A stretch of 35,402 nucleotides of DNA, from positions 1 through 35,402 of the IMG/VR virus record IMGVR_UViG_3300025674_000160. One strand, written 5' to 3'. Below are positions 1 to 35,402 of the stretch, piece by piece. The DNA is from a virus. The number at the start of each line of letters is the position of its first letter. The first letter of the stretch is position 1. A program made the translations under genes and the position numbers. The notes under the pieces are model-generated. The model saw nothing but the letters and a program-made list of their open reading frames with translations. It was not told the DNA's origin and did no database searches.

Positions 1-272
1 AAGTAAGTGAAAACACAAAGCTAACGCTGGATTTAAGAACCATTGGTATCGTAATAGCAGGGGCTGTTTCACTTGCTTTAATGTACACCGACCTAAACGC
101 AGGTATAGAAGAAGCTAAACTACTTCCAGAACCTAGCATATCACGAACTGAATACGATTTGAAAGACCAGTTAATACGTGAAACAATCGAAAATACAGCA
201 AAGCAAGTTGAGGAAAACAGCAATAAATTAGATAAAATAGATGAGAAGTTATATGAAATTATACAGAGATGA
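1..272 (+). CDS. Small membrane-anchored coiled-coil protein, lysis module (5' end lies at 35396)
   Basis: The frame is open from base 3 with no stop and contains an internal ATG at 81. Read from the ATG at 35396 across the ends of the window it gives a 92-residue protein starting MKKVSENTKLTLDLRT. A hydrophobic segment (about residues 15-31, around IGIVIAGAVSLALMY) is followed by a polar, charged C-terminal part (ENSNKLDKIDEKLYEIIQ) that should form a coiled coil. One membrane anchor plus a coiled coil beside an endolysin and a holin suggests a lysis accessory or spanin-like role, but no family was recognised. The next gene starts 4 bases before this one ends, so they are probably translationally coupled. 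Confidence 0.8.
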   Translation, partial: VSENTKLTLDLRTIGIVIAGAVSLALMYTDLNAGIEEAKLLPEPSISRTEYDLKDQLIRETIENTAKQVEENSNKLDKIDEKLYEIIQR

Positions 273-607
273 AAAATTTAATTGTCCTAATTGCGTTGTT
301 TGTATATGCTATAGCGAGTAGTCAAGAATATACAGTTCTACATATTAATAGTACTTGGAACTCTAGGAATGATTATAAGCAGTTAAATGAGATTAAAGGT
401 GCAAGGATAATCAAGGCATTATTAGAAGACCAACAACCAAGCATTAAACGTCAAATAAAAGCTGTACCAGTTATATTTATATATAAAGGAAGCAGTTTAG
501 TAGGTAGATGGGATGCTGATATTTCTTTAACAATAAAAGCATCTGTAGAAGAAATGCAAGAAGCAATAGACAGTTCTAAATATACAAGAGTAGCAACAAA
601 TGATTAG
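269..607 (+). CDS. Exported thioredoxin-like protein without the CxxC active site
   Basis: The protein has 112 residues. Residues 1-18 (MKNLIVLIALFVYAIASS) are a short Lys/Asn start plus a hydrophobic core, a good signal peptide. The mature part reads like a thioredoxin fold: a first strand (YTVLHINSTWN), a helix (LNEIKGARIIKALLED), and a VPVIFIYKGSSLVGRW segment matching the cis-Pro strand and following strand of thioredoxins. The catalytic CxxC is absent, so redox activity is not expected. Similar cysteine-free exported proteins occur beside lysis genes in marine phages, as far as I recall. It overlaps the genes on both sides by 4 and 8 bases. The function is unknown; the fold assignment is inference. 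Confidence 0.8.
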   Translation: MKNLIVLIALFVYAIASSQEYTVLHINSTWNSRNDYKQLNEIKGARIIKALLEDQQPSIKRQIKAVPVIFIYKGSSLVGRWDADISLTIKASVEEMQEAIDSSKYTRVATND

Positions 608-1064
608 TAAGCATATATCAGAAAAAGAAGGAACGTATTCTATAACGGCAATTCGTTTAGGCATAGAAAATGTACCAGATGAGTATGCCAGACAGAATAT
701 GGAGATAATAGCTGAAAGAATATTTGAACCTCTTAGAAATGAAGCTTGTGGTCCAATAAAGATTAATTCGTTTTACAGATGCCCTGAATTGAATCAAGCC
801 ATTGGAGGAAGTGCTAAATCGCAGCATTGTGAAGGTCGTGCAATAGATTTAGATGATACTTATGGGCACATGAGTAATTCACAGATGTATCATTATATAA
901 AAAGAAACTTAGATTTTGACCAATTAATATGGGAATTTGGTGATGACCATAATCCTGATTGGGTTCACGTCAGTTATGTAGATGAGGACTACAATAGACA
1001 AAGATGTTTAAGGGCAATAAGAAAAAATGGTAAAACTAAATATATAGATATAACTAATTCTTAA
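600..1064 (+). CDS. Peptidase M15 family endolysin (D-Ala-D-Ala carboxypeptidase-like)
   Basis: The 154-residue protein carries the M15 zinc-peptidase signature: SQHCEGRAIDL gives zinc ligands His76 and Asp83, and DWVHVSYV gives the third ligand His123. Glu112 in LIWEFGDD lies where the family usually places its catalytic acid. Upstream, INSFYRCPELNQAIGG matches the substrate-side loop of M15_3 peptidases. The predicted reaction is cleavage of peptidoglycan cross-bridges at lysis. There is no signal peptide, so release should depend on the holin at 1245. The stop codon TAA (1062-1064) lies inside the first copy of the phage's dispersed 18-base repeat. Confidence 0.92.
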   Translation: MISKHISEKEGTYSITAIRLGIENVPDEYARQNMEIIAERIFEPLRNEACGPIKINSFYRCPELNQAIGGSAKSQHCEGRAIDLDDTYGHMSNSQMYHYIKRNLDFDQLIWEFGDDHNPDWVHVSYVDEDYNRQRCLRAIRKNGKTKYIDITNS

Positions 1065-1101
1065 ACATAGTAGATATTTATCGTTAAACATAGTAGGTTT
1101 T
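1061..1101 (+). repeat. Two copies of the dispersed TTAAACATAGTAGGTTTT repeat
   Basis: Copy A is 1061-1074 (TTAAACATAGTAGA, last bases diverged) and copy B is 1084-1101 (full 18-base match). Copy A supplies the stop codon of the endolysin gene; copy B runs to within one base of the end of the TTG that probably starts the next gene. The same element recurs at 10482-10593, 13777-13875, 27997-28028 and, degraded, at 23538-23553. Confidence 0.9.
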
Positions 1102-1243
1102 GAAAGTTGAATTTGCACTCATAGAAAGATTTTTAGACGGCCCTTTAATTGGCTTCACTTATTTTCCTAAAGACGAAGTAATAGAGTTTACAGAATTAAA
1201 CATCTATTTAATATTTATAACATTACACTTTAAATTTTATTAA
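1100..1243 (+). CDS. Small hypothetical protein, probable TTG start inside a repeat
   Basis: This frame encodes 47 residues beginning (L/M)KVEFALIERFLDGPLIGF and ending in a hydrophobic LIFITLHFKFY stretch. It fills the gap between endolysin and holin exactly and stops one base before the holin ATG. No ATG is available in frame; TTG at 1100 is the first plausible start and it straddles the end of repeat copy B. The composition (FTYFPKDEVIEFTELNIY) looks coding, and similar short proteins ending in a membrane-like tail occur near lysis genes of flavobacterial phages, as far as I recall. It could be a small membrane lysis factor. The start codon is the weak point. Confidence 0.6.
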   Translation: MKVEFALIERFLDGPLIGFTYFPKDEVIEFTELNIYLIFITLHFKFY

Positions 1244-1244
1244 T

Positions 1245-1643
1245 ATGAAAGAAATATTGGCAAAGATATTTGGTGGAGCTGCTGGAGGTGTAGCAGAGAA
1301 AATATCTAATATTATAGACAAGCATACTTTTAGTAAAGAGGAGAAAGCTAAGCTAGAAAAAGAAATGACTGAAGTATTTATACAAGCTGAACAAGATATG
1401 CAAAAGAATGTAACTGAAAGATGGAAAGTAGATTTAGAGCATGGTAATTGGTTAACAAGGTCCGTTAGACCTTTAGTATTAGTATTCCTAATATTTACTA
1501 CAATATTAATGGTATTTATAGATTCAGGCTCTATAAACTTTAATGTAGAACAAAAATGGACTGATTTATTACAACTCGTTTTAATTACAGTTATTGGTGC
1601 TTATTTCGGTGGAAGAAGTATTGAAAAAGTAAGAAAGAAATAA
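1245..1643 (+). CDS. Holin, GTA/3TM-type
   Basis: The 132-residue protein has an amphipathic N-terminus with small residues (IFGGAAGGVAEKI), a charged helical middle (residues 30-65), the motif WLTRSVRPLVLVFLIFTTILM (first clear membrane segment, about 74-92), a polar loop and a second membrane segment (LLQLVLITVIGAYFGGR, about 107-124) ending in basic residues. The TRxxRPL and GAYFGGRSIEK motifs are typical of the holin family first described from gene-transfer agents. It should form the membrane lesion that lets the M15 endolysin reach the wall. A one-base TAATG overlap couples it to the next gene. Confidence 0.85.
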   Translation: MKEILAKIFGGAAGGVAEKISNIIDKHTFSKEEKAKLEKEMTEVFIQAEQDMQKNVTERWKVDLEHGNWLTRSVRPLVLVFLIFTTILMVFIDSGSINFNVEQKWTDLLQLVLITVIGAYFGGRSIEKVRKK

Positions 1644-1774
1644 TGGCTAAGATAGTTACTAATATATATAAATCTAATAGCCGTAAAAGACCTGGAGTAC
1701 ATTCTAAAAATAAATCCTCTAAAGTAAAATCTAGTAAGAACTACTTAAAGAGATATAAAGGACAAGGCCGTTAA
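1643..1774 (+). CDS. Small basic protein of the lysis module
   Basis: This 43-residue protein begins MAKIVTNIYKSNSRKRPGVH and is very rich in Lys, Arg and Ser, with no hydrophobic segment. Its start overlaps the holin stop by one base (TAATG), a strong sign that it is translated. The pattern RPGVHSKNKSSKxKSSKNY followed by GQGR looks like a family of short basic proteins found next to holin genes in flavobacterial phages, but no function is known to me. Nucleic-acid or envelope binding would suit the charge. Confidence 0.75.
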   Translation: MAKIVTNIYKSNSRKRPGVHSKNKSSKVKSSKNYLKRYKGQGR

Positions 1775-1805
1775 GGTTTTGATATTCTTATCCCGTAACA
1801 CAACA

Positions 1806-1892
1806 GTAACTTTTCTCGGTACTTGATTCAGCCTTCGTTTTTGAGAACTACGGCTGAACAAAGAAGTTCTTTAAAAGAAGTATCGAAGTTAC
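1806..1892 (+). ncRNA. Candidate structured RNA, three-way junction
   Basis: The gap between the lysis genes and the replication operon (1775-1950) has no gene but folds well by hand. P1 pairs 1806-1812 with 1886-1892 and, after a 4-base bulge, 1817-1824 with 1878-1885 (one G-U): 15 pairs in all. P2 pairs TTCAGCC 1827-1833 with GGCTGAA 1852-1858, topped by a further short stem (1837-1839 with 1846-1848). P3 pairs 1860-1864 with 1868-1872. The 3' side runs into A10, not a U-run, so it is not an intrinsic terminator on this strand. It could be a small RNA, a leader of the operon at 1951, or a DNA structure such as a packaging site. Confidence 0.45.
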
Positions 1893-1950
1893 AAAAAAAA
1901 AATGACAAAGTCAAGTATTTTAATTAAAATATTTTTATTATCTTTATTAT

Positions 1951-2178
1951 ATGATTTCATATATGATAGATAAAATAATGTCTTATACATCAGTTTCTGA
2001 TAAAGAAAAGATAAATCGTTTATTAGAATTAGATTGTAATATGTATGCTAATTTAGGTACAGATTCTACTAAGACAGAAAAGCTAGAAGTTAAAAAGAAT
2101 AGTAGAGCTATCTATAGAGCTATTAAAGAAATAGATGCTAATATAGGCAGGTCTTTATTAGAACACATGGATAAATAA
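1951..2178 (+). CDS. Conserved phage hypothetical protein
   Basis: The 75-residue mostly helical protein opens the replication operon. Two in-frame ATGs compete (1951 and 1963); the second gives MIDKIMSYTSVSDKEKINRL. The middle (YANLGTDSTKTEKLEVKKNSRAIYRAIKEID) is polar and helical. I recall similar short proteins in marine flavobacterial phages, without a function. Its stop overlaps the next ATG by one base (2178). Confidence 0.75.
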   Translation: MISYMIDKIMSYTSVSDKEKINRLLELDCNMYANLGTDSTKTEKLEVKKNSRAIYRAIKEIDANIGRSLLEHMDK

Positions 2179-2558
2179 TGTATATAGATAATTGTGAAGG
2201 TTTGACATTTTTAACTTGGGATATGTTTGATAGTCCAGACTTACCAGACTCAGGATATAAATATATGGAGAGAGAACCTGTATATATATTAGATGAAATT
2301 ATAAGAAAGACAAGAGCTACAATGAAAGTAACTCTTGGTTATGTAACTAAATCTTATGGAGATAAAATAAGATTGGTTAATACTAATTCTCACAGAATAG
2401 GTAAAGCTATACAATTAAGGTGTGTAGGTCATAAAAAGAGAATGGTAATCGTAAAGAATTTAATAGAGCATGGTGTTGAAAGAATCGCTGTTAATTACGA
2501 AACAGTTTATTTTGATACTGATGACTTAAAAGAAAAAGCGTTCTATATTTGGAGTTAA
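2178..2558 (+). CDS. M15-peptidase-like protein with degraded active site
   Basis: The 126-residue protein ends with a pattern resembling a small M15 (D-Ala-D-Ala carboxypeptidase-like) fold found in phages: a His motif (NSHRIGKAIQLR), a helix (MVIVKNLIEHGVERIAV) and a final strand (TVYFDTDD) before a C-terminal aromatic end (AFYIWS). In active enzymes these would read SxHxxGxAxD and HVD; here the Asp is Gln and the last His is Phe, so two of three zinc ligands are missing. It is probably a non-catalytic relative or an adapted binding protein. It is distinct from the active-looking endolysin at 600. The gene ends just before an intrinsic terminator. Confidence 0.7.
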   Translation: MYIDNCEGLTFLTWDMFDSPDLPDSGYKYMEREPVYILDEIIRKTRATMKVTLGYVTKSYGDKIRLVNTNSHRIGKAIQLRCVGHKKRMVIVKNLIEHGVERIAVNYETVYFDTDDLKEKAFYIWS

Positions 2559-2592
2559 ATATAGTTTGTTTTTGTTTTCATCTGTTGTTTGA

Positions 2593-2620
2593 GAAGGAGG
2601 GCTTAGGCCCTCTTTCTTTT
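2593..2620 (+). terminator. Intrinsic terminator after the 1951-2558 pair
   Basis: GAAG-GAGGGC (2593-2602), loop TTAG, GCCCTC-TTTC (2607-2616) forms a 10-pair stem with one G-U, followed by TTTTG. The core GAGGGCTTAGGCCCTC is identical to that of the terminator at 15305. Confidence 0.85.
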
Positions 2621-2686
2621 GTTAAAGTATTGTTAAAATAAATTAACATATTAAAATACTTTTTACATTTACACAAAATAAAACTT

Positions 2687-2872
2687 ATGACAGGTACTTA
2701 TTTAAAAGATTTAGTTCAACTAAAAGATTATCAAATTGAGGCTCTACAAAAAGAGAATCAAAGACTTGTTACACATCTATTTGAATTGTGTGACAAAGAT
2801 TGTCCAGAAGAATACAAACAAATTGTGTTATCTAGTATTTCAGAAAGATATGAAGAACAATCTCGAAATTAA
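2687..2872 (+). CDS. Small coiled-coil hypothetical protein
   Basis: The 61-residue protein starts MTGTYLKDLVQLKDYQIEAL and is helical with heptad-like spacing of Leu and Ile (LKDYQIEALQKENQRLVTHL), so a short coiled coil is likely; two cysteines follow (CDKDC). Its reading frame is preferred over an overlapping frame that would extend the next gene upstream to 2736. A long A/T-rich leader (2621-2686) precedes it. No family recognised; its place ahead of the annealing protein suggests early expression. Confidence 0.65.
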   Translation: MTGTYLKDLVQLKDYQIEALQKENQRLVTHLFELCDKDCPEEYKQIVLSSISERYEEQSRN

Positions 2873-2894
2873 TTATTATGAGAAATTTATCGAG

Positions 2895-3101
2895 ATGGCT
2901 AACTTAGTTCAAGAGCTTAGGAGAAAACATCCTGGAGTTATTGAATCTAGCAAGCTATTACCTTATCTGAATGAGATGGCATTTTATGTTAATGCTCTTC
3001 AAATAGAGACAATGGAAAAGTCCTTTATTATTAATAAACTTAAACAGACAATATCAGATTTAGAAGAGGACGCTATTAACGATTATGTTAATATAAAATA
3101 A
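2895..3101 (+). CDS. Small helical hypothetical protein
   Basis: From the ATG at 2895 this gives 68 residues (MANLVQELRRKHPGVIESSK onward), almost entirely helical and acidic toward the C-terminus. The frame stays open upstream to 2736, but that part overlaps the well-formed gene at 2687-2872, so 2895 is the better start, leaving a 22-base gap. It ends just ahead of the ERF gene. No function recognised. Confidence 0.6.
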   Translation: MANLVQELRRKHPGVIESSKLLPYLNEMAFYVNALQIETMEKSFIINKLKQTISDLEEDAINDYVNIK

Positions 3102-3106
3102 ATTTG
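3099..3106 (+). promoter_or_regulatory. Possible -7 element (TAAATTTG) before the ERF gene
   Basis: TAAATTTG matches the Bacteroidota -7 consensus TAnnTTTG, 18 bases before the ATG at 3125. A -33 TTTG is not present at the usual spacing (3076-3079 reads TTAA), so this is a weak candidate. If real, it would place the first transcribed base near 3112 and confirm the 3125 start. Confidence 0.3.
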
Positions 3107-3124
3107 TATATTGGTAAAACAATT

Positions 3125-3670
3125 ATGGAAAATACATTTCACGACAAAGTAATTGCAGTTCAAACAGAACTGAAAGCTCCTAAGAACCAATTTAATTCAT
3201 TTGGTAAATATAAATATAGGAGTTTAGAAGACATCCTTGAATCTGTTAAACCTTTATTATCTAAGCATGGTTTATCATTAACTATTACTGATGAGATAAA
3301 GGAAACAGCTACAGGACATTTATATACTGAAGCTAGAGCTATTTTACATTCTCCAGATGGTTCTGTAGAAGCTAAAGCTCAAGCAGGTATAGACCCTAAT
3401 AAAAAAGGGATGGATATTGCACAAAGTTTTGGTGCAAGCAGTAGTTATGCTAGAAAGTATTGTTTAAACGGATTATTCTTAATAGACGATACTAAAGATG
3501 CAGATGCTACAAATACTCATGATAGCAATATTAAATGGCTTTCTGAGGGAACTCCAGAGTTTACTAAAGCAGTTAGCTTTATTAAAAAAGGTGGGAGTAT
3601 AGATAAGGTTAAGCAGAAATTTAGCTTATCCAAAGCAGTTGAAAATAAACTATTAAACGTAAAATCTTAA
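3125..3670 (+). CDS. erf: ERF-family single-strand annealing protein
   Basis: The 181-residue protein matches the ERF family of phage recombinases: FGKYKYRSLEDILESVKPLL (residues 27-45) is the N-terminal signature and QSFGASSSYARKYCLNGLFL (100-119) followed by IDDTKDADA is the second conserved block. ERF proteins bind single-stranded DNA and anneal complementary strands. The RecE-like exonuclease at 7051 is the natural partner that would make the substrate. The start at 3125 (ACAATTATGG) is chosen over an upstream in-frame TTG at 3104, which lies in a promoter-like sequence. The last 50 residues are variable. Confidence 0.92.
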   Translation: MENTFHDKVIAVQTELKAPKNQFNSFGKYKYRSLEDILESVKPLLSKHGLSLTITDEIKETATGHLYTEARAILHSPDGSVEAKAQAGIDPNKKGMDIAQSFGASSSYARKYCLNGLFLIDDTKDADATNTHDSNIKWLSEGTPEFTKAVSFIKKGGSIDKVKQKFSLSKAVENKLLNVKS

Positions 3671-3673
3671 TTT

Positions 3674-3967
3674 ATGGCAGCAATTATTTCAGCGTCAATA
3701 GACGTAAGTAAATTACCTAAAGAGAAATTTGTTAAAGGAAAAAAGGGAGTTTGGTATAACTTTACTATTTCAGTTAATGATGATTCTAAATATGGTAATA
3801 ATGTTTCTCTTACTGATAGTCAGACTAAAGAAGAAAGAGAAGCTGGTAAACCTAAAGATTATTTAGGGAACGGCAAGGTTATTTGGACTAATGGTTCAAT
3901 TACTAAAGCCGAAGCTGATGCACAGCCAGTAGCAACAACAGCTGGAAGTGTAGAAGATTTATTCTAA
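3674..3967 (+). CDS. Putative single-stranded DNA-binding protein
   Basis: The 97-residue protein begins MAAIISASIDVSKLPKEKFV, continues with beta-rich sequence (GVWYNFTISVNDDSKYGNNVSL) and ends with an acidic, hydrophobic tail (SVEDLF) like the interaction tip of SSB proteins. It follows the annealing protein by 3 bases. Small SSB-like proteins of this kind commonly sit after ERF in flavobacterial phages. The role is inferred from neighbourhood, size and tail; an OB fold cannot be proven by eye. A terminator follows directly. Confidence 0.75.
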   Translation: MAAIISASIDVSKLPKEKFVKGKKGVWYNFTISVNDDSKYGNNVSLTDSQTKEEREAGKPKDYLGNGKVIWTNGSITKAEADAQPVATTAGSVEDLF

Positions 3968-3975
3968 ACAGAATG

Positions 3976-4040
3976 AAAGAGGGGGGATAATTTCTTGTGT
4001 CCATAGTAAATATTGTTAATCAATCCTCCCTCTTTTTTTT
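3976..4040 (+). terminator. Intrinsic terminator with a 34-base loop
   Basis: AAAGAGGGGGGAT (3976-3988) pairs with ATCCTCCCTCTTT (4023-4035), 13 pairs with one G-U, followed by a T8 run (4033-4040). The loop of 34 bases is unusually long. It separates erf-ssb from the helicase gene and rules out an upstream GTG start at 3997 for that gene. Confidence 0.75.
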
Positions 4041-4053
4041 AAACAACAAACAG

Positions 4054-4935
4054 ATGAATAAAGAATATATTAATGAGATGTTGGCTATTCAAGAGAAAGC
4101 TTACATCGACCCAAAAGAAAAAGTATCATATCCGCCAGTAGCAATAAGTATGGGAAACTTTAAAGCAGGACAAGAAGTATATCCAATTCCAATAGGAACT
4201 TATGGTAACTTTAGTTTTATACAAGCTCCCCCAAAATCAAAAAAAACATTCTTTGTTAGTTTGCTATCTGCGGTATATTTAAAAGGAAGATTGCCTAATT
4301 ATGCTGATGGTATGTTAGGGCATAGAGACGGAAGATGTTTAGTGCATTTTGATACTGAGCAAGGTAGATTTCATGCTCATAAAGTATTTAGAAGAGTTGT
4401 AGATATGACAGGTATGGATAATGAATGTTATCATACATTTGGTTTAAGAACTCTTGGATATGAAGATAGGTTAAACTTTATAGAATATTATTTATATAAT
4501 CAAGTACAAGATTTAGGATTGGTTATTATAGATGGTATAGCTGATTTAGTTCCTGATGCTAACGACATACAGGAATCAAATAAGGTGATGCAAAAATTAA
4601 TGAAATGGACTGAAGAATTAGATTGTCATATTATTACTGTTATACATTCTAATTTTGGTTCTGATAAACCTACAGGACACTTAGGTTCTTTCTTAGAGAA
4701 AAAAGCTGAGACACAGATTAGCTTAGAAAAAAATACTGTGCATGAAGAAATGGTAACCGTTAAATGTAAAAGGAGTAGAGGATTTCCTTTTGAAACATTT
4801 AGCTTTAAAATAGATAAACAAGGTCATCCTAAAATGGTTGACGATTTATATGAGATTATAGATAATAATAATATTGATGCGACTAGAGTTCCGATTTCCG
4901 ATAAGGGCCATACCCCATCAGTCAGTAAAATTTAG
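4054..4935 (+). CDS. RepA/DnaB-like AAA ATPase (replicative helicase candidate)
   Basis: The 293-residue RecA-fold ATPase has a variant Walker A (QAPPKSKKTFFVSLL, residues 57-71), where the usual second Gly is Lys; an acidic motif (VHFDTEQGRFHAHKVF, 97-112); Walker B (LGLVIIDGIADLV, 154-166); and a sensor-like ITVIHSNFGSD (194-204) before GHLGSFLEKKAET. This order fits the AAA_25/RepA group of hexameric helicases and loaders. The first ATG after the terminator is 4054 (AACAGATGAA); the frame extends upstream through the hairpin without a credible start. Its end overlaps the RusA gene by 59 bases. Helicase versus recombination ATPase cannot be settled here. Confidence 0.85.
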   Translation: MNKEYINEMLAIQEKAYIDPKEKVSYPPVAISMGNFKAGQEVYPIPIGTYGNFSFIQAPPKSKKTFFVSLLSAVYLKGRLPNYADGMLGHRDGRCLVHFDTEQGRFHAHKVFRRVVDMTGMDNECYHTFGLRTLGYEDRLNFIEYYLYNQVQDLGLVIIDGIADLVPDANDIQESNKVMQKLMKWTEELDCHIITVIHSNFGSDKPTGHLGSFLEKKAETQISLEKNTVHEEMVTVKCKRSRGFPFETFSFKIDKQGHPKMVDDLYEIIDNNNIDATRVPISDKGHTPSVSKI

Positions 4936-5290
4936 TAGAGGAAGAGCATATCAACCTAAAAAAGTTATTGACTATAAGAAAGCATTAGTAGTAATGCTAA
5001 AGGAACAACTACCCTCTGATTTTAAAATAATACCATCAGGAACTCCAATCGTTATACAACAATTAACCTATCAGTTTGAATATCCTAAACTTTTTCCTAA
5101 GAAAAAGCGAACTGGTAATGTACCTAAAACAACTAAACCAGACTTACAAGACAATATTAATAAGGCATTTTTAGATGCCTTTGAAGGTGTGCTTTTTGAA
5201 CAAGACCAAAACATTCACACTATTAATAAGTTATCTAAATGTATGGGGGATGAAAATCTTATAACACTTATAATAGAATACGAATGTTAG
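4877..5290 (+). CDS. rusA: RusA-like Holliday junction resolvase
   Basis: The 137-residue protein has the RusA pattern: an N-terminal strand and basic loop (RFPIRAIPHQSVKFSRGRAY), then KPDLQDNINKAFLDAFEGVL (residues 88-107) with Asp89, Asp92 and Lys96 in the PDxDN.xK active site, and a further Asp110 in EQDQNI. RusA cuts four-way DNA junctions as a dimer. The ATG at 4877 is preferred over the TTG just before it. The 59-base overlap with the helicase gene is long and implies translational coupling. With ERF and the exonuclease it completes a recombination set. Confidence 0.9.
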   Translation: MRLEFRFPIRAIPHQSVKFSRGRAYQPKKVIDYKKALVVMLKEQLPSDFKIIPSGTPIVIQQLTYQFEYPKLFPKKKRTGNVPKTTKPDLQDNINKAFLDAFEGVLFEQDQNIHTINKLSKCMGDENLITLIIEYEC

Positions 5291-5841
5291 ATAAAATTGC
5301 AGAAAATCACGTTTTATGGGTTAAAATGGTAACTAATATGGGTTGCCCTCTTCATCTTGTAGAAGATATTGTACAAGAAATGTATCTCAGAATAGACCGA
5401 TTAGTTAAGAATAAAAAAAAGATTATGTATGATAGTGAAGAGGTCAATAGGTTTTATATTTATGTAACCTTAAGAAATCTTTACTTTGATTACACTAAAG
5501 CTAAAAACAAATATACTTTTTTTAGTTATCTTGAAGTAGATGATGCTCAACAAGTTAACTCTCCTGAATATCTTTATACTGAAGCCGAAGTAGAAAGAGA
5601 AGAGGCTTTTTATAGATTAAGTAATAAGGTAAGTAATGAGATTAACTCTTGGCACGTTTACGATGCTAAACTATGTAATACATATTATAAGGGAAATATG
5701 TCTCTTAGAAGGATATCTAAGGGAAGCAAGATTAGTTTAACTAGCTTATTTAATTCTGTAAAGAATTACAAGAACATATTAAAAGAAAAGTTTATGGAAG
5801 ATGTAGAAGATTATTTAAACGGAGACTATCATTTATTATAA
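5284..5841 (+). CDS. Sigma-70-like RNA polymerase sigma factor
   Basis: The 185-residue protein resembles small sigma-70 family factors. Residues 8-40 (NHVLWVKMVTNMGCPLHL then VEDIVQEMYLRI) look like region 2.1-2.2, followed by FYIYVTLRNLYFDYTKAK (57-74) as region 2.3-2.4. Residues 125-170 (AKLCNTYYKGNMSLRRISK then SLTSLFNSVKNYKNILKEKF) look like a region 4 helix-turn-helix. The linker is acidic. If it functions, it could redirect host RNA polymerase to phage promoters; the conserved AGTTATCATATTATG element of the structural genes is a candidate target. It overlaps rusA by 7 bases. Related sigma-like proteins are common in flavobacterial phages, but an anti-termination or other DNA-binding role is possible. 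Confidence 0.7.
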   Translation: MLDKIAENHVLWVKMVTNMGCPLHLVEDIVQEMYLRIDRLVKNKKKIMYDSEEVNRFYIYVTLRNLYFDYTKAKNKYTFFSYLEVDDAQQVNSPEYLYTEAEVEREEAFYRLSNKVSNEINSWHVYDAKLCNTYYKGNMSLRRISKGSKISLTSLFNSVKNYKNILKEKFMEDVEDYLNGDYHLL

Positions 5842-5849
5842 ATAAAATT

Positions 5850-6272
5850 ATGAAACAACCACCAAAAGACAAAAGAACAAAGGCATATAAAGAATGGAAA
5901 AAGAAGTTCGATGATATGCAAGAAACTAATCCAGAAGGATTGGGAGATGTTATTGAAAAAATAACAGAAGCTACAGGAATTAAAAAAGCAGTTAAATGGT
6001 TAGCTGGAGAAGACTGTGGCTGTGACCAGAGAAAAATGAAGCTCAATCAGATATTTAGACATAATAAGATAGAATGTTTAAATGAAGACGAGCATGAGTT
6101 TTTATCTACCTATCTATCTAAAAAAAGAAAGGATGCAAGTCACGAAGAAAGAGTAAAATTATTTGCTATTAATAATAGGATATTTAATAAGAATGAGAAA
6201 GTATCTTCCTGCACTTCCTGTGTAAATGCTATTGTTAGAAGACTAGAAAAGGTATTTAATGAGTATAGATAA
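5850..6272 (+). CDS. Conserved flavobacterial phage protein with cysteine motifs
   Basis: The 140-residue protein starts MKQPPKDKRTKAYKEWKKKF. A block GLGDVIEKITEATGIKKAVK (residues 30-49) leads into EDCGCDQRKMKLN (54-66), and the C-terminus has SSCTSCVNAIVRRLEKVF. The CxC and CxxC pairs could bind a metal together. I recall proteins with this DCGCDxRK pattern widely in flavobacterial phages with no assigned function. It overlaps the next gene by 14 bases, inside the replication operon. Confidence 0.8.
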   Translation: MKQPPKDKRTKAYKEWKKKFDDMQETNPEGLGDVIEKITEATGIKKAVKWLAGEDCGCDQRKMKLNQIFRHNKIECLNEDEHEFLSTYLSKKRKDASHEERVKLFAINNRIFNKNEKVSSCTSCVNAIVRRLEKVFNEYR

Positions 6273-6681
6273 AAGTAGTCAAGGATTATCCTTGATAAGA
6301 AATAGAAAGCTCATTAAACAAGTAATTGACTTTACTGGTTTACAGAACGGAAAAATGCACCCATCAGATATTGATGCAGTATTAGAATTTAATAATGAAG
6401 CTTTAATATTGATGGAAGTTAAAAGGAAGGGTTTGAGGATACCAACTGGCCAAAGACTCCTTTTGGAGCGATTGAATGACTCTTGGCACAATCAAGATAA
6501 AGCGATTGTGCTAAAAGTTGTTCATGAGTTTGATAATGAAGATTCTAATATTCCTTTAGATAAATGTAATGTAGAGGTGTGTTATTATAAAGGAGTTTGG
6601 AATAAAAAAGAGGGGAATTTAAAAGATGTATTAAATAAATTAGGTGAAGCATGGGAGATAAAGAAATTACGTTTTGGGTAG
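6259..6681 (+). CDS. PD-(D/E)XK nuclease-like protein
   Basis: In this 140-residue protein the segment HPSDIDAVLEF followed by EALILMEVKRKG (residues 34-58) is a compact PD-(D/E)XK core: Asp37 and/or Asp39, then Glu53-x-Lys55, with a helix carrying Gln and Leu (TGQRLLLERL) after it. That layout fits VRR-NUC or Holliday-junction-resolvase-like nucleases. It could process recombination or packaging intermediates. A 17-base perfect palindrome (6279-6295) lies just inside its 5' end. It overlaps the upstream gene by 14 bases. Confidence 0.75.
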   Translation: MSIDKSSQGLSLIRNRKLIKQVIDFTGLQNGKMHPSDIDAVLEFNNEALILMEVKRKGLRIPTGQRLLLERLNDSWHNQDKAIVLKVVHEFDNEDSNIPLDKCNVEVCYYKGVWNKKEGNLKDVLNKLGEAWEIKKLRFG

Positions 6682-6723
6682 AAAATAATTCATTAAACGC
6701 AGAAATTAATTATATTTACATTT

Positions 6724-7026
6724 ATGAAGAATAAACGAAAACAAATGCCAGTATTCACAGGAGTCTTAAGATATTTCCCTGATGCTATAAAAGAAGTTGC
6801 TAAAGTTTCTTATGCTGGTAACCAACAACATCATCCTGATAAACCTTTACATTGGGATAGAAATAAATCTACTGACGAGTTAGATGCGTTGTCAAGACAT
6901 TTAATAGATGCAGGCACTTTTGATGATGATGGAATGAGACATTCTGCAAAGGTAGCTTGGAGAGCTTTAGCTAATCTACAAAAAGAATTAGAACAAGACT
7001 TTAACAAAGATTTAACAGATATTTAA
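6724..7026 (+). CDS. dATP/dGTP diphosphohydrolase family protein (DUF5664, MazG-like)
   Basis: The 100-residue protein carries nearly the whole family signature: TGVLRYFPDAIKEVAKVSYA (residues 12-31), HHPDKPLHWDRNKSTDELDA (36-55), then LSRHLIDAGTFDDDGMRHSA and KVAWRALANLQKEL. The conserved His, Asp and Glu residues fit a metal-dependent all-alpha NTP pyrophosphohydrolase. Members are annotated as dATP/dGTP diphosphohydrolases that trim the purine dNTP pool. No PurZ-like gene is present, so a 2-aminoadenine genome is not indicated. It has its own A/T-rich leader (6682-6723). Confidence 0.85.
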   Translation: MKNKRKQMPVFTGVLRYFPDAIKEVAKVSYAGNQQHHPDKPLHWDRNKSTDELDALSRHLIDAGTFDDDGMRHSAKVAWRALANLQKELEQDFNKDLTDI

Positions 7027-7050
7027 TTTTCTTATAATTATATTAGCAGA

Positions 7051-7818
7051 ATGATTACAACATTTGACAATAAACAATGGGATGAGAAAGACATCCTACA
7101 AAGAATGCTAGATGACGAGTTTTACTATGGTTATCTCGGTTCTAACGCACTTTCTAAGTCTGCGTGTAGTAAACTACTAAAAGGACCTAAAGCGTACCGC
7201 AAATCGCTTAAAAAGGCTACTGAGACGCAAGCCCTTCGAGATGGTAGATTAATTCATTTATGTACTTTAGAGCCACATAGAATAAAAGATTTAACAATAG
7301 TAGATATTGCAAGTAAAAGAGGAAAGGCTTGGGATATTGCATTAACTCAAAACCATCCACAAATGGTTTATACGCAAAAAGAATTAAATTATGCTAACAG
7401 TATAGCAAATGAATTGTTAAACTGTAAAGATGTATCTAATTATTTAAGTGAAGCTGAGTTTGAGGTTCCTGGAATAAAAATGATTGATAATTTAGCCTTT
7501 AGAGGAAAAGCAGATATTATTAGAAAGGGAATTATTATAGACGTAAAGACAACAACCAAAATAGATTCGTTTAAATATAGTGCTAAGGCTTTTGATTATG
7601 ATTTACAAGCTGCATTATATTTGAGGCTGTTTGATTGTTATGAATTTGTATTTATAGCAATAGACAAAGAGACGAAAGAGATTAAGATATTTGAATGTAA
7701 TGATTCATTTATTTCTAATGGGGAGTTGAAGTTAGAAATGGCTATAAATAAATATAGAGAGTATTTAGAAATACAAAATGAATTACACAATTACGTCACA
7801 TACGAAATCCTCGAATGA
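7051..7818 (+). CDS. RecE/Exo VIII-like PD-(D/E)XK exonuclease
   Basis: The 255-residue protein has the features of RecE-type exonucleases: an N-terminal SNALSKSACSKLLKGPKAYR (31-50), a helix with GRLIHLCTLEP (65-75) containing the conserved His, then the nuclease core LAFRGKADIIRKGIIIDVKT (148-167) with Asp155, Asp164 and Lys166, and YDLQAALYLRLF (183-194) with the Gln-x3-Tyr motif. Such enzymes degrade one strand of duplex DNA to give 3' overhangs. The ERF protein at 3125 would anneal these. The 3' end overlaps the next gene by 41 bases. Confidence 0.88.
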   Translation: MITTFDNKQWDEKDILQRMLDDEFYYGYLGSNALSKSACSKLLKGPKAYRKSLKKATETQALRDGRLIHLCTLEPHRIKDLTIVDIASKRGKAWDIALTQNHPQMVYTQKELNYANSIANELLNCKDVSNYLSEAEFEVPGIKMIDNLAFRGKADIIRKGIIIDVKTTTKIDSFKYSAKAFDYDLQAALYLRLFDCYEFVFIAIDKETKEIKIFECNDSFISNGELKLEMAINKYREYLEIQNELHNYVTYEILE

Positions 7819-8068
7819 TGGAGAGAAGATAAAAGAAGAATACTTTAATCTTTGTATGCACGATATAAAAGATGGTTTATCTTTAATGGACTTAAGATTT
7901 ATGTTAGATGACCATGCTGAAAAAGAATTATATTGGGAGTGTGCAGGAATTAAGAAAGCAATAGATTTTATAGCTTTTAGATTAGTCTTTGAGCTAACAA
8001 AAGCAGATAGTAAACAATTTAATAACTTAAATATAAATTATGCCAATACCGAAAAGAAATCCAGGTGA
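7778..8068 (+). CDS. Hypothetical helical protein
   Basis: The 96-residue protein overlaps the exonuclease gene by 41 bases at its start and the next small gene by 29 bases at its end. An internal ATG at 7856 (MHDIKDGLSLMDLRFML) would avoid the long overlap but shorten it to 70 residues. The C-terminal half (ECAGIKKAIDFIAFRLVFEL) is helical. No family recognised. Confidence 0.6.
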   Translation: MNYTITSHTKSSNDGEKIKEEYFNLCMHDIKDGLSLMDLRFMLDDHAEKELYWECAGIKKAIDFIAFRLVFELTKADSKQFNNLNINYANTEKKSR

Positions 8069-8177
8069 GTCAGAAGACAACTTTATTAGTAGATGTATGT
8101 CTAATCCGACTATGAAAAAAGAATATCCAGATAGTAAACAAAGAGTTGCTATTTGTATTAATCAATTAAAAAAATAA
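8040..8177 (+). CDS. Small conserved phage protein (MPIPKRNPGES type)
   Basis: The 45-residue protein begins MPIPKRNPGESEDNFISRCM and continues NPTMKKEYPDSKQRVAICIN. This is a recognisable phage micro-domain (PGES, ISRCM, EYPD, QR.A.C) often found alone or attached to capsid protease or head proteins. Here it stands alone in the replication region, overlapping the gene upstream by 29 bases and ending two bases before the next ATG. Function unknown. Confidence 0.8.
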   Translation: MPIPKRNPGESEDNFISRCMSNPTMKKEYPDSKQRVAICINQLKK

Positions 8178-8178
8178 T

Positions 8179-8649
8179 ATGAAACAATTAGATGAAATCA
8201 GGGAATACCTAGAAAAAACTCTTAAAATAGATTTAAGAGAAAAAACAAGAAGAAGAGAATATGTTTATGGAAGAGCTGTATATTTTAAACTTTGTAGAGA
8301 GTATACTAAGTTTAATTTAGATAAGATTGGGAAAAGTGTTAATGTAATTCATTGTTCTGTTTTACATTCAATAAACAATGTATTTCCTATAGTTATGCAA
8401 TACGATGAAACTCTTAAGAATATTTATGAAGACTATAAGTTTACTCATAAATACAAAGAGTCAGATGTTAGACAAAACTATTTAAGCTTGATGAAAGAAA
8501 ACGTAGGATTAAGAACAGAATTGAAAGGAAACTTATTAGACAAATCAACAGGTAAAAGGTTTATTGATTTAGTTACAAGAATACCAGAAAACAAAAGAAA
8601 CTACATTTACGATAAATTAGAGATTATGGTAAGTGCATTTGAAAAATAA
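8179..8649 (+). CDS. Protein with a DnaA domain IV-like DNA-binding region
   Basis: In this 156-residue protein, residues 24-68 (RRREYVYGRAVYFKLCREYT then NLDKIGKSVNVIHCSVLHSI) match the C-terminal DNA-binding domain of DnaA: the basic helix, the first half of the helix-turn-helix (LDKIGKSV) and a version of the recognition motif DHTTVLHA (here IHCSVLHS). No AAA+ domain is present. The remainder is helical and charged. The phage may use it to mark its origin or to regulate transcription. It overlaps the next gene by 17 bases. Confidence 0.75.
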   Translation: MKQLDEIREYLEKTLKIDLREKTRRREYVYGRAVYFKLCREYTKFNLDKIGKSVNVIHCSVLHSINNVFPIVMQYDETLKNIYEDYKFTHKYKESDVRQNYLSLMKENVGLRTELKGNLLDKSTGKRFIDLVTRIPENKRNYIYDKLEIMVSAFEK

Positions 8650-8890
8650 GTTTGAAAGTATATACGATTTAAAAGCTCAGAGCTGGTGTTTTGAACAGGG
8701 CTATAAGATATATATAGTTCCGTTAAACAACAAAGGCACTTTGTCTAAAGTGGCTATTGAATTAGGAAACAAAAAGGTTTTAACAAATGAAATCTTCAAG
8801 AACCAAAGTGATGCAAGTAAAGAGGTTTGGAGGATTTATAAAAAATTATATAATGTATGGGTAGAGCAAAACAAAATTCCGCTTACATAA
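8633..8890 (+). CDS. Conserved phage hypothetical protein
   Basis: The 85-residue protein starts MHLKNKFESIYDLKAQSWCF. It has a beta-rich middle (YKIYIVPLNNKGTLSKVAIE) and a helical end (DASKEVWRIYKKLYNVWVEQ). The FESIYxLKAQSWCFxQG block recurs in marine phages, to my recollection, with no known role. It overlaps both neighbours (17 and 34 bases), just upstream of the terminase genes. Confidence 0.75.
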   Translation: MHLKNKFESIYDLKAQSWCFEQGYKIYIVPLNNKGTLSKVAIELGNKKVLTNEIFKNQSDASKEVWRIYKKLYNVWVEQNKIPLT

Positions 8891-9267
8891 AACCGAATGA
8901 TGGCAGAAGAAATAATGGTAGAAAGAAAGGTGAAAAATATGGAAGCAAAGCAAAAACATTAATTAAATCATCTTCACAATTAACGCCAGCTAAGAAAGAA
9001 AGAATATCTACATACGCATTGAATGCGATGAAAGAGGTATTTGGTAGTGAAGAAGAAGCTTGGAAGTCATTAGCTGAACAGGCCAAAGATTCATTTGCTC
9101 ACATGAATTTACTTTGGCAATATAGATATGGTAAACCTACAGATGGTAATGAAAATAATGCTAAGAAGAAATTAGATGTTCCAGTTATTAATTTCTATGC
9201 TTCAGAAAAACAAATAAAAGAAATAGATAATACAATAGATATTGATTCAGAAGAAGTAGATGAATAA
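8857..9267 (+). CDS. Terminase small subunit-like protein
   Basis: The 136-residue protein has a basic N-terminus (RRNNGRKKGEKYGSKAK) and a helical core (KKERISTYALNAMKEVFGSE then LAEQAKDSFAHMNLLWQYRY) ending in GKPTD, a pattern seen in small terminase proteins of marine phages, and an acidic tail. It directly precedes the large terminase gene with an 8-base overlap, the standard position. It would recognise phage DNA to start packaging. Assignment rests on position plus the GKP-type ending. Confidence 0.75.
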   Translation: MGRAKQNSAYIKPNDGRRNNGRKKGEKYGSKAKTLIKSSSQLTPAKKERISTYALNAMKEVFGSEEEAWKSLAEQAKDSFAHMNLLWQYRYGKPTDGNENNAKKKLDVPVINFYASEKQIKEIDNTIDIDSEEVDE

Positions 9268-10471
9268 TATAAAACTAAATGATAAATACGGCCCTCTATT
9301 TAAAAATGATAGTAGATACTTTGTGTGTACTGGAGGTAGAGGTTCTGGTAAATCATTTGGTGTAGCTGTATTCTTATTGTCATTAACTTATGAGCAAGGA
9401 CATAAAGTATTGTTCACTAGGTATACAATGATTTCTGCACAGACGTCGATTATCCCTGAATTTATAGAAAAAATAGATTTAATGGGTGTTCAGGAACATT
9501 TCAGAATAACTAAAGATGAGATTATAAATTTAACCACAGGAAGCTCAATTATCTTCAAAGGTATCAGAACATCAAGTGGTAATCAAACGGCTGCCTTGAA
9601 GTCTCTAAATGGCGTTACAACCTTTGTCTTGGATGAAGCAGAAGAGCTGATAGATGAATCAACTTTTGATAAGATAGATTTCTCTGTACGTTCACAAACT
9701 AAACAGAATAGATGTATATTGATATTAAACCCTACAAGCAAAGAACATTGGATATATAAAAGATTCTTTCAGGATGCAGGAGTAAAAGCTGGTTATAATG
9801 GTAGTACGATAAATGCAACTTATATTCATACTACTTATAAAGATAATAAAGATAATTTATCTGAGTCATTCCTTCAGCAAATCTTTGATATGAAACTAAA
9901 GCGAGCTGATAAATATGAGCATCAAATATTAGGAGGATGGTTAGCTGCGGCTGAAGGAGTTATATTTAAGAACTGGAGACTTGGAGATTATATACAAACA
10001 GAGCTTACTTGCTATTGTCAAGACTTTGGATTCTCTGTAGACTTAACAACTCTTGTAAAAATATCTGTAGATAATTCTTTCAATAAATTATATGTAAAAG
10101 AGATATTTGGTAGTCAAGGATTATCCACGACTGAAATAGCAATTAAGAACAAAAATGAATGTGGAGCAGATTTAATTATATGTGATAACTCAGAACCTAG
10201 ATTAATCTCTGAATTAAAATCTAAAGGACTGAATATCAGGCCAACAATAAAGAGAAAAGGAAGTATTTTGTCTGGGATTGCATTGATGCAAGATTATGAA
10301 ATTATTGTAGATAGAAACTCTCATGGAATTGTAAGAGAATTAAATAACTATGCTTGGCAAGAAAAGAATGCTAAACCGAATGTAGGTTATGAGCATTACA
10401 TTGATGCGATACGTTACGGCTTGACTTATTTAGTTCAGAACAAAAATTCAGGAAAATATATTATTCGTTAA
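9260..10471 (+). CDS. terL: Terminase large subunit
   Basis: The 403-residue packaging motor has an N-terminal ATPase with Walker A GGRGSGKS (residues 25-32), Walker B TFVLDEAEEL (121-130, Asp125 and Glu126), and a coupling motif ILILNPTSKEHW (153-164). The C-terminal nuclease has three acidic positions expected in RNase H-like folds: Asp255 (CQDFGFSVDL), Asp309 (LIICDNSEPR) and Asp382 (YIDAIRYGL). The organisation fits the Terminase_3/PBSX type. Its stop codon overlaps an inverted repeat (10470-10499) formed with the first downstream repeat copy, and four repeat copies follow. Confidence 0.95.
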   Translation: MNNIKLNDKYGPLFKNDSRYFVCTGGRGSGKSFGVAVFLLSLTYEQGHKVLFTRYTMISAQTSIIPEFIEKIDLMGVQEHFRITKDEIINLTTGSSIIFKGIRTSSGNQTAALKSLNGVTTFVLDEAEELIDESTFDKIDFSVRSQTKQNRCILILNPTSKEHWIYKRFFQDAGVKAGYNGSTINATYIHTTYKDNKDNLSESFLQQIFDMKLKRADKYEHQILGGWLAAAEGVIFKNWRLGDYIQTELTCYCQDFGFSVDLTTLVKISVDNSFNKLYVKEIFGSQGLSTTEIAIKNKNECGADLIICDNSEPRLISELKSKGLNIRPTIKRKGSILSGIALMQDYEIIVDRNSHGIVRELNNYAWQEKNAKPNVGYEHYIDAIRYGLTYLVQNKNSGKYIIR

Positions 10472-10593
10472 AACCTAGTCATTAAACATAGTAGGTTTTC
10501 CAGCTCTTAAACATAGTAGGTTTTTATAACGACTTTACTTTTGGTTATCGTTAAACATAGTAGGTTTTGTGATTCTTAAACATAGTAGGTTTT
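10470..10593 (+). repeat. Array of four TTAAACATAGTAGGTTTT repeats after terL
   Basis: Exact 18-base copies lie at 10482-10499, 10507-10524, 10551-10568 and 10576-10593, separated by 7, 26 and 7 bases of unrelated sequence. AAAACCTA (10470-10477) pairs with TAGGTTTT of the first copy, giving an 8-pair stem around a 14-base loop followed by little U-run. The array marks the border between the terminase gene and the accessory block. Confidence 0.92.
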
Positions 10594-10795
10594 TTGGTAA
10601 ACCCAATTTCCTTATTTGGAATAATTCTAAATAAATTCTGTTTGCTTTCACGTTCCGAAATTGCAAATCATAATTTTCAGTAGCCAAACAAAAATAATTT
10701 TGTTAGTGTAAAAAAATATTTGTATATACGCGTACGCACGCACGCCCGCGACTTTATAAGGTTAATTTTCTAAATGTTAAAGTTTTGTTAAAGGT
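10594..10795. other. Non-coding spacer with hairpin and a CG-rich island
   Basis: No convincing gene lies here. AACAAAA (10687-10693) and TTTTGTT (10698-10704) form a 7-pair A/T hairpin. Bases 10722-10750 are a striking exception to the AT-rich surroundings: largely alternating purine-pyrimidine (TATACGCGTACGCACGCACG then CCCGCG) with seven CG steps in 23 bases. The promoter at 10796 follows. The island could be a protein-binding or Z-DNA-prone site. Confidence 0.6.
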
Positions 10796-10826
10796 TTTGT
10801 TTGTTAATTATTTGTTTATAAATTAG
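10796..10826 (+). promoter_or_regulatory. Bacteroidota-type promoter of the accessory block
   Basis: TTTG (10796-10799), a 19-base spacer and TAAATTAG (10819-10826) match the -33/-7 layout of Bacteroidota housekeeping promoters, with one mismatch from TAnnTTTG. The first gene starts 31 bases downstream after an A-rich leader (ATTAAAAATTAAAACAATG). Confidence 0.75.
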
Positions 10827-10856
10827 AGGCATCAAAAACAATTAAAAATTAAAACA

Positions 10857-11003
10857 ATGGAAAAAGAAATTTACAATTACTTAAACGACTTAAGAGACTC
10901 GGGCATAACGAATATGTTTGGGGCTGGAATTTATCTTCAAGATGAATTTGGACTTGGTAAAAGAGAAGCCAGAGAATTTCTCGCAAAATGGATGAAACAA
11001 TAA
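10857..11003 (+). CDS. Small conserved phage protein (first gene of the accessory block)
   Basis: The 48-residue protein begins MEKEIYNYLNDLRDSGITNM and continues FGAGIYLQDEFGLGKREAR, ending with FLAKWMKQ. This is a recognisable small phage family (LRDSG.TNMFGA.YL..EFGL.K.EA...L..WM) seen across marine and other phages with no known function. It starts 31 bases below a consensus promoter and follows the leader AAAACAATG. Confidence 0.85.
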   Translation: MEKEIYNYLNDLRDSGITNMFGAGIYLQDEFGLGKREAREFLAKWMKQ

Positions 11004-11015
11004 AAAATAATAATT

Positions 11016-11141
11016 ATGAATAGAAAATTAAAACAATTAAAACACAAAATCAAAACTAATAGAGAACAAAGAATATTAAATAACATCTTTGAGAGTTACT
11101 CTAAAACAATGTTAAAAACAATAGAAAAAAACGAAAAATAA
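11016..11141 (+). CDS. Small basic hypothetical protein
   Basis: The 41-residue protein begins MNRKLKQLKHKIKTNREQRI and is Lys-rich and helical. It lies between two recognisable small genes, with a 12-base gap upstream and a 2-base gap downstream, and uses the recurring leader AATAATTATG. No family recognised. Confidence 0.6.
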   Translation: MNRKLKQLKHKIKTNREQRILNNIFESYSKTMLKTIEKNEK

Positions 11142-11143
11142 TT

Positions 11144-11353
11144 ATGGGAAATTTAAGTTATTGTAGGTACGAAAACACCTCAAACGCTTTACGGGATTGC
11201 GTTGATGCAATTTGGGAAAGCGATTGCTCGGAAACTTTAAGCGATTATGAAATTAAAGGGCTTAATGATTTGTTAATTCAGGCTAAAAATCTAATTTACA
11301 TGGAAGACAAAATAATTAATATTTTAGAAAATCAAGAATATGAAAACAAATAA
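11144..11353 (+). CDS. Conserved phage protein, MGNLSYCRYENT family
   Basis: The 69-residue protein starts MGNLSYCRYENTSNALRDCV, a signature shared by small proteins of many phages (MGN.SYCRF.NT..DL.DC), then an acidic helix with SDYEIKGLNDLLIQAKNL. Function unknown. It overlaps the next gene by 14 bases and is preceded by the AAATAATTATG leader. Confidence 0.85.
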   Translation: MGNLSYCRYENTSNALRDCVDAIWESDCSETLSDYEIKGLNDLLIQAKNLIYMEDKIINILENQEYENK

Positions 11354-11861
11354 ATTTTATTTAGATTTTGGAGGTTTTTATGACTCCATACATTTTGATA
11401 ATATTCAAAACATTATTGAATGTTTAGATATTAAAGATGACAATATTAATTATAACGAAACTTATAAAGAATATTGTAAAGATTTTGTAAATGAATTAAA
11501 CAATTATTTAGAAACTGATTTAAAATTTACGGGAATTTATTCGCCAAGATTTTACAATTTTGAAACTGATAAAATCGAAGTTGAAATAAATGAAAATGAT
11601 TTTAATAAAATAATAAATAAATATTTAGACAATAAAGAATGTATTGATTATATAAATGAGTCAAGCTCCTCAAAAGATGGGTTTCATTCATTTTGTGAAG
11701 GTGTAGAAAACTTAAAAAATCAACCTCATTTATTATTAGAATATGTATTTAAGTATATTTTATGGATTGATACAGAATTAAGTGACTCTGAATTAACTTA
11801 TGAAATATCTGATAACATTTATAATAGATTAATAATAGTAGAAAACGAAATATTTGTATAA
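11340..11861 (+). CDS. Hypothetical acidic protein
   Basis: The 173-residue protein begins MKTNKFYLDFGGFYDSIHFD and is Asn/Glu/Asp-rich throughout. Motifs such as FGGFYxSxH near the start and YSPRFYNFETDKIEVEI (about residues 65-81) recur in phage hypothetical proteins, as far as I recall. It is the largest gene of the accessory block. It overlaps the upstream gene by 14 bases; the next gene starts 2 bases after it ends. The acidic character might suggest a DNA mimic, but that is speculation. Confidence 0.75.
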   Translation: MKTNKFYLDFGGFYDSIHFDNIQNIIECLDIKDDNINYNETYKEYCKDFVNELNNYLETDLKFTGIYSPRFYNFETDKIEVEINENDFNKIINKYLDNKECIDYINESSSSKDGFHSFCEGVENLKNQPHLLLEYVFKYILWIDTELSDSELTYEISDNIYNRLIIVENEIFV

Positions 11862-11863
11862 TT

Positions 11864-12124
11864 ATGAATAAAAAAACATTTAAGAAAGTATATAAGCAAT
11901 ACTTAAAAGCAAGATATTTTTTTAAAGAAGATTGTCAAGCAGTCTTAAAAGAATATAGACCGATGAGAAATATCGGAATGATGATAAAGAAATTCTTTAA
12001 TCCAAAATGTCAACAATATTGGATTTGTGTTCCTTCAGAAATGGAAAGCAAAAAACTAAAGGAATTATTTATTATGGATACAATTAATTTTCTAAACGAT
12101 AAAATAAATATAAAAAATGAATGA
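11864..12124 (+). CDS. Hypothetical basic protein
   Basis: The 86-residue protein begins MNKKTFKKVYKQYLKARYFF, is basic in its first half and contains QYWICVPSEMESKKLKELF in the second. It overlaps the next gene by 8 bases. The DNA around its stop codon is one arm of a 24-base direct repeat (12099-12122 and 12256-12279). No family recognised. Confidence 0.65.
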   Translation: MNKKTFKKVYKQYLKARYFFKEDCQAVLKEYRPMRNIGMMIKKFFNPKCQQYWICVPSEMESKKLKELFIMDTINFLNDKINIKNE

Positions 12125-12279
12125 ATATATATTAATAGAGTGGCCCAATAGTCAAAACTATATGGAACAAGATTGGTTTAACGAAGAGGCTCATTTATGT
12201 ATTGACATAAGCTCGGCTTACTTTATACCAAAAAACAGAATTAAATAATTAAATAATAAAATAAATATAAAAAATGAAT
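12099..12279 (+). repeat. 24-base direct repeat flanking a small gene
   Basis: Bases 12099-12122 and 12256-12279 are identical (ATAAAATAAATATAAAAAAT then GAAT). Each copy includes the leader and ATG of a gene: the one at 12117 and the one at 12274. The two copies bracket the 43-residue gene 12117-12248 almost exactly. Confidence 0.85.
12117..12248 (+). CDS. Small conserved phage protein (YILIEWPNSQ type)
   Basis: The 43-residue protein begins MNEYILIEWPNSQNYMEQDW and continues FNEEAHLCIDISSAYFIPKN. I recognise the layout (YILVEWPxSQ.FM...WF.EE..L..D..AYFIP..R) from small phage proteins of unknown function. The start at 12117 overlaps the previous stop by 8 bases. It lies between two copies of a 24-base direct repeat, so it looks like an insertable or deletable cassette. 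Confidence 0.85.
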   Translation: MNEYILIEWPNSQNYMEQDWFNEEAHLCIDISSAYFIPKNRIK

Positions 12280-12459
12280 AGATTAAAAGAATTTTTACAA
12301 CAGGATTTACTTGAAGCTCATGAATGCTTTTATAAAGTAAATAAAAATATTGAAAATCATTTTGCATATCAGCAAATCGAACCGTTCAAAAGAGAATTAG
12401 AAAAATTAGATAATTTCTTTACTTATTGGAATTATCACGTTAAAAACTTAAATAAATAA
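12274..12459 (+). CDS. Hypothetical helical protein
   Basis: The 61-residue protein begins MNRLKEFLQQDLLEAHECFY and is predicted helical with a Phe/Tyr-rich second half (LEKLDNFFTYWNYHVKNL). Its leader and start codon are the second copy of the 24-base repeat. The next gene starts after 2 bases. No family recognised. Confidence 0.6.
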   Translation: MNRLKEFLQQDLLEAHECFYKVNKNIENHFAYQQIEPFKRELEKLDNFFTYWNYHVKNLNK

Positions 12460-12461
12460 AT

Positions 12462-12776
12462 ATGATACATTCAGCAGACATAAAAAGAATTACTCAGGAT
12501 TTAAAAAAAATAAATAATGAGTCATTAACACAACAAACGGAATTTGAAAAATTATTGCCGTTTGATACAGAAATAAATATTAAAAGCTCTTGGCAAGTTC
12601 AAGGCGAAAATAAAACGCATTCAACGACCTTAGCGAAGCTTTCTATTTATTCGCATACAATTACTCAAAAAGAGTTAGAAATGCTCTTAGAAGCTCTTAA
12701 AATGGTTTATATGAAGCATGAAGACGGGGAAATTAATATGCAAATCAAACATAATTACGAATATTTAAACTGTTAA
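12462..12776 (+). CDS. Hypothetical protein
   Basis: The 104-residue protein begins MIHSADIKRITQDLKKINNE, has a beta-rich middle (TEINIKSSWQVQGENKTHST) and a helix (TITQKELEMLLEALKMVYMK). No family recognised. It sits 2 bases after the gene before and 3 bases before the zinc-ribbon gene, in the same likely transcript. Confidence 0.65.
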   Translation: MIHSADIKRITQDLKKINNESLTQQTEFEKLLPFDTEINIKSSWQVQGENKTHSTTLAKLSIYSHTITQKELEMLLEALKMVYMKHEDGEINMQIKHNYEYLNC

Positions 12777-12779
12777 GAT

Positions 12780-12956
12780 ATGAGAGAAGAAAAATTTGAA
12801 TGTTTTGATTGTGGGTATTACTATTGGGTTAAAGATAGAAACGATTTTCAATGCCCAAATTGTGAACAAAATGAATACAAAACTTGTGATAGTTGTTGTT
12901 ATGATATTTTAGATGACGATGGAAATATCATGGAACATTATTGTATAAATGATTAA
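12780..12956 (+). CDS. Small zinc-ribbon-like protein
   Basis: The 58-residue protein has Cys pairs CFDC (residues 8-11) and CPNC (25-28), the spacing of a zinc ribbon, then CDSCC (36-40) and a final Cys at 55. The rest is acidic (YDILDDDGNIMEHY). It probably binds zinc and may contact nucleic acid or a host protein. It lies between genes of the accessory block with a 3-base gap upstream. Confidence 0.75.
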   Translation: MREEKFECFDCGYYYWVKDRNDFQCPNCEQNEYKTCDSCCYDILDDDGNIMEHYCIND

Positions 12957-12967
12957 AATAAATAATC

Positions 12968-13135
12968 ATGAAACAAAGAGAAAAAATAATTGAGCTTGCT
13001 GATGGCATTATAGATTATATGTCTGAACAAATGATTATGCCGAGAATATTTGAAGATTTTGGGCATGAGTTAGAAGCAGAACAATATGAAAATATTTCTA
13101 ATGCAGTTTATGAACAAATTAAATTAAGAATGTAA
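12968..13135 (+). CDS. Small helical hypothetical protein
   Basis: The 55-residue protein begins MKQREKIIELADGIIDYMSE and is helical and acidic. The leader is AATAATCATG, and the stop overlaps the next start by one base (TAATG). No family recognised. Confidence 0.65.
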   Translation: MKQREKIIELADGIIDYMSEQMIMPRIFEDFGHELEAEQYENISNAVYEQIKLRM

Positions 13136-13323
13136 TGAAAACAAAATATCAAAAAGTAGTTGATTTTTATAATAAAACAACGCCCGAACAACATCAATTT
13201 TTTATTCAATTAATTTCAGATAAAATGTTTTTCTTTCATGAAGAAAGTAAAAAGACATTTGAAGTTGATGATGAACATATCGTTAATTTTAATGGTGCTT
13301 TTCATCAAATCAATATAAAATGA
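13135..13323 (+). CDS. Small hypothetical protein
   Basis: The 62-residue protein begins MKTKYQKVVDFYNKTTPEQH and has a Phe-rich centre (FFIQLISDKMFFFHEESKKT). It is coupled to the gene before by a one-base overlap. It ends right before the run of phased A-tracts. No family recognised. Confidence 0.65.
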   Translation: MKTKYQKVVDFYNKTTPEQHQFFIQLISDKMFFFHEESKKTFEVDDEHIVNFNGAFHQINIK

Positions 13324-13418
13324 TTAAAAAGTCAAAAAAGTGGCTTAAAAACGCTAAAAATGGCCTAAAAACGCTAAAAATTAGTAAAAAATGTCAAAAA
13401 TTGGTCAAAAATCAATAA
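13320..13418 (+). CDS. Possible 32-residue Lys-rich peptide, doubtful
   Basis: An ATGA overlap with the preceding stop opens a frame of 32 residues starting MIKKSKKWLKNAKNGLKTLK. It lies wholly inside the phased A-tract sequence, and the Lys-rich composition is a direct consequence of the A-tracts. It is listed because the start is well placed, but the sequence is better explained as a DNA element. Confidence 0.2.
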   Translation: MIKKSKKWLKNAKNGLKTLKISKKCQKLVKNQ

Positions 13419-13482
13419 AAATCAATAAAAAACGACTAAAATTGACAAAAAATGATAAAAATAACATAAAAAACAATAAAAA
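13326..13482. other. Sixteen helically phased A-tracts (probable curved DNA)
   Basis: A-tracts of 3-6 or more A begin at 13326, 13334, 13347, 13356, 13367, 13376, 13386, 13396, 13407, 13417, 13427, 13438, 13447, 13457, 13468 and 13478. From first to last centre the mean spacing is about 10.1 bases, one turn of B-DNA. Parts are true tandem repeats: a 20-base unit at 13341-13380 (one mismatch) and a 10-base unit ATCAATAAAA at 13411-13430. Phased A-tracts of this number produce strong intrinsic bending. An origin, nucleoid-protein site or transcription enhancer are the likely kinds of role. Confidence 0.8.
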
Positions 13483-13805
13483 TGAGACAAATAACAGAAA
13501 AATCAGTAAAAAACTTCTTAAATGAAGATAATTTCAATAAAAATAATACTCAAGTATTAAAAAATGAAGATACGACAGGATTTTATCTTCACGGAAATTT
13601 AATTGCGTTAAATCGTAAAGGAAAAATAATAATAACAAATGCTGGCTGGTTCAGTAACACAACAAAAGAGAGACTAAACGGAATTTTACAAAATTTAGGT
13701 TTTGATAAAATTTACCAAAAAAACTTTGAATGGTTTTTAGCTGGTCAAAAATGGAACGGGAAGCCAGCTCGACTTCTTAAACATAATAGGTGGGAATATG
13801 TATAA
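13482..13805 (+). CDS. Conserved phage hypothetical protein (N-T-x-V ... TTKERLNG family)
   Basis: The 107-residue protein begins MRQITEKSVKNFLNEDNFNK, then has NTQVLKNEDTTGFYLHGNLI, KIIITNAGWFSNTTKERLNG and FEWFLAGQKWNGK. The pattern of an NT.V strand, a LxGNLIA strand, a GW.S.TTKERLNG helix and a W(F/Y)L.G..W.G end is a widespread small phage family of unknown function. Its last ten codons run through a diverged copy of the dispersed repeat (13777-13791), encoding LLKHNRWEYV, so the C-terminus may be repeat-derived. Confidence 0.8.
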   Translation: MRQITEKSVKNFLNEDNFNKNNTQVLKNEDTTGFYLHGNLIALNRKGKIIITNAGWFSNTTKERLNGILQNLGFDKIYQKNFEWFLAGQKWNGKPARLLKHNRWEYV

Positions 13806-13875
13806 TTAAACGCAGTAGGTTTTTAAATACCCTCTTAAACATAGTAGGTTTTTATAGTTAAACATAGTAGGTTTT
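13777..13875 (+). repeat. Array of four TTAAACATAGTAGGTTTT-type repeats
   Basis: Copies are 13777-13791 (TTAAACATAATAGGT, inside the coding sequence), 13806-13823 (TTAAACGCAGTAGGTTTT, one base after the stop), 13835-13852 and 13858-13875 (both exact). CCCTC (13830-13834) and GAGGG (13877-13881) flank the last two copies and could pair. This array closes the accessory genes 10857-13805 on the right as the array at 10482 opens them on the left. Confidence 0.9.
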
Positions 13876-13881
13876 TGAGGG

Positions 13882-14231
13882 TTAATTTTTGGCTGGTTAA
13901 GACATATTTTTATCCGTTCAAAATGTGCCCACAATTTGAATAATAATATTTTATAAATATGTATTATAAAAATATTCATATATAATTTTTGTATATATAT
14001 AAAGACTACAAAGAGCCGTTAATATATATATTATACATATATTACAGGTCCACACAAAGAGCCTTTAATATATGACATTTGCTAAATGCAAAGTTAAAAA
14101 CATTTATTTTAATTATGCAAGAAAATTAATAAAAAAAATAAAATGTAAAAAAATATTAATTTTTTTTAATACTATTTTACAGAGGTAGAATAAAAAAAAG
14201 TAAAAAAAAATAAAAAAAAGTTTGTTTATTA
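13882..14231. other. Very AT-rich non-coding stretch with a 20-base direct repeat
   Basis: No gene is apparent. Bases 14008-14027 and 14054-14073 share ACAAAGAGCC-N-TTAATATAT, 46 bases apart. Around 13945-13975 lies an AT-only imperfect palindrome (AATATTTTATAAATATGTAT region), and 14131-14231 is almost only A and T with long homopolymer runs. Easy melting plus short repeats would suit an origin or regulatory region; nothing proves it. Confidence 0.5.
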
Positions 14232-14262
14232 TTTGTTTATAAAAAAAATTGTTATATCTTTG
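14232..14262 (+). promoter_or_regulatory. Perfect Bacteroidota promoter (TTTG-N19-TATCTTTG)
   Basis: TTTG (14232-14235), 19 bases and TATCTTTG (14255-14262) match the full consensus. Transcription should start near 14268, which makes the ATG at 14294 the start of the first gene rather than the earlier in-frame ATG at 14267. The transcript carries the ribozyme at 14455. Confidence 0.85.
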
Positions 14263-14293
14263 AAGCATGATTAACAATATAAATTTAAATACT

Positions 14294-14452
14294 ATGAAAA
14301 CTTTAACAAACAAATTAAATTCTGAATTCTTTATTAACTTATTAGGTAAAACAATTATTTACTCTCTCGGCTTATTAGCTGGTGTTGGAATTGTTGGTAT
14401 GATTTATCAAATAGTGTTCAAAGGAGTTACGGGAGATTTCGGAATTTTCTAA
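14294..14452 (+). CDS. Small membrane protein
   Basis: The 52-residue protein begins MKTLTNKLNSEFFINLLGKT and has one membrane segment (IIYSLGLLAGVGIVGMIYQIV, about residues 21-41). The earlier ATG at 14267 falls at the predicted transcription start, so 14294 is chosen. The hammerhead ribozyme begins 3 bases after the stop codon, so its mRNA would get a defined 3' end 21 bases downstream. No family recognised. Confidence 0.65.
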   Translation: MKTLTNKLNSEFFINLLGKTIIYSLGLLAGVGIVGMIYQIVFKGVTGDFGIF

Positions 14453-14454
14453 AA

Positions 14455-14512
14455 CGAAACGCCTGCGGGCGTCTATCTCTAAGGGTTGAAAGGAGATACT
14501 GATGAGTAACCC
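14455..14512 (+). ncRNA. Type II hammerhead ribozyme with pseudoknot
   Basis: All core positions are present in the order of a type II (stem II open) hammerhead. C14455-GAAA (14456-14459) leads into stem III, 14459-14463 with 14468-14472 (ACGCC/GGCGT, loop TGCG). The cleavage site is GTC, cutting after C14473. Stem I pairs TATCTC 14474-14479 with GAGATA 14493-14498. CTGATGA (14499-14505) and G14506, which pairs with C14455, complete the core. GGGTT in the stem I loop (14483-14487) pairs with AACCC (14508-14512), a pseudoknot of the kind reported for bacterial type II hammerheads, where stem II is very short. Cleavage would separate the transcript between two tiny membrane-protein genes. Confidence 0.92.
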
Positions 14513-14528
14513 ACAAAAAAACAATATT

Positions 14529-14651
14529 ATGAAAAAATACAACAAACTTAACAAATGGGAAAAAATGGAAGTTCAGTTAGTCGGCTGGGGTTTTATCTTA
14601 GCTTTCTTAACTTTCTTTTTATTATTACCAAATTTAATTTTATCACTATGA
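14529..14651 (+). CDS. Small membrane protein downstream of the ribozyme
   Basis: The 40-residue protein begins MKKYNKLNKWEKMEVQLVGW and ends in one hydrophobic segment (GFILAFLTFFLLLPNLILSL, residues 21-40). Leader ACAATATTATG; its stop shares bases with the next ATG (ATGA at 14648). Ribozyme cleavage would leave its message with a 56-base 5' leader starting with a 5'-OH. No family recognised. Confidence 0.6.
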   Translation: MKKYNKLNKWEKMEVQLVGWGFILAFLTFFLLLPNLILSL

Positions 14652-14989
14652 ACAAAGAAACAATAAAAACAGAATTAAAACAATACATTTTAGACAATTA
14701 TAAAAGCTATCCTGATTTATTAGAAAAGGAAGATTTATTTTTTGAATTATTTAATAATGATTATTATATAATTGGATATTATAAGGCTGAACAATGGCTT
14801 AAGCAACACAATATAAATGTTTTTGAGGGTATTGAATTTGCTCAGACATACGAACGTATGCATTTCGGCGATGATGCCGTTACAACGTACAAAAACGCTG
14901 AACAATTGGTTAATATGATTACTTATATAATAGGCGAAGAATTAATATTCTCTGGAGATATAGAAGAATTAAAAGAGCAATATACATAA
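14648..14989 (+). CDS. Conserved phage hypothetical protein (YYIIGYYKAEQWL family)
   Basis: The 113-residue protein contains DYYIIGYYKAEQWLKQH, FEGIEFAQTYERMHFGDDAV and AEQLVNMITYIIGEEL, a combination I recognise from conserved proteins of marine phages without known function. The start at 14648 (ATGA overlap with the previous stop) is chosen; the frame stays open upstream but has no good start and covers the other small gene. An alpha-helical fold is likely. Confidence 0.8.
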   Translation: MNKETIKTELKQYILDNYKSYPDLLEKEDLFFELFNNDYYIIGYYKAEQWLKQHNINVFEGIEFAQTYERMHFGDDAVTTYKNAEQLVNMITYIIGEELIFSGDIEELKEQYT

Positions 14990-15012
14990 TATAACTTTAA
15001 AAATTAATAACT

Positions 15013-15282
15013 ATGGAAACAATATACATGACAGAAACAAGATACATTAAAAAACCTAATACTAAAACAACCTACGCTGAGGAAGGAAAAGAAATGCAAA
15101 GAATATCAAGAACAGACTATTCAAGAATAACGGGAGAAGATACTTTAAATTGGTTCAGAAGATTAGGCGGAACAGAAACGGCTCAAAGGTCTTATACTTG
15201 TAGAGGCTATTTAATAACCAAACTAACAAGTACAAGCCCAGACAAACAAACAAAAATCATTAGAGAGTTTAATTTTAGTTAG
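15013..15282 (+). CDS. Hypothetical protein, last gene of the accessory block
   Basis: The 89-residue protein begins METIYMTETRYIKKPNTKTT; the middle (RISRTDYSRITGEDTLNWFR followed by RLGGTETAQRSYT) and C-terminus (GYLITKLTSTSPDKQTK) suggest a small mixed alpha/beta protein. The RxxGGTETAxRSYT motif recurs in phage proteins, as far as I recall, with no function known. A strong terminator follows 22 bases after the stop. Confidence 0.7.
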   Translation: METIYMTETRYIKKPNTKTTYAEEGKEMQRISRTDYSRITGEDTLNWFRRLGGTETAQRSYTCRGYLITKLTSTSPDKQTKIIREFNFS

Positions 15283-15304
15283 TTAGTTTTTATAAATTGG
15301 TTTT

Positions 15305-15329
15305 AGAGGGCTTAGGCCCTCTTTTTTTT
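15305..15329 (+). terminator. Intrinsic terminator ending the accessory block
   Basis: GAGGGC (15306-15311), loop TTAG, GCCCTC (15316-15321) and a T8 run. The 16-base core is identical to that of the terminator at 2593, more than 12 kb away. Confidence 0.9.
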
Positions 15330-15699
15330 GCTCTATATCTAAGTAATTTAACACAACGTATATTATAGCTCTTTTTCTATAACTCTTTTAATATCAATTT
15401 AATTAGCTGTCAGAGATATAATAAACACTTCTCATTTAAGCCCCTTTTAAGCCATTCTAAGCCAATATCTTTTTATTCTAATAGTATAACCTCACTCAGA
15501 TAATTTAAAGGCCTTAGAAAGCTTCTTTTATATAGTTTTAAAGTTTTGTTAAATATGTATAAATATTTGCATATTAACGTAAAATGAACATAGGGCATCT
15601 GAGTAGACCGTTTCTATGAATTCAAACCATTTTGACTATAGGGGTGGCCTTATTCTTAGCAACCCAAATAGGTTAGTCTATCTAGAAAATATAAATATG

Positions 15700-15718
15700 G
15701 TTGACAAAAAGTGTCAAC
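15700..15718. promoter_or_regulatory. Perfect inverted repeat GTTGACA-N5-TGTCAAC
   Basis: A 7-base perfect dyad with a 5-base centre (AAAAG). The size fits either an operator for a dimeric regulator or a short RNA hairpin. It is the cleanest dyad of the non-coding region 15330-15980. Confidence 0.5.
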
Positions 15719-15771
15719 TAATCTTACTTAATATTATGTAATTAAAATAGGAATATTATTGCAGTTCTATT

Positions 15772-15850
15772 GCGGCCCCCTAAACATCTTTAAAAATAAA
15801 AAAATATGCAGGTAAGTTTGAATATTGTTGGGCCGCTTACGAAAGATGTT
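15772..15850 (+). ncRNA. Candidate pseudoknotted RNA
   Basis: Two perfect inverted repeats interleave: GCGGCCC (15772-15778) with GGGCCGC (15830-15836), and AACATCTTT (15783-15791) with AAAGATGTT (15842-15850). The order A-B-A'-B' is that of an H-type pseudoknot with linkers of 4, 38 and 5 bases; AATAT/ATATT (15803-15807 with 15822-15826) could form a hairpin in the long linker. A 7-base all-G/C stem is notable in such AT-rich DNA. A 23-codon frame (15806-15877, MQVSLNIVGPLTKDVKGNNN) overlaps it and could instead be the real content. Confidence 0.45.
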
Positions 15851-15980
15851 AAAGGAAATAACAATGCAATGACTTAACTGACTTATTTTATCTGAACCAA
15901 CTGCCTAACTCTTATGACAGAAGTTTGGGAACTTTTACTGTAGATTTCCTGCTACTATTAGATAACTACAATATACGATT

Positions 15981-16014
15981 TTTGTTCAACCTATACAAGT
16001 ATTTATTATATTAG
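15981..16014 (+). promoter_or_regulatory. Likely promoter of the structural module
   Basis: TTTG (15981-15984), a 22-base spacer and TATATTAG (16007-16014) resemble the Bacteroidota -33/-7 pair, with a longer spacer than the two accessory-block promoters. Transcription would begin near 16020, giving a leader of about 29 bases that contains the AGTTATCATATTATG element. Confidence 0.6.
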
Positions 16015-16035
16015 TGGTACAATATTAATAAAATA

Positions 16036-16051
16036 AAGTTATCATATTATG
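16036..16051 (+). promoter_or_regulatory. AAGTTATCATATTATG element at a structural gene start
   Basis: The element ends with the start codon ATG (16049-16051) of the first structural gene. The same 15-16 base sequence ends at the start codons at 23562 (AAGTTATCATAATATG) and 28091 (TAGTTATCATATTATG), and a near copy lies at 25931. Confidence 0.7.
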
Positions 16052-16762
16052 TCAATAGTAGAATTACAATTAAAGGTGCCACAAAGATTAAGTGGTATTA
16101 AATTAAGACAGTATCAAGAGTATCTTAAGGTACAGCAGAAATTAGAAGAAGGAGAGGAATCAGAGAACTTCTTAAATTCTAAATGTATACAGATATTCTG
16201 TGGGGTAACATTAAAGGAAAGCTATAATTTGCCTGTAAAGATGTTTAATGGTGTGTTAAAGAAAATATCTGATTGTTTTGAAGAAGAGACGCCATTAATT
16301 AGAAAGTTTACTATGACAGGTACAGATGGAGCTTCTATTGACTTTGGTTTCATACCAGACTTAGAAAATATGACATTTGGAGAATATGTTGACTTAGACA
16401 ACTTTATTTCTGATTGGGATAATATGCATAAGGCAATGGCTGTTTTATATAGACCGATAACATTTGAAAAGAATGATAAATATTTAATAGAGGAATATAA
16501 AGGAAATGATATGTATTGGGAAATAATGAAGGATGCTCCTGTGAATGTAGCTTTAGGTGCGATGGTTTTTTTTTATCGTTTAGGGAAAAAATTAGCAAAA
16601 TATACGATGCTTTATTTACAGCAACAAGCACAGAAGGATTCGCAGGACCAGAAGAAGGATTCGGAAAAAAGTGGGGATGGTATCAATCAATTTATGCACT
16701 TGCTGGAGGAAAAGTATCAGACATTAGTGAAGTCACAAAAATTCCATTACATCAATGTATGA
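16049..16762 (+). CDS. Tail assembly chaperone, short form (gpG-like)
   Basis: The 237-residue protein is soluble and helical, with a conserved-looking block FGEYVDLDNFISDWDNMHKA (about residues 110-129), then MAVLYRPI and DAPVNVALGAMVFF. The first gene of the structural module, shortly before tail genes, and an overlapping -1 frame with coding character at its 3' end are the classic signs of a gpG/gpGT tail assembly chaperone pair. T9 (16566-16574) contains a U-UUU-UUU slippery site in the right phase. After it this frame continues to GDGINQFMHLLEEKYQTLVK and a stop at 16762. The chaperone role is inferred from layout, not sequence similarity to lambda gpG. Confidence 0.75.
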   Translation: MSIVELQLKVPQRLSGIKLRQYQEYLKVQQKLEEGEESENFLNSKCIQIFCGVTLKESYNLPVKMFNGVLKKISDCFEEETPLIRKFTMTGTDGASIDFGFIPDLENMTFGEYVDLDNFISDWDNMHKAMAVLYRPITFEKNDKYLIEEYKGNDMYWEIMKDAPVNVALGAMVFFYRLGKKLAKYTMLYLQQQAQKDSQDQKKDSEKSGDGINQFMHLLEEKYQTLVKSQKFHYINV

Positions 16763-16839
16763 TATGGTTAGAGTTTGAAAAAGAAAAGAATGATTTAGAA
16801 AGAAAATTAATTAAGAGAGCTTATAATAAAAATAGATAA
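16573..16839 (+). CDS. -1 frameshift extension of the tail chaperone (gpGT-like)
   Basis: From the slippery T-run the -1 frame stays open for 88 residues: LSFREKISKIYDALFTATST, then EGFGKKWGWYQSIYALAGGK, VSDISEVTKIPLHQCMIWLE and EKEKNDLERKLIKRAYN. This looks strongly coding and resembles stand-alone proteins (GWYQSIY.LA.G, L.FEKEK.ELE) of related phages. A shift at 16573 would fuse it to residues 1-175 of the short form, giving about 263 residues. It could also be started internally at ATG 16516. Bases 16575-16762 would be read in two frames. It overlaps the next gene by one base. Confidence 0.7.
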   Translation, partial: LSFREKISKIYDALFTATSTEGFAGPEEGFGKKWGWYQSIYALAGGKVSDISEVTKIPLHQCMIWLEFEKEKNDLERKLIKRAYNKNR

Positions 16840-17297
16840 TGATACAAGTATATAATACATTAGACAAAATAAGAGACAAGCTAAGAGACAATCCTAGTGT
16901 GTTTACAGTAACCTTTGGGGATATCACAGAAGTTGATTTAAACAAGACAACTATATTTCCTTTAACTCATATAACATTAGGTGATGCTGTGTTTGAAAAC
17001 AATGTGATTAATTTTACTATACAACTTTTATGTTTAGATATAGTAGATTATAATAAGAACAGTAATAATTTTGATTCTTTCTATGGGAATAATAACTTAC
17101 AAGACATTTACAATACTCAACTTAATGTAGTGAACGATATTATACAGGCGGCTAGAAGAGGAGATTTGTTTGATGATAAAATACAATTATTAGGCACACC
17201 TTCTGCAACGCCATTTAAAGATAGATATGAGAATGAATTAGCTGGTTGGGGTGTAGAAATAGAATTTAGTGTAATTAATAACTTAAGCATCTGTTAA
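16839..17297 (+). CDS. Tail terminator/completion-like protein
   Basis: The 152-residue protein starts MIQVYNTLDKIRDKLRDNPS and contains TVTFGDITEVDLNKTTIFPL, HITLGDAVFENNVINFTIQL and a C-terminal ENELAGWGVEIEFSV. Proteins with this layout (ELAGW near the end, beta-rich) occur in the same position in flavobacterial phages and resemble tail-completion or terminator proteins. It overlaps both neighbours by one base (TAATG type). The role is inferred from position and size. Confidence 0.7.
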   Translation: MIQVYNTLDKIRDKLRDNPSVFTVTFGDITEVDLNKTTIFPLTHITLGDAVFENNVINFTIQLLCLDIVDYNKNSNNFDSFYGNNNLQDIYNTQLNVVNDIIQAARRGDLFDDKIQLLGTPSATPFKDRYENELAGWGVEIEFSVINNLSIC

Positions 17298-17755
17298 TGG
17301 CATTTGATAGCGTACAAGAACAGTTAAAGAAATATGCAAGAGCTTATACTGCAAAATATAAGACCGAGCTAAGAAGAACAGGAAAGTATGCTAGTGGTAG
17401 GCTTGCAAGAAGTGTTAACTATGAATTATTAGAAAATCAGTTTTCTATATTAGCAAATAGTTATATACAGCAAATTAGTGATGGAAGAGAACCTGGAAAG
17501 TTTCCTCCAAGTGTATACTTGCTTGAATGGATAAAAATAAAAGGTATAAGACCCAGAAAAGGAAGTGCGAGTCCAGGAAGAATGAAAGCATTAGCTTATG
17601 TTATATCTAGGTCTATAGGCCTTCATGGGTACAGAGGAACTGGAATAATAGATTATGTATACAAATCTTTAGCTACTCAAATGGGAGAAGATGTATTTAA
17701 TGCTTTCCAGAAAGATTTAGATAAAGAATTAAAAGAACAAGTAAATAAAAAATAG
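17297..17755 (+). CDS. Head-tail connector/tail completion protein (HK97 gp10-like)
   Basis: The 152-residue protein has a basic helical start (VQEQLKKYARAYTAKYKTEL), then SGRLARSVNYELLENQFSIL and QISDGREPGKFPPSVYLLEW, typical of gp10-like neck proteins with a beta-sandwich and a Gly/Pro-rich loop. It should sit at the head-tail joint. Overlaps the gene before by one base and abuts the next. Confidence 0.7.
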   Translation: MAFDSVQEQLKKYARAYTAKYKTELRRTGKYASGRLARSVNYELLENQFSILANSYIQQISDGREPGKFPPSVYLLEWIKIKGIRPRKGSASPGRMKALAYVISRSIGLHGYRGTGIIDYVYKSLATQMGEDVFNAFQKDLDKELKEQVNKK

Positions 17756-18940
17756 ATGTCAACGATAATTAATACAAGGAGTCCTTACTATTTAAAAGTA
17801 TCTAATGCTTCTTTAGCTTCAGCTAAAATGGAGTTATATGTTTGGACTGGTCAACAAGCTGATAGGGTTGCTGGAGATTTAAAATACACTCTTATAAAAG
17901 AAGAAGTGGGAGATACTAATTATGTAGTATTTGAAATAAGCGAGCTCATAAGAGACTTTATGGAAACAGAATATGGTAATTATTCTACAGATACAATATG
18001 GACTGATGCGGATATTACTATTTATGATTCAGCAGGAGCTATTGTTCAAGTAGGAGGAGAGGACACAGTTACTAACTCTTATTTAGCTATTGATGGATAT
18101 GGGTACTTTGAAGAAGGGGTTAATCCAAGAACAAGTACAGACCCTACTGATACTTCATTTACGCCTCAAGTATTACAATCAAATACAAACAATATATTTT
18201 TCCATACTGGATTTGATATTAAAATACCTGTATTTGCAGAAGCAGAATCTTATGTTACTTTACAGACATCTGCTGGTGCAGATATAAACTGGGAAGATGC
18301 AGATGAGTTTTGGGATACTTATGATGTTACTTGGGGTTCTGGTGCTTCTCCAATACAAATATCAGATAGTGGGGATTCTGACCAAAAGATTCAATACGTT
18401 ATTATTACGGATACAGAGAACTTAAGTTTAGGAGATACAATTACTTTTGTAAGCCCAGCTCCTCCAGGAACTGCAACACAAACAACAGTAATAAATTTAA
18501 CTCCTGTAGCAGAAGCTAGATATACTCCATTAAACATAATATTTTATAATAAATTTGGAGCTCTACAAAATATTTGGTTTTTCAAGAAATCATCTACTTC
18601 AATAAATGTAACATCAGAAAACTATAAATCAAACATATTAGATTTAGATAATGATGGTGGAGAACCTGCTTATGTTATTAATAAGCATCAGGAAAAGATA
18701 TTTATGGTTAATGGTAGAGAAACTATAACTGTAAGCACAGACTTTATTAGTGAAGAATATAATGATGTTATAAGACAAATGTTATTAAGTGAACAAGTAT
18801 GGGTAGATGATGGAACTAATGTATTACCTATTAATTTAGATAGTAAGAGTTTGCAATTCAAGAAAGGAGTTAATGATAGATTTGTTAATTATACTATTTC
18901 ATTTAAATATGCGTTTGACAAAATAAATAATATTCTATAG
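17756..18940 (+). CDS. Structural protein, probable tail component
   Basis: The 394-residue beta-rich protein opens MSTIINTRSPYYLKVSNASL and has repeated strand-like segments and Thr/Ser/Asp-rich loops. The end (SLQFKKGVNDRFVNYTISFK then YAFDKINNIL) looks like a beta-sandwich. The start is a conserved-looking NTRSPYYLK motif seen near tail genes of flavobacterial phages. No enzyme signature. It lies between neck proteins and a larger tail protein. A TAGTG overlap leads to the next gene. Confidence 0.7.
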   Translation: MSTIINTRSPYYLKVSNASLASAKMELYVWTGQQADRVAGDLKYTLIKEEVGDTNYVVFEISELIRDFMETEYGNYSTDTIWTDADITIYDSAGAIVQVGGEDTVTNSYLAIDGYGYFEEGVNPRTSTDPTDTSFTPQVLQSNTNNIFFHTGFDIKIPVFAEAESYVTLQTSAGADINWEDADEFWDTYDVTWGSGASPIQISDSGDSDQKIQYVIITDTENLSLGDTITFVSPAPPGTATQTTVINLTPVAEARYTPLNIIFYNKFGALQNIWFFKKSSTSINVTSENYKSNILDLDNDGGEPAYVINKHQEKIFMVNGRETITVSTDFISEEYNDVIRQMLLSEQVWVDDGTNVLPINLDSKSLQFKKGVNDRFVNYTISFKYAFDKINNIL

Positions 18941-21303
18941 TGCAGAAATTAGTATTATATATAAAAAATAATGACGGGGTCTTCAAGAGAATGGATATGT
19001 TTGAAGACGAAACAGTTACGCTTACTTCTAAAATACAAGATATTAAAGATGTAGGTAAAATATTTACGGATTATTCTAAGAGTTTTACTTTACCACCATC
19101 AAAAGAAAATAATAAGTTATTTCAACATTATTACAATGAGTCTATTGAGAATGGATTTGATGCAAGAAGTAAAAAGGATGCTATACTAGAATTAGATTTC
19201 TTACCATTTAGAAAAGGAAAGATATTTTTAGATAGCGTTACAATGAAAAATAATCAGGTTTTTGCTTACAATATTACGTTTTTTGGTAACACAGTAAGTC
19301 TGAAAGATTTATTAGGTGACGATGAATTAAGTATTTTAGATTCACTAGATGATGATTTTACGCATAATTATAATTCAGCACAGGTAAAAACAGGAATACA
19401 AAGTGGATTATTTAGTCAGAGTATTATATATCCATTAATTACTCATACTAAAAGATTGTATTATGATTCTGATGATACATCTGTAAGATTTTCTGGAAGT
19501 GCAAGCTCAACTTCAACAGGAAAATTAGTAGATAATACAAAAGATTTTACTACTGGAGTTGTTATAGGCGATGTCGTTAATAATCTTACAGATTCAACCA
19601 CGGCTACAGTTACAGCTATAGACAATAGCACTACTTTATCATTAAGCTCTGATATTATGACTTCTGGAGAAAATTACGAAATAATATATTATTCTGGTTT
19701 TTCAGGAAATTTATTTCATAATTCAAGTGTAGCTTCAACTACACAAGGTTTAGCTTTTGATGATGTGAAGCCAGCTATAAAATGTTTAGAAATTATAGAA
19801 GCTATTGAAATTAAATACAATATAGAATTTACTAGAGATTTTTTTGGCAGCACAGCATTTAGTAACTTATATTTATGGTTAAGTAGAAATAAAGGGCCTA
19901 TTGGTGGTGATGAAAATCAAGAACAATTATTAACTAGAATATGCGGAGATTGGGGATTTGCTAGTGGTGATTTAGGAGAGTTTACAGTATCTGGAGATAC
20001 TTGGACTGCTACAGCTGTTGCTGGTTCTGCATCTTTTAGTGCTACATTAGACATCACTTCTACTGGAACATATAGTGTTAAAGCAATAGATTATAATACA
20101 GGAAACATATTAGGCCAAGTAAACAATATTACAGGTAATGGACAATTAGATATAGAATTATTTAATCCAGCAACTTACAAAGTAAAATTTATAATTGAAT
20201 CTACTGATGTAGTTTCTTTTACCCCTGAATTGTCTTTAGAAAAAGTAAATTACTCTACAAGCCCACCTACAGTTACTAATGCAGTATATGATATAAATGG
20301 AACTGGAGATAGTATTTCTACAATAAGTGAAATATTGATAACAGAAAATGTTCCTAAAATAAAAATTATAGATTTTCTTACGGGTATATTTAAAACATTT
20401 AATTTAACTGCATATTATGTGACTGATGCAGCGGACGCTGATTATGAAAAAATATATGTAGATACTTTAGATAACTATTATGCTGATGCAGTTAATAATC
20501 CATCTGGAGGAACGACTGATATTACTAAGTATGTAAATATATCTAATACAGAAATAAGACCAACTACATTGTTTACTGAAATAAACTTTAGATACCAAGA
20601 CCCATCTACATTATTAAGCATAAATCATGAAGAGCAATTTAATGATGTATTTGGAGATGAAGAATTTAAACCAGTTGGAGTAGATAGAGGTACACCTTAT
20701 ACTATTGAATTACCATTTGAACACATGAAGTATGAAAGGTTATTCGATGACAATGAAGATGCTTCTAGTCCTTATAGTGGTTCTACTCCAGCATATATGA
20801 CAGATATACTTTGGGGATATTCTGCTGAAGGAGATTTTGATTCTGATACTGGAGATTACGAACCTGTTTTAACTAAGCCTCTTATATTTTATGCTATAAG
20901 AGAAAACATATCAACTGAAGACAAGGCTATAAATTGGATAAGTGATACTCCAGATTATTTACTATATTACTTCAGGCCTTCTAATACAAATGAAGATGGA
21001 ACAAGTTCTGTAGCTCCTACTTATACATTAAACTTTGACAATGAAGTAGATGAATGGAATTTAACAGATTATGATGGAGATACAAATTCATTATTTAAAA
21101 AGTTTTATGCAACTTATATAAATGATGCGTTTAATGTATATAAAAGAACATATAAATTGAAAGCTAAGTTTCCTTCTGATTTCTTAATTAATTATAGATT
21201 AAACGACGTCTTAATTATACAAGACAAACAGTTTACAATTAACTCTATAACTACTAATCTAAAAGATGGAACTAGCGACTTAGAATTATTAATAAAATTA
21301 TGA
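18940..21303 (+). CDS. Large tail protein (distal tail/baseplate-like), GTG start
   Basis: The 787-residue protein starts with GTG overlapping the previous stop (TAGTG). The N-terminus (TLTSKIQDIKDVGKIFTDYS then KSFTLPPSKENNKLFQHYYN) resembles N-terminal segments of flavobacterial phage tail proteins. Inserted beta-rich domains follow: residues about 170-245 (many Ser/Thr) and about 350-430 (GDTWTATAVAGSASFSATLD onward), which look like carbohydrate-binding or Ig-like modules. The C-terminus (DVLIIQDKQFTINSITTNLK) is a phage tail-like ending. Position just before the tape measure gene suggests a tail hub or distal tail role. Confidence 0.7.
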   Translation: MQKLVLYIKNNDGVFKRMDMFEDETVTLTSKIQDIKDVGKIFTDYSKSFTLPPSKENNKLFQHYYNESIENGFDARSKKDAILELDFLPFRKGKIFLDSVTMKNNQVFAYNITFFGNTVSLKDLLGDDELSILDSLDDDFTHNYNSAQVKTGIQSGLFSQSIIYPLITHTKRLYYDSDDTSVRFSGSASSTSTGKLVDNTKDFTTGVVIGDVVNNLTDSTTATVTAIDNSTTLSLSSDIMTSGENYEIIYYSGFSGNLFHNSSVASTTQGLAFDDVKPAIKCLEIIEAIEIKYNIEFTRDFFGSTAFSNLYLWLSRNKGPIGGDENQEQLLTRICGDWGFASGDLGEFTVSGDTWTATAVAGSASFSATLDITSTGTYSVKAIDYNTGNILGQVNNITGNGQLDIELFNPATYKVKFIIESTDVVSFTPELSLEKVNYSTSPPTVTNAVYDINGTGDSISTISEILITENVPKIKIIDFLTGIFKTFNLTAYYVTDAADADYEKIYVDTLDNYYADAVNNPSGGTTDITKYVNISNTEIRPTTLFTEINFRYQDPSTLLSINHEEQFNDVFGDEEFKPVGVDRGTPYTIELPFEHMKYERLFDDNEDASSPYSGSTPAYMTDILWGYSAEGDFDSDTGDYEPVLTKPLIFYAIRENISTEDKAINWISDTPDYLLYYFRPSNTNEDGTSSVAPTYTLNFDNEVDEWNLTDYDGDTNSLFKKFYATYINDAFNVYKRTYKLKAKFPSDFLINYRLNDVLIIQDKQFTINSITTNLKDGTSDLELLIKL

Positions 21304-21455
21304 TAAAGAATATAATAGATTTATTAAACGCTTCTGACTGGTATATTTATGATGAGGATATAGATATAGCAAAAGGGAAATATAAATCTCCATTAAATTG
21401 GCAAGAAATTAAACAGAGTATAAAACGAAACACTTATAATAATGGCAAAGGTTGA
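21300..21455 (+). CDS. Small protein between tail genes
   Basis: The 51-residue protein begins MIKNIIDLLNASDWYIYDED and continues IAKGKYKSPLNWQEIKQSIK. It starts on an ATGA overlap with the large tail gene and overlaps the tape measure gene by 14 bases, so translation is plausible. Function unknown. Confidence 0.7.
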   Translation: MIKNIIDLLNASDWYIYDEDIDIAKGKYKSPLNWQEIKQSIKRNTYNNGKG

Positions 21456-23526
21456 TGAACAAATAAAAATATATACCGTAAAGGTAAATACTGAAACAGG
21501 TAAAGTTGCTATAGAGCAGTTAGGAGACAAATTCATTAAAGCTGAATCTGCTGTAAAAAACTTAAATAAAGCATTATCTAATACCACTAAAAATGCAGTA
21601 AATCCTTTATCTGATGCAACAGGATTAGCAGGAGCGGCAGTTACAGAACTTGGTAGAGGTATCACAGACTTAAACTATGGGTTTCCAGCAATAGCAAACA
21701 ACATATCTCAGTTAGGTTCTTTATTTACAATATTAATCGCTAGAGCTGGTGGTTTAAAAGAAGCATTAGCTTTAATAGGACAAACATTAAAAGGACCATT
21801 AGGTATATTATTAGCATTTCAAGCAGTCGTAACTGTTATAGAAGCTTTTGCTAAAAAAGCAAAACAGGCAGATGATAGTATAAAAAATCTTAATAATACA
21901 TTTTCTAAGCAATCATCAGAACTACAATCTTATTTAAAAATATTAAATGATAGTAATGTTCCATTAAGTGAAAGACAGGAATTAGTTGAAAAAATAAATA
22001 AAGAACATAAAGATTTAAATATACAGTTAGACGAAGAAGGAAGATTAACTGAAGATTCAAAAAATCAGACATTATTATATGTTGAAGCTCTAAAACAAAA
22101 GGCTAAAGCACAAGCTATATTAATTGCTATACAGGATAATTATCAAAAACAATTAGAGATAGAAAACGAAGAGATAAGTGAAAGTGTTGGTGTTTGGGAT
22201 ATGCTTACTGCTGGATTAAAAAACTTCGGTAATGTAGGACAAGTAAGTACGGATTTAGTTGTCAAAGGAATTCAAAATCAATCAGATAAATTATCTGAAT
22301 TAAATGAGCAAAATGATAACCTTATTGATAAATTAAATGAAATAGGTGTAATACCAGAAGAGAATAATAAAAAAGCCAAAAAAGCTTCTGAAAGAAGAAT
22401 AAAAATATTCAAAGAACAAGAATTAGAGTTAACTAAAGAAGCAGAAAAACTTAGACAGCAAGGAATACAAGCTGATATACAATTTGAAGAAGATAAAATT
22501 GAAGCTAAAAGATTTGCTGCCATTGAAGATTTAAAAATAAAAAGAGATAGTTTCAAAGAAGACCAAACATTAAGACTAGCAAACTATCAAGCTCAGTTAC
22601 AAGTTAATAAAAAATCTGAATTAGATAAAGCTACTACTGAAGAAGAAAAATCTAAAATAGAAGCAAGATATAGAAAGGCTAATTCTGATGCTATAAAAAC
22701 ATATAATGATTCTTTATTGCAAGCAGATAGTGAATTTAAACAAGCCCTAGAAGTTACTAATCAATCTTTTGCTTTACAGACATCAGCATTCTTTAGAAAA
22801 CAAAGACAACAAGATTTTCAAGGTTATATAAATGAACTTGCTATATCTAACGATATGATGAAGCAATTTGAAGTGGAGATGGCTACAAATGAAATGGATA
22901 AGATACAAGCTCAAGATGAGTTAAGAGAACAACAATTCTTAAGAGAAGAAGATAGGCTTATTAAGCAAATTGAAATGGATAAAAGTAGAAATTTAGCTAC
23001 TTTAGAAGATGAGCAAAAATTAGCTAATCTTAGACAGAAATTTAATAATGAAGATGCAAAATCATTTGAAGCTAAAGAAAAGATTAAATTATCTATAGCA
23101 AACCAAGTAGGAAACGCTATAATAGGAATAGCTGGTAAAGGTTCTGCAATAGGAAAAGCAGTTGCAGTTGCTATGGCTATAATGAATACTAAAGAAGCAA
23201 TAACAAACGCTTTAGGTAGTAAGCCTGCTGGCCCTTGGAACATTGCTCAAGCAGTTGCAGTTGGTGCTTTTGGATTTAAGCAAGTTAAAGATATTCTTTC
23301 TACTAAACTGCCAGTAGGTACTGGTGGAGGTGGTGGAGCAGGAGCCGCACCAACAACAGTTGAAGCACCAGATTTTAATGTAGTGGGAACTGGAACAGGA
23401 AGTCAATTAGCACAGGCAGTAGGAGCTTCACAAAGCAGACCATTTAGAGCTTATGTAGTTTCAGGTGATGTTACATCTGCTCAAGAGTTTGACAGAAAAA
23501 CTGTAAACCAAGCAGCTTTAGGATAA
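21442..23526 (+). CDS. Tail tape measure protein
   Basis: The 694-residue protein has a helical N-terminus, a Gly/Ala/Leu-rich hydrophobic section (LGSLFTILIARAGGLKEALA to LLAFQAVVTVIEAFAKKAK, about residues 90-140), and then about 400 residues of charged coiled coil (KEQELELTKEAEKLRQQGIQ and similar). A second Ala/Gly-rich part near residue 560-590 (GKAVAVAMAIMNTKEAITNA) and a Gly-rich linker (TGGGGGAGAAPTTV) precede the C-terminus. This composition is diagnostic for tape measure proteins. No sheath gene was seen, so the tail is probably long and non-contractile. At about 1.5 angstrom per residue the tail would be near 100 nm. Confidence 0.88.
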   Translation: MAKVDEQIKIYTVKVNTETGKVAIEQLGDKFIKAESAVKNLNKALSNTTKNAVNPLSDATGLAGAAVTELGRGITDLNYGFPAIANNISQLGSLFTILIARAGGLKEALALIGQTLKGPLGILLAFQAVVTVIEAFAKKAKQADDSIKNLNNTFSKQSSELQSYLKILNDSNVPLSERQELVEKINKEHKDLNIQLDEEGRLTEDSKNQTLLYVEALKQKAKAQAILIAIQDNYQKQLEIENEEISESVGVWDMLTAGLKNFGNVGQVSTDLVVKGIQNQSDKLSELNEQNDNLIDKLNEIGVIPEENNKKAKKASERRIKIFKEQELELTKEAEKLRQQGIQADIQFEEDKIEAKRFAAIEDLKIKRDSFKEDQTLRLANYQAQLQVNKKSELDKATTEEEKSKIEARYRKANSDAIKTYNDSLLQADSEFKQALEVTNQSFALQTSAFFRKQRQQDFQGYINELAISNDMMKQFEVEMATNEMDKIQAQDELREQQFLREEDRLIKQIEMDKSRNLATLEDEQKLANLRQKFNNEDAKSFEAKEKIKLSIANQVGNAIIGIAGKGSAIGKAVAVAMAIMNTKEAITNALGSKPAGPWNIAQAVAVGAFGFKQVKDILSTKLPVGTGGGGGAGAAPTTVEAPDFNVVGTGTGSQLAQAVGASQSRPFRAYVVSGDVTSAQEFDRKTVNQAALG

Positions 23527-23537
23527 ACAAAACAAAA

Positions 23538-23564
23538 TTAAACATAATAAGTTATCATAATATG
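23538..23564 (+). promoter_or_regulatory. Degraded repeat copy plus the AAGTTATCATAATATG element
   Basis: The 35-base gap after the tape measure gene contains TTAAACATAATAAGTT (23538-23553), a diverged form of the dispersed repeat, directly overlapping AAGTTATCATAATATG (23549-23564), whose last three bases are the protease start codon. The upstream AAACAAAATTAA (23530-23541) matches AAACAAAATCAA at the same distance from the start codon at 28091. Confidence 0.65.
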
Positions 23565-25148
23565 AAAACGATAGAACTTTACATAGATGAGGAAAATGAG
23601 TTCTCTGGTATAGAAGCTATCTCTATAGTAGAAAATCCAGCAATAGAAGAAGATTTTATTGCCCTTAAAAAACAACATATTGAACTAGCAGAAGTAGATA
23701 AAGAGAAAAGAATATTAATGGGTGCTGCTCTAGTTCCTAATAAAAAAATATACAGAACAAACGGAGAAGAGGAATATAATATATTCTTTAGCGAAGATAC
23801 AGTAAGAAAAGCTTCTGAATTATTTTTATCAAGAGGCAAACAAAATAATTCAACATTAGAGCATCACGATAAACTTAATGGAATGTCTGTTGTAGAGTCT
23901 TGGATTGTTGAAGATAAAAAGAAAGATAAGTCAAGAAAATATGGATTTGATTTACCAGTAGGAACTTGGATGGTTTCTGTTAAAGTAAATAACGATGAAG
24001 TATGGAATGAATATGTAAAAGGAGGTAAAGTAAAAGGATTCTCTATTGAAGGATTCTTTGCAGATAAATTAGATGAAAGGCCAATGGAAAGTGTAGAAGA
24101 AGATTTTGAAGAAATGGAGGCGTTATCTAAACTGTATGAAATGGAAGAGGCGTTTTTAGAGTCTCAGGGCGTAGAACTCGAATCATATAACGATTACCCT
24201 CAAGAGGCTGTAAACAACGCTAAAAGGGCCTTAAAATGGAAAAAAGAGAAAGGTAGTTCTTGTGGAACTCCTGTGGGTTGGAGAAGAGCATCTATGTTAG
24301 CATCAAAATCTAATCTAACGAGGTCAACGATTGCACGCATGGCTTCATTTAAAAGACATCAGCAAAACAAAGATGTACCTTACACAGAAGGTTGTGGAGG
24401 TATTATGTGGGATGCTTGGGGAGGTTCTGCTGGTATAAATTGGGCTATCAATAAGCTAAAACAAATAGATAAAGATAAGATGTCTGAAATGGACGAGCTA
24501 GAATTACAATTACAAGAATCTCTTGAATGTAATAAGTTTACTCTTTCAACAGAAAAGTTTAATGATTATCCAGAAGAAGCATCTCAAAATGCAATGAGAG
24601 CATTTAAACATCAAATGGAAGAGAAATTAAGATGTGGAACTAAGGCTGGATGGCAATTAGCTAGAATGCTTGCTAAGAAAGAACCTATATCAAGATGTTT
24701 AATATCTCAAATGGCTTCCTATGTTAGATTTAGAAGAGATAAAAATGTTCCTTATGATAAAGGATGTGGTAAATTACTATGGGATGCTTGGGGTGGAGAC
24801 GCAGGCATTAACTGGGCATCTGAAAAAATAAAAGAAATAGATAAAGATTTACAGCCAATAAGCTCACTAGAATTAGCATCAATGCAAATTAATGAAGACT
24901 ATGCAATTTTTGATGATAGATTAGCTTATTCTTCTAAAGAAAAAGCAGAAGAAATAGCTTCTGATATTGGGTGTGAAGGTGTGCATGAACACGAATACGA
25001 TGGTCAAATATGGTATATGCCTTGCGAACAACATTCAGTAGAAGCTGGAAAGACAACCAAAAGTCCTTGTTGGGATGGGTATGAGCAAAAAGGCTGGAAA
25101 ATAGGTAAAAGCGGCAAAAGAGTTCCTAATTGTAAAAAGAAAAAATGA
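23562..25148 (+). CDS. XkdF-type capsid protease fused to a tandemly repeated domain
   Basis: The 528-residue protein: residues 1-170 match the XkdF/S78_2 group of prohead proteases (ENPAIEEDFIALKK, ILMGAALVPNKKIYR, a LEHHDKLNG His motif near 99-107, and GFSIEGFF with Ser161 as likely nucleophile). Residues 209-304 and 333-429 are two copies of one domain (NDYPxxA..NA.RA, CGT..GW..A.MLA, VPY..GCG...WDAWGG.AGINWA). Residues 448-528 carry GCEGVHEHEYDGQIWYMPCE and SPCWDGYEQKGWKIGKSGKR. The protease should cleave scaffold and capsid protein; the added domains may act in head assembly. The start is fixed by the AGTTATCAT element. Confidence 0.82.
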   Translation: MKTIELYIDEENEFSGIEAISIVENPAIEEDFIALKKQHIELAEVDKEKRILMGAALVPNKKIYRTNGEEEYNIFFSEDTVRKASELFLSRGKQNNSTLEHHDKLNGMSVVESWIVEDKKKDKSRKYGFDLPVGTWMVSVKVNNDEVWNEYVKGGKVKGFSIEGFFADKLDERPMESVEEDFEEMEALSKLYEMEEAFLESQGVELESYNDYPQEAVNNAKRALKWKKEKGSSCGTPVGWRRASMLASKSNLTRSTIARMASFKRHQQNKDVPYTEGCGGIMWDAWGGSAGINWAINKLKQIDKDKMSEMDELELQLQESLECNKFTLSTEKFNDYPEEASQNAMRAFKHQMEEKLRCGTKAGWQLARMLAKKEPISRCLISQMASYVRFRRDKNVPYDKGCGKLLWDAWGGDAGINWASEKIKEIDKDLQPISSLELASMQINEDYAIFDDRLAYSSKEKAEEIASDIGCEGVHEHEYDGQIWYMPCEQHSVEAGKTTKSPCWDGYEQKGWKIGKSGKRVPNCKKKK

Positions 25149-25774
25149 TAAAAAACACATCTTATAAAGTACAAGTAGATGTCGATACTGACGTCATAAG
25201 AAATGCTTATAAAATAGAAGAAGGAGCATTTGTAACTACAGAAAGTGGAGTATGGACAGTATATAATGGAGAATGGGTTAAGTTACATCCTCAATCTGGT
25301 ATTGGCTCTGGTCTAGGATGGACAAGATACGATGACGGACAATATACATCAGAAAGTAAATTATCTTTAGCATTAGACACAGAAGTAGTATTGCCAAATA
25401 ATGGAGCAACTGTATATAGAAGTTATACAGGTATTGACTATTATAATTCAACAACTGAAAAGGTATTAGCAGATAATGAAAACGATGTATATATAGCAAC
25501 TGTAGTTTTTAAATGTCAAGCACCAAATGCTAATCAAACATTTATTAGATTACAATTAGATTCTGTTAATGGTACGCCTTATGAAAGAGTAGGAGTAGAT
25601 ATACCATTTCCAAAAGGTAATGATGCTGCTCACGAATTTCATCAAGTATTTCAATATTATGCAACTGAAGATTTTGTAAGCAATGGTAGTCAATGGAAGA
25701 TTACTGCTACAGGTGGAACTGCACAAGTTTGGGATATTATATACTTTATACAAAAAACACAAAGCTATGCGTAG
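25145..25774 (+). CDS. Structural protein, possible head decoration
   Basis: The 209-residue beta-rich protein has GLGWTRYDDGQYTSESKLSL (about residues 57-76) and a C-terminal block with PFPKGNDAAHEFHQVFQYYA and WKITATGGTAQVWDIIYFIQ. Proteins with the RYDDxQYT and FPKGNDxxHxFHxVFQYY motifs recur in marine phages near capsid genes, to my recollection, without experimental function. The fold looks like a jelly roll. It overlaps the protease gene by 4 bases and the next gene by 8. Confidence 0.7.
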   Translation: MIKNTSYKVQVDVDTDVIRNAYKIEEGAFVTTESGVWTVYNGEWVKLHPQSGIGSGLGWTRYDDGQYTSESKLSLALDTEVVLPNNGATVYRSYTGIDYYNSTTEKVLADNENDVYIATVVFKCQAPNANQTFIRLQLDSVNGTPYERVGVDIPFPKGNDAAHEFHQVFQYYATEDFVSNGSQWKITATGGTAQVWDIIYFIQKTQSYA

Positions 25775-25907
25775 AGATAAATTTAAAACACCAAGTAGAA
25801 CAAGCCCTAAATCTGCAAAAAGGGGTTGTTTATGTAAAGACGGGAAAACTTATTCTAGGAAATGTTGTGATGGTTCTCTGCAAGCACAAGGCATAGGCAA
25901 AATCTAA
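25767..25907 (+). CDS. Small Cys-rich conserved phage protein
   Basis: The 46-residue protein begins MRRDKFKTPSRTSPKSAKRG and ends CLCKDGKTYSRKCCDGSLQA-QGIGKI. The CLCKDG.TYS..CC.G.LQ.QGIG pattern is a small family I know from flavobacterial phages, next to head genes. The four cysteines could bind a metal or form disulphides. The 8-base overlap with the gene before supports the start at 25767. Confidence 0.78.
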   Translation: MRRDKFKTPSRTSPKSAKRGCLCKDGKTYSRKCCDGSLQAQGIGKI

Positions 25908-25930
25908 AAATACAACACTCTTTATAGTAA

Positions 25931-25947
25931 GTAGTTATCGTATTATA
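25931..25947 (+). promoter_or_regulatory. Near copy of the AGTTATCATATTAT element
   Basis: TAGTTATCGTATTATAG differs from the other copies by one base in the core and is not joined to a start codon: the scaffold gene ATG is at 25969, 22 bases further on. That makes a purely translational role for the element less likely. Confidence 0.5.
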
Positions 25948-25968
25948 GTATAATCTTAATATAATAAT

Positions 25969-26436
25969 ATGAAAGCTACTGATATTGTTGAAAAATTCAA
26001 AAAGATACTCCTTTCTGAAGCTGAAGAAAAAGTTGAAGAAATGGAAGTACAAGAAGATGTCGTTTTAGCTGAAGATGATTCTAAGGAAATGCCTGAAGAA
26101 GTCATCGAAGAAGTTAAAGAAGACGAAAAAGAAGAGCTTTATGCTACTAAGGAAGAACTTAGTAAAGCTGTAGCGGAATTAAAAGCTATGTATGAAAGCT
26201 TAATGGAGTCTAAAGATTTAAAAGAGTCTCCAGAAGTTCCAGAAGAATTATCTTCTGAAGAAACTAAAGAAGATGTTCAAGAAGAACAAAAAGAAGAATT
26301 GTCTGCACAAGAGCCAGAAGTAGAGCCTATTGCTCATTCTCCTGAATCTAATGTAGAGAATAAAAACATCCATTTATACAGTCAAAATAGAAGCATGACT
26401 TTAATGGATAAAGTAATTAATAAAATATCTAAATAA
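25969..26436 (+). CDS. Scaffolding-like acidic coiled-coil protein
   Basis: The 155-residue protein is extremely Glu-rich and helical (EAEEKVEEMEVQEDVVLAED, EELYATKEELSKAVAELKAM) with a short basic C-terminus (SMTLMDKVINKISK). Position between the capsid protease and the major capsid protein, the size and the composition fit a scaffolding protein that organises capsid subunits and is removed by the protease. The basic tail would contact the capsid protein. Assigned by context rather than family. Confidence 0.75.
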   Translation: MKATDIVEKFKKILLSEAEEKVEEMEVQEDVVLAEDDSKEMPEEVIEEVKEDEKEELYATKEELSKAVAELKAMYESLMESKDLKESPEVPEELSSEETKEDVQEEQKEELSAQEPEVEPIAHSPESNVENKNIHLYSQNRSMTLMDKVINKISK

Positions 26437-26460
26437 TACTTATAATTAAATTAAATTAAA

Positions 26461-27408
26461 ATGGCTACTACAACTTCAATTACAACTACTTATGCTGGAG
26501 AGTTTGCTGGAAAGTATATCTCTGCTGCATTATTAAGCGGTGATACTCTTGATAAGGGTAACATCGAAATTAAACCTAATGTAAAGTATAAAGAAGTAAT
26601 CAAAACTTTTGCAAGTGATTCTAACGTTATTAAAGACGCTACTTGTGATTTTACTGATACTGCTACTATTACATTAGACGAAAGAGTATTACAACCAGAA
26701 GAGTTCCAAGTAAACCTAGAGCTTTGTAAAAAAGACTTTAGAAGTGACTGGGAAGCTATTCAAATGGGATACTCTGCTTATGATAACCTACCTCCAAAAT
26801 TCTCTGATTTCTTAATCGGACACGTTGCTGCAAAAGTTGCACAAAAAACTGAGCAAAACATTTGGGGTGGTGTAAACGGAAACGCAGGTGAGTTTGACGG
26901 ATTCACAGTAACTATGGCTGCTGATTCAGACGTAAACGATGCTGCTAACGGTTCTGAAACTTCATTTACTTCATCTAACATTGTTACTTTATTAAGTAAT
27001 GTTGTTGACGCAATTCCTAACGCAGTTTATGGTAAAGAAGATTTAAAAATCTATGTACCACCTGTAGCATGGCAAGCATATATCAGGTCTTTAGGCGGAT
27101 ATGGTGCTAACGGATTAGGTGCTGCTGGTTACAAATCTGAAGGAAACCAATGGTATAATAACAATGCTTCATTATCTTTTGAAGGTATCGAAGTTGTTTA
27201 TACTCCAGGTATGCCTTCTGACCATATCGTTGCAGGACAAAAATCAAACTTATACTTCGGTACAGGATTAATTTCTGACCACAATGAAGTAAAAGTATTA
27301 GATATGGCTGACCTTGATGGTTCTCAAAATGTAAGAGTAATCATGAGATTTACAGCTGGTGTACAGTATGGTATCGGAAGTGATTTAGTATTACTTACTT
27401 TAGCATAA
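26461..27408 (+). CDS. Major capsid protein
   Basis: The 315-residue protein starts MATTTSITTTYAGEFAGKYI. It contains QPEEFQVNLELCKKDFRSDW (about residues 79-98) as a long-arm region, IGHVAAKVAQKTEQNIWGGV (118-137), LKIYVPPVAWQAYIRSL and GIEVVYTPGMPSDHIVAGQK near the end, then VRVIMRFTAGVQYGIGSDLV. This fits HK97-fold capsid proteins of flavobacterial phages. Codon choice is visibly richer in AAC, TTC, GGT and GAC than its neighbours, as expected for the most abundant product. A strong terminator follows. Confidence 0.9.
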   Translation: MATTTSITTTYAGEFAGKYISAALLSGDTLDKGNIEIKPNVKYKEVIKTFASDSNVIKDATCDFTDTATITLDERVLQPEEFQVNLELCKKDFRSDWEAIQMGYSAYDNLPPKFSDFLIGHVAAKVAQKTEQNIWGGVNGNAGEFDGFTVTMAADSDVNDAANGSETSFTSSNIVTLLSNVVDAIPNAVYGKEDLKIYVPPVAWQAYIRSLGGYGANGLGAAGYKSEGNQWYNNNASLSFEGIEVVYTPGMPSDHIVAGQKSNLYFGTGLISDHNEVKVLDMADLDGSQNVRVIMRFTAGVQYGIGSDLVLLTLA

Positions 27409-27419
27409 TAATAAATAAT

Positions 27420-27447
27420 AAGGCAGGTCTAACCGCCTGCCTTTTTT
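27420..27447 (+). terminator. Intrinsic terminator after the major capsid gene
   Basis: AAGGCAGG (27420-27427), 8-base loop, CCTGCCTT (27436-27443) and a T run to 27447. Confidence 0.9.
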
Positions 27448-27469
27448 AATAACCTTAAAAACTAATAAT

Positions 27470-28000
27470 ATGTCTTGTAATTTATCACTTTTTAGAACAG
27501 AACCTTGTAAAGACAGCGTTGGTGGGTTAAGTAAAATCTGGTTTGTGAATTATGATGATGACCTTTATGGGAATTTAACATTTGATTCTACAAACACAGA
27601 CGCTATTGAATCTGTATCAGGAACACCGTCTGCTTATGAATATGATATAAAAGGAGCTTCTACGTTCACTCAAAATATTCAAGCAAGTAGAGAAAATGGA
27701 ACAACTGCTTTTGAGCAAGTTCTTGAATTAACTTTACATAAATTAACTATTGCTGACAATAAAGAATTAAAACTTCTTTCTTTTGGTAGACCTCACGTTA
27801 TCATTGAAGATAACAATGGAAATTATTTCTTAGCAGGTGCACAGCATGGTATGGATGTTTCTGGAGGAACTATCGTAACTGGTGGAGCTATGGGAGACTT
27901 AAGTGGATATACACTTACGTTAACTGGAATGGAAAAAGCACCAGCTTACTTTATGGAATCTGACCCAGCTACTGTTGGATTTACTGTTGTTAATTCTTAA
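27470..28000 (+). CDS. Structural protein, likely major tail tube protein
   Basis: The 176-residue protein begins MSCNLSLFRTEPCKDSVGGL and shows alternating strands with EYDIKGASTFTQNIQASREN, FEQVLELTLHKLTIADNKEL, SFGRPHVIIEDNNGNYFLAG and MGDLSGYTLTLTGMEKAP. Length and beta content fit a tail tube subunit, and related proteins are abundant virion components in flavobacterial phages. It has its own leader between two terminators, which suits high expression. The stop codon TAA lies inside a repeat copy. Confidence 0.7.
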   Translation: MSCNLSLFRTEPCKDSVGGLSKIWFVNYDDDLYGNLTFDSTNTDAIESVSGTPSAYEYDIKGASTFTQNIQASRENGTTAFEQVLELTLHKLTIADNKELKLLSFGRPHVIIEDNNGNYFLAGAQHGMDVSGGTIVTGGAMGDLSGYTLTLTGMEKAPAYFMESDPATVGFTVVNS

Positions 28001-28028
28001 ACACAGTAGGTTCTTAAACACAATAGGT
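27997..28028 (+). repeat. Two diverged dispersed-repeat copies at a gene end
   Basis: TTAAACACAGTAGGTT (27997-28012) supplies the stop codon of the tail protein gene (TAA 27998-28000). TTAAACACAATAGGT (28014-28028) follows and abuts the terminator hairpin. Both carry CACA in place of CATA. Confidence 0.85.
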
Positions 28029-28055
28029 AAGGAGGCTTCGGCCTCCTTTTCTTTT
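28029..28055 (+). terminator. Intrinsic terminator with UUCG tetraloop
   Basis: AAGGAGGC (28029-28036), TTCG loop, GCCTCCTT (28041-28048), then TTCTTTT. Confidence 0.93.
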
Positions 28056-28077
28056 ATAAAACAAAATCAATGTTTTA

Positions 28078-28093
28078 TAGTTATCATATTATG
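28078..28093 (+). promoter_or_regulatory. TAGTTATCATATTATG element deciding a start codon
   Basis: The element ends with ATG 28091-28093. Because the same sequence ends at the ATG in two other places, the start of the following gene is 28091 and not the in-frame ATG at 28070, which would put the element inside the coding sequence. Confidence 0.65.
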
Positions 28094-28441
28094 ATACGAT
28101 TACTACCTAATTCAAACACTCAAACAATTACTGTTATGCCTAGACTAGGACTAAGTGGTTCTATGAGCTTAACAATAACAGAAGACGGTACTAATATAAG
28201 TGAAACAATTACCGATATAAATATGATAACAGACGATAATTTTTCAAATATATCATTTGCTTCTACAATATTAAAAGAAGGTAGTGGATATTTCCTGGAA
28301 TTTACTTTAGGAAGCGGATTGTTTTACAGAGATAAGGCTTATGTAACTTCTCAAACAAATGACGAAGTAATACATACTCTTAATGAAAATAAGTATGACC
28401 AATATGATGATGGGTCAGACGATGAATATATAGTAATATAA
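28091..28441 (+). CDS. Conserved structural-module protein
   Basis: The 116-residue protein begins MIRLLPNSNTQTITVMPRLG, is beta-rich (SMSLTITEDGTNISETITDI, FASTILKEGSGYFLEFTL) and ends in an acidic tail (YDQYDDGSDDEYIVI). I recall this family (MIRL.P......I.V.PR.G) from flavobacterial phages, in front of the portal gene. It may be a head-tail or virion accessory protein. Confidence 0.75.
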   Translation: MIRLLPNSNTQTITVMPRLGLSGSMSLTITEDGTNISETITDINMITDDNFSNISFASTILKEGSGYFLEFTLGSGLFYRDKAYVTSQTNDEVIHTLNENKYDQYDDGSDDEYIVI

Positions 28442-28442
28442 T

Positions 28443-30173
28443 ATGGAAAATAAAAGTATAAGGGTTATCAATCTATCAGGGTATGAAATTCCAGAAATAA
28501 AGGAAGTCCAAAATAAAGAATGGATTCAATATGGAGAGGATAATTGTTATTTTGATGATTTAATTGATAGATATTTAGGCAGCCCCACAAATGCCAGATG
28601 TATCAACGGTATTGTTGATATGATTTATGGTAGAGGATTAGAAGCTACAGATAGTGGAGAAAAACCAGAAATGTATGCTAAAATGAAACTACTTCTTAGA
28701 CCTAAAGATTTAAGAAGAGTTGTTAATGATTATAAAATGCTAGGCCAAGCGGCTGTTCAATTAGTGTATAACAAAAGCAAAACAGCAATAACTAGAGTGA
28801 TACATTTTCCTATGGAAACTCTTAGAGCTGAAAAAGCTAAAGATGGTAAAGTAGAAGCTTATTATTATCATCCTAAATGGCACGATTTAAAGCCTAGTGA
28901 TAAACCAAAAAGAATACCTACATTTGGTAATGGTGGTAAAAGAGATTTAATAGAATTATATATATTTAAACCATATAGGTCTGGATTCTATTATTATTCT
29001 CCTGTAGATTATCAATCTTGTTTGCAATATGCAAACTTAGAAGAAGAGGTAAGTAATTACCACATAAATAATATTAAAAATGGTTTACAGCCTTCTTTAT
29101 TAATTAACTTTAACAACGGAGTACCAAATGAAGAAACTCAAGAACTTATTGAACGAAAAATTTATGATAAATTTAGTGGCTCTTCTAACGCTGGTAAATT
29201 TATACTTGCTTTTAATGAGTCTGTTGAAACTAAAGCTGATTTGGAACCTATACACCTTCCTGATGCTCATGCTCAGTATCAATTCTTAGCTGACGAAAGT
29301 AGAGAGAAGATAATGTTAGGCCATGGTATTGTATCTCCTATATTATTAGGTATAAAGGACAATACTGGTTTCGGTAACAATGCAGAAGAATTAAGAACTG
29401 CATCTATCCTTATGGATAATATAGTTATTAGACCTTTCCAACAAGGTATAATAGATGGTTTAGATGAAATATTAGCATTCAATAATATTTACTTGAATCT
29501 ATATTTTGTAACACTACAACCAATAGAATTTACTGAATTAGATAATATATCTACTAAAGTAAAAAGAGAAGAAGAAACAGGAGAAAAGTTAAGCTCTCAA
29601 GAACCATTAGATTTATCTGATGATGATGCAGATGACATATATAGCCAATTAGAAGAGTTAGGTGAAGTTGTATCAGACGAATGGGAGCTTATACATACCG
29701 AAGCGGTAAAAGATGACAATGAGGAGTTCGATTTAACTAAATTAAGCGTATCTGAAGAAGATGCAAGCCCTACAAAGCGTTCTAGTCAAGACAATTCTGG
29801 TTATAAAGTAAGATACGCTTATTCTCCTGTCAGAAATTCTGCAAAAAGTAGAAAATTCTGTAAACAATTAGAATCTTTAACATCAAAAGAAGTTGTCTTT
29901 AGAAAAGAGGACATAACTAAGATGTCTACAAGAGGAATAAATAAAGAACTAGGACATGAAGGCAAGAAATACAATCTATTTAAGTTTAAAGGAGGTAAAA
30001 ATTGTCATCATTTCTGGGAAAGAAGAGTATATAAAAGAAAAATAAGTGTAGATACCGAAGTTGAGGCATCAGACGCTGTAAAGGATGGATTTAAGGAGCC
30101 TAAAAACCCTAAAGAAGTACCTGTAAGGCCTGTTGATATGCCAAATGGAGGTGCATATCCAAAAACTAATTAA
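28443..30173 (+). CDS. Portal protein with C-terminal extension
   Basis: The 576-residue protein: residues 1-370 look like a portal: WIQYGEDNCYFDDLIDRYLG, SPTNARCINGIVDMIYGRGL, LGQAAVQLVYNKSKTAITRV and, later, EREKIMLGHGIVSPILLGIK-type sequence (SREKIMLGHGIVSPILLGIK) with FGNNAEELRTASILMDNIVI. After about residue 385 a long acidic segment leads to a separate C-terminal domain: YKVRYAYSPVRNSAKSRKFC, EDITKMSTRGINKELGHEGK and KGGKNCHHFWERRVYKRK. The NCHHFW motif suggests metal binding or a minor-head-like domain. The portal forms the DNA entry ring at one capsid vertex. It lies after, not before, the capsid genes. Confidence 0.85.
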   Translation: MENKSIRVINLSGYEIPEIKEVQNKEWIQYGEDNCYFDDLIDRYLGSPTNARCINGIVDMIYGRGLEATDSGEKPEMYAKMKLLLRPKDLRRVVNDYKMLGQAAVQLVYNKSKTAITRVIHFPMETLRAEKAKDGKVEAYYYHPKWHDLKPSDKPKRIPTFGNGGKRDLIELYIFKPYRSGFYYYSPVDYQSCLQYANLEEEVSNYHINNIKNGLQPSLLINFNNGVPNEETQELIERKIYDKFSGSSNAGKFILAFNESVETKADLEPIHLPDAHAQYQFLADESREKIMLGHGIVSPILLGIKDNTGFGNNAEELRTASILMDNIVIRPFQQGIIDGLDEILAFNNIYLNLYFVTLQPIEFTELDNISTKVKREEETGEKLSSQEPLDLSDDDADDIYSQLEELGEVVSDEWELIHTEAVKDDNEEFDLTKLSVSEEDASPTKRSSQDNSGYKVRYAYSPVRNSAKSRKFCKQLESLTSKEVVFRKEDITKMSTRGINKELGHEGKKYNLFKFKGGKNCHHFWERRVYKRKISVDTEVEASDAVKDGFKEPKNPKEVPVRPVDMPNGGAYPKTN

Positions 30174-30175
30174 TT

Positions 30176-30691
30176 ATGGCACAGAAAGCACTTTTTATAA
30201 CAATAAATGAGTTAAAACGCAAGTCTATAATAGATGGTAACGTAGATGCGGATAAATTAATACAATTTATAGAGGTTGCACAAGATACTCATATACAAAA
30301 TTACTTAGGAGGTAAATTGTACACTAAATTACAGAATTTGATTATAAATGATGAAATAAATGATGCAGGAAACTCTGATTATAAAAGTTTATTAGATACA
30401 TACATAAAACCTATGCTTGTTTGGTTCACACAAAGCTCATATATACCTTTTGCGATGTACCAAATAAGCAATGGAGGTGTATTTAAACATAGAGGGGAAA
30501 ATTCAGAGACAATTTCATTAGAAGAGATGAGAATGATGCTTGCTAAAGTAACTGAGACAGCAGAGTTCTATACTAGAAGATTTACTGATTATATGGATTT
30601 TAACAGCAGCTTATTTCCAGAGTACACAAGTAACCAAAATGGTGATATGTACCCTGATAGAGATGTTAATTTTAATTCATGGGTACTTTAA
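30176..30691 (+). CDS. Head-tail connector (adaptor) protein
   Basis: The 171-residue helical protein starts MAQKALFITINELKRKSIID and contains DADKLIQFIEVAQDTHIQNY (about residues 24-43), LGGKLYTKLQNLI and IKPMLVWFTQSSYIPFAMYQ, typical of connector/adaptor proteins that dock below the portal. The conserved-looking end is NFNSWVL. It starts 2 bases after the portal gene. Confidence 0.78.
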   Translation: MAQKALFITINELKRKSIIDGNVDADKLIQFIEVAQDTHIQNYLGGKLYTKLQNLIINDEINDAGNSDYKSLLDTYIKPMLVWFTQSSYIPFAMYQISNGGVFKHRGENSETISLEEMRMMLAKVTETAEFYTRRFTDYMDFNSSLFPEYTSNQNGDMYPDRDVNFNSWVL

Positions 30692-30811
30692 ATGTATAGT
30701 AAGACGATAAAGACATATAAACCAAAAGAAAGCAACGTGGTGAAGCTAGAATCATTCTTAAACAGAATAGATAAAGACAAAGATAAAGTTGCAAATAAAA
30801 ACAATAAATAA
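30692..30811 (+). CDS. Small basic protein between connector and fibre genes
   Basis: The 39-residue protein begins MYSKTIKTYKPKESNVVKLE and is Lys-rich. It starts on the base after the connector stop, and its TAA overlaps the fibre ATG by one base, so it is probably a coupled translated gene. Function unknown. Confidence 0.65.
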   Translation: MYSKTIKTYKPKESNVVKLESFLNRIDKDKDKVANKNNK

Positions 30812-33800
30812 TGGCTACATTATCAGGAAATAAAATAAAAGATACTTACCAGTCATTAATCAAACTGACAGATAATGGCAATTTAACTACAGGAGCTAAA
30901 CAGCTTACTGATGGATTTGGAAACAATTCTCCTTTATATATTTCTACTACACAAATCGGAATAGGAGTAACGCCAGAAGCAACTTATGATTTACACGTTT
31001 ACTCAAATGCCAAAGTAGGAGGTAATTTAACTGTAACAGGAGATTTAACAGTAGAAGGAACAACAACAACAATAGATACTCAAACATTAACTGTAGAAGA
31101 CCCATTAATTGAAGTTGCAAGTAATAACACTTCAACAGATGCAGTAGATATAGGTTGGTATGGTAAATACGCACCAAGTGGAACTGTGTTATATGCAGGT
31201 TTATTTAGAGATACGGGAGATAGTAAATTTAAATTATTTAGAAACCTAGAGGAGCAACCAACTACTACAGTAAATACAAGTGGAACAGGATATACTAAAG
31301 CAGATTTAGTCATAGGCGATTTAGATGCTTTAGACATAGATGCAGAGAATATTACATTACCAACAACAGGCACAAATTCAGGAATACCAAGTAGTGTCGG
31401 TGTCGCATATTTTGGAAACACAAATAATAGAATATTTAATGATTCAAGCGGAATTACTTTAAGGATTCAAGCTAGTGACAATTTAGATATTAAAGCAGAG
31501 AATTTTAGCTTTAGCAATACTAATGGGAGTTTATTAAGAGGTGGCGATTCAGGTGTTAGGTTATATTATCAAAACTCTGAAAAGCTAACGACTACAACAA
31601 ATGGAATCGAGGTTACAGGAACAGGTAGTTTTACAGGACAAGTTACAATACCCGCAACGCCTGTAGCCGACACTGATGCTGCAAGTAAAGGATATGTAGA
31701 TGGATTAGTCGAAGGTCAAGATACTTTAGCAGAAATACTTGCTAATGGAAATACAACTGGTGGTACTGATTTAATAGTTAGCACTTCTGACCAAATATTT
31801 TTACCAAATGGTAGTTTATCAAATCCTGCATTATCTTTTACTAATGATACTGATACAGGTATTTCTTATGATGCTTCTTCTGGTATAAGATTTAGTTTAG
31901 GTGCAAGTGAAAGATTTAGAATATCAAATAATTTTATAAATTTTAAGCCAGATGGATTTACAAGATTTTCTGTTAATTATAATGGAATATTTGCTTATTT
32001 AGATACAGAAATACAAGGAGAATTAACTGTTACAGGCACAGGACAAAGTAGTTTTGCAGGTCAAGTTACGATACCTGCAACGCCAGTCGCAAGTACAGAC
32101 GCAGCTTCTAAAGGATATGTAGATAGTCAAGTAGGTGCTAATAACGAATTGTCAGAAGTATTAGCAAACGGAAACACTACAGGAGGTACTGATATAGCTA
32201 TTACAGCAGGAGATAAAATAACTAATTTTACATCTACTGGTATTGATGACAATGCCACTTCAACTTCTTTGACAATTGCAAGTGATGGAGTTGCAACTTT
32301 TATAAACAACATAGATATAAACGGAAACAATAAACATATACGTTTTATAGATACATACGGAAATTGGTTAATTGAAGCAGGAGATGGAGCTAACAACTTT
32401 AAAATACATAGTCAAAGTTTAGCAGCAGATTATTTAACTCTTGAAGGAGGAGGTCAATTAAATCTAGGAGAATATGGTTCTGGTAGTTTTACAGGAACAG
32501 CAGCATATAATTTATCTGTAGATTCAAGCGGTAATATAATAGAAACAGCAGGAGGTGTTGTTGATGGTAGTGGTACTGCTACATTTTTACCTAGATGGTT
32601 AGATTCAAATACACTTGGAGACAGTATTCTAAATCAATCTAGTAATGATATTATAATTGGATATAATTCTAATTCAACACACTCATTTGAAAAAACATTT
32701 GCAACAGGACACGCAACAGGCAATAGAGGTGCTGAAGTTCATTTCGGTATGGATGATGGTGGTGGTAATGTTGGAATGAGAGTAATTGATTCTGCATCTT
32801 CAAACGCTAGTTTTAATGCTCAACATATAGAGTTTCATACTCACGAAGGAGGAGTTTCTGTTGGTAAAAGAATGGAAATTTTAAGTACTGGTAATTCTAT
32901 TTTCTATAATAACGTAGGAATTGGAACGACTTCTCCTTCAACTAAATTACATTTAGGAGGTACTGCACCTTTAGATTCAATTATTCGTCAAGATTCTACA
33001 GTTTCAGGAACAAACTGGGAAATTGGTGAAAGAGCAGCAGGTAAATGGCAAATATGGGAAGATGATGGAGATAGTGTTGTTGCTACTTTTATGTCATCAG
33101 GAAACGTAGGAATTGGAACTGATTCGCCTGATGCTATTTTTCACGTTGCTAAAGCAAATTCAGGTGGAATAGGAGGACAAATAGTTATTGATAACCCCAC
33201 AAGTTCAACATTAGGGAATTCTGTAGAAATTTCTTTTCTTACAGATGCAGGAGCTTCTGGAACAAATATACGAAATGCACGTATTTTAGCTGTTAATGAA
33301 AACGCAGGAAATGGAGCTGCTAATATGCAATTTCACACGTGGAATGGAAGCACAAGTGCAGAAAGAATGCGTATAGACAGTACAGGAAACACAACTATAA
33401 ATGGAGATACCTCTATAAACAGAGGGAACCAAACATCTGGAGAATTATTATTAGGAGGAACTACTGATGGTGGTTTTGTAGATTTTGATGGTACTAGCTT
33501 ACAGCTTAATACACAAAGAGACCCAAATACCGGTACATTTGTTAATACAGGAAAATCAAACGCAAGTATAAATTTAGTTGGTGCTGCTGGTGGTTCTTAT
33601 ATCAGATTTAATACTGCTGCTGCAAATAATACTACTGCAACAGAAAGAATGCGTATTAATTCAGTTGGAGATATGATTATTAAAGATTATGGGAATATTT
33701 ATGCTTCTATCAATAATTCAACTGTTAATTCTGGAATTTACTTTGGTGGTACTGATAATACTCTTCGGTCATATACCAACGATACAGAAAGAATGCGTAT

Positions 33801-34803
33801 AGATAGTTCAGGAAACGTAGGAATTGGAGAAACAAGTCCTACAAGTAAATTACACGTTAAAGATACTCCTGCGGCAACAAGTGGAGCAATTTTGACATTA
33901 AGAAATTCACAAGCAACAGCATCTAATACAACTTTTGGCGGTATCTTTTTTAGTTCAACACCAGGATATGATTTTAGTATCGGAAAATCAAATGTAAATT
34001 CTACAACAACTCTAAGTTTTAGAAATGGAAACTCTGGTGCATCTTTAATGGACATTGATGCTGCTGGAAACGTAGGAATTGGAACGACATCGCCTGATGA
34101 GAAATTAGATGTTGTTGGTAAAATGAAAATATCTGATGATATTATTTTAGCACAAACTAATGGTAGAATTGATTATGATAATGGAAATTCTAATGGTGCA
34201 TTAAGATTCCATTCAACATCAGCTAATGAAGAAAGAATGCGTATAACATCTGGAGGGCACGTTTTATTTGGTACTACTGACACGGCTTTAAGTAGTGGCG
34301 TAGGTTTTAAATATATTGATTCTGCAACAGCTCCATATTTTGGATTAACAGTAAATTCCTCAAGTGCAACGGGTGTGAGTAATTTCCATCACTATAATAC
34401 AAATGCTACTTATAATGGCTTTAGATTTTATATAACTAATAATGGAGGTATTTATAATTATTCAGCGAATAATGTTAACTTATCTGATGAAAGAGTAAAA
34501 ACTAATATAGAATTATCTGGTAATTATTTAGACAAAATTTGTTCAATACCTGTTAGGTTATTCAATTACAAAGATGAGCCAGAAGGAACTGAAAAAAATC
34601 TTGGAGTTATTGCACAAGAAGTTGAAGCTATTGCACCAGAACTTGTAAACCCAGAAGGTTTTGGGGAAACACCAGAAGATGGGATACCTTTAAAGAGTGT
34701 TTACACAACAGATATGATGTATGCTTTAATGAAAGCAATACAAGAATTAAAAGCAGATAACGATAGCTTAAGAGCAAGAATAGAAACTTTAGAAAATAAT
34801 TAA
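30811..34803 (+). CDS. Large tail fibre with C-terminal S74 chaperone domain
   Basis: The 1330-residue protein starts MATLSGNKIKDTYQSLIKLT. Beta-helix-like repeats fill most of it: GNVGIGT-type turns (DNA copies at 32911, 33103, 33814 and 34069), ERMRIxSxG turns (33361, 33643, 33787, 34231) and two QVTIPATPVAxTDAASKGYV blocks. The last 106 residues are an S74 intramolecular chaperone: SDERVKTNIE gives the Ser1225-Lys1230 dyad, followed by RLFNYKDEPEGTEKNLGVIA-QEVE and YALMKAIQELKADNDSLRAR. The chaperone trimerises the fibre and then cuts itself off. The fibre should bind the host surface. Confidence 0.9.
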   Translation: MATLSGNKIKDTYQSLIKLTDNGNLTTGAKQLTDGFGNNSPLYISTTQIGIGVTPEATYDLHVYSNAKVGGNLTVTGDLTVEGTTTTIDTQTLTVEDPLIEVASNNTSTDAVDIGWYGKYAPSGTVLYAGLFRDTGDSKFKLFRNLEEQPTTTVNTSGTGYTKADLVIGDLDALDIDAENITLPTTGTNSGIPSSVGVAYFGNTNNRIFNDSSGITLRIQASDNLDIKAENFSFSNTNGSLLRGGDSGVRLYYQNSEKLTTTTNGIEVTGTGSFTGQVTIPATPVADTDAASKGYVDGLVEGQDTLAEILANGNTTGGTDLIVSTSDQIFLPNGSLSNPALSFTNDTDTGISYDASSGIRFSLGASERFRISNNFINFKPDGFTRFSVNYNGIFAYLDTEIQGELTVTGTGQSSFAGQVTIPATPVASTDAASKGYVDSQVGANNELSEVLANGNTTGGTDIAITAGDKITNFTSTGIDDNATSTSLTIASDGVATFINNIDINGNNKHIRFIDTYGNWLIEAGDGANNFKIHSQSLAADYLTLEGGGQLNLGEYGSGSFTGTAAYNLSVDSSGNIIETAGGVVDGSGTATFLPRWLDSNTLGDSILNQSSNDIIIGYNSNSTHSFEKTFATGHATGNRGAEVHFGMDDGGGNVGMRVIDSASSNASFNAQHIEFHTHEGGVSVGKRMEILSTGNSIFYNNVGIGTTSPSTKLHLGGTAPLDSIIRQDSTVSGTNWEIGERAAGKWQIWEDDGDSVVATFMSSGNVGIGTDSPDAIFHVAKANSGGIGGQIVIDNPTSSTLGNSVEISFLTDAGASGTNIRNARILAVNENAGNGAANMQFHTWNGSTSAERMRIDSTGNTTINGDTSINRGNQTSGELLLGGTTDGGFVDFDGTSLQLNTQRDPNTGTFVNTGKSNASINLVGAAGGSYIRFNTAAANNTTATERMRINSVGDMIIKDYGNIYASINNSTVNSGIYFGGTDNTLRSYTNDTERMRIDSSGNVGIGETSPTSKLHVKDTPAATSGAILTLRNSQATASNTTFGGIFFSSTPGYDFSIGKSNVNSTTTLSFRNGNSGASLMDIDAAGNVGIGTTSPDEKLDVVGKMKISDDIILAQTNGRIDYDNGNSNGALRFHSTSANEERMRITSGGHVLFGTTDTALSSGVGFKYIDSATAPYFGLTVNSSSATGVSNFHHYNTNATYNGFRFYITNNGGIYNYSANNVNLSDERVKTNIELSGNYLDKICSIPVRLFNYKDEPEGTEKNLGVIAQEVEAIAPELVNPEGFGETPEDGIPLKSVYTTDMMYALMKAIQELKADNDSLRARIETLENN

Positions 34804-34804
34804 T

Positions 34805-35125
34805 ATGGCAAATACTTATAATTGGAAAATTAATGCGTTAGACGCTAAAATTCAAGACGGAGATAATAGCGATGTTATCTACACAGTACATTGGAGTTAT
34901 ATTGCACAAGACGAATCAGGAGAACATCAAGCAAGTTCAATAGGTACGTTAGGTGTGACTTATGACCCAGACAACTTTATTCCTTATGCTGACTTAACTA
35001 AAGACGATGTAGTAGGATGGTTAGAAGCAGGGTTAGATGTTGAAGCGATGAAAACAAATTTAGATAATCAAATTGAATTACAAATAAACCCAGTAGATGA
35101 AACATTAAGACCTGACTGGAATTAA
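34805..35125 (+). CDS. Conserved marine phage protein after the fibre
   Basis: The 106-residue protein begins MANTYNWKINALDAKIQDGD and contains VIYTVHWSYIAQDESGEHQA, IPYADLTKDDVVGWLEAGLD and a PVDETLRPDW ending. This family is common next to tail fibre genes in marine phages and cyanophages. Possibly a fibre-associated beta-sandwich; function unproven. One base separates it from the fibre gene. Confidence 0.8.
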   Translation: MANTYNWKINALDAKIQDGDNSDVIYTVHWSYIAQDESGEHQASSIGTLGVTYDPDNFIPYADLTKDDVVGWLEAGLDVEAMKTNLDNQIELQINPVDETLRPDWN

Positions 35126-35126
35126 C

Positions 35127-35134
35127 TATATTTG
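35127..35134 (+). promoter_or_regulatory. Possible -7 element (TATATTTG) before the lysis genes
   Basis: TATATTTG fits TAnnTTTG and lies 18 bases before the ATG at 35152, in a 26-base gap. The -33 position reads ATTA instead of TTTG, so the promoter is only half supported. It would start the transcript that runs across the ends of the window into the lysis genes. Confidence 0.35.
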
Positions 35135-35151
35135 AATATAAATTTAATATT

Positions 35152-35391
35152 ATGAGTAAAATAAAAAAAGAAGAATTAGAATCATTACAAGAATCACAAA
35201 AGAAGTTTGCTGCTATTAAGCACGACTTAGGACAGCTTGAAGTACAGAAACATGGATTACTACATTTGTGGGCAAGTATTCAAGAGGAAGAAAATAAGTT
35301 TAAAAAAGAGCTAGAAGAAAAGTATGGTAAAATAAATATCAACTTGGAAGATGGTTCTTATGAAGAAATTAAAGAAGAAAATAAAAGTTAA
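35152..35391 (+). CDS. Small coiled-coil phage protein
   Basis: The 79-residue protein begins MSKIKKEELESLQESQKKFA and is helical with heptads (IKHDLGQLEVQKHGLLHLWA then SIQEEENKFKKELEEKYG), ending ININLEDGSYEEI. The K.xLLH...xxQ.E and YG.ININLxDGSY motifs occur in small phage proteins of unknown function. It precedes the membrane protein that crosses the window ends by 4 bases. Confidence 0.78.
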   Translation: MSKIKKEELESLQESQKKFAAIKHDLGQLEVQKHGLLHLWASIQEEENKFKKELEEKYGKININLEDGSYEEIKEENKS

Positions 35392-35395
35392 TACT

Positions 35396-35402
35396 ATGAA
35401 AA
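35396..35402 (+). CDS. Start of the gene that continues at base 1
   Basis: ATGAAAA at the very end, plus AA at bases 1-2, reads ATG-AAA-AAA and continues in the frame open from base 3 to the stop at 272. The spacing to the gene before (4 bases) matches the tight packing elsewhere. Confidence 0.7.

Follow-up and report, generated by a model that had tools for sequence, protein, structure and literature searches.

The window, that is, the whole stretch of 35,402 nucleotides analysed (IMG/VR record IMGVR_UViG_3300025674_000160), appears from protein comparisons to come from a marine phage related to flavobacterial phages of the genus Inhavirus. Its terminase and portal proteins showed 53 and 38% identity, respectively, to their closest matches, the Nonlabens phages P12024S/L, and this kinship backed the flavobacterial host group put forward in the original prediction. 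Closer relatives were found within IMG/VR, with portals 71–99% and terminases 69–93% identical. The region of interest is a putative operon of four small genes, with a hammerhead ribozyme between the first two:

14232–14262, + strand: match to the flavobacterial-type promoter pattern TTTG-N19-TATCTTTG, in the non-coding gap before the gene at 14294
14294–14452, + strand: gene 1, hydrophobic protein of 52 amino acids, judged from its sequence a probable one-helix membrane protein
14451–14520, + strand: type II hammerhead ribozyme, whole matched stretch (52.0 bits, E 1.5e-12 with model R1, described below; 27.6 bits with Rfam RF02276 over 14452–14515)
14529–14651, + strand: gene 2, hydrophobic protein of 40 amino acids, probable membrane protein, with an orthologue in L294
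14648–14989, + strand: gene 3, protein of 113 amino acids, PHROG match to phrog_10208 (no function assigned)
15013–15282, + strand: gene 4, protein of 89 amino acids, PHROG match to phrog_16226 (no function assigned)
15305–15330, + strand: intrinsic-terminator-like hairpin AGAGGGCUUAGGCCCUCU followed by a U tract, the putative operon end

The 76-base gap that had been described between two tiny membrane-protein genes was found at 14453–14528. Gene 1 has an alternative start at 14267 and ends with a TAA codon (14450–14452) 3 nt before position C11.1 of the ribozyme. A perfect promoter had also been claimed upstream; the pattern is indeed present, but it is weak evidence by itself, since it occurs five times in the window against 2.3 occurrences expected by chance. 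Searches for relatives of gene 1 in Pfam, PHROG and IMG/VR, made also in order to see whether this gene travels with the ribozyme, returned none. The gene 2 orthologue in the IMG/VR relative L294 lies at 4220, shares 61% identity with gene 2 where the two align, and starts at the equivalent ATG.

None of the 114 searched records of relatives, many of them fragments lacking the region, carried a hammerhead, so the ribozyme at this position looks lineage-specific. In L294, whose terminase fragment is 93% identical, another gene stands in front of the gene 2 orthologue, and the ribozyme is missing. Since neither gene 1 nor the ribozyme occurs in L294, and IMG/VR holds no relative of gene 1, the two seem to be specific to this lineage, within a variable small-gene operon lying between the promoter match and the terminator-like hairpin. 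No hammerhead with the same stem I was found in IMG/VR, a DNA-level search of named phages gave no full-length match to the window's hammerhead, and no orthologous copy in which compensatory stem changes could be sought was found among the relatives examined. The refuting outcome named with the original prediction, stems unpaired in close relatives, therefore had no copy to which it could apply.

Several other features were observed nearby. About 700 bases (15340–16048) separate the operon terminator from the gene at 16049; they have no open reading frame of at least 50 codons, contain the inverted repeat GTTGACA-AAAAG-TGTCAAC at 15700–15718 and may be a regulatory or origin region. The phrog_554 (Kyano_Gp96) gene of the window (13482–13805) ends 650 nt before the hammerhead. 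Downstream of this gene, in the window phage (13806–13876) and in its relatives (L294, 3309–3360; L251, 4165–4245), the short repeat TTAAAC(A/G)(T/C)AGTAGGTTTTT occurs in two to four copies, perhaps as a terminator or a protein-binding array. L043 (5584–5670) and L326 each carry their hammerhead immediately before the gene for a homologue of the phrog_554 protein.

Elements of the ribozyme and their statistical support

The ribozyme is made up of the following elements:

14455–14459, + strand: C11.1 and the GAAA core (A15.1 is 14459, paired with U16.1), from the sequence and the Rfam alignment
14459–14472, + strand: stem III, 5 bp with a UGCG tetraloop, −8.7 kcal/mol
14473, + strand: C17, with cleavage predicted at 14473/14474 from the GUC triplet (14471–14473) and the alignment to Hammerhead_II
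14474–14498, + strand: stem I, six Watson–Crick pairs and one U·G pair, with a loop of 11 nt
14483–14487, + strand: 5′ arm of the pseudoknot, GGGUU, in loop I, in the same register as in L324–L334 by sequence comparison
14499–14506, + strand: CUGAUGA core (14499–14505) and G10.1 (14506), from the sequence and covariance-model alignments
14508–14512, + strand: 3′ arm of the pseudoknot, AACCC, directly 3′ of the 2-bp stem II, by sequence comparison

Every base and helix named in the original prediction was present: the core bases, a stem III of five pairs, the GUC triplet, a stem I of six pairs, CUGAUGA and the 10.1–11.1 pair. The arms of stem III (14459–14463/14468–14472) pair from A14459–U14472 through C14463–G14468, and those of stem I (14474–14479/14493–14498) read UAUCUC/GAGAUA, with U14480·G14492 as a seventh pair. 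Stem II consists of only 2 bp (C14455–G14506 and A14454–U14507). The predicted pseudoknot between loop I and the tail was likewise recovered, with both arms in place (14483–14487 with 14508–14512). The invariant core is complete (C-GAAA, a UH cleavage site and CUGAUGA-G at 14455–14459, 14472–14473 and 14499–14506), stems I and III are closed by loops with stem II left open, and the pseudoknot between loop I and the 3′ tail, for which at least 4 bp are expected in this type, has 5 bp (GGGUU/AACCC). Compared with a group of AT-rich phages described below, the window has about 2 nt more in the loop 3′ of the pseudoknot arm, a length still within the range of the class. A nested minimum-energy fold favored the pseudoknot helix over stem I; the two energies are near each other (−14.2 kcal/mol for stems I and III, −13.0 for the pseudoknot helix and stem III), and stem I and the pseudoknot helix coexist in the pseudoknotted structure. 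At the sequence level, these features confirm that the window holds a complete type II hammerhead with its pseudoknot.

The search with the Rfam type II covariance model, proposed as a check along with the original prediction, returned a match. Hammerhead_II (RF02276) aligned end to end with 27.6 bits and an E of 2.8e-5 for the 35-kb record, a score below the Rfam gathering score of 37 bits, which is a curation threshold and not a structural criterion. At the same E threshold, none of 14 control genomes contained a match. A second covariance model, R1, which left the window out and took 50 type II hammerheads from other uncultured phages as its seeds, gave 52.0 bits (E 1.5e-12), the runner-up site in the window reaching 8.9 bits. 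Most of these seeds had been retrieved by a search pattern modelled on stem III and the core of the window, which inflates the R1 score somewhat; the Rfam score is free of this bias. In 300 Mb of simulated first-order Markov sequence with the composition and dinucleotide make-up of the window, hammerheads with a stem III of at least 5 and a stem I of at least 6 pairs appeared at 0.0005 per window. The motif is therefore statistically significant. A scan of the whole window found no other RNA family at its gathering score and no other ribozyme family at E ≤ 5, which leaves gene 1 without a second known flanking ribozyme to allow the release of a unit or circle. On the minus strand, 27409–27472 matched the FopS sRNA family of Bacteroidetes below threshold (26.8 bits; gathering score 56), perhaps only as a terminator hairpin.

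Type II hammerheads in phages and their place at gene junctions

Type II hammerheads with a pseudoknot are abundant in phages: a pattern scan of IMG/VR found at least 119 viral stretches carrying one. Among the matches listed, 112 distinct hits had been picked by pattern only, with no selection for stem I or pseudoknot. Of these 112, 108 had 4 or more pairs in stem I, compared with 5 of 112 in shuffled sequence; pseudoknots of 4 bp or more were seen in 107, compared with 59 of 112 when the tail was random. In an alignment of 50 phage copies, two-sided changes were found at each of the seven pairs of stem I and each of the five pairs of the pseudoknot, and 89% of the cells were paired, against 68% in shuffled alignments; the test on the 112 hits is the fairer one, since the 50 rows were chosen for having stem I and the pseudoknot. 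Among AT-rich phage copies the pseudoknot arms also covary, being GGGUU/AACCC in L325 and GGGCU/AGCCC in L330. This covariation supports the structure across the class, not at the site in the window. At least four type II hammerhead matches each were observed in phage loci of less than 15 kb (L089, L096, L108, L109, L002, L005, L033, L045, L061, L064, and L079).

Placement was analysed among the matches listed, after clustering at 85% identity had left 112 phage copies. An upstream open reading frame, counted only if it had at least 50 codons, stopped 1–10 nt before C11.1 in 71% of these copies, against 3% at random positions, and in half of the copies the upstream stop codon lay 2–4 nt before C11.1. 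The next ATG followed G10.1 by 12–45 nt in 77%. Hammerheads of bacterial genomes (33 clusters) gave the same picture. In the window the distances are 3 nt from stop to C11.1 and 23 nt from G10.1 to the next ATG; both fall well inside the class distribution, so its position is ordinary. The placement had been suggested to be unusual, which was not supported: a junction directly after a stop codon and 20–35 nt ahead of the next start is the usual location of phage type II hammerheads. Such tight packing may be due to the compactness of phage genomes, without any role.

Predicted cleavage of the message and alternative readings

Based on these results, we consider it highly probable that the pseudoknot-stabilised type II hammerhead cuts once in cis, between C14473 and U14474, a phage message of about 1.06 kb, parting gene 1 from genes 2–4. 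This message would run from a promoter near 14232–14262 to the terminator at 15305–15330. A single cut would leave the gene 1 part with an end 21 nt past its stop codon, carrying the stem III hairpin and a 2′,3′-cyclic phosphate; the part with genes 2–4 would open with a 5′-OH and the hairpin of stem I, roughly 55 nt ahead of the gene 2 ATG. The use of the cut might be to uncouple the stability or the expression of the two parts. Cleavage of this RNA in the cell, its effect on the message and any benefit to the phage are inferred. Type II hammerheads with this pseudoknot and a stem II of 1–2 bp cleave rapidly at 0.5 mM Mg2+, and a natural hammerhead cluster cleaved itself in Escherichia coli, while in vitro cleavage failed for 4 of the 18 consensus hammerheads tried (PMC3088659). 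Insertions close to the pseudoknot lowered the cleavage rate of one published construct by orders of magnitude, a caution with regard to the longer loop in the window.

The alternative that survives best, which we regard as a serious though less likely reading, is that the hammerhead, although genuine by descent, does nothing for the phage and arrived with gene 1 as a neutral passenger or a selfish element, its cleavage being tolerated. It concerns benefit, not chemistry, and thus overlaps with the cleavage proposed above. It agrees with the absence of gene 1 and the ribozyme from L294, the closest relative having gene 2, with the lack of IMG/VR relatives of gene 1 and of the ribozyme in any relative examined, and with published hammerheads flanking small non-conserved open reading frames (PMC6155905). 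The intact core speaks against it, as does the location of the class at gene junctions, although compact phage genomes could yield the latter without a role.

A more specific role was also considered, namely that phage type II hammerheads, including that of the window, are standard cistron separators held in fixed register to the upstream stop (mode 2–3 nt), so that the terminating ribosome covers the core and delays the cut until upstream translation stops; we think this improbable. Since the class starts almost directly after a stop codon, the question of a benefit to the phage can be tested by a one-base mutation between two small genes.

That the motif is a chance resemblance or a decayed, inactive hammerhead is very unlikely. 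The window's score is under the Rfam gathering score and there is one copy only, with no orthologue; against this stand the R1 E of 1.5e-12, even if somewhat inflated by the seed pattern, the rarity of stems of this size in simulation (0.0005 per window), and the further agreements of pseudoknot, junction placement and a tail ..CCCACAAA common to other phages.

Least probable of all is a riboregulator of gene 2, in which the core AUG (14502), in frame with AUG 14529 and preceded at 6 nt by AAGGAG (14490–14495, in stem I), would be the true start and the fold or cut would control translation directly: in L294, which has no hammerhead there, the orthologue begins at the counterpart of AUG 14529, and the core AUG opens a long frame in 67 of 201 hammerheads, the one third expected by chance, for which the core AUG was rejected as the gene 2 start. 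In addition, Shine–Dalgarno sequences are little used by Bacteroidota, and the 5′ arm of stem I remains on the downstream product, so AAGGAG would not be freed by cleavage.

Comparison with known systems

The hammerhead for which we propose a single cis cut is a known kind of ribozyme in an ordinary phage position, having all structural features of type II and a score below Rfam's curation threshold. The type II architecture with a pseudoknot and a stem II of 1–2 bp was described at prophage gene junctions, in bacteria and prophages, by Perreault et al. (2011; PMC3088659). With RF02276 and that description the window shares the order of the parts, the invariant core, GUC, a 2-bp stem II, the pseudoknot between loop I and the 3′ tail, and a phage or prophage setting between genes; it differs in its 27.6 bits (under 37), an A–U second pair in stem II and an AT-rich loop, and in being a single copy instead of a cluster. 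Good phage copies are missed by Rfam's gathering score. In PDB 8YDC (PMC11300833) a pseudoknot also fills the role of helix II, although this is a designed two-strand construct in which helix II was replaced by the pseudoknot. A 2017 review noted that hammerheads flank small non-conserved open reading frames and are linked with phages (PMC6155905).

The AT-rich uncultured phages L014, L043, L055, L056, L324–L328, and L330–L334 share with the window a 2-bp stem II (C–G plus an A–U type pair), a one-base linker, a pseudoknot of the GGGYY/RRCCC type and the tail ..CCCACAAA. They differ in stem I sequence and in a stem III of 5–6 bp, and the likeness is one of motif, with no phage kinship claimed; a search for their host through their terminase gave only distant matches. 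Among 42 pattern hits in 84,980 bacterial and archaeal species no title named a Bacteroidota organism, and a literature search found no hammerheads in Bacteroidota or flavobacterial phages; neither search was exhaustive, and absence is not established. The present case extends the range of well-supported type II hammerheads to a relative of the flavobacterial Inhavirus phages. An isolated phage with type II hammerheads at gene junctions is Streptomyces phage R4 (NC_019414; 63.6 and 61.3 bits with R1), which is unrelated to the window phage, GC-rich and carries several copies close together. In its record (L379), three type II hammerheads, two of them clear and the third weaker, lie unannotated at junctions of small genes.
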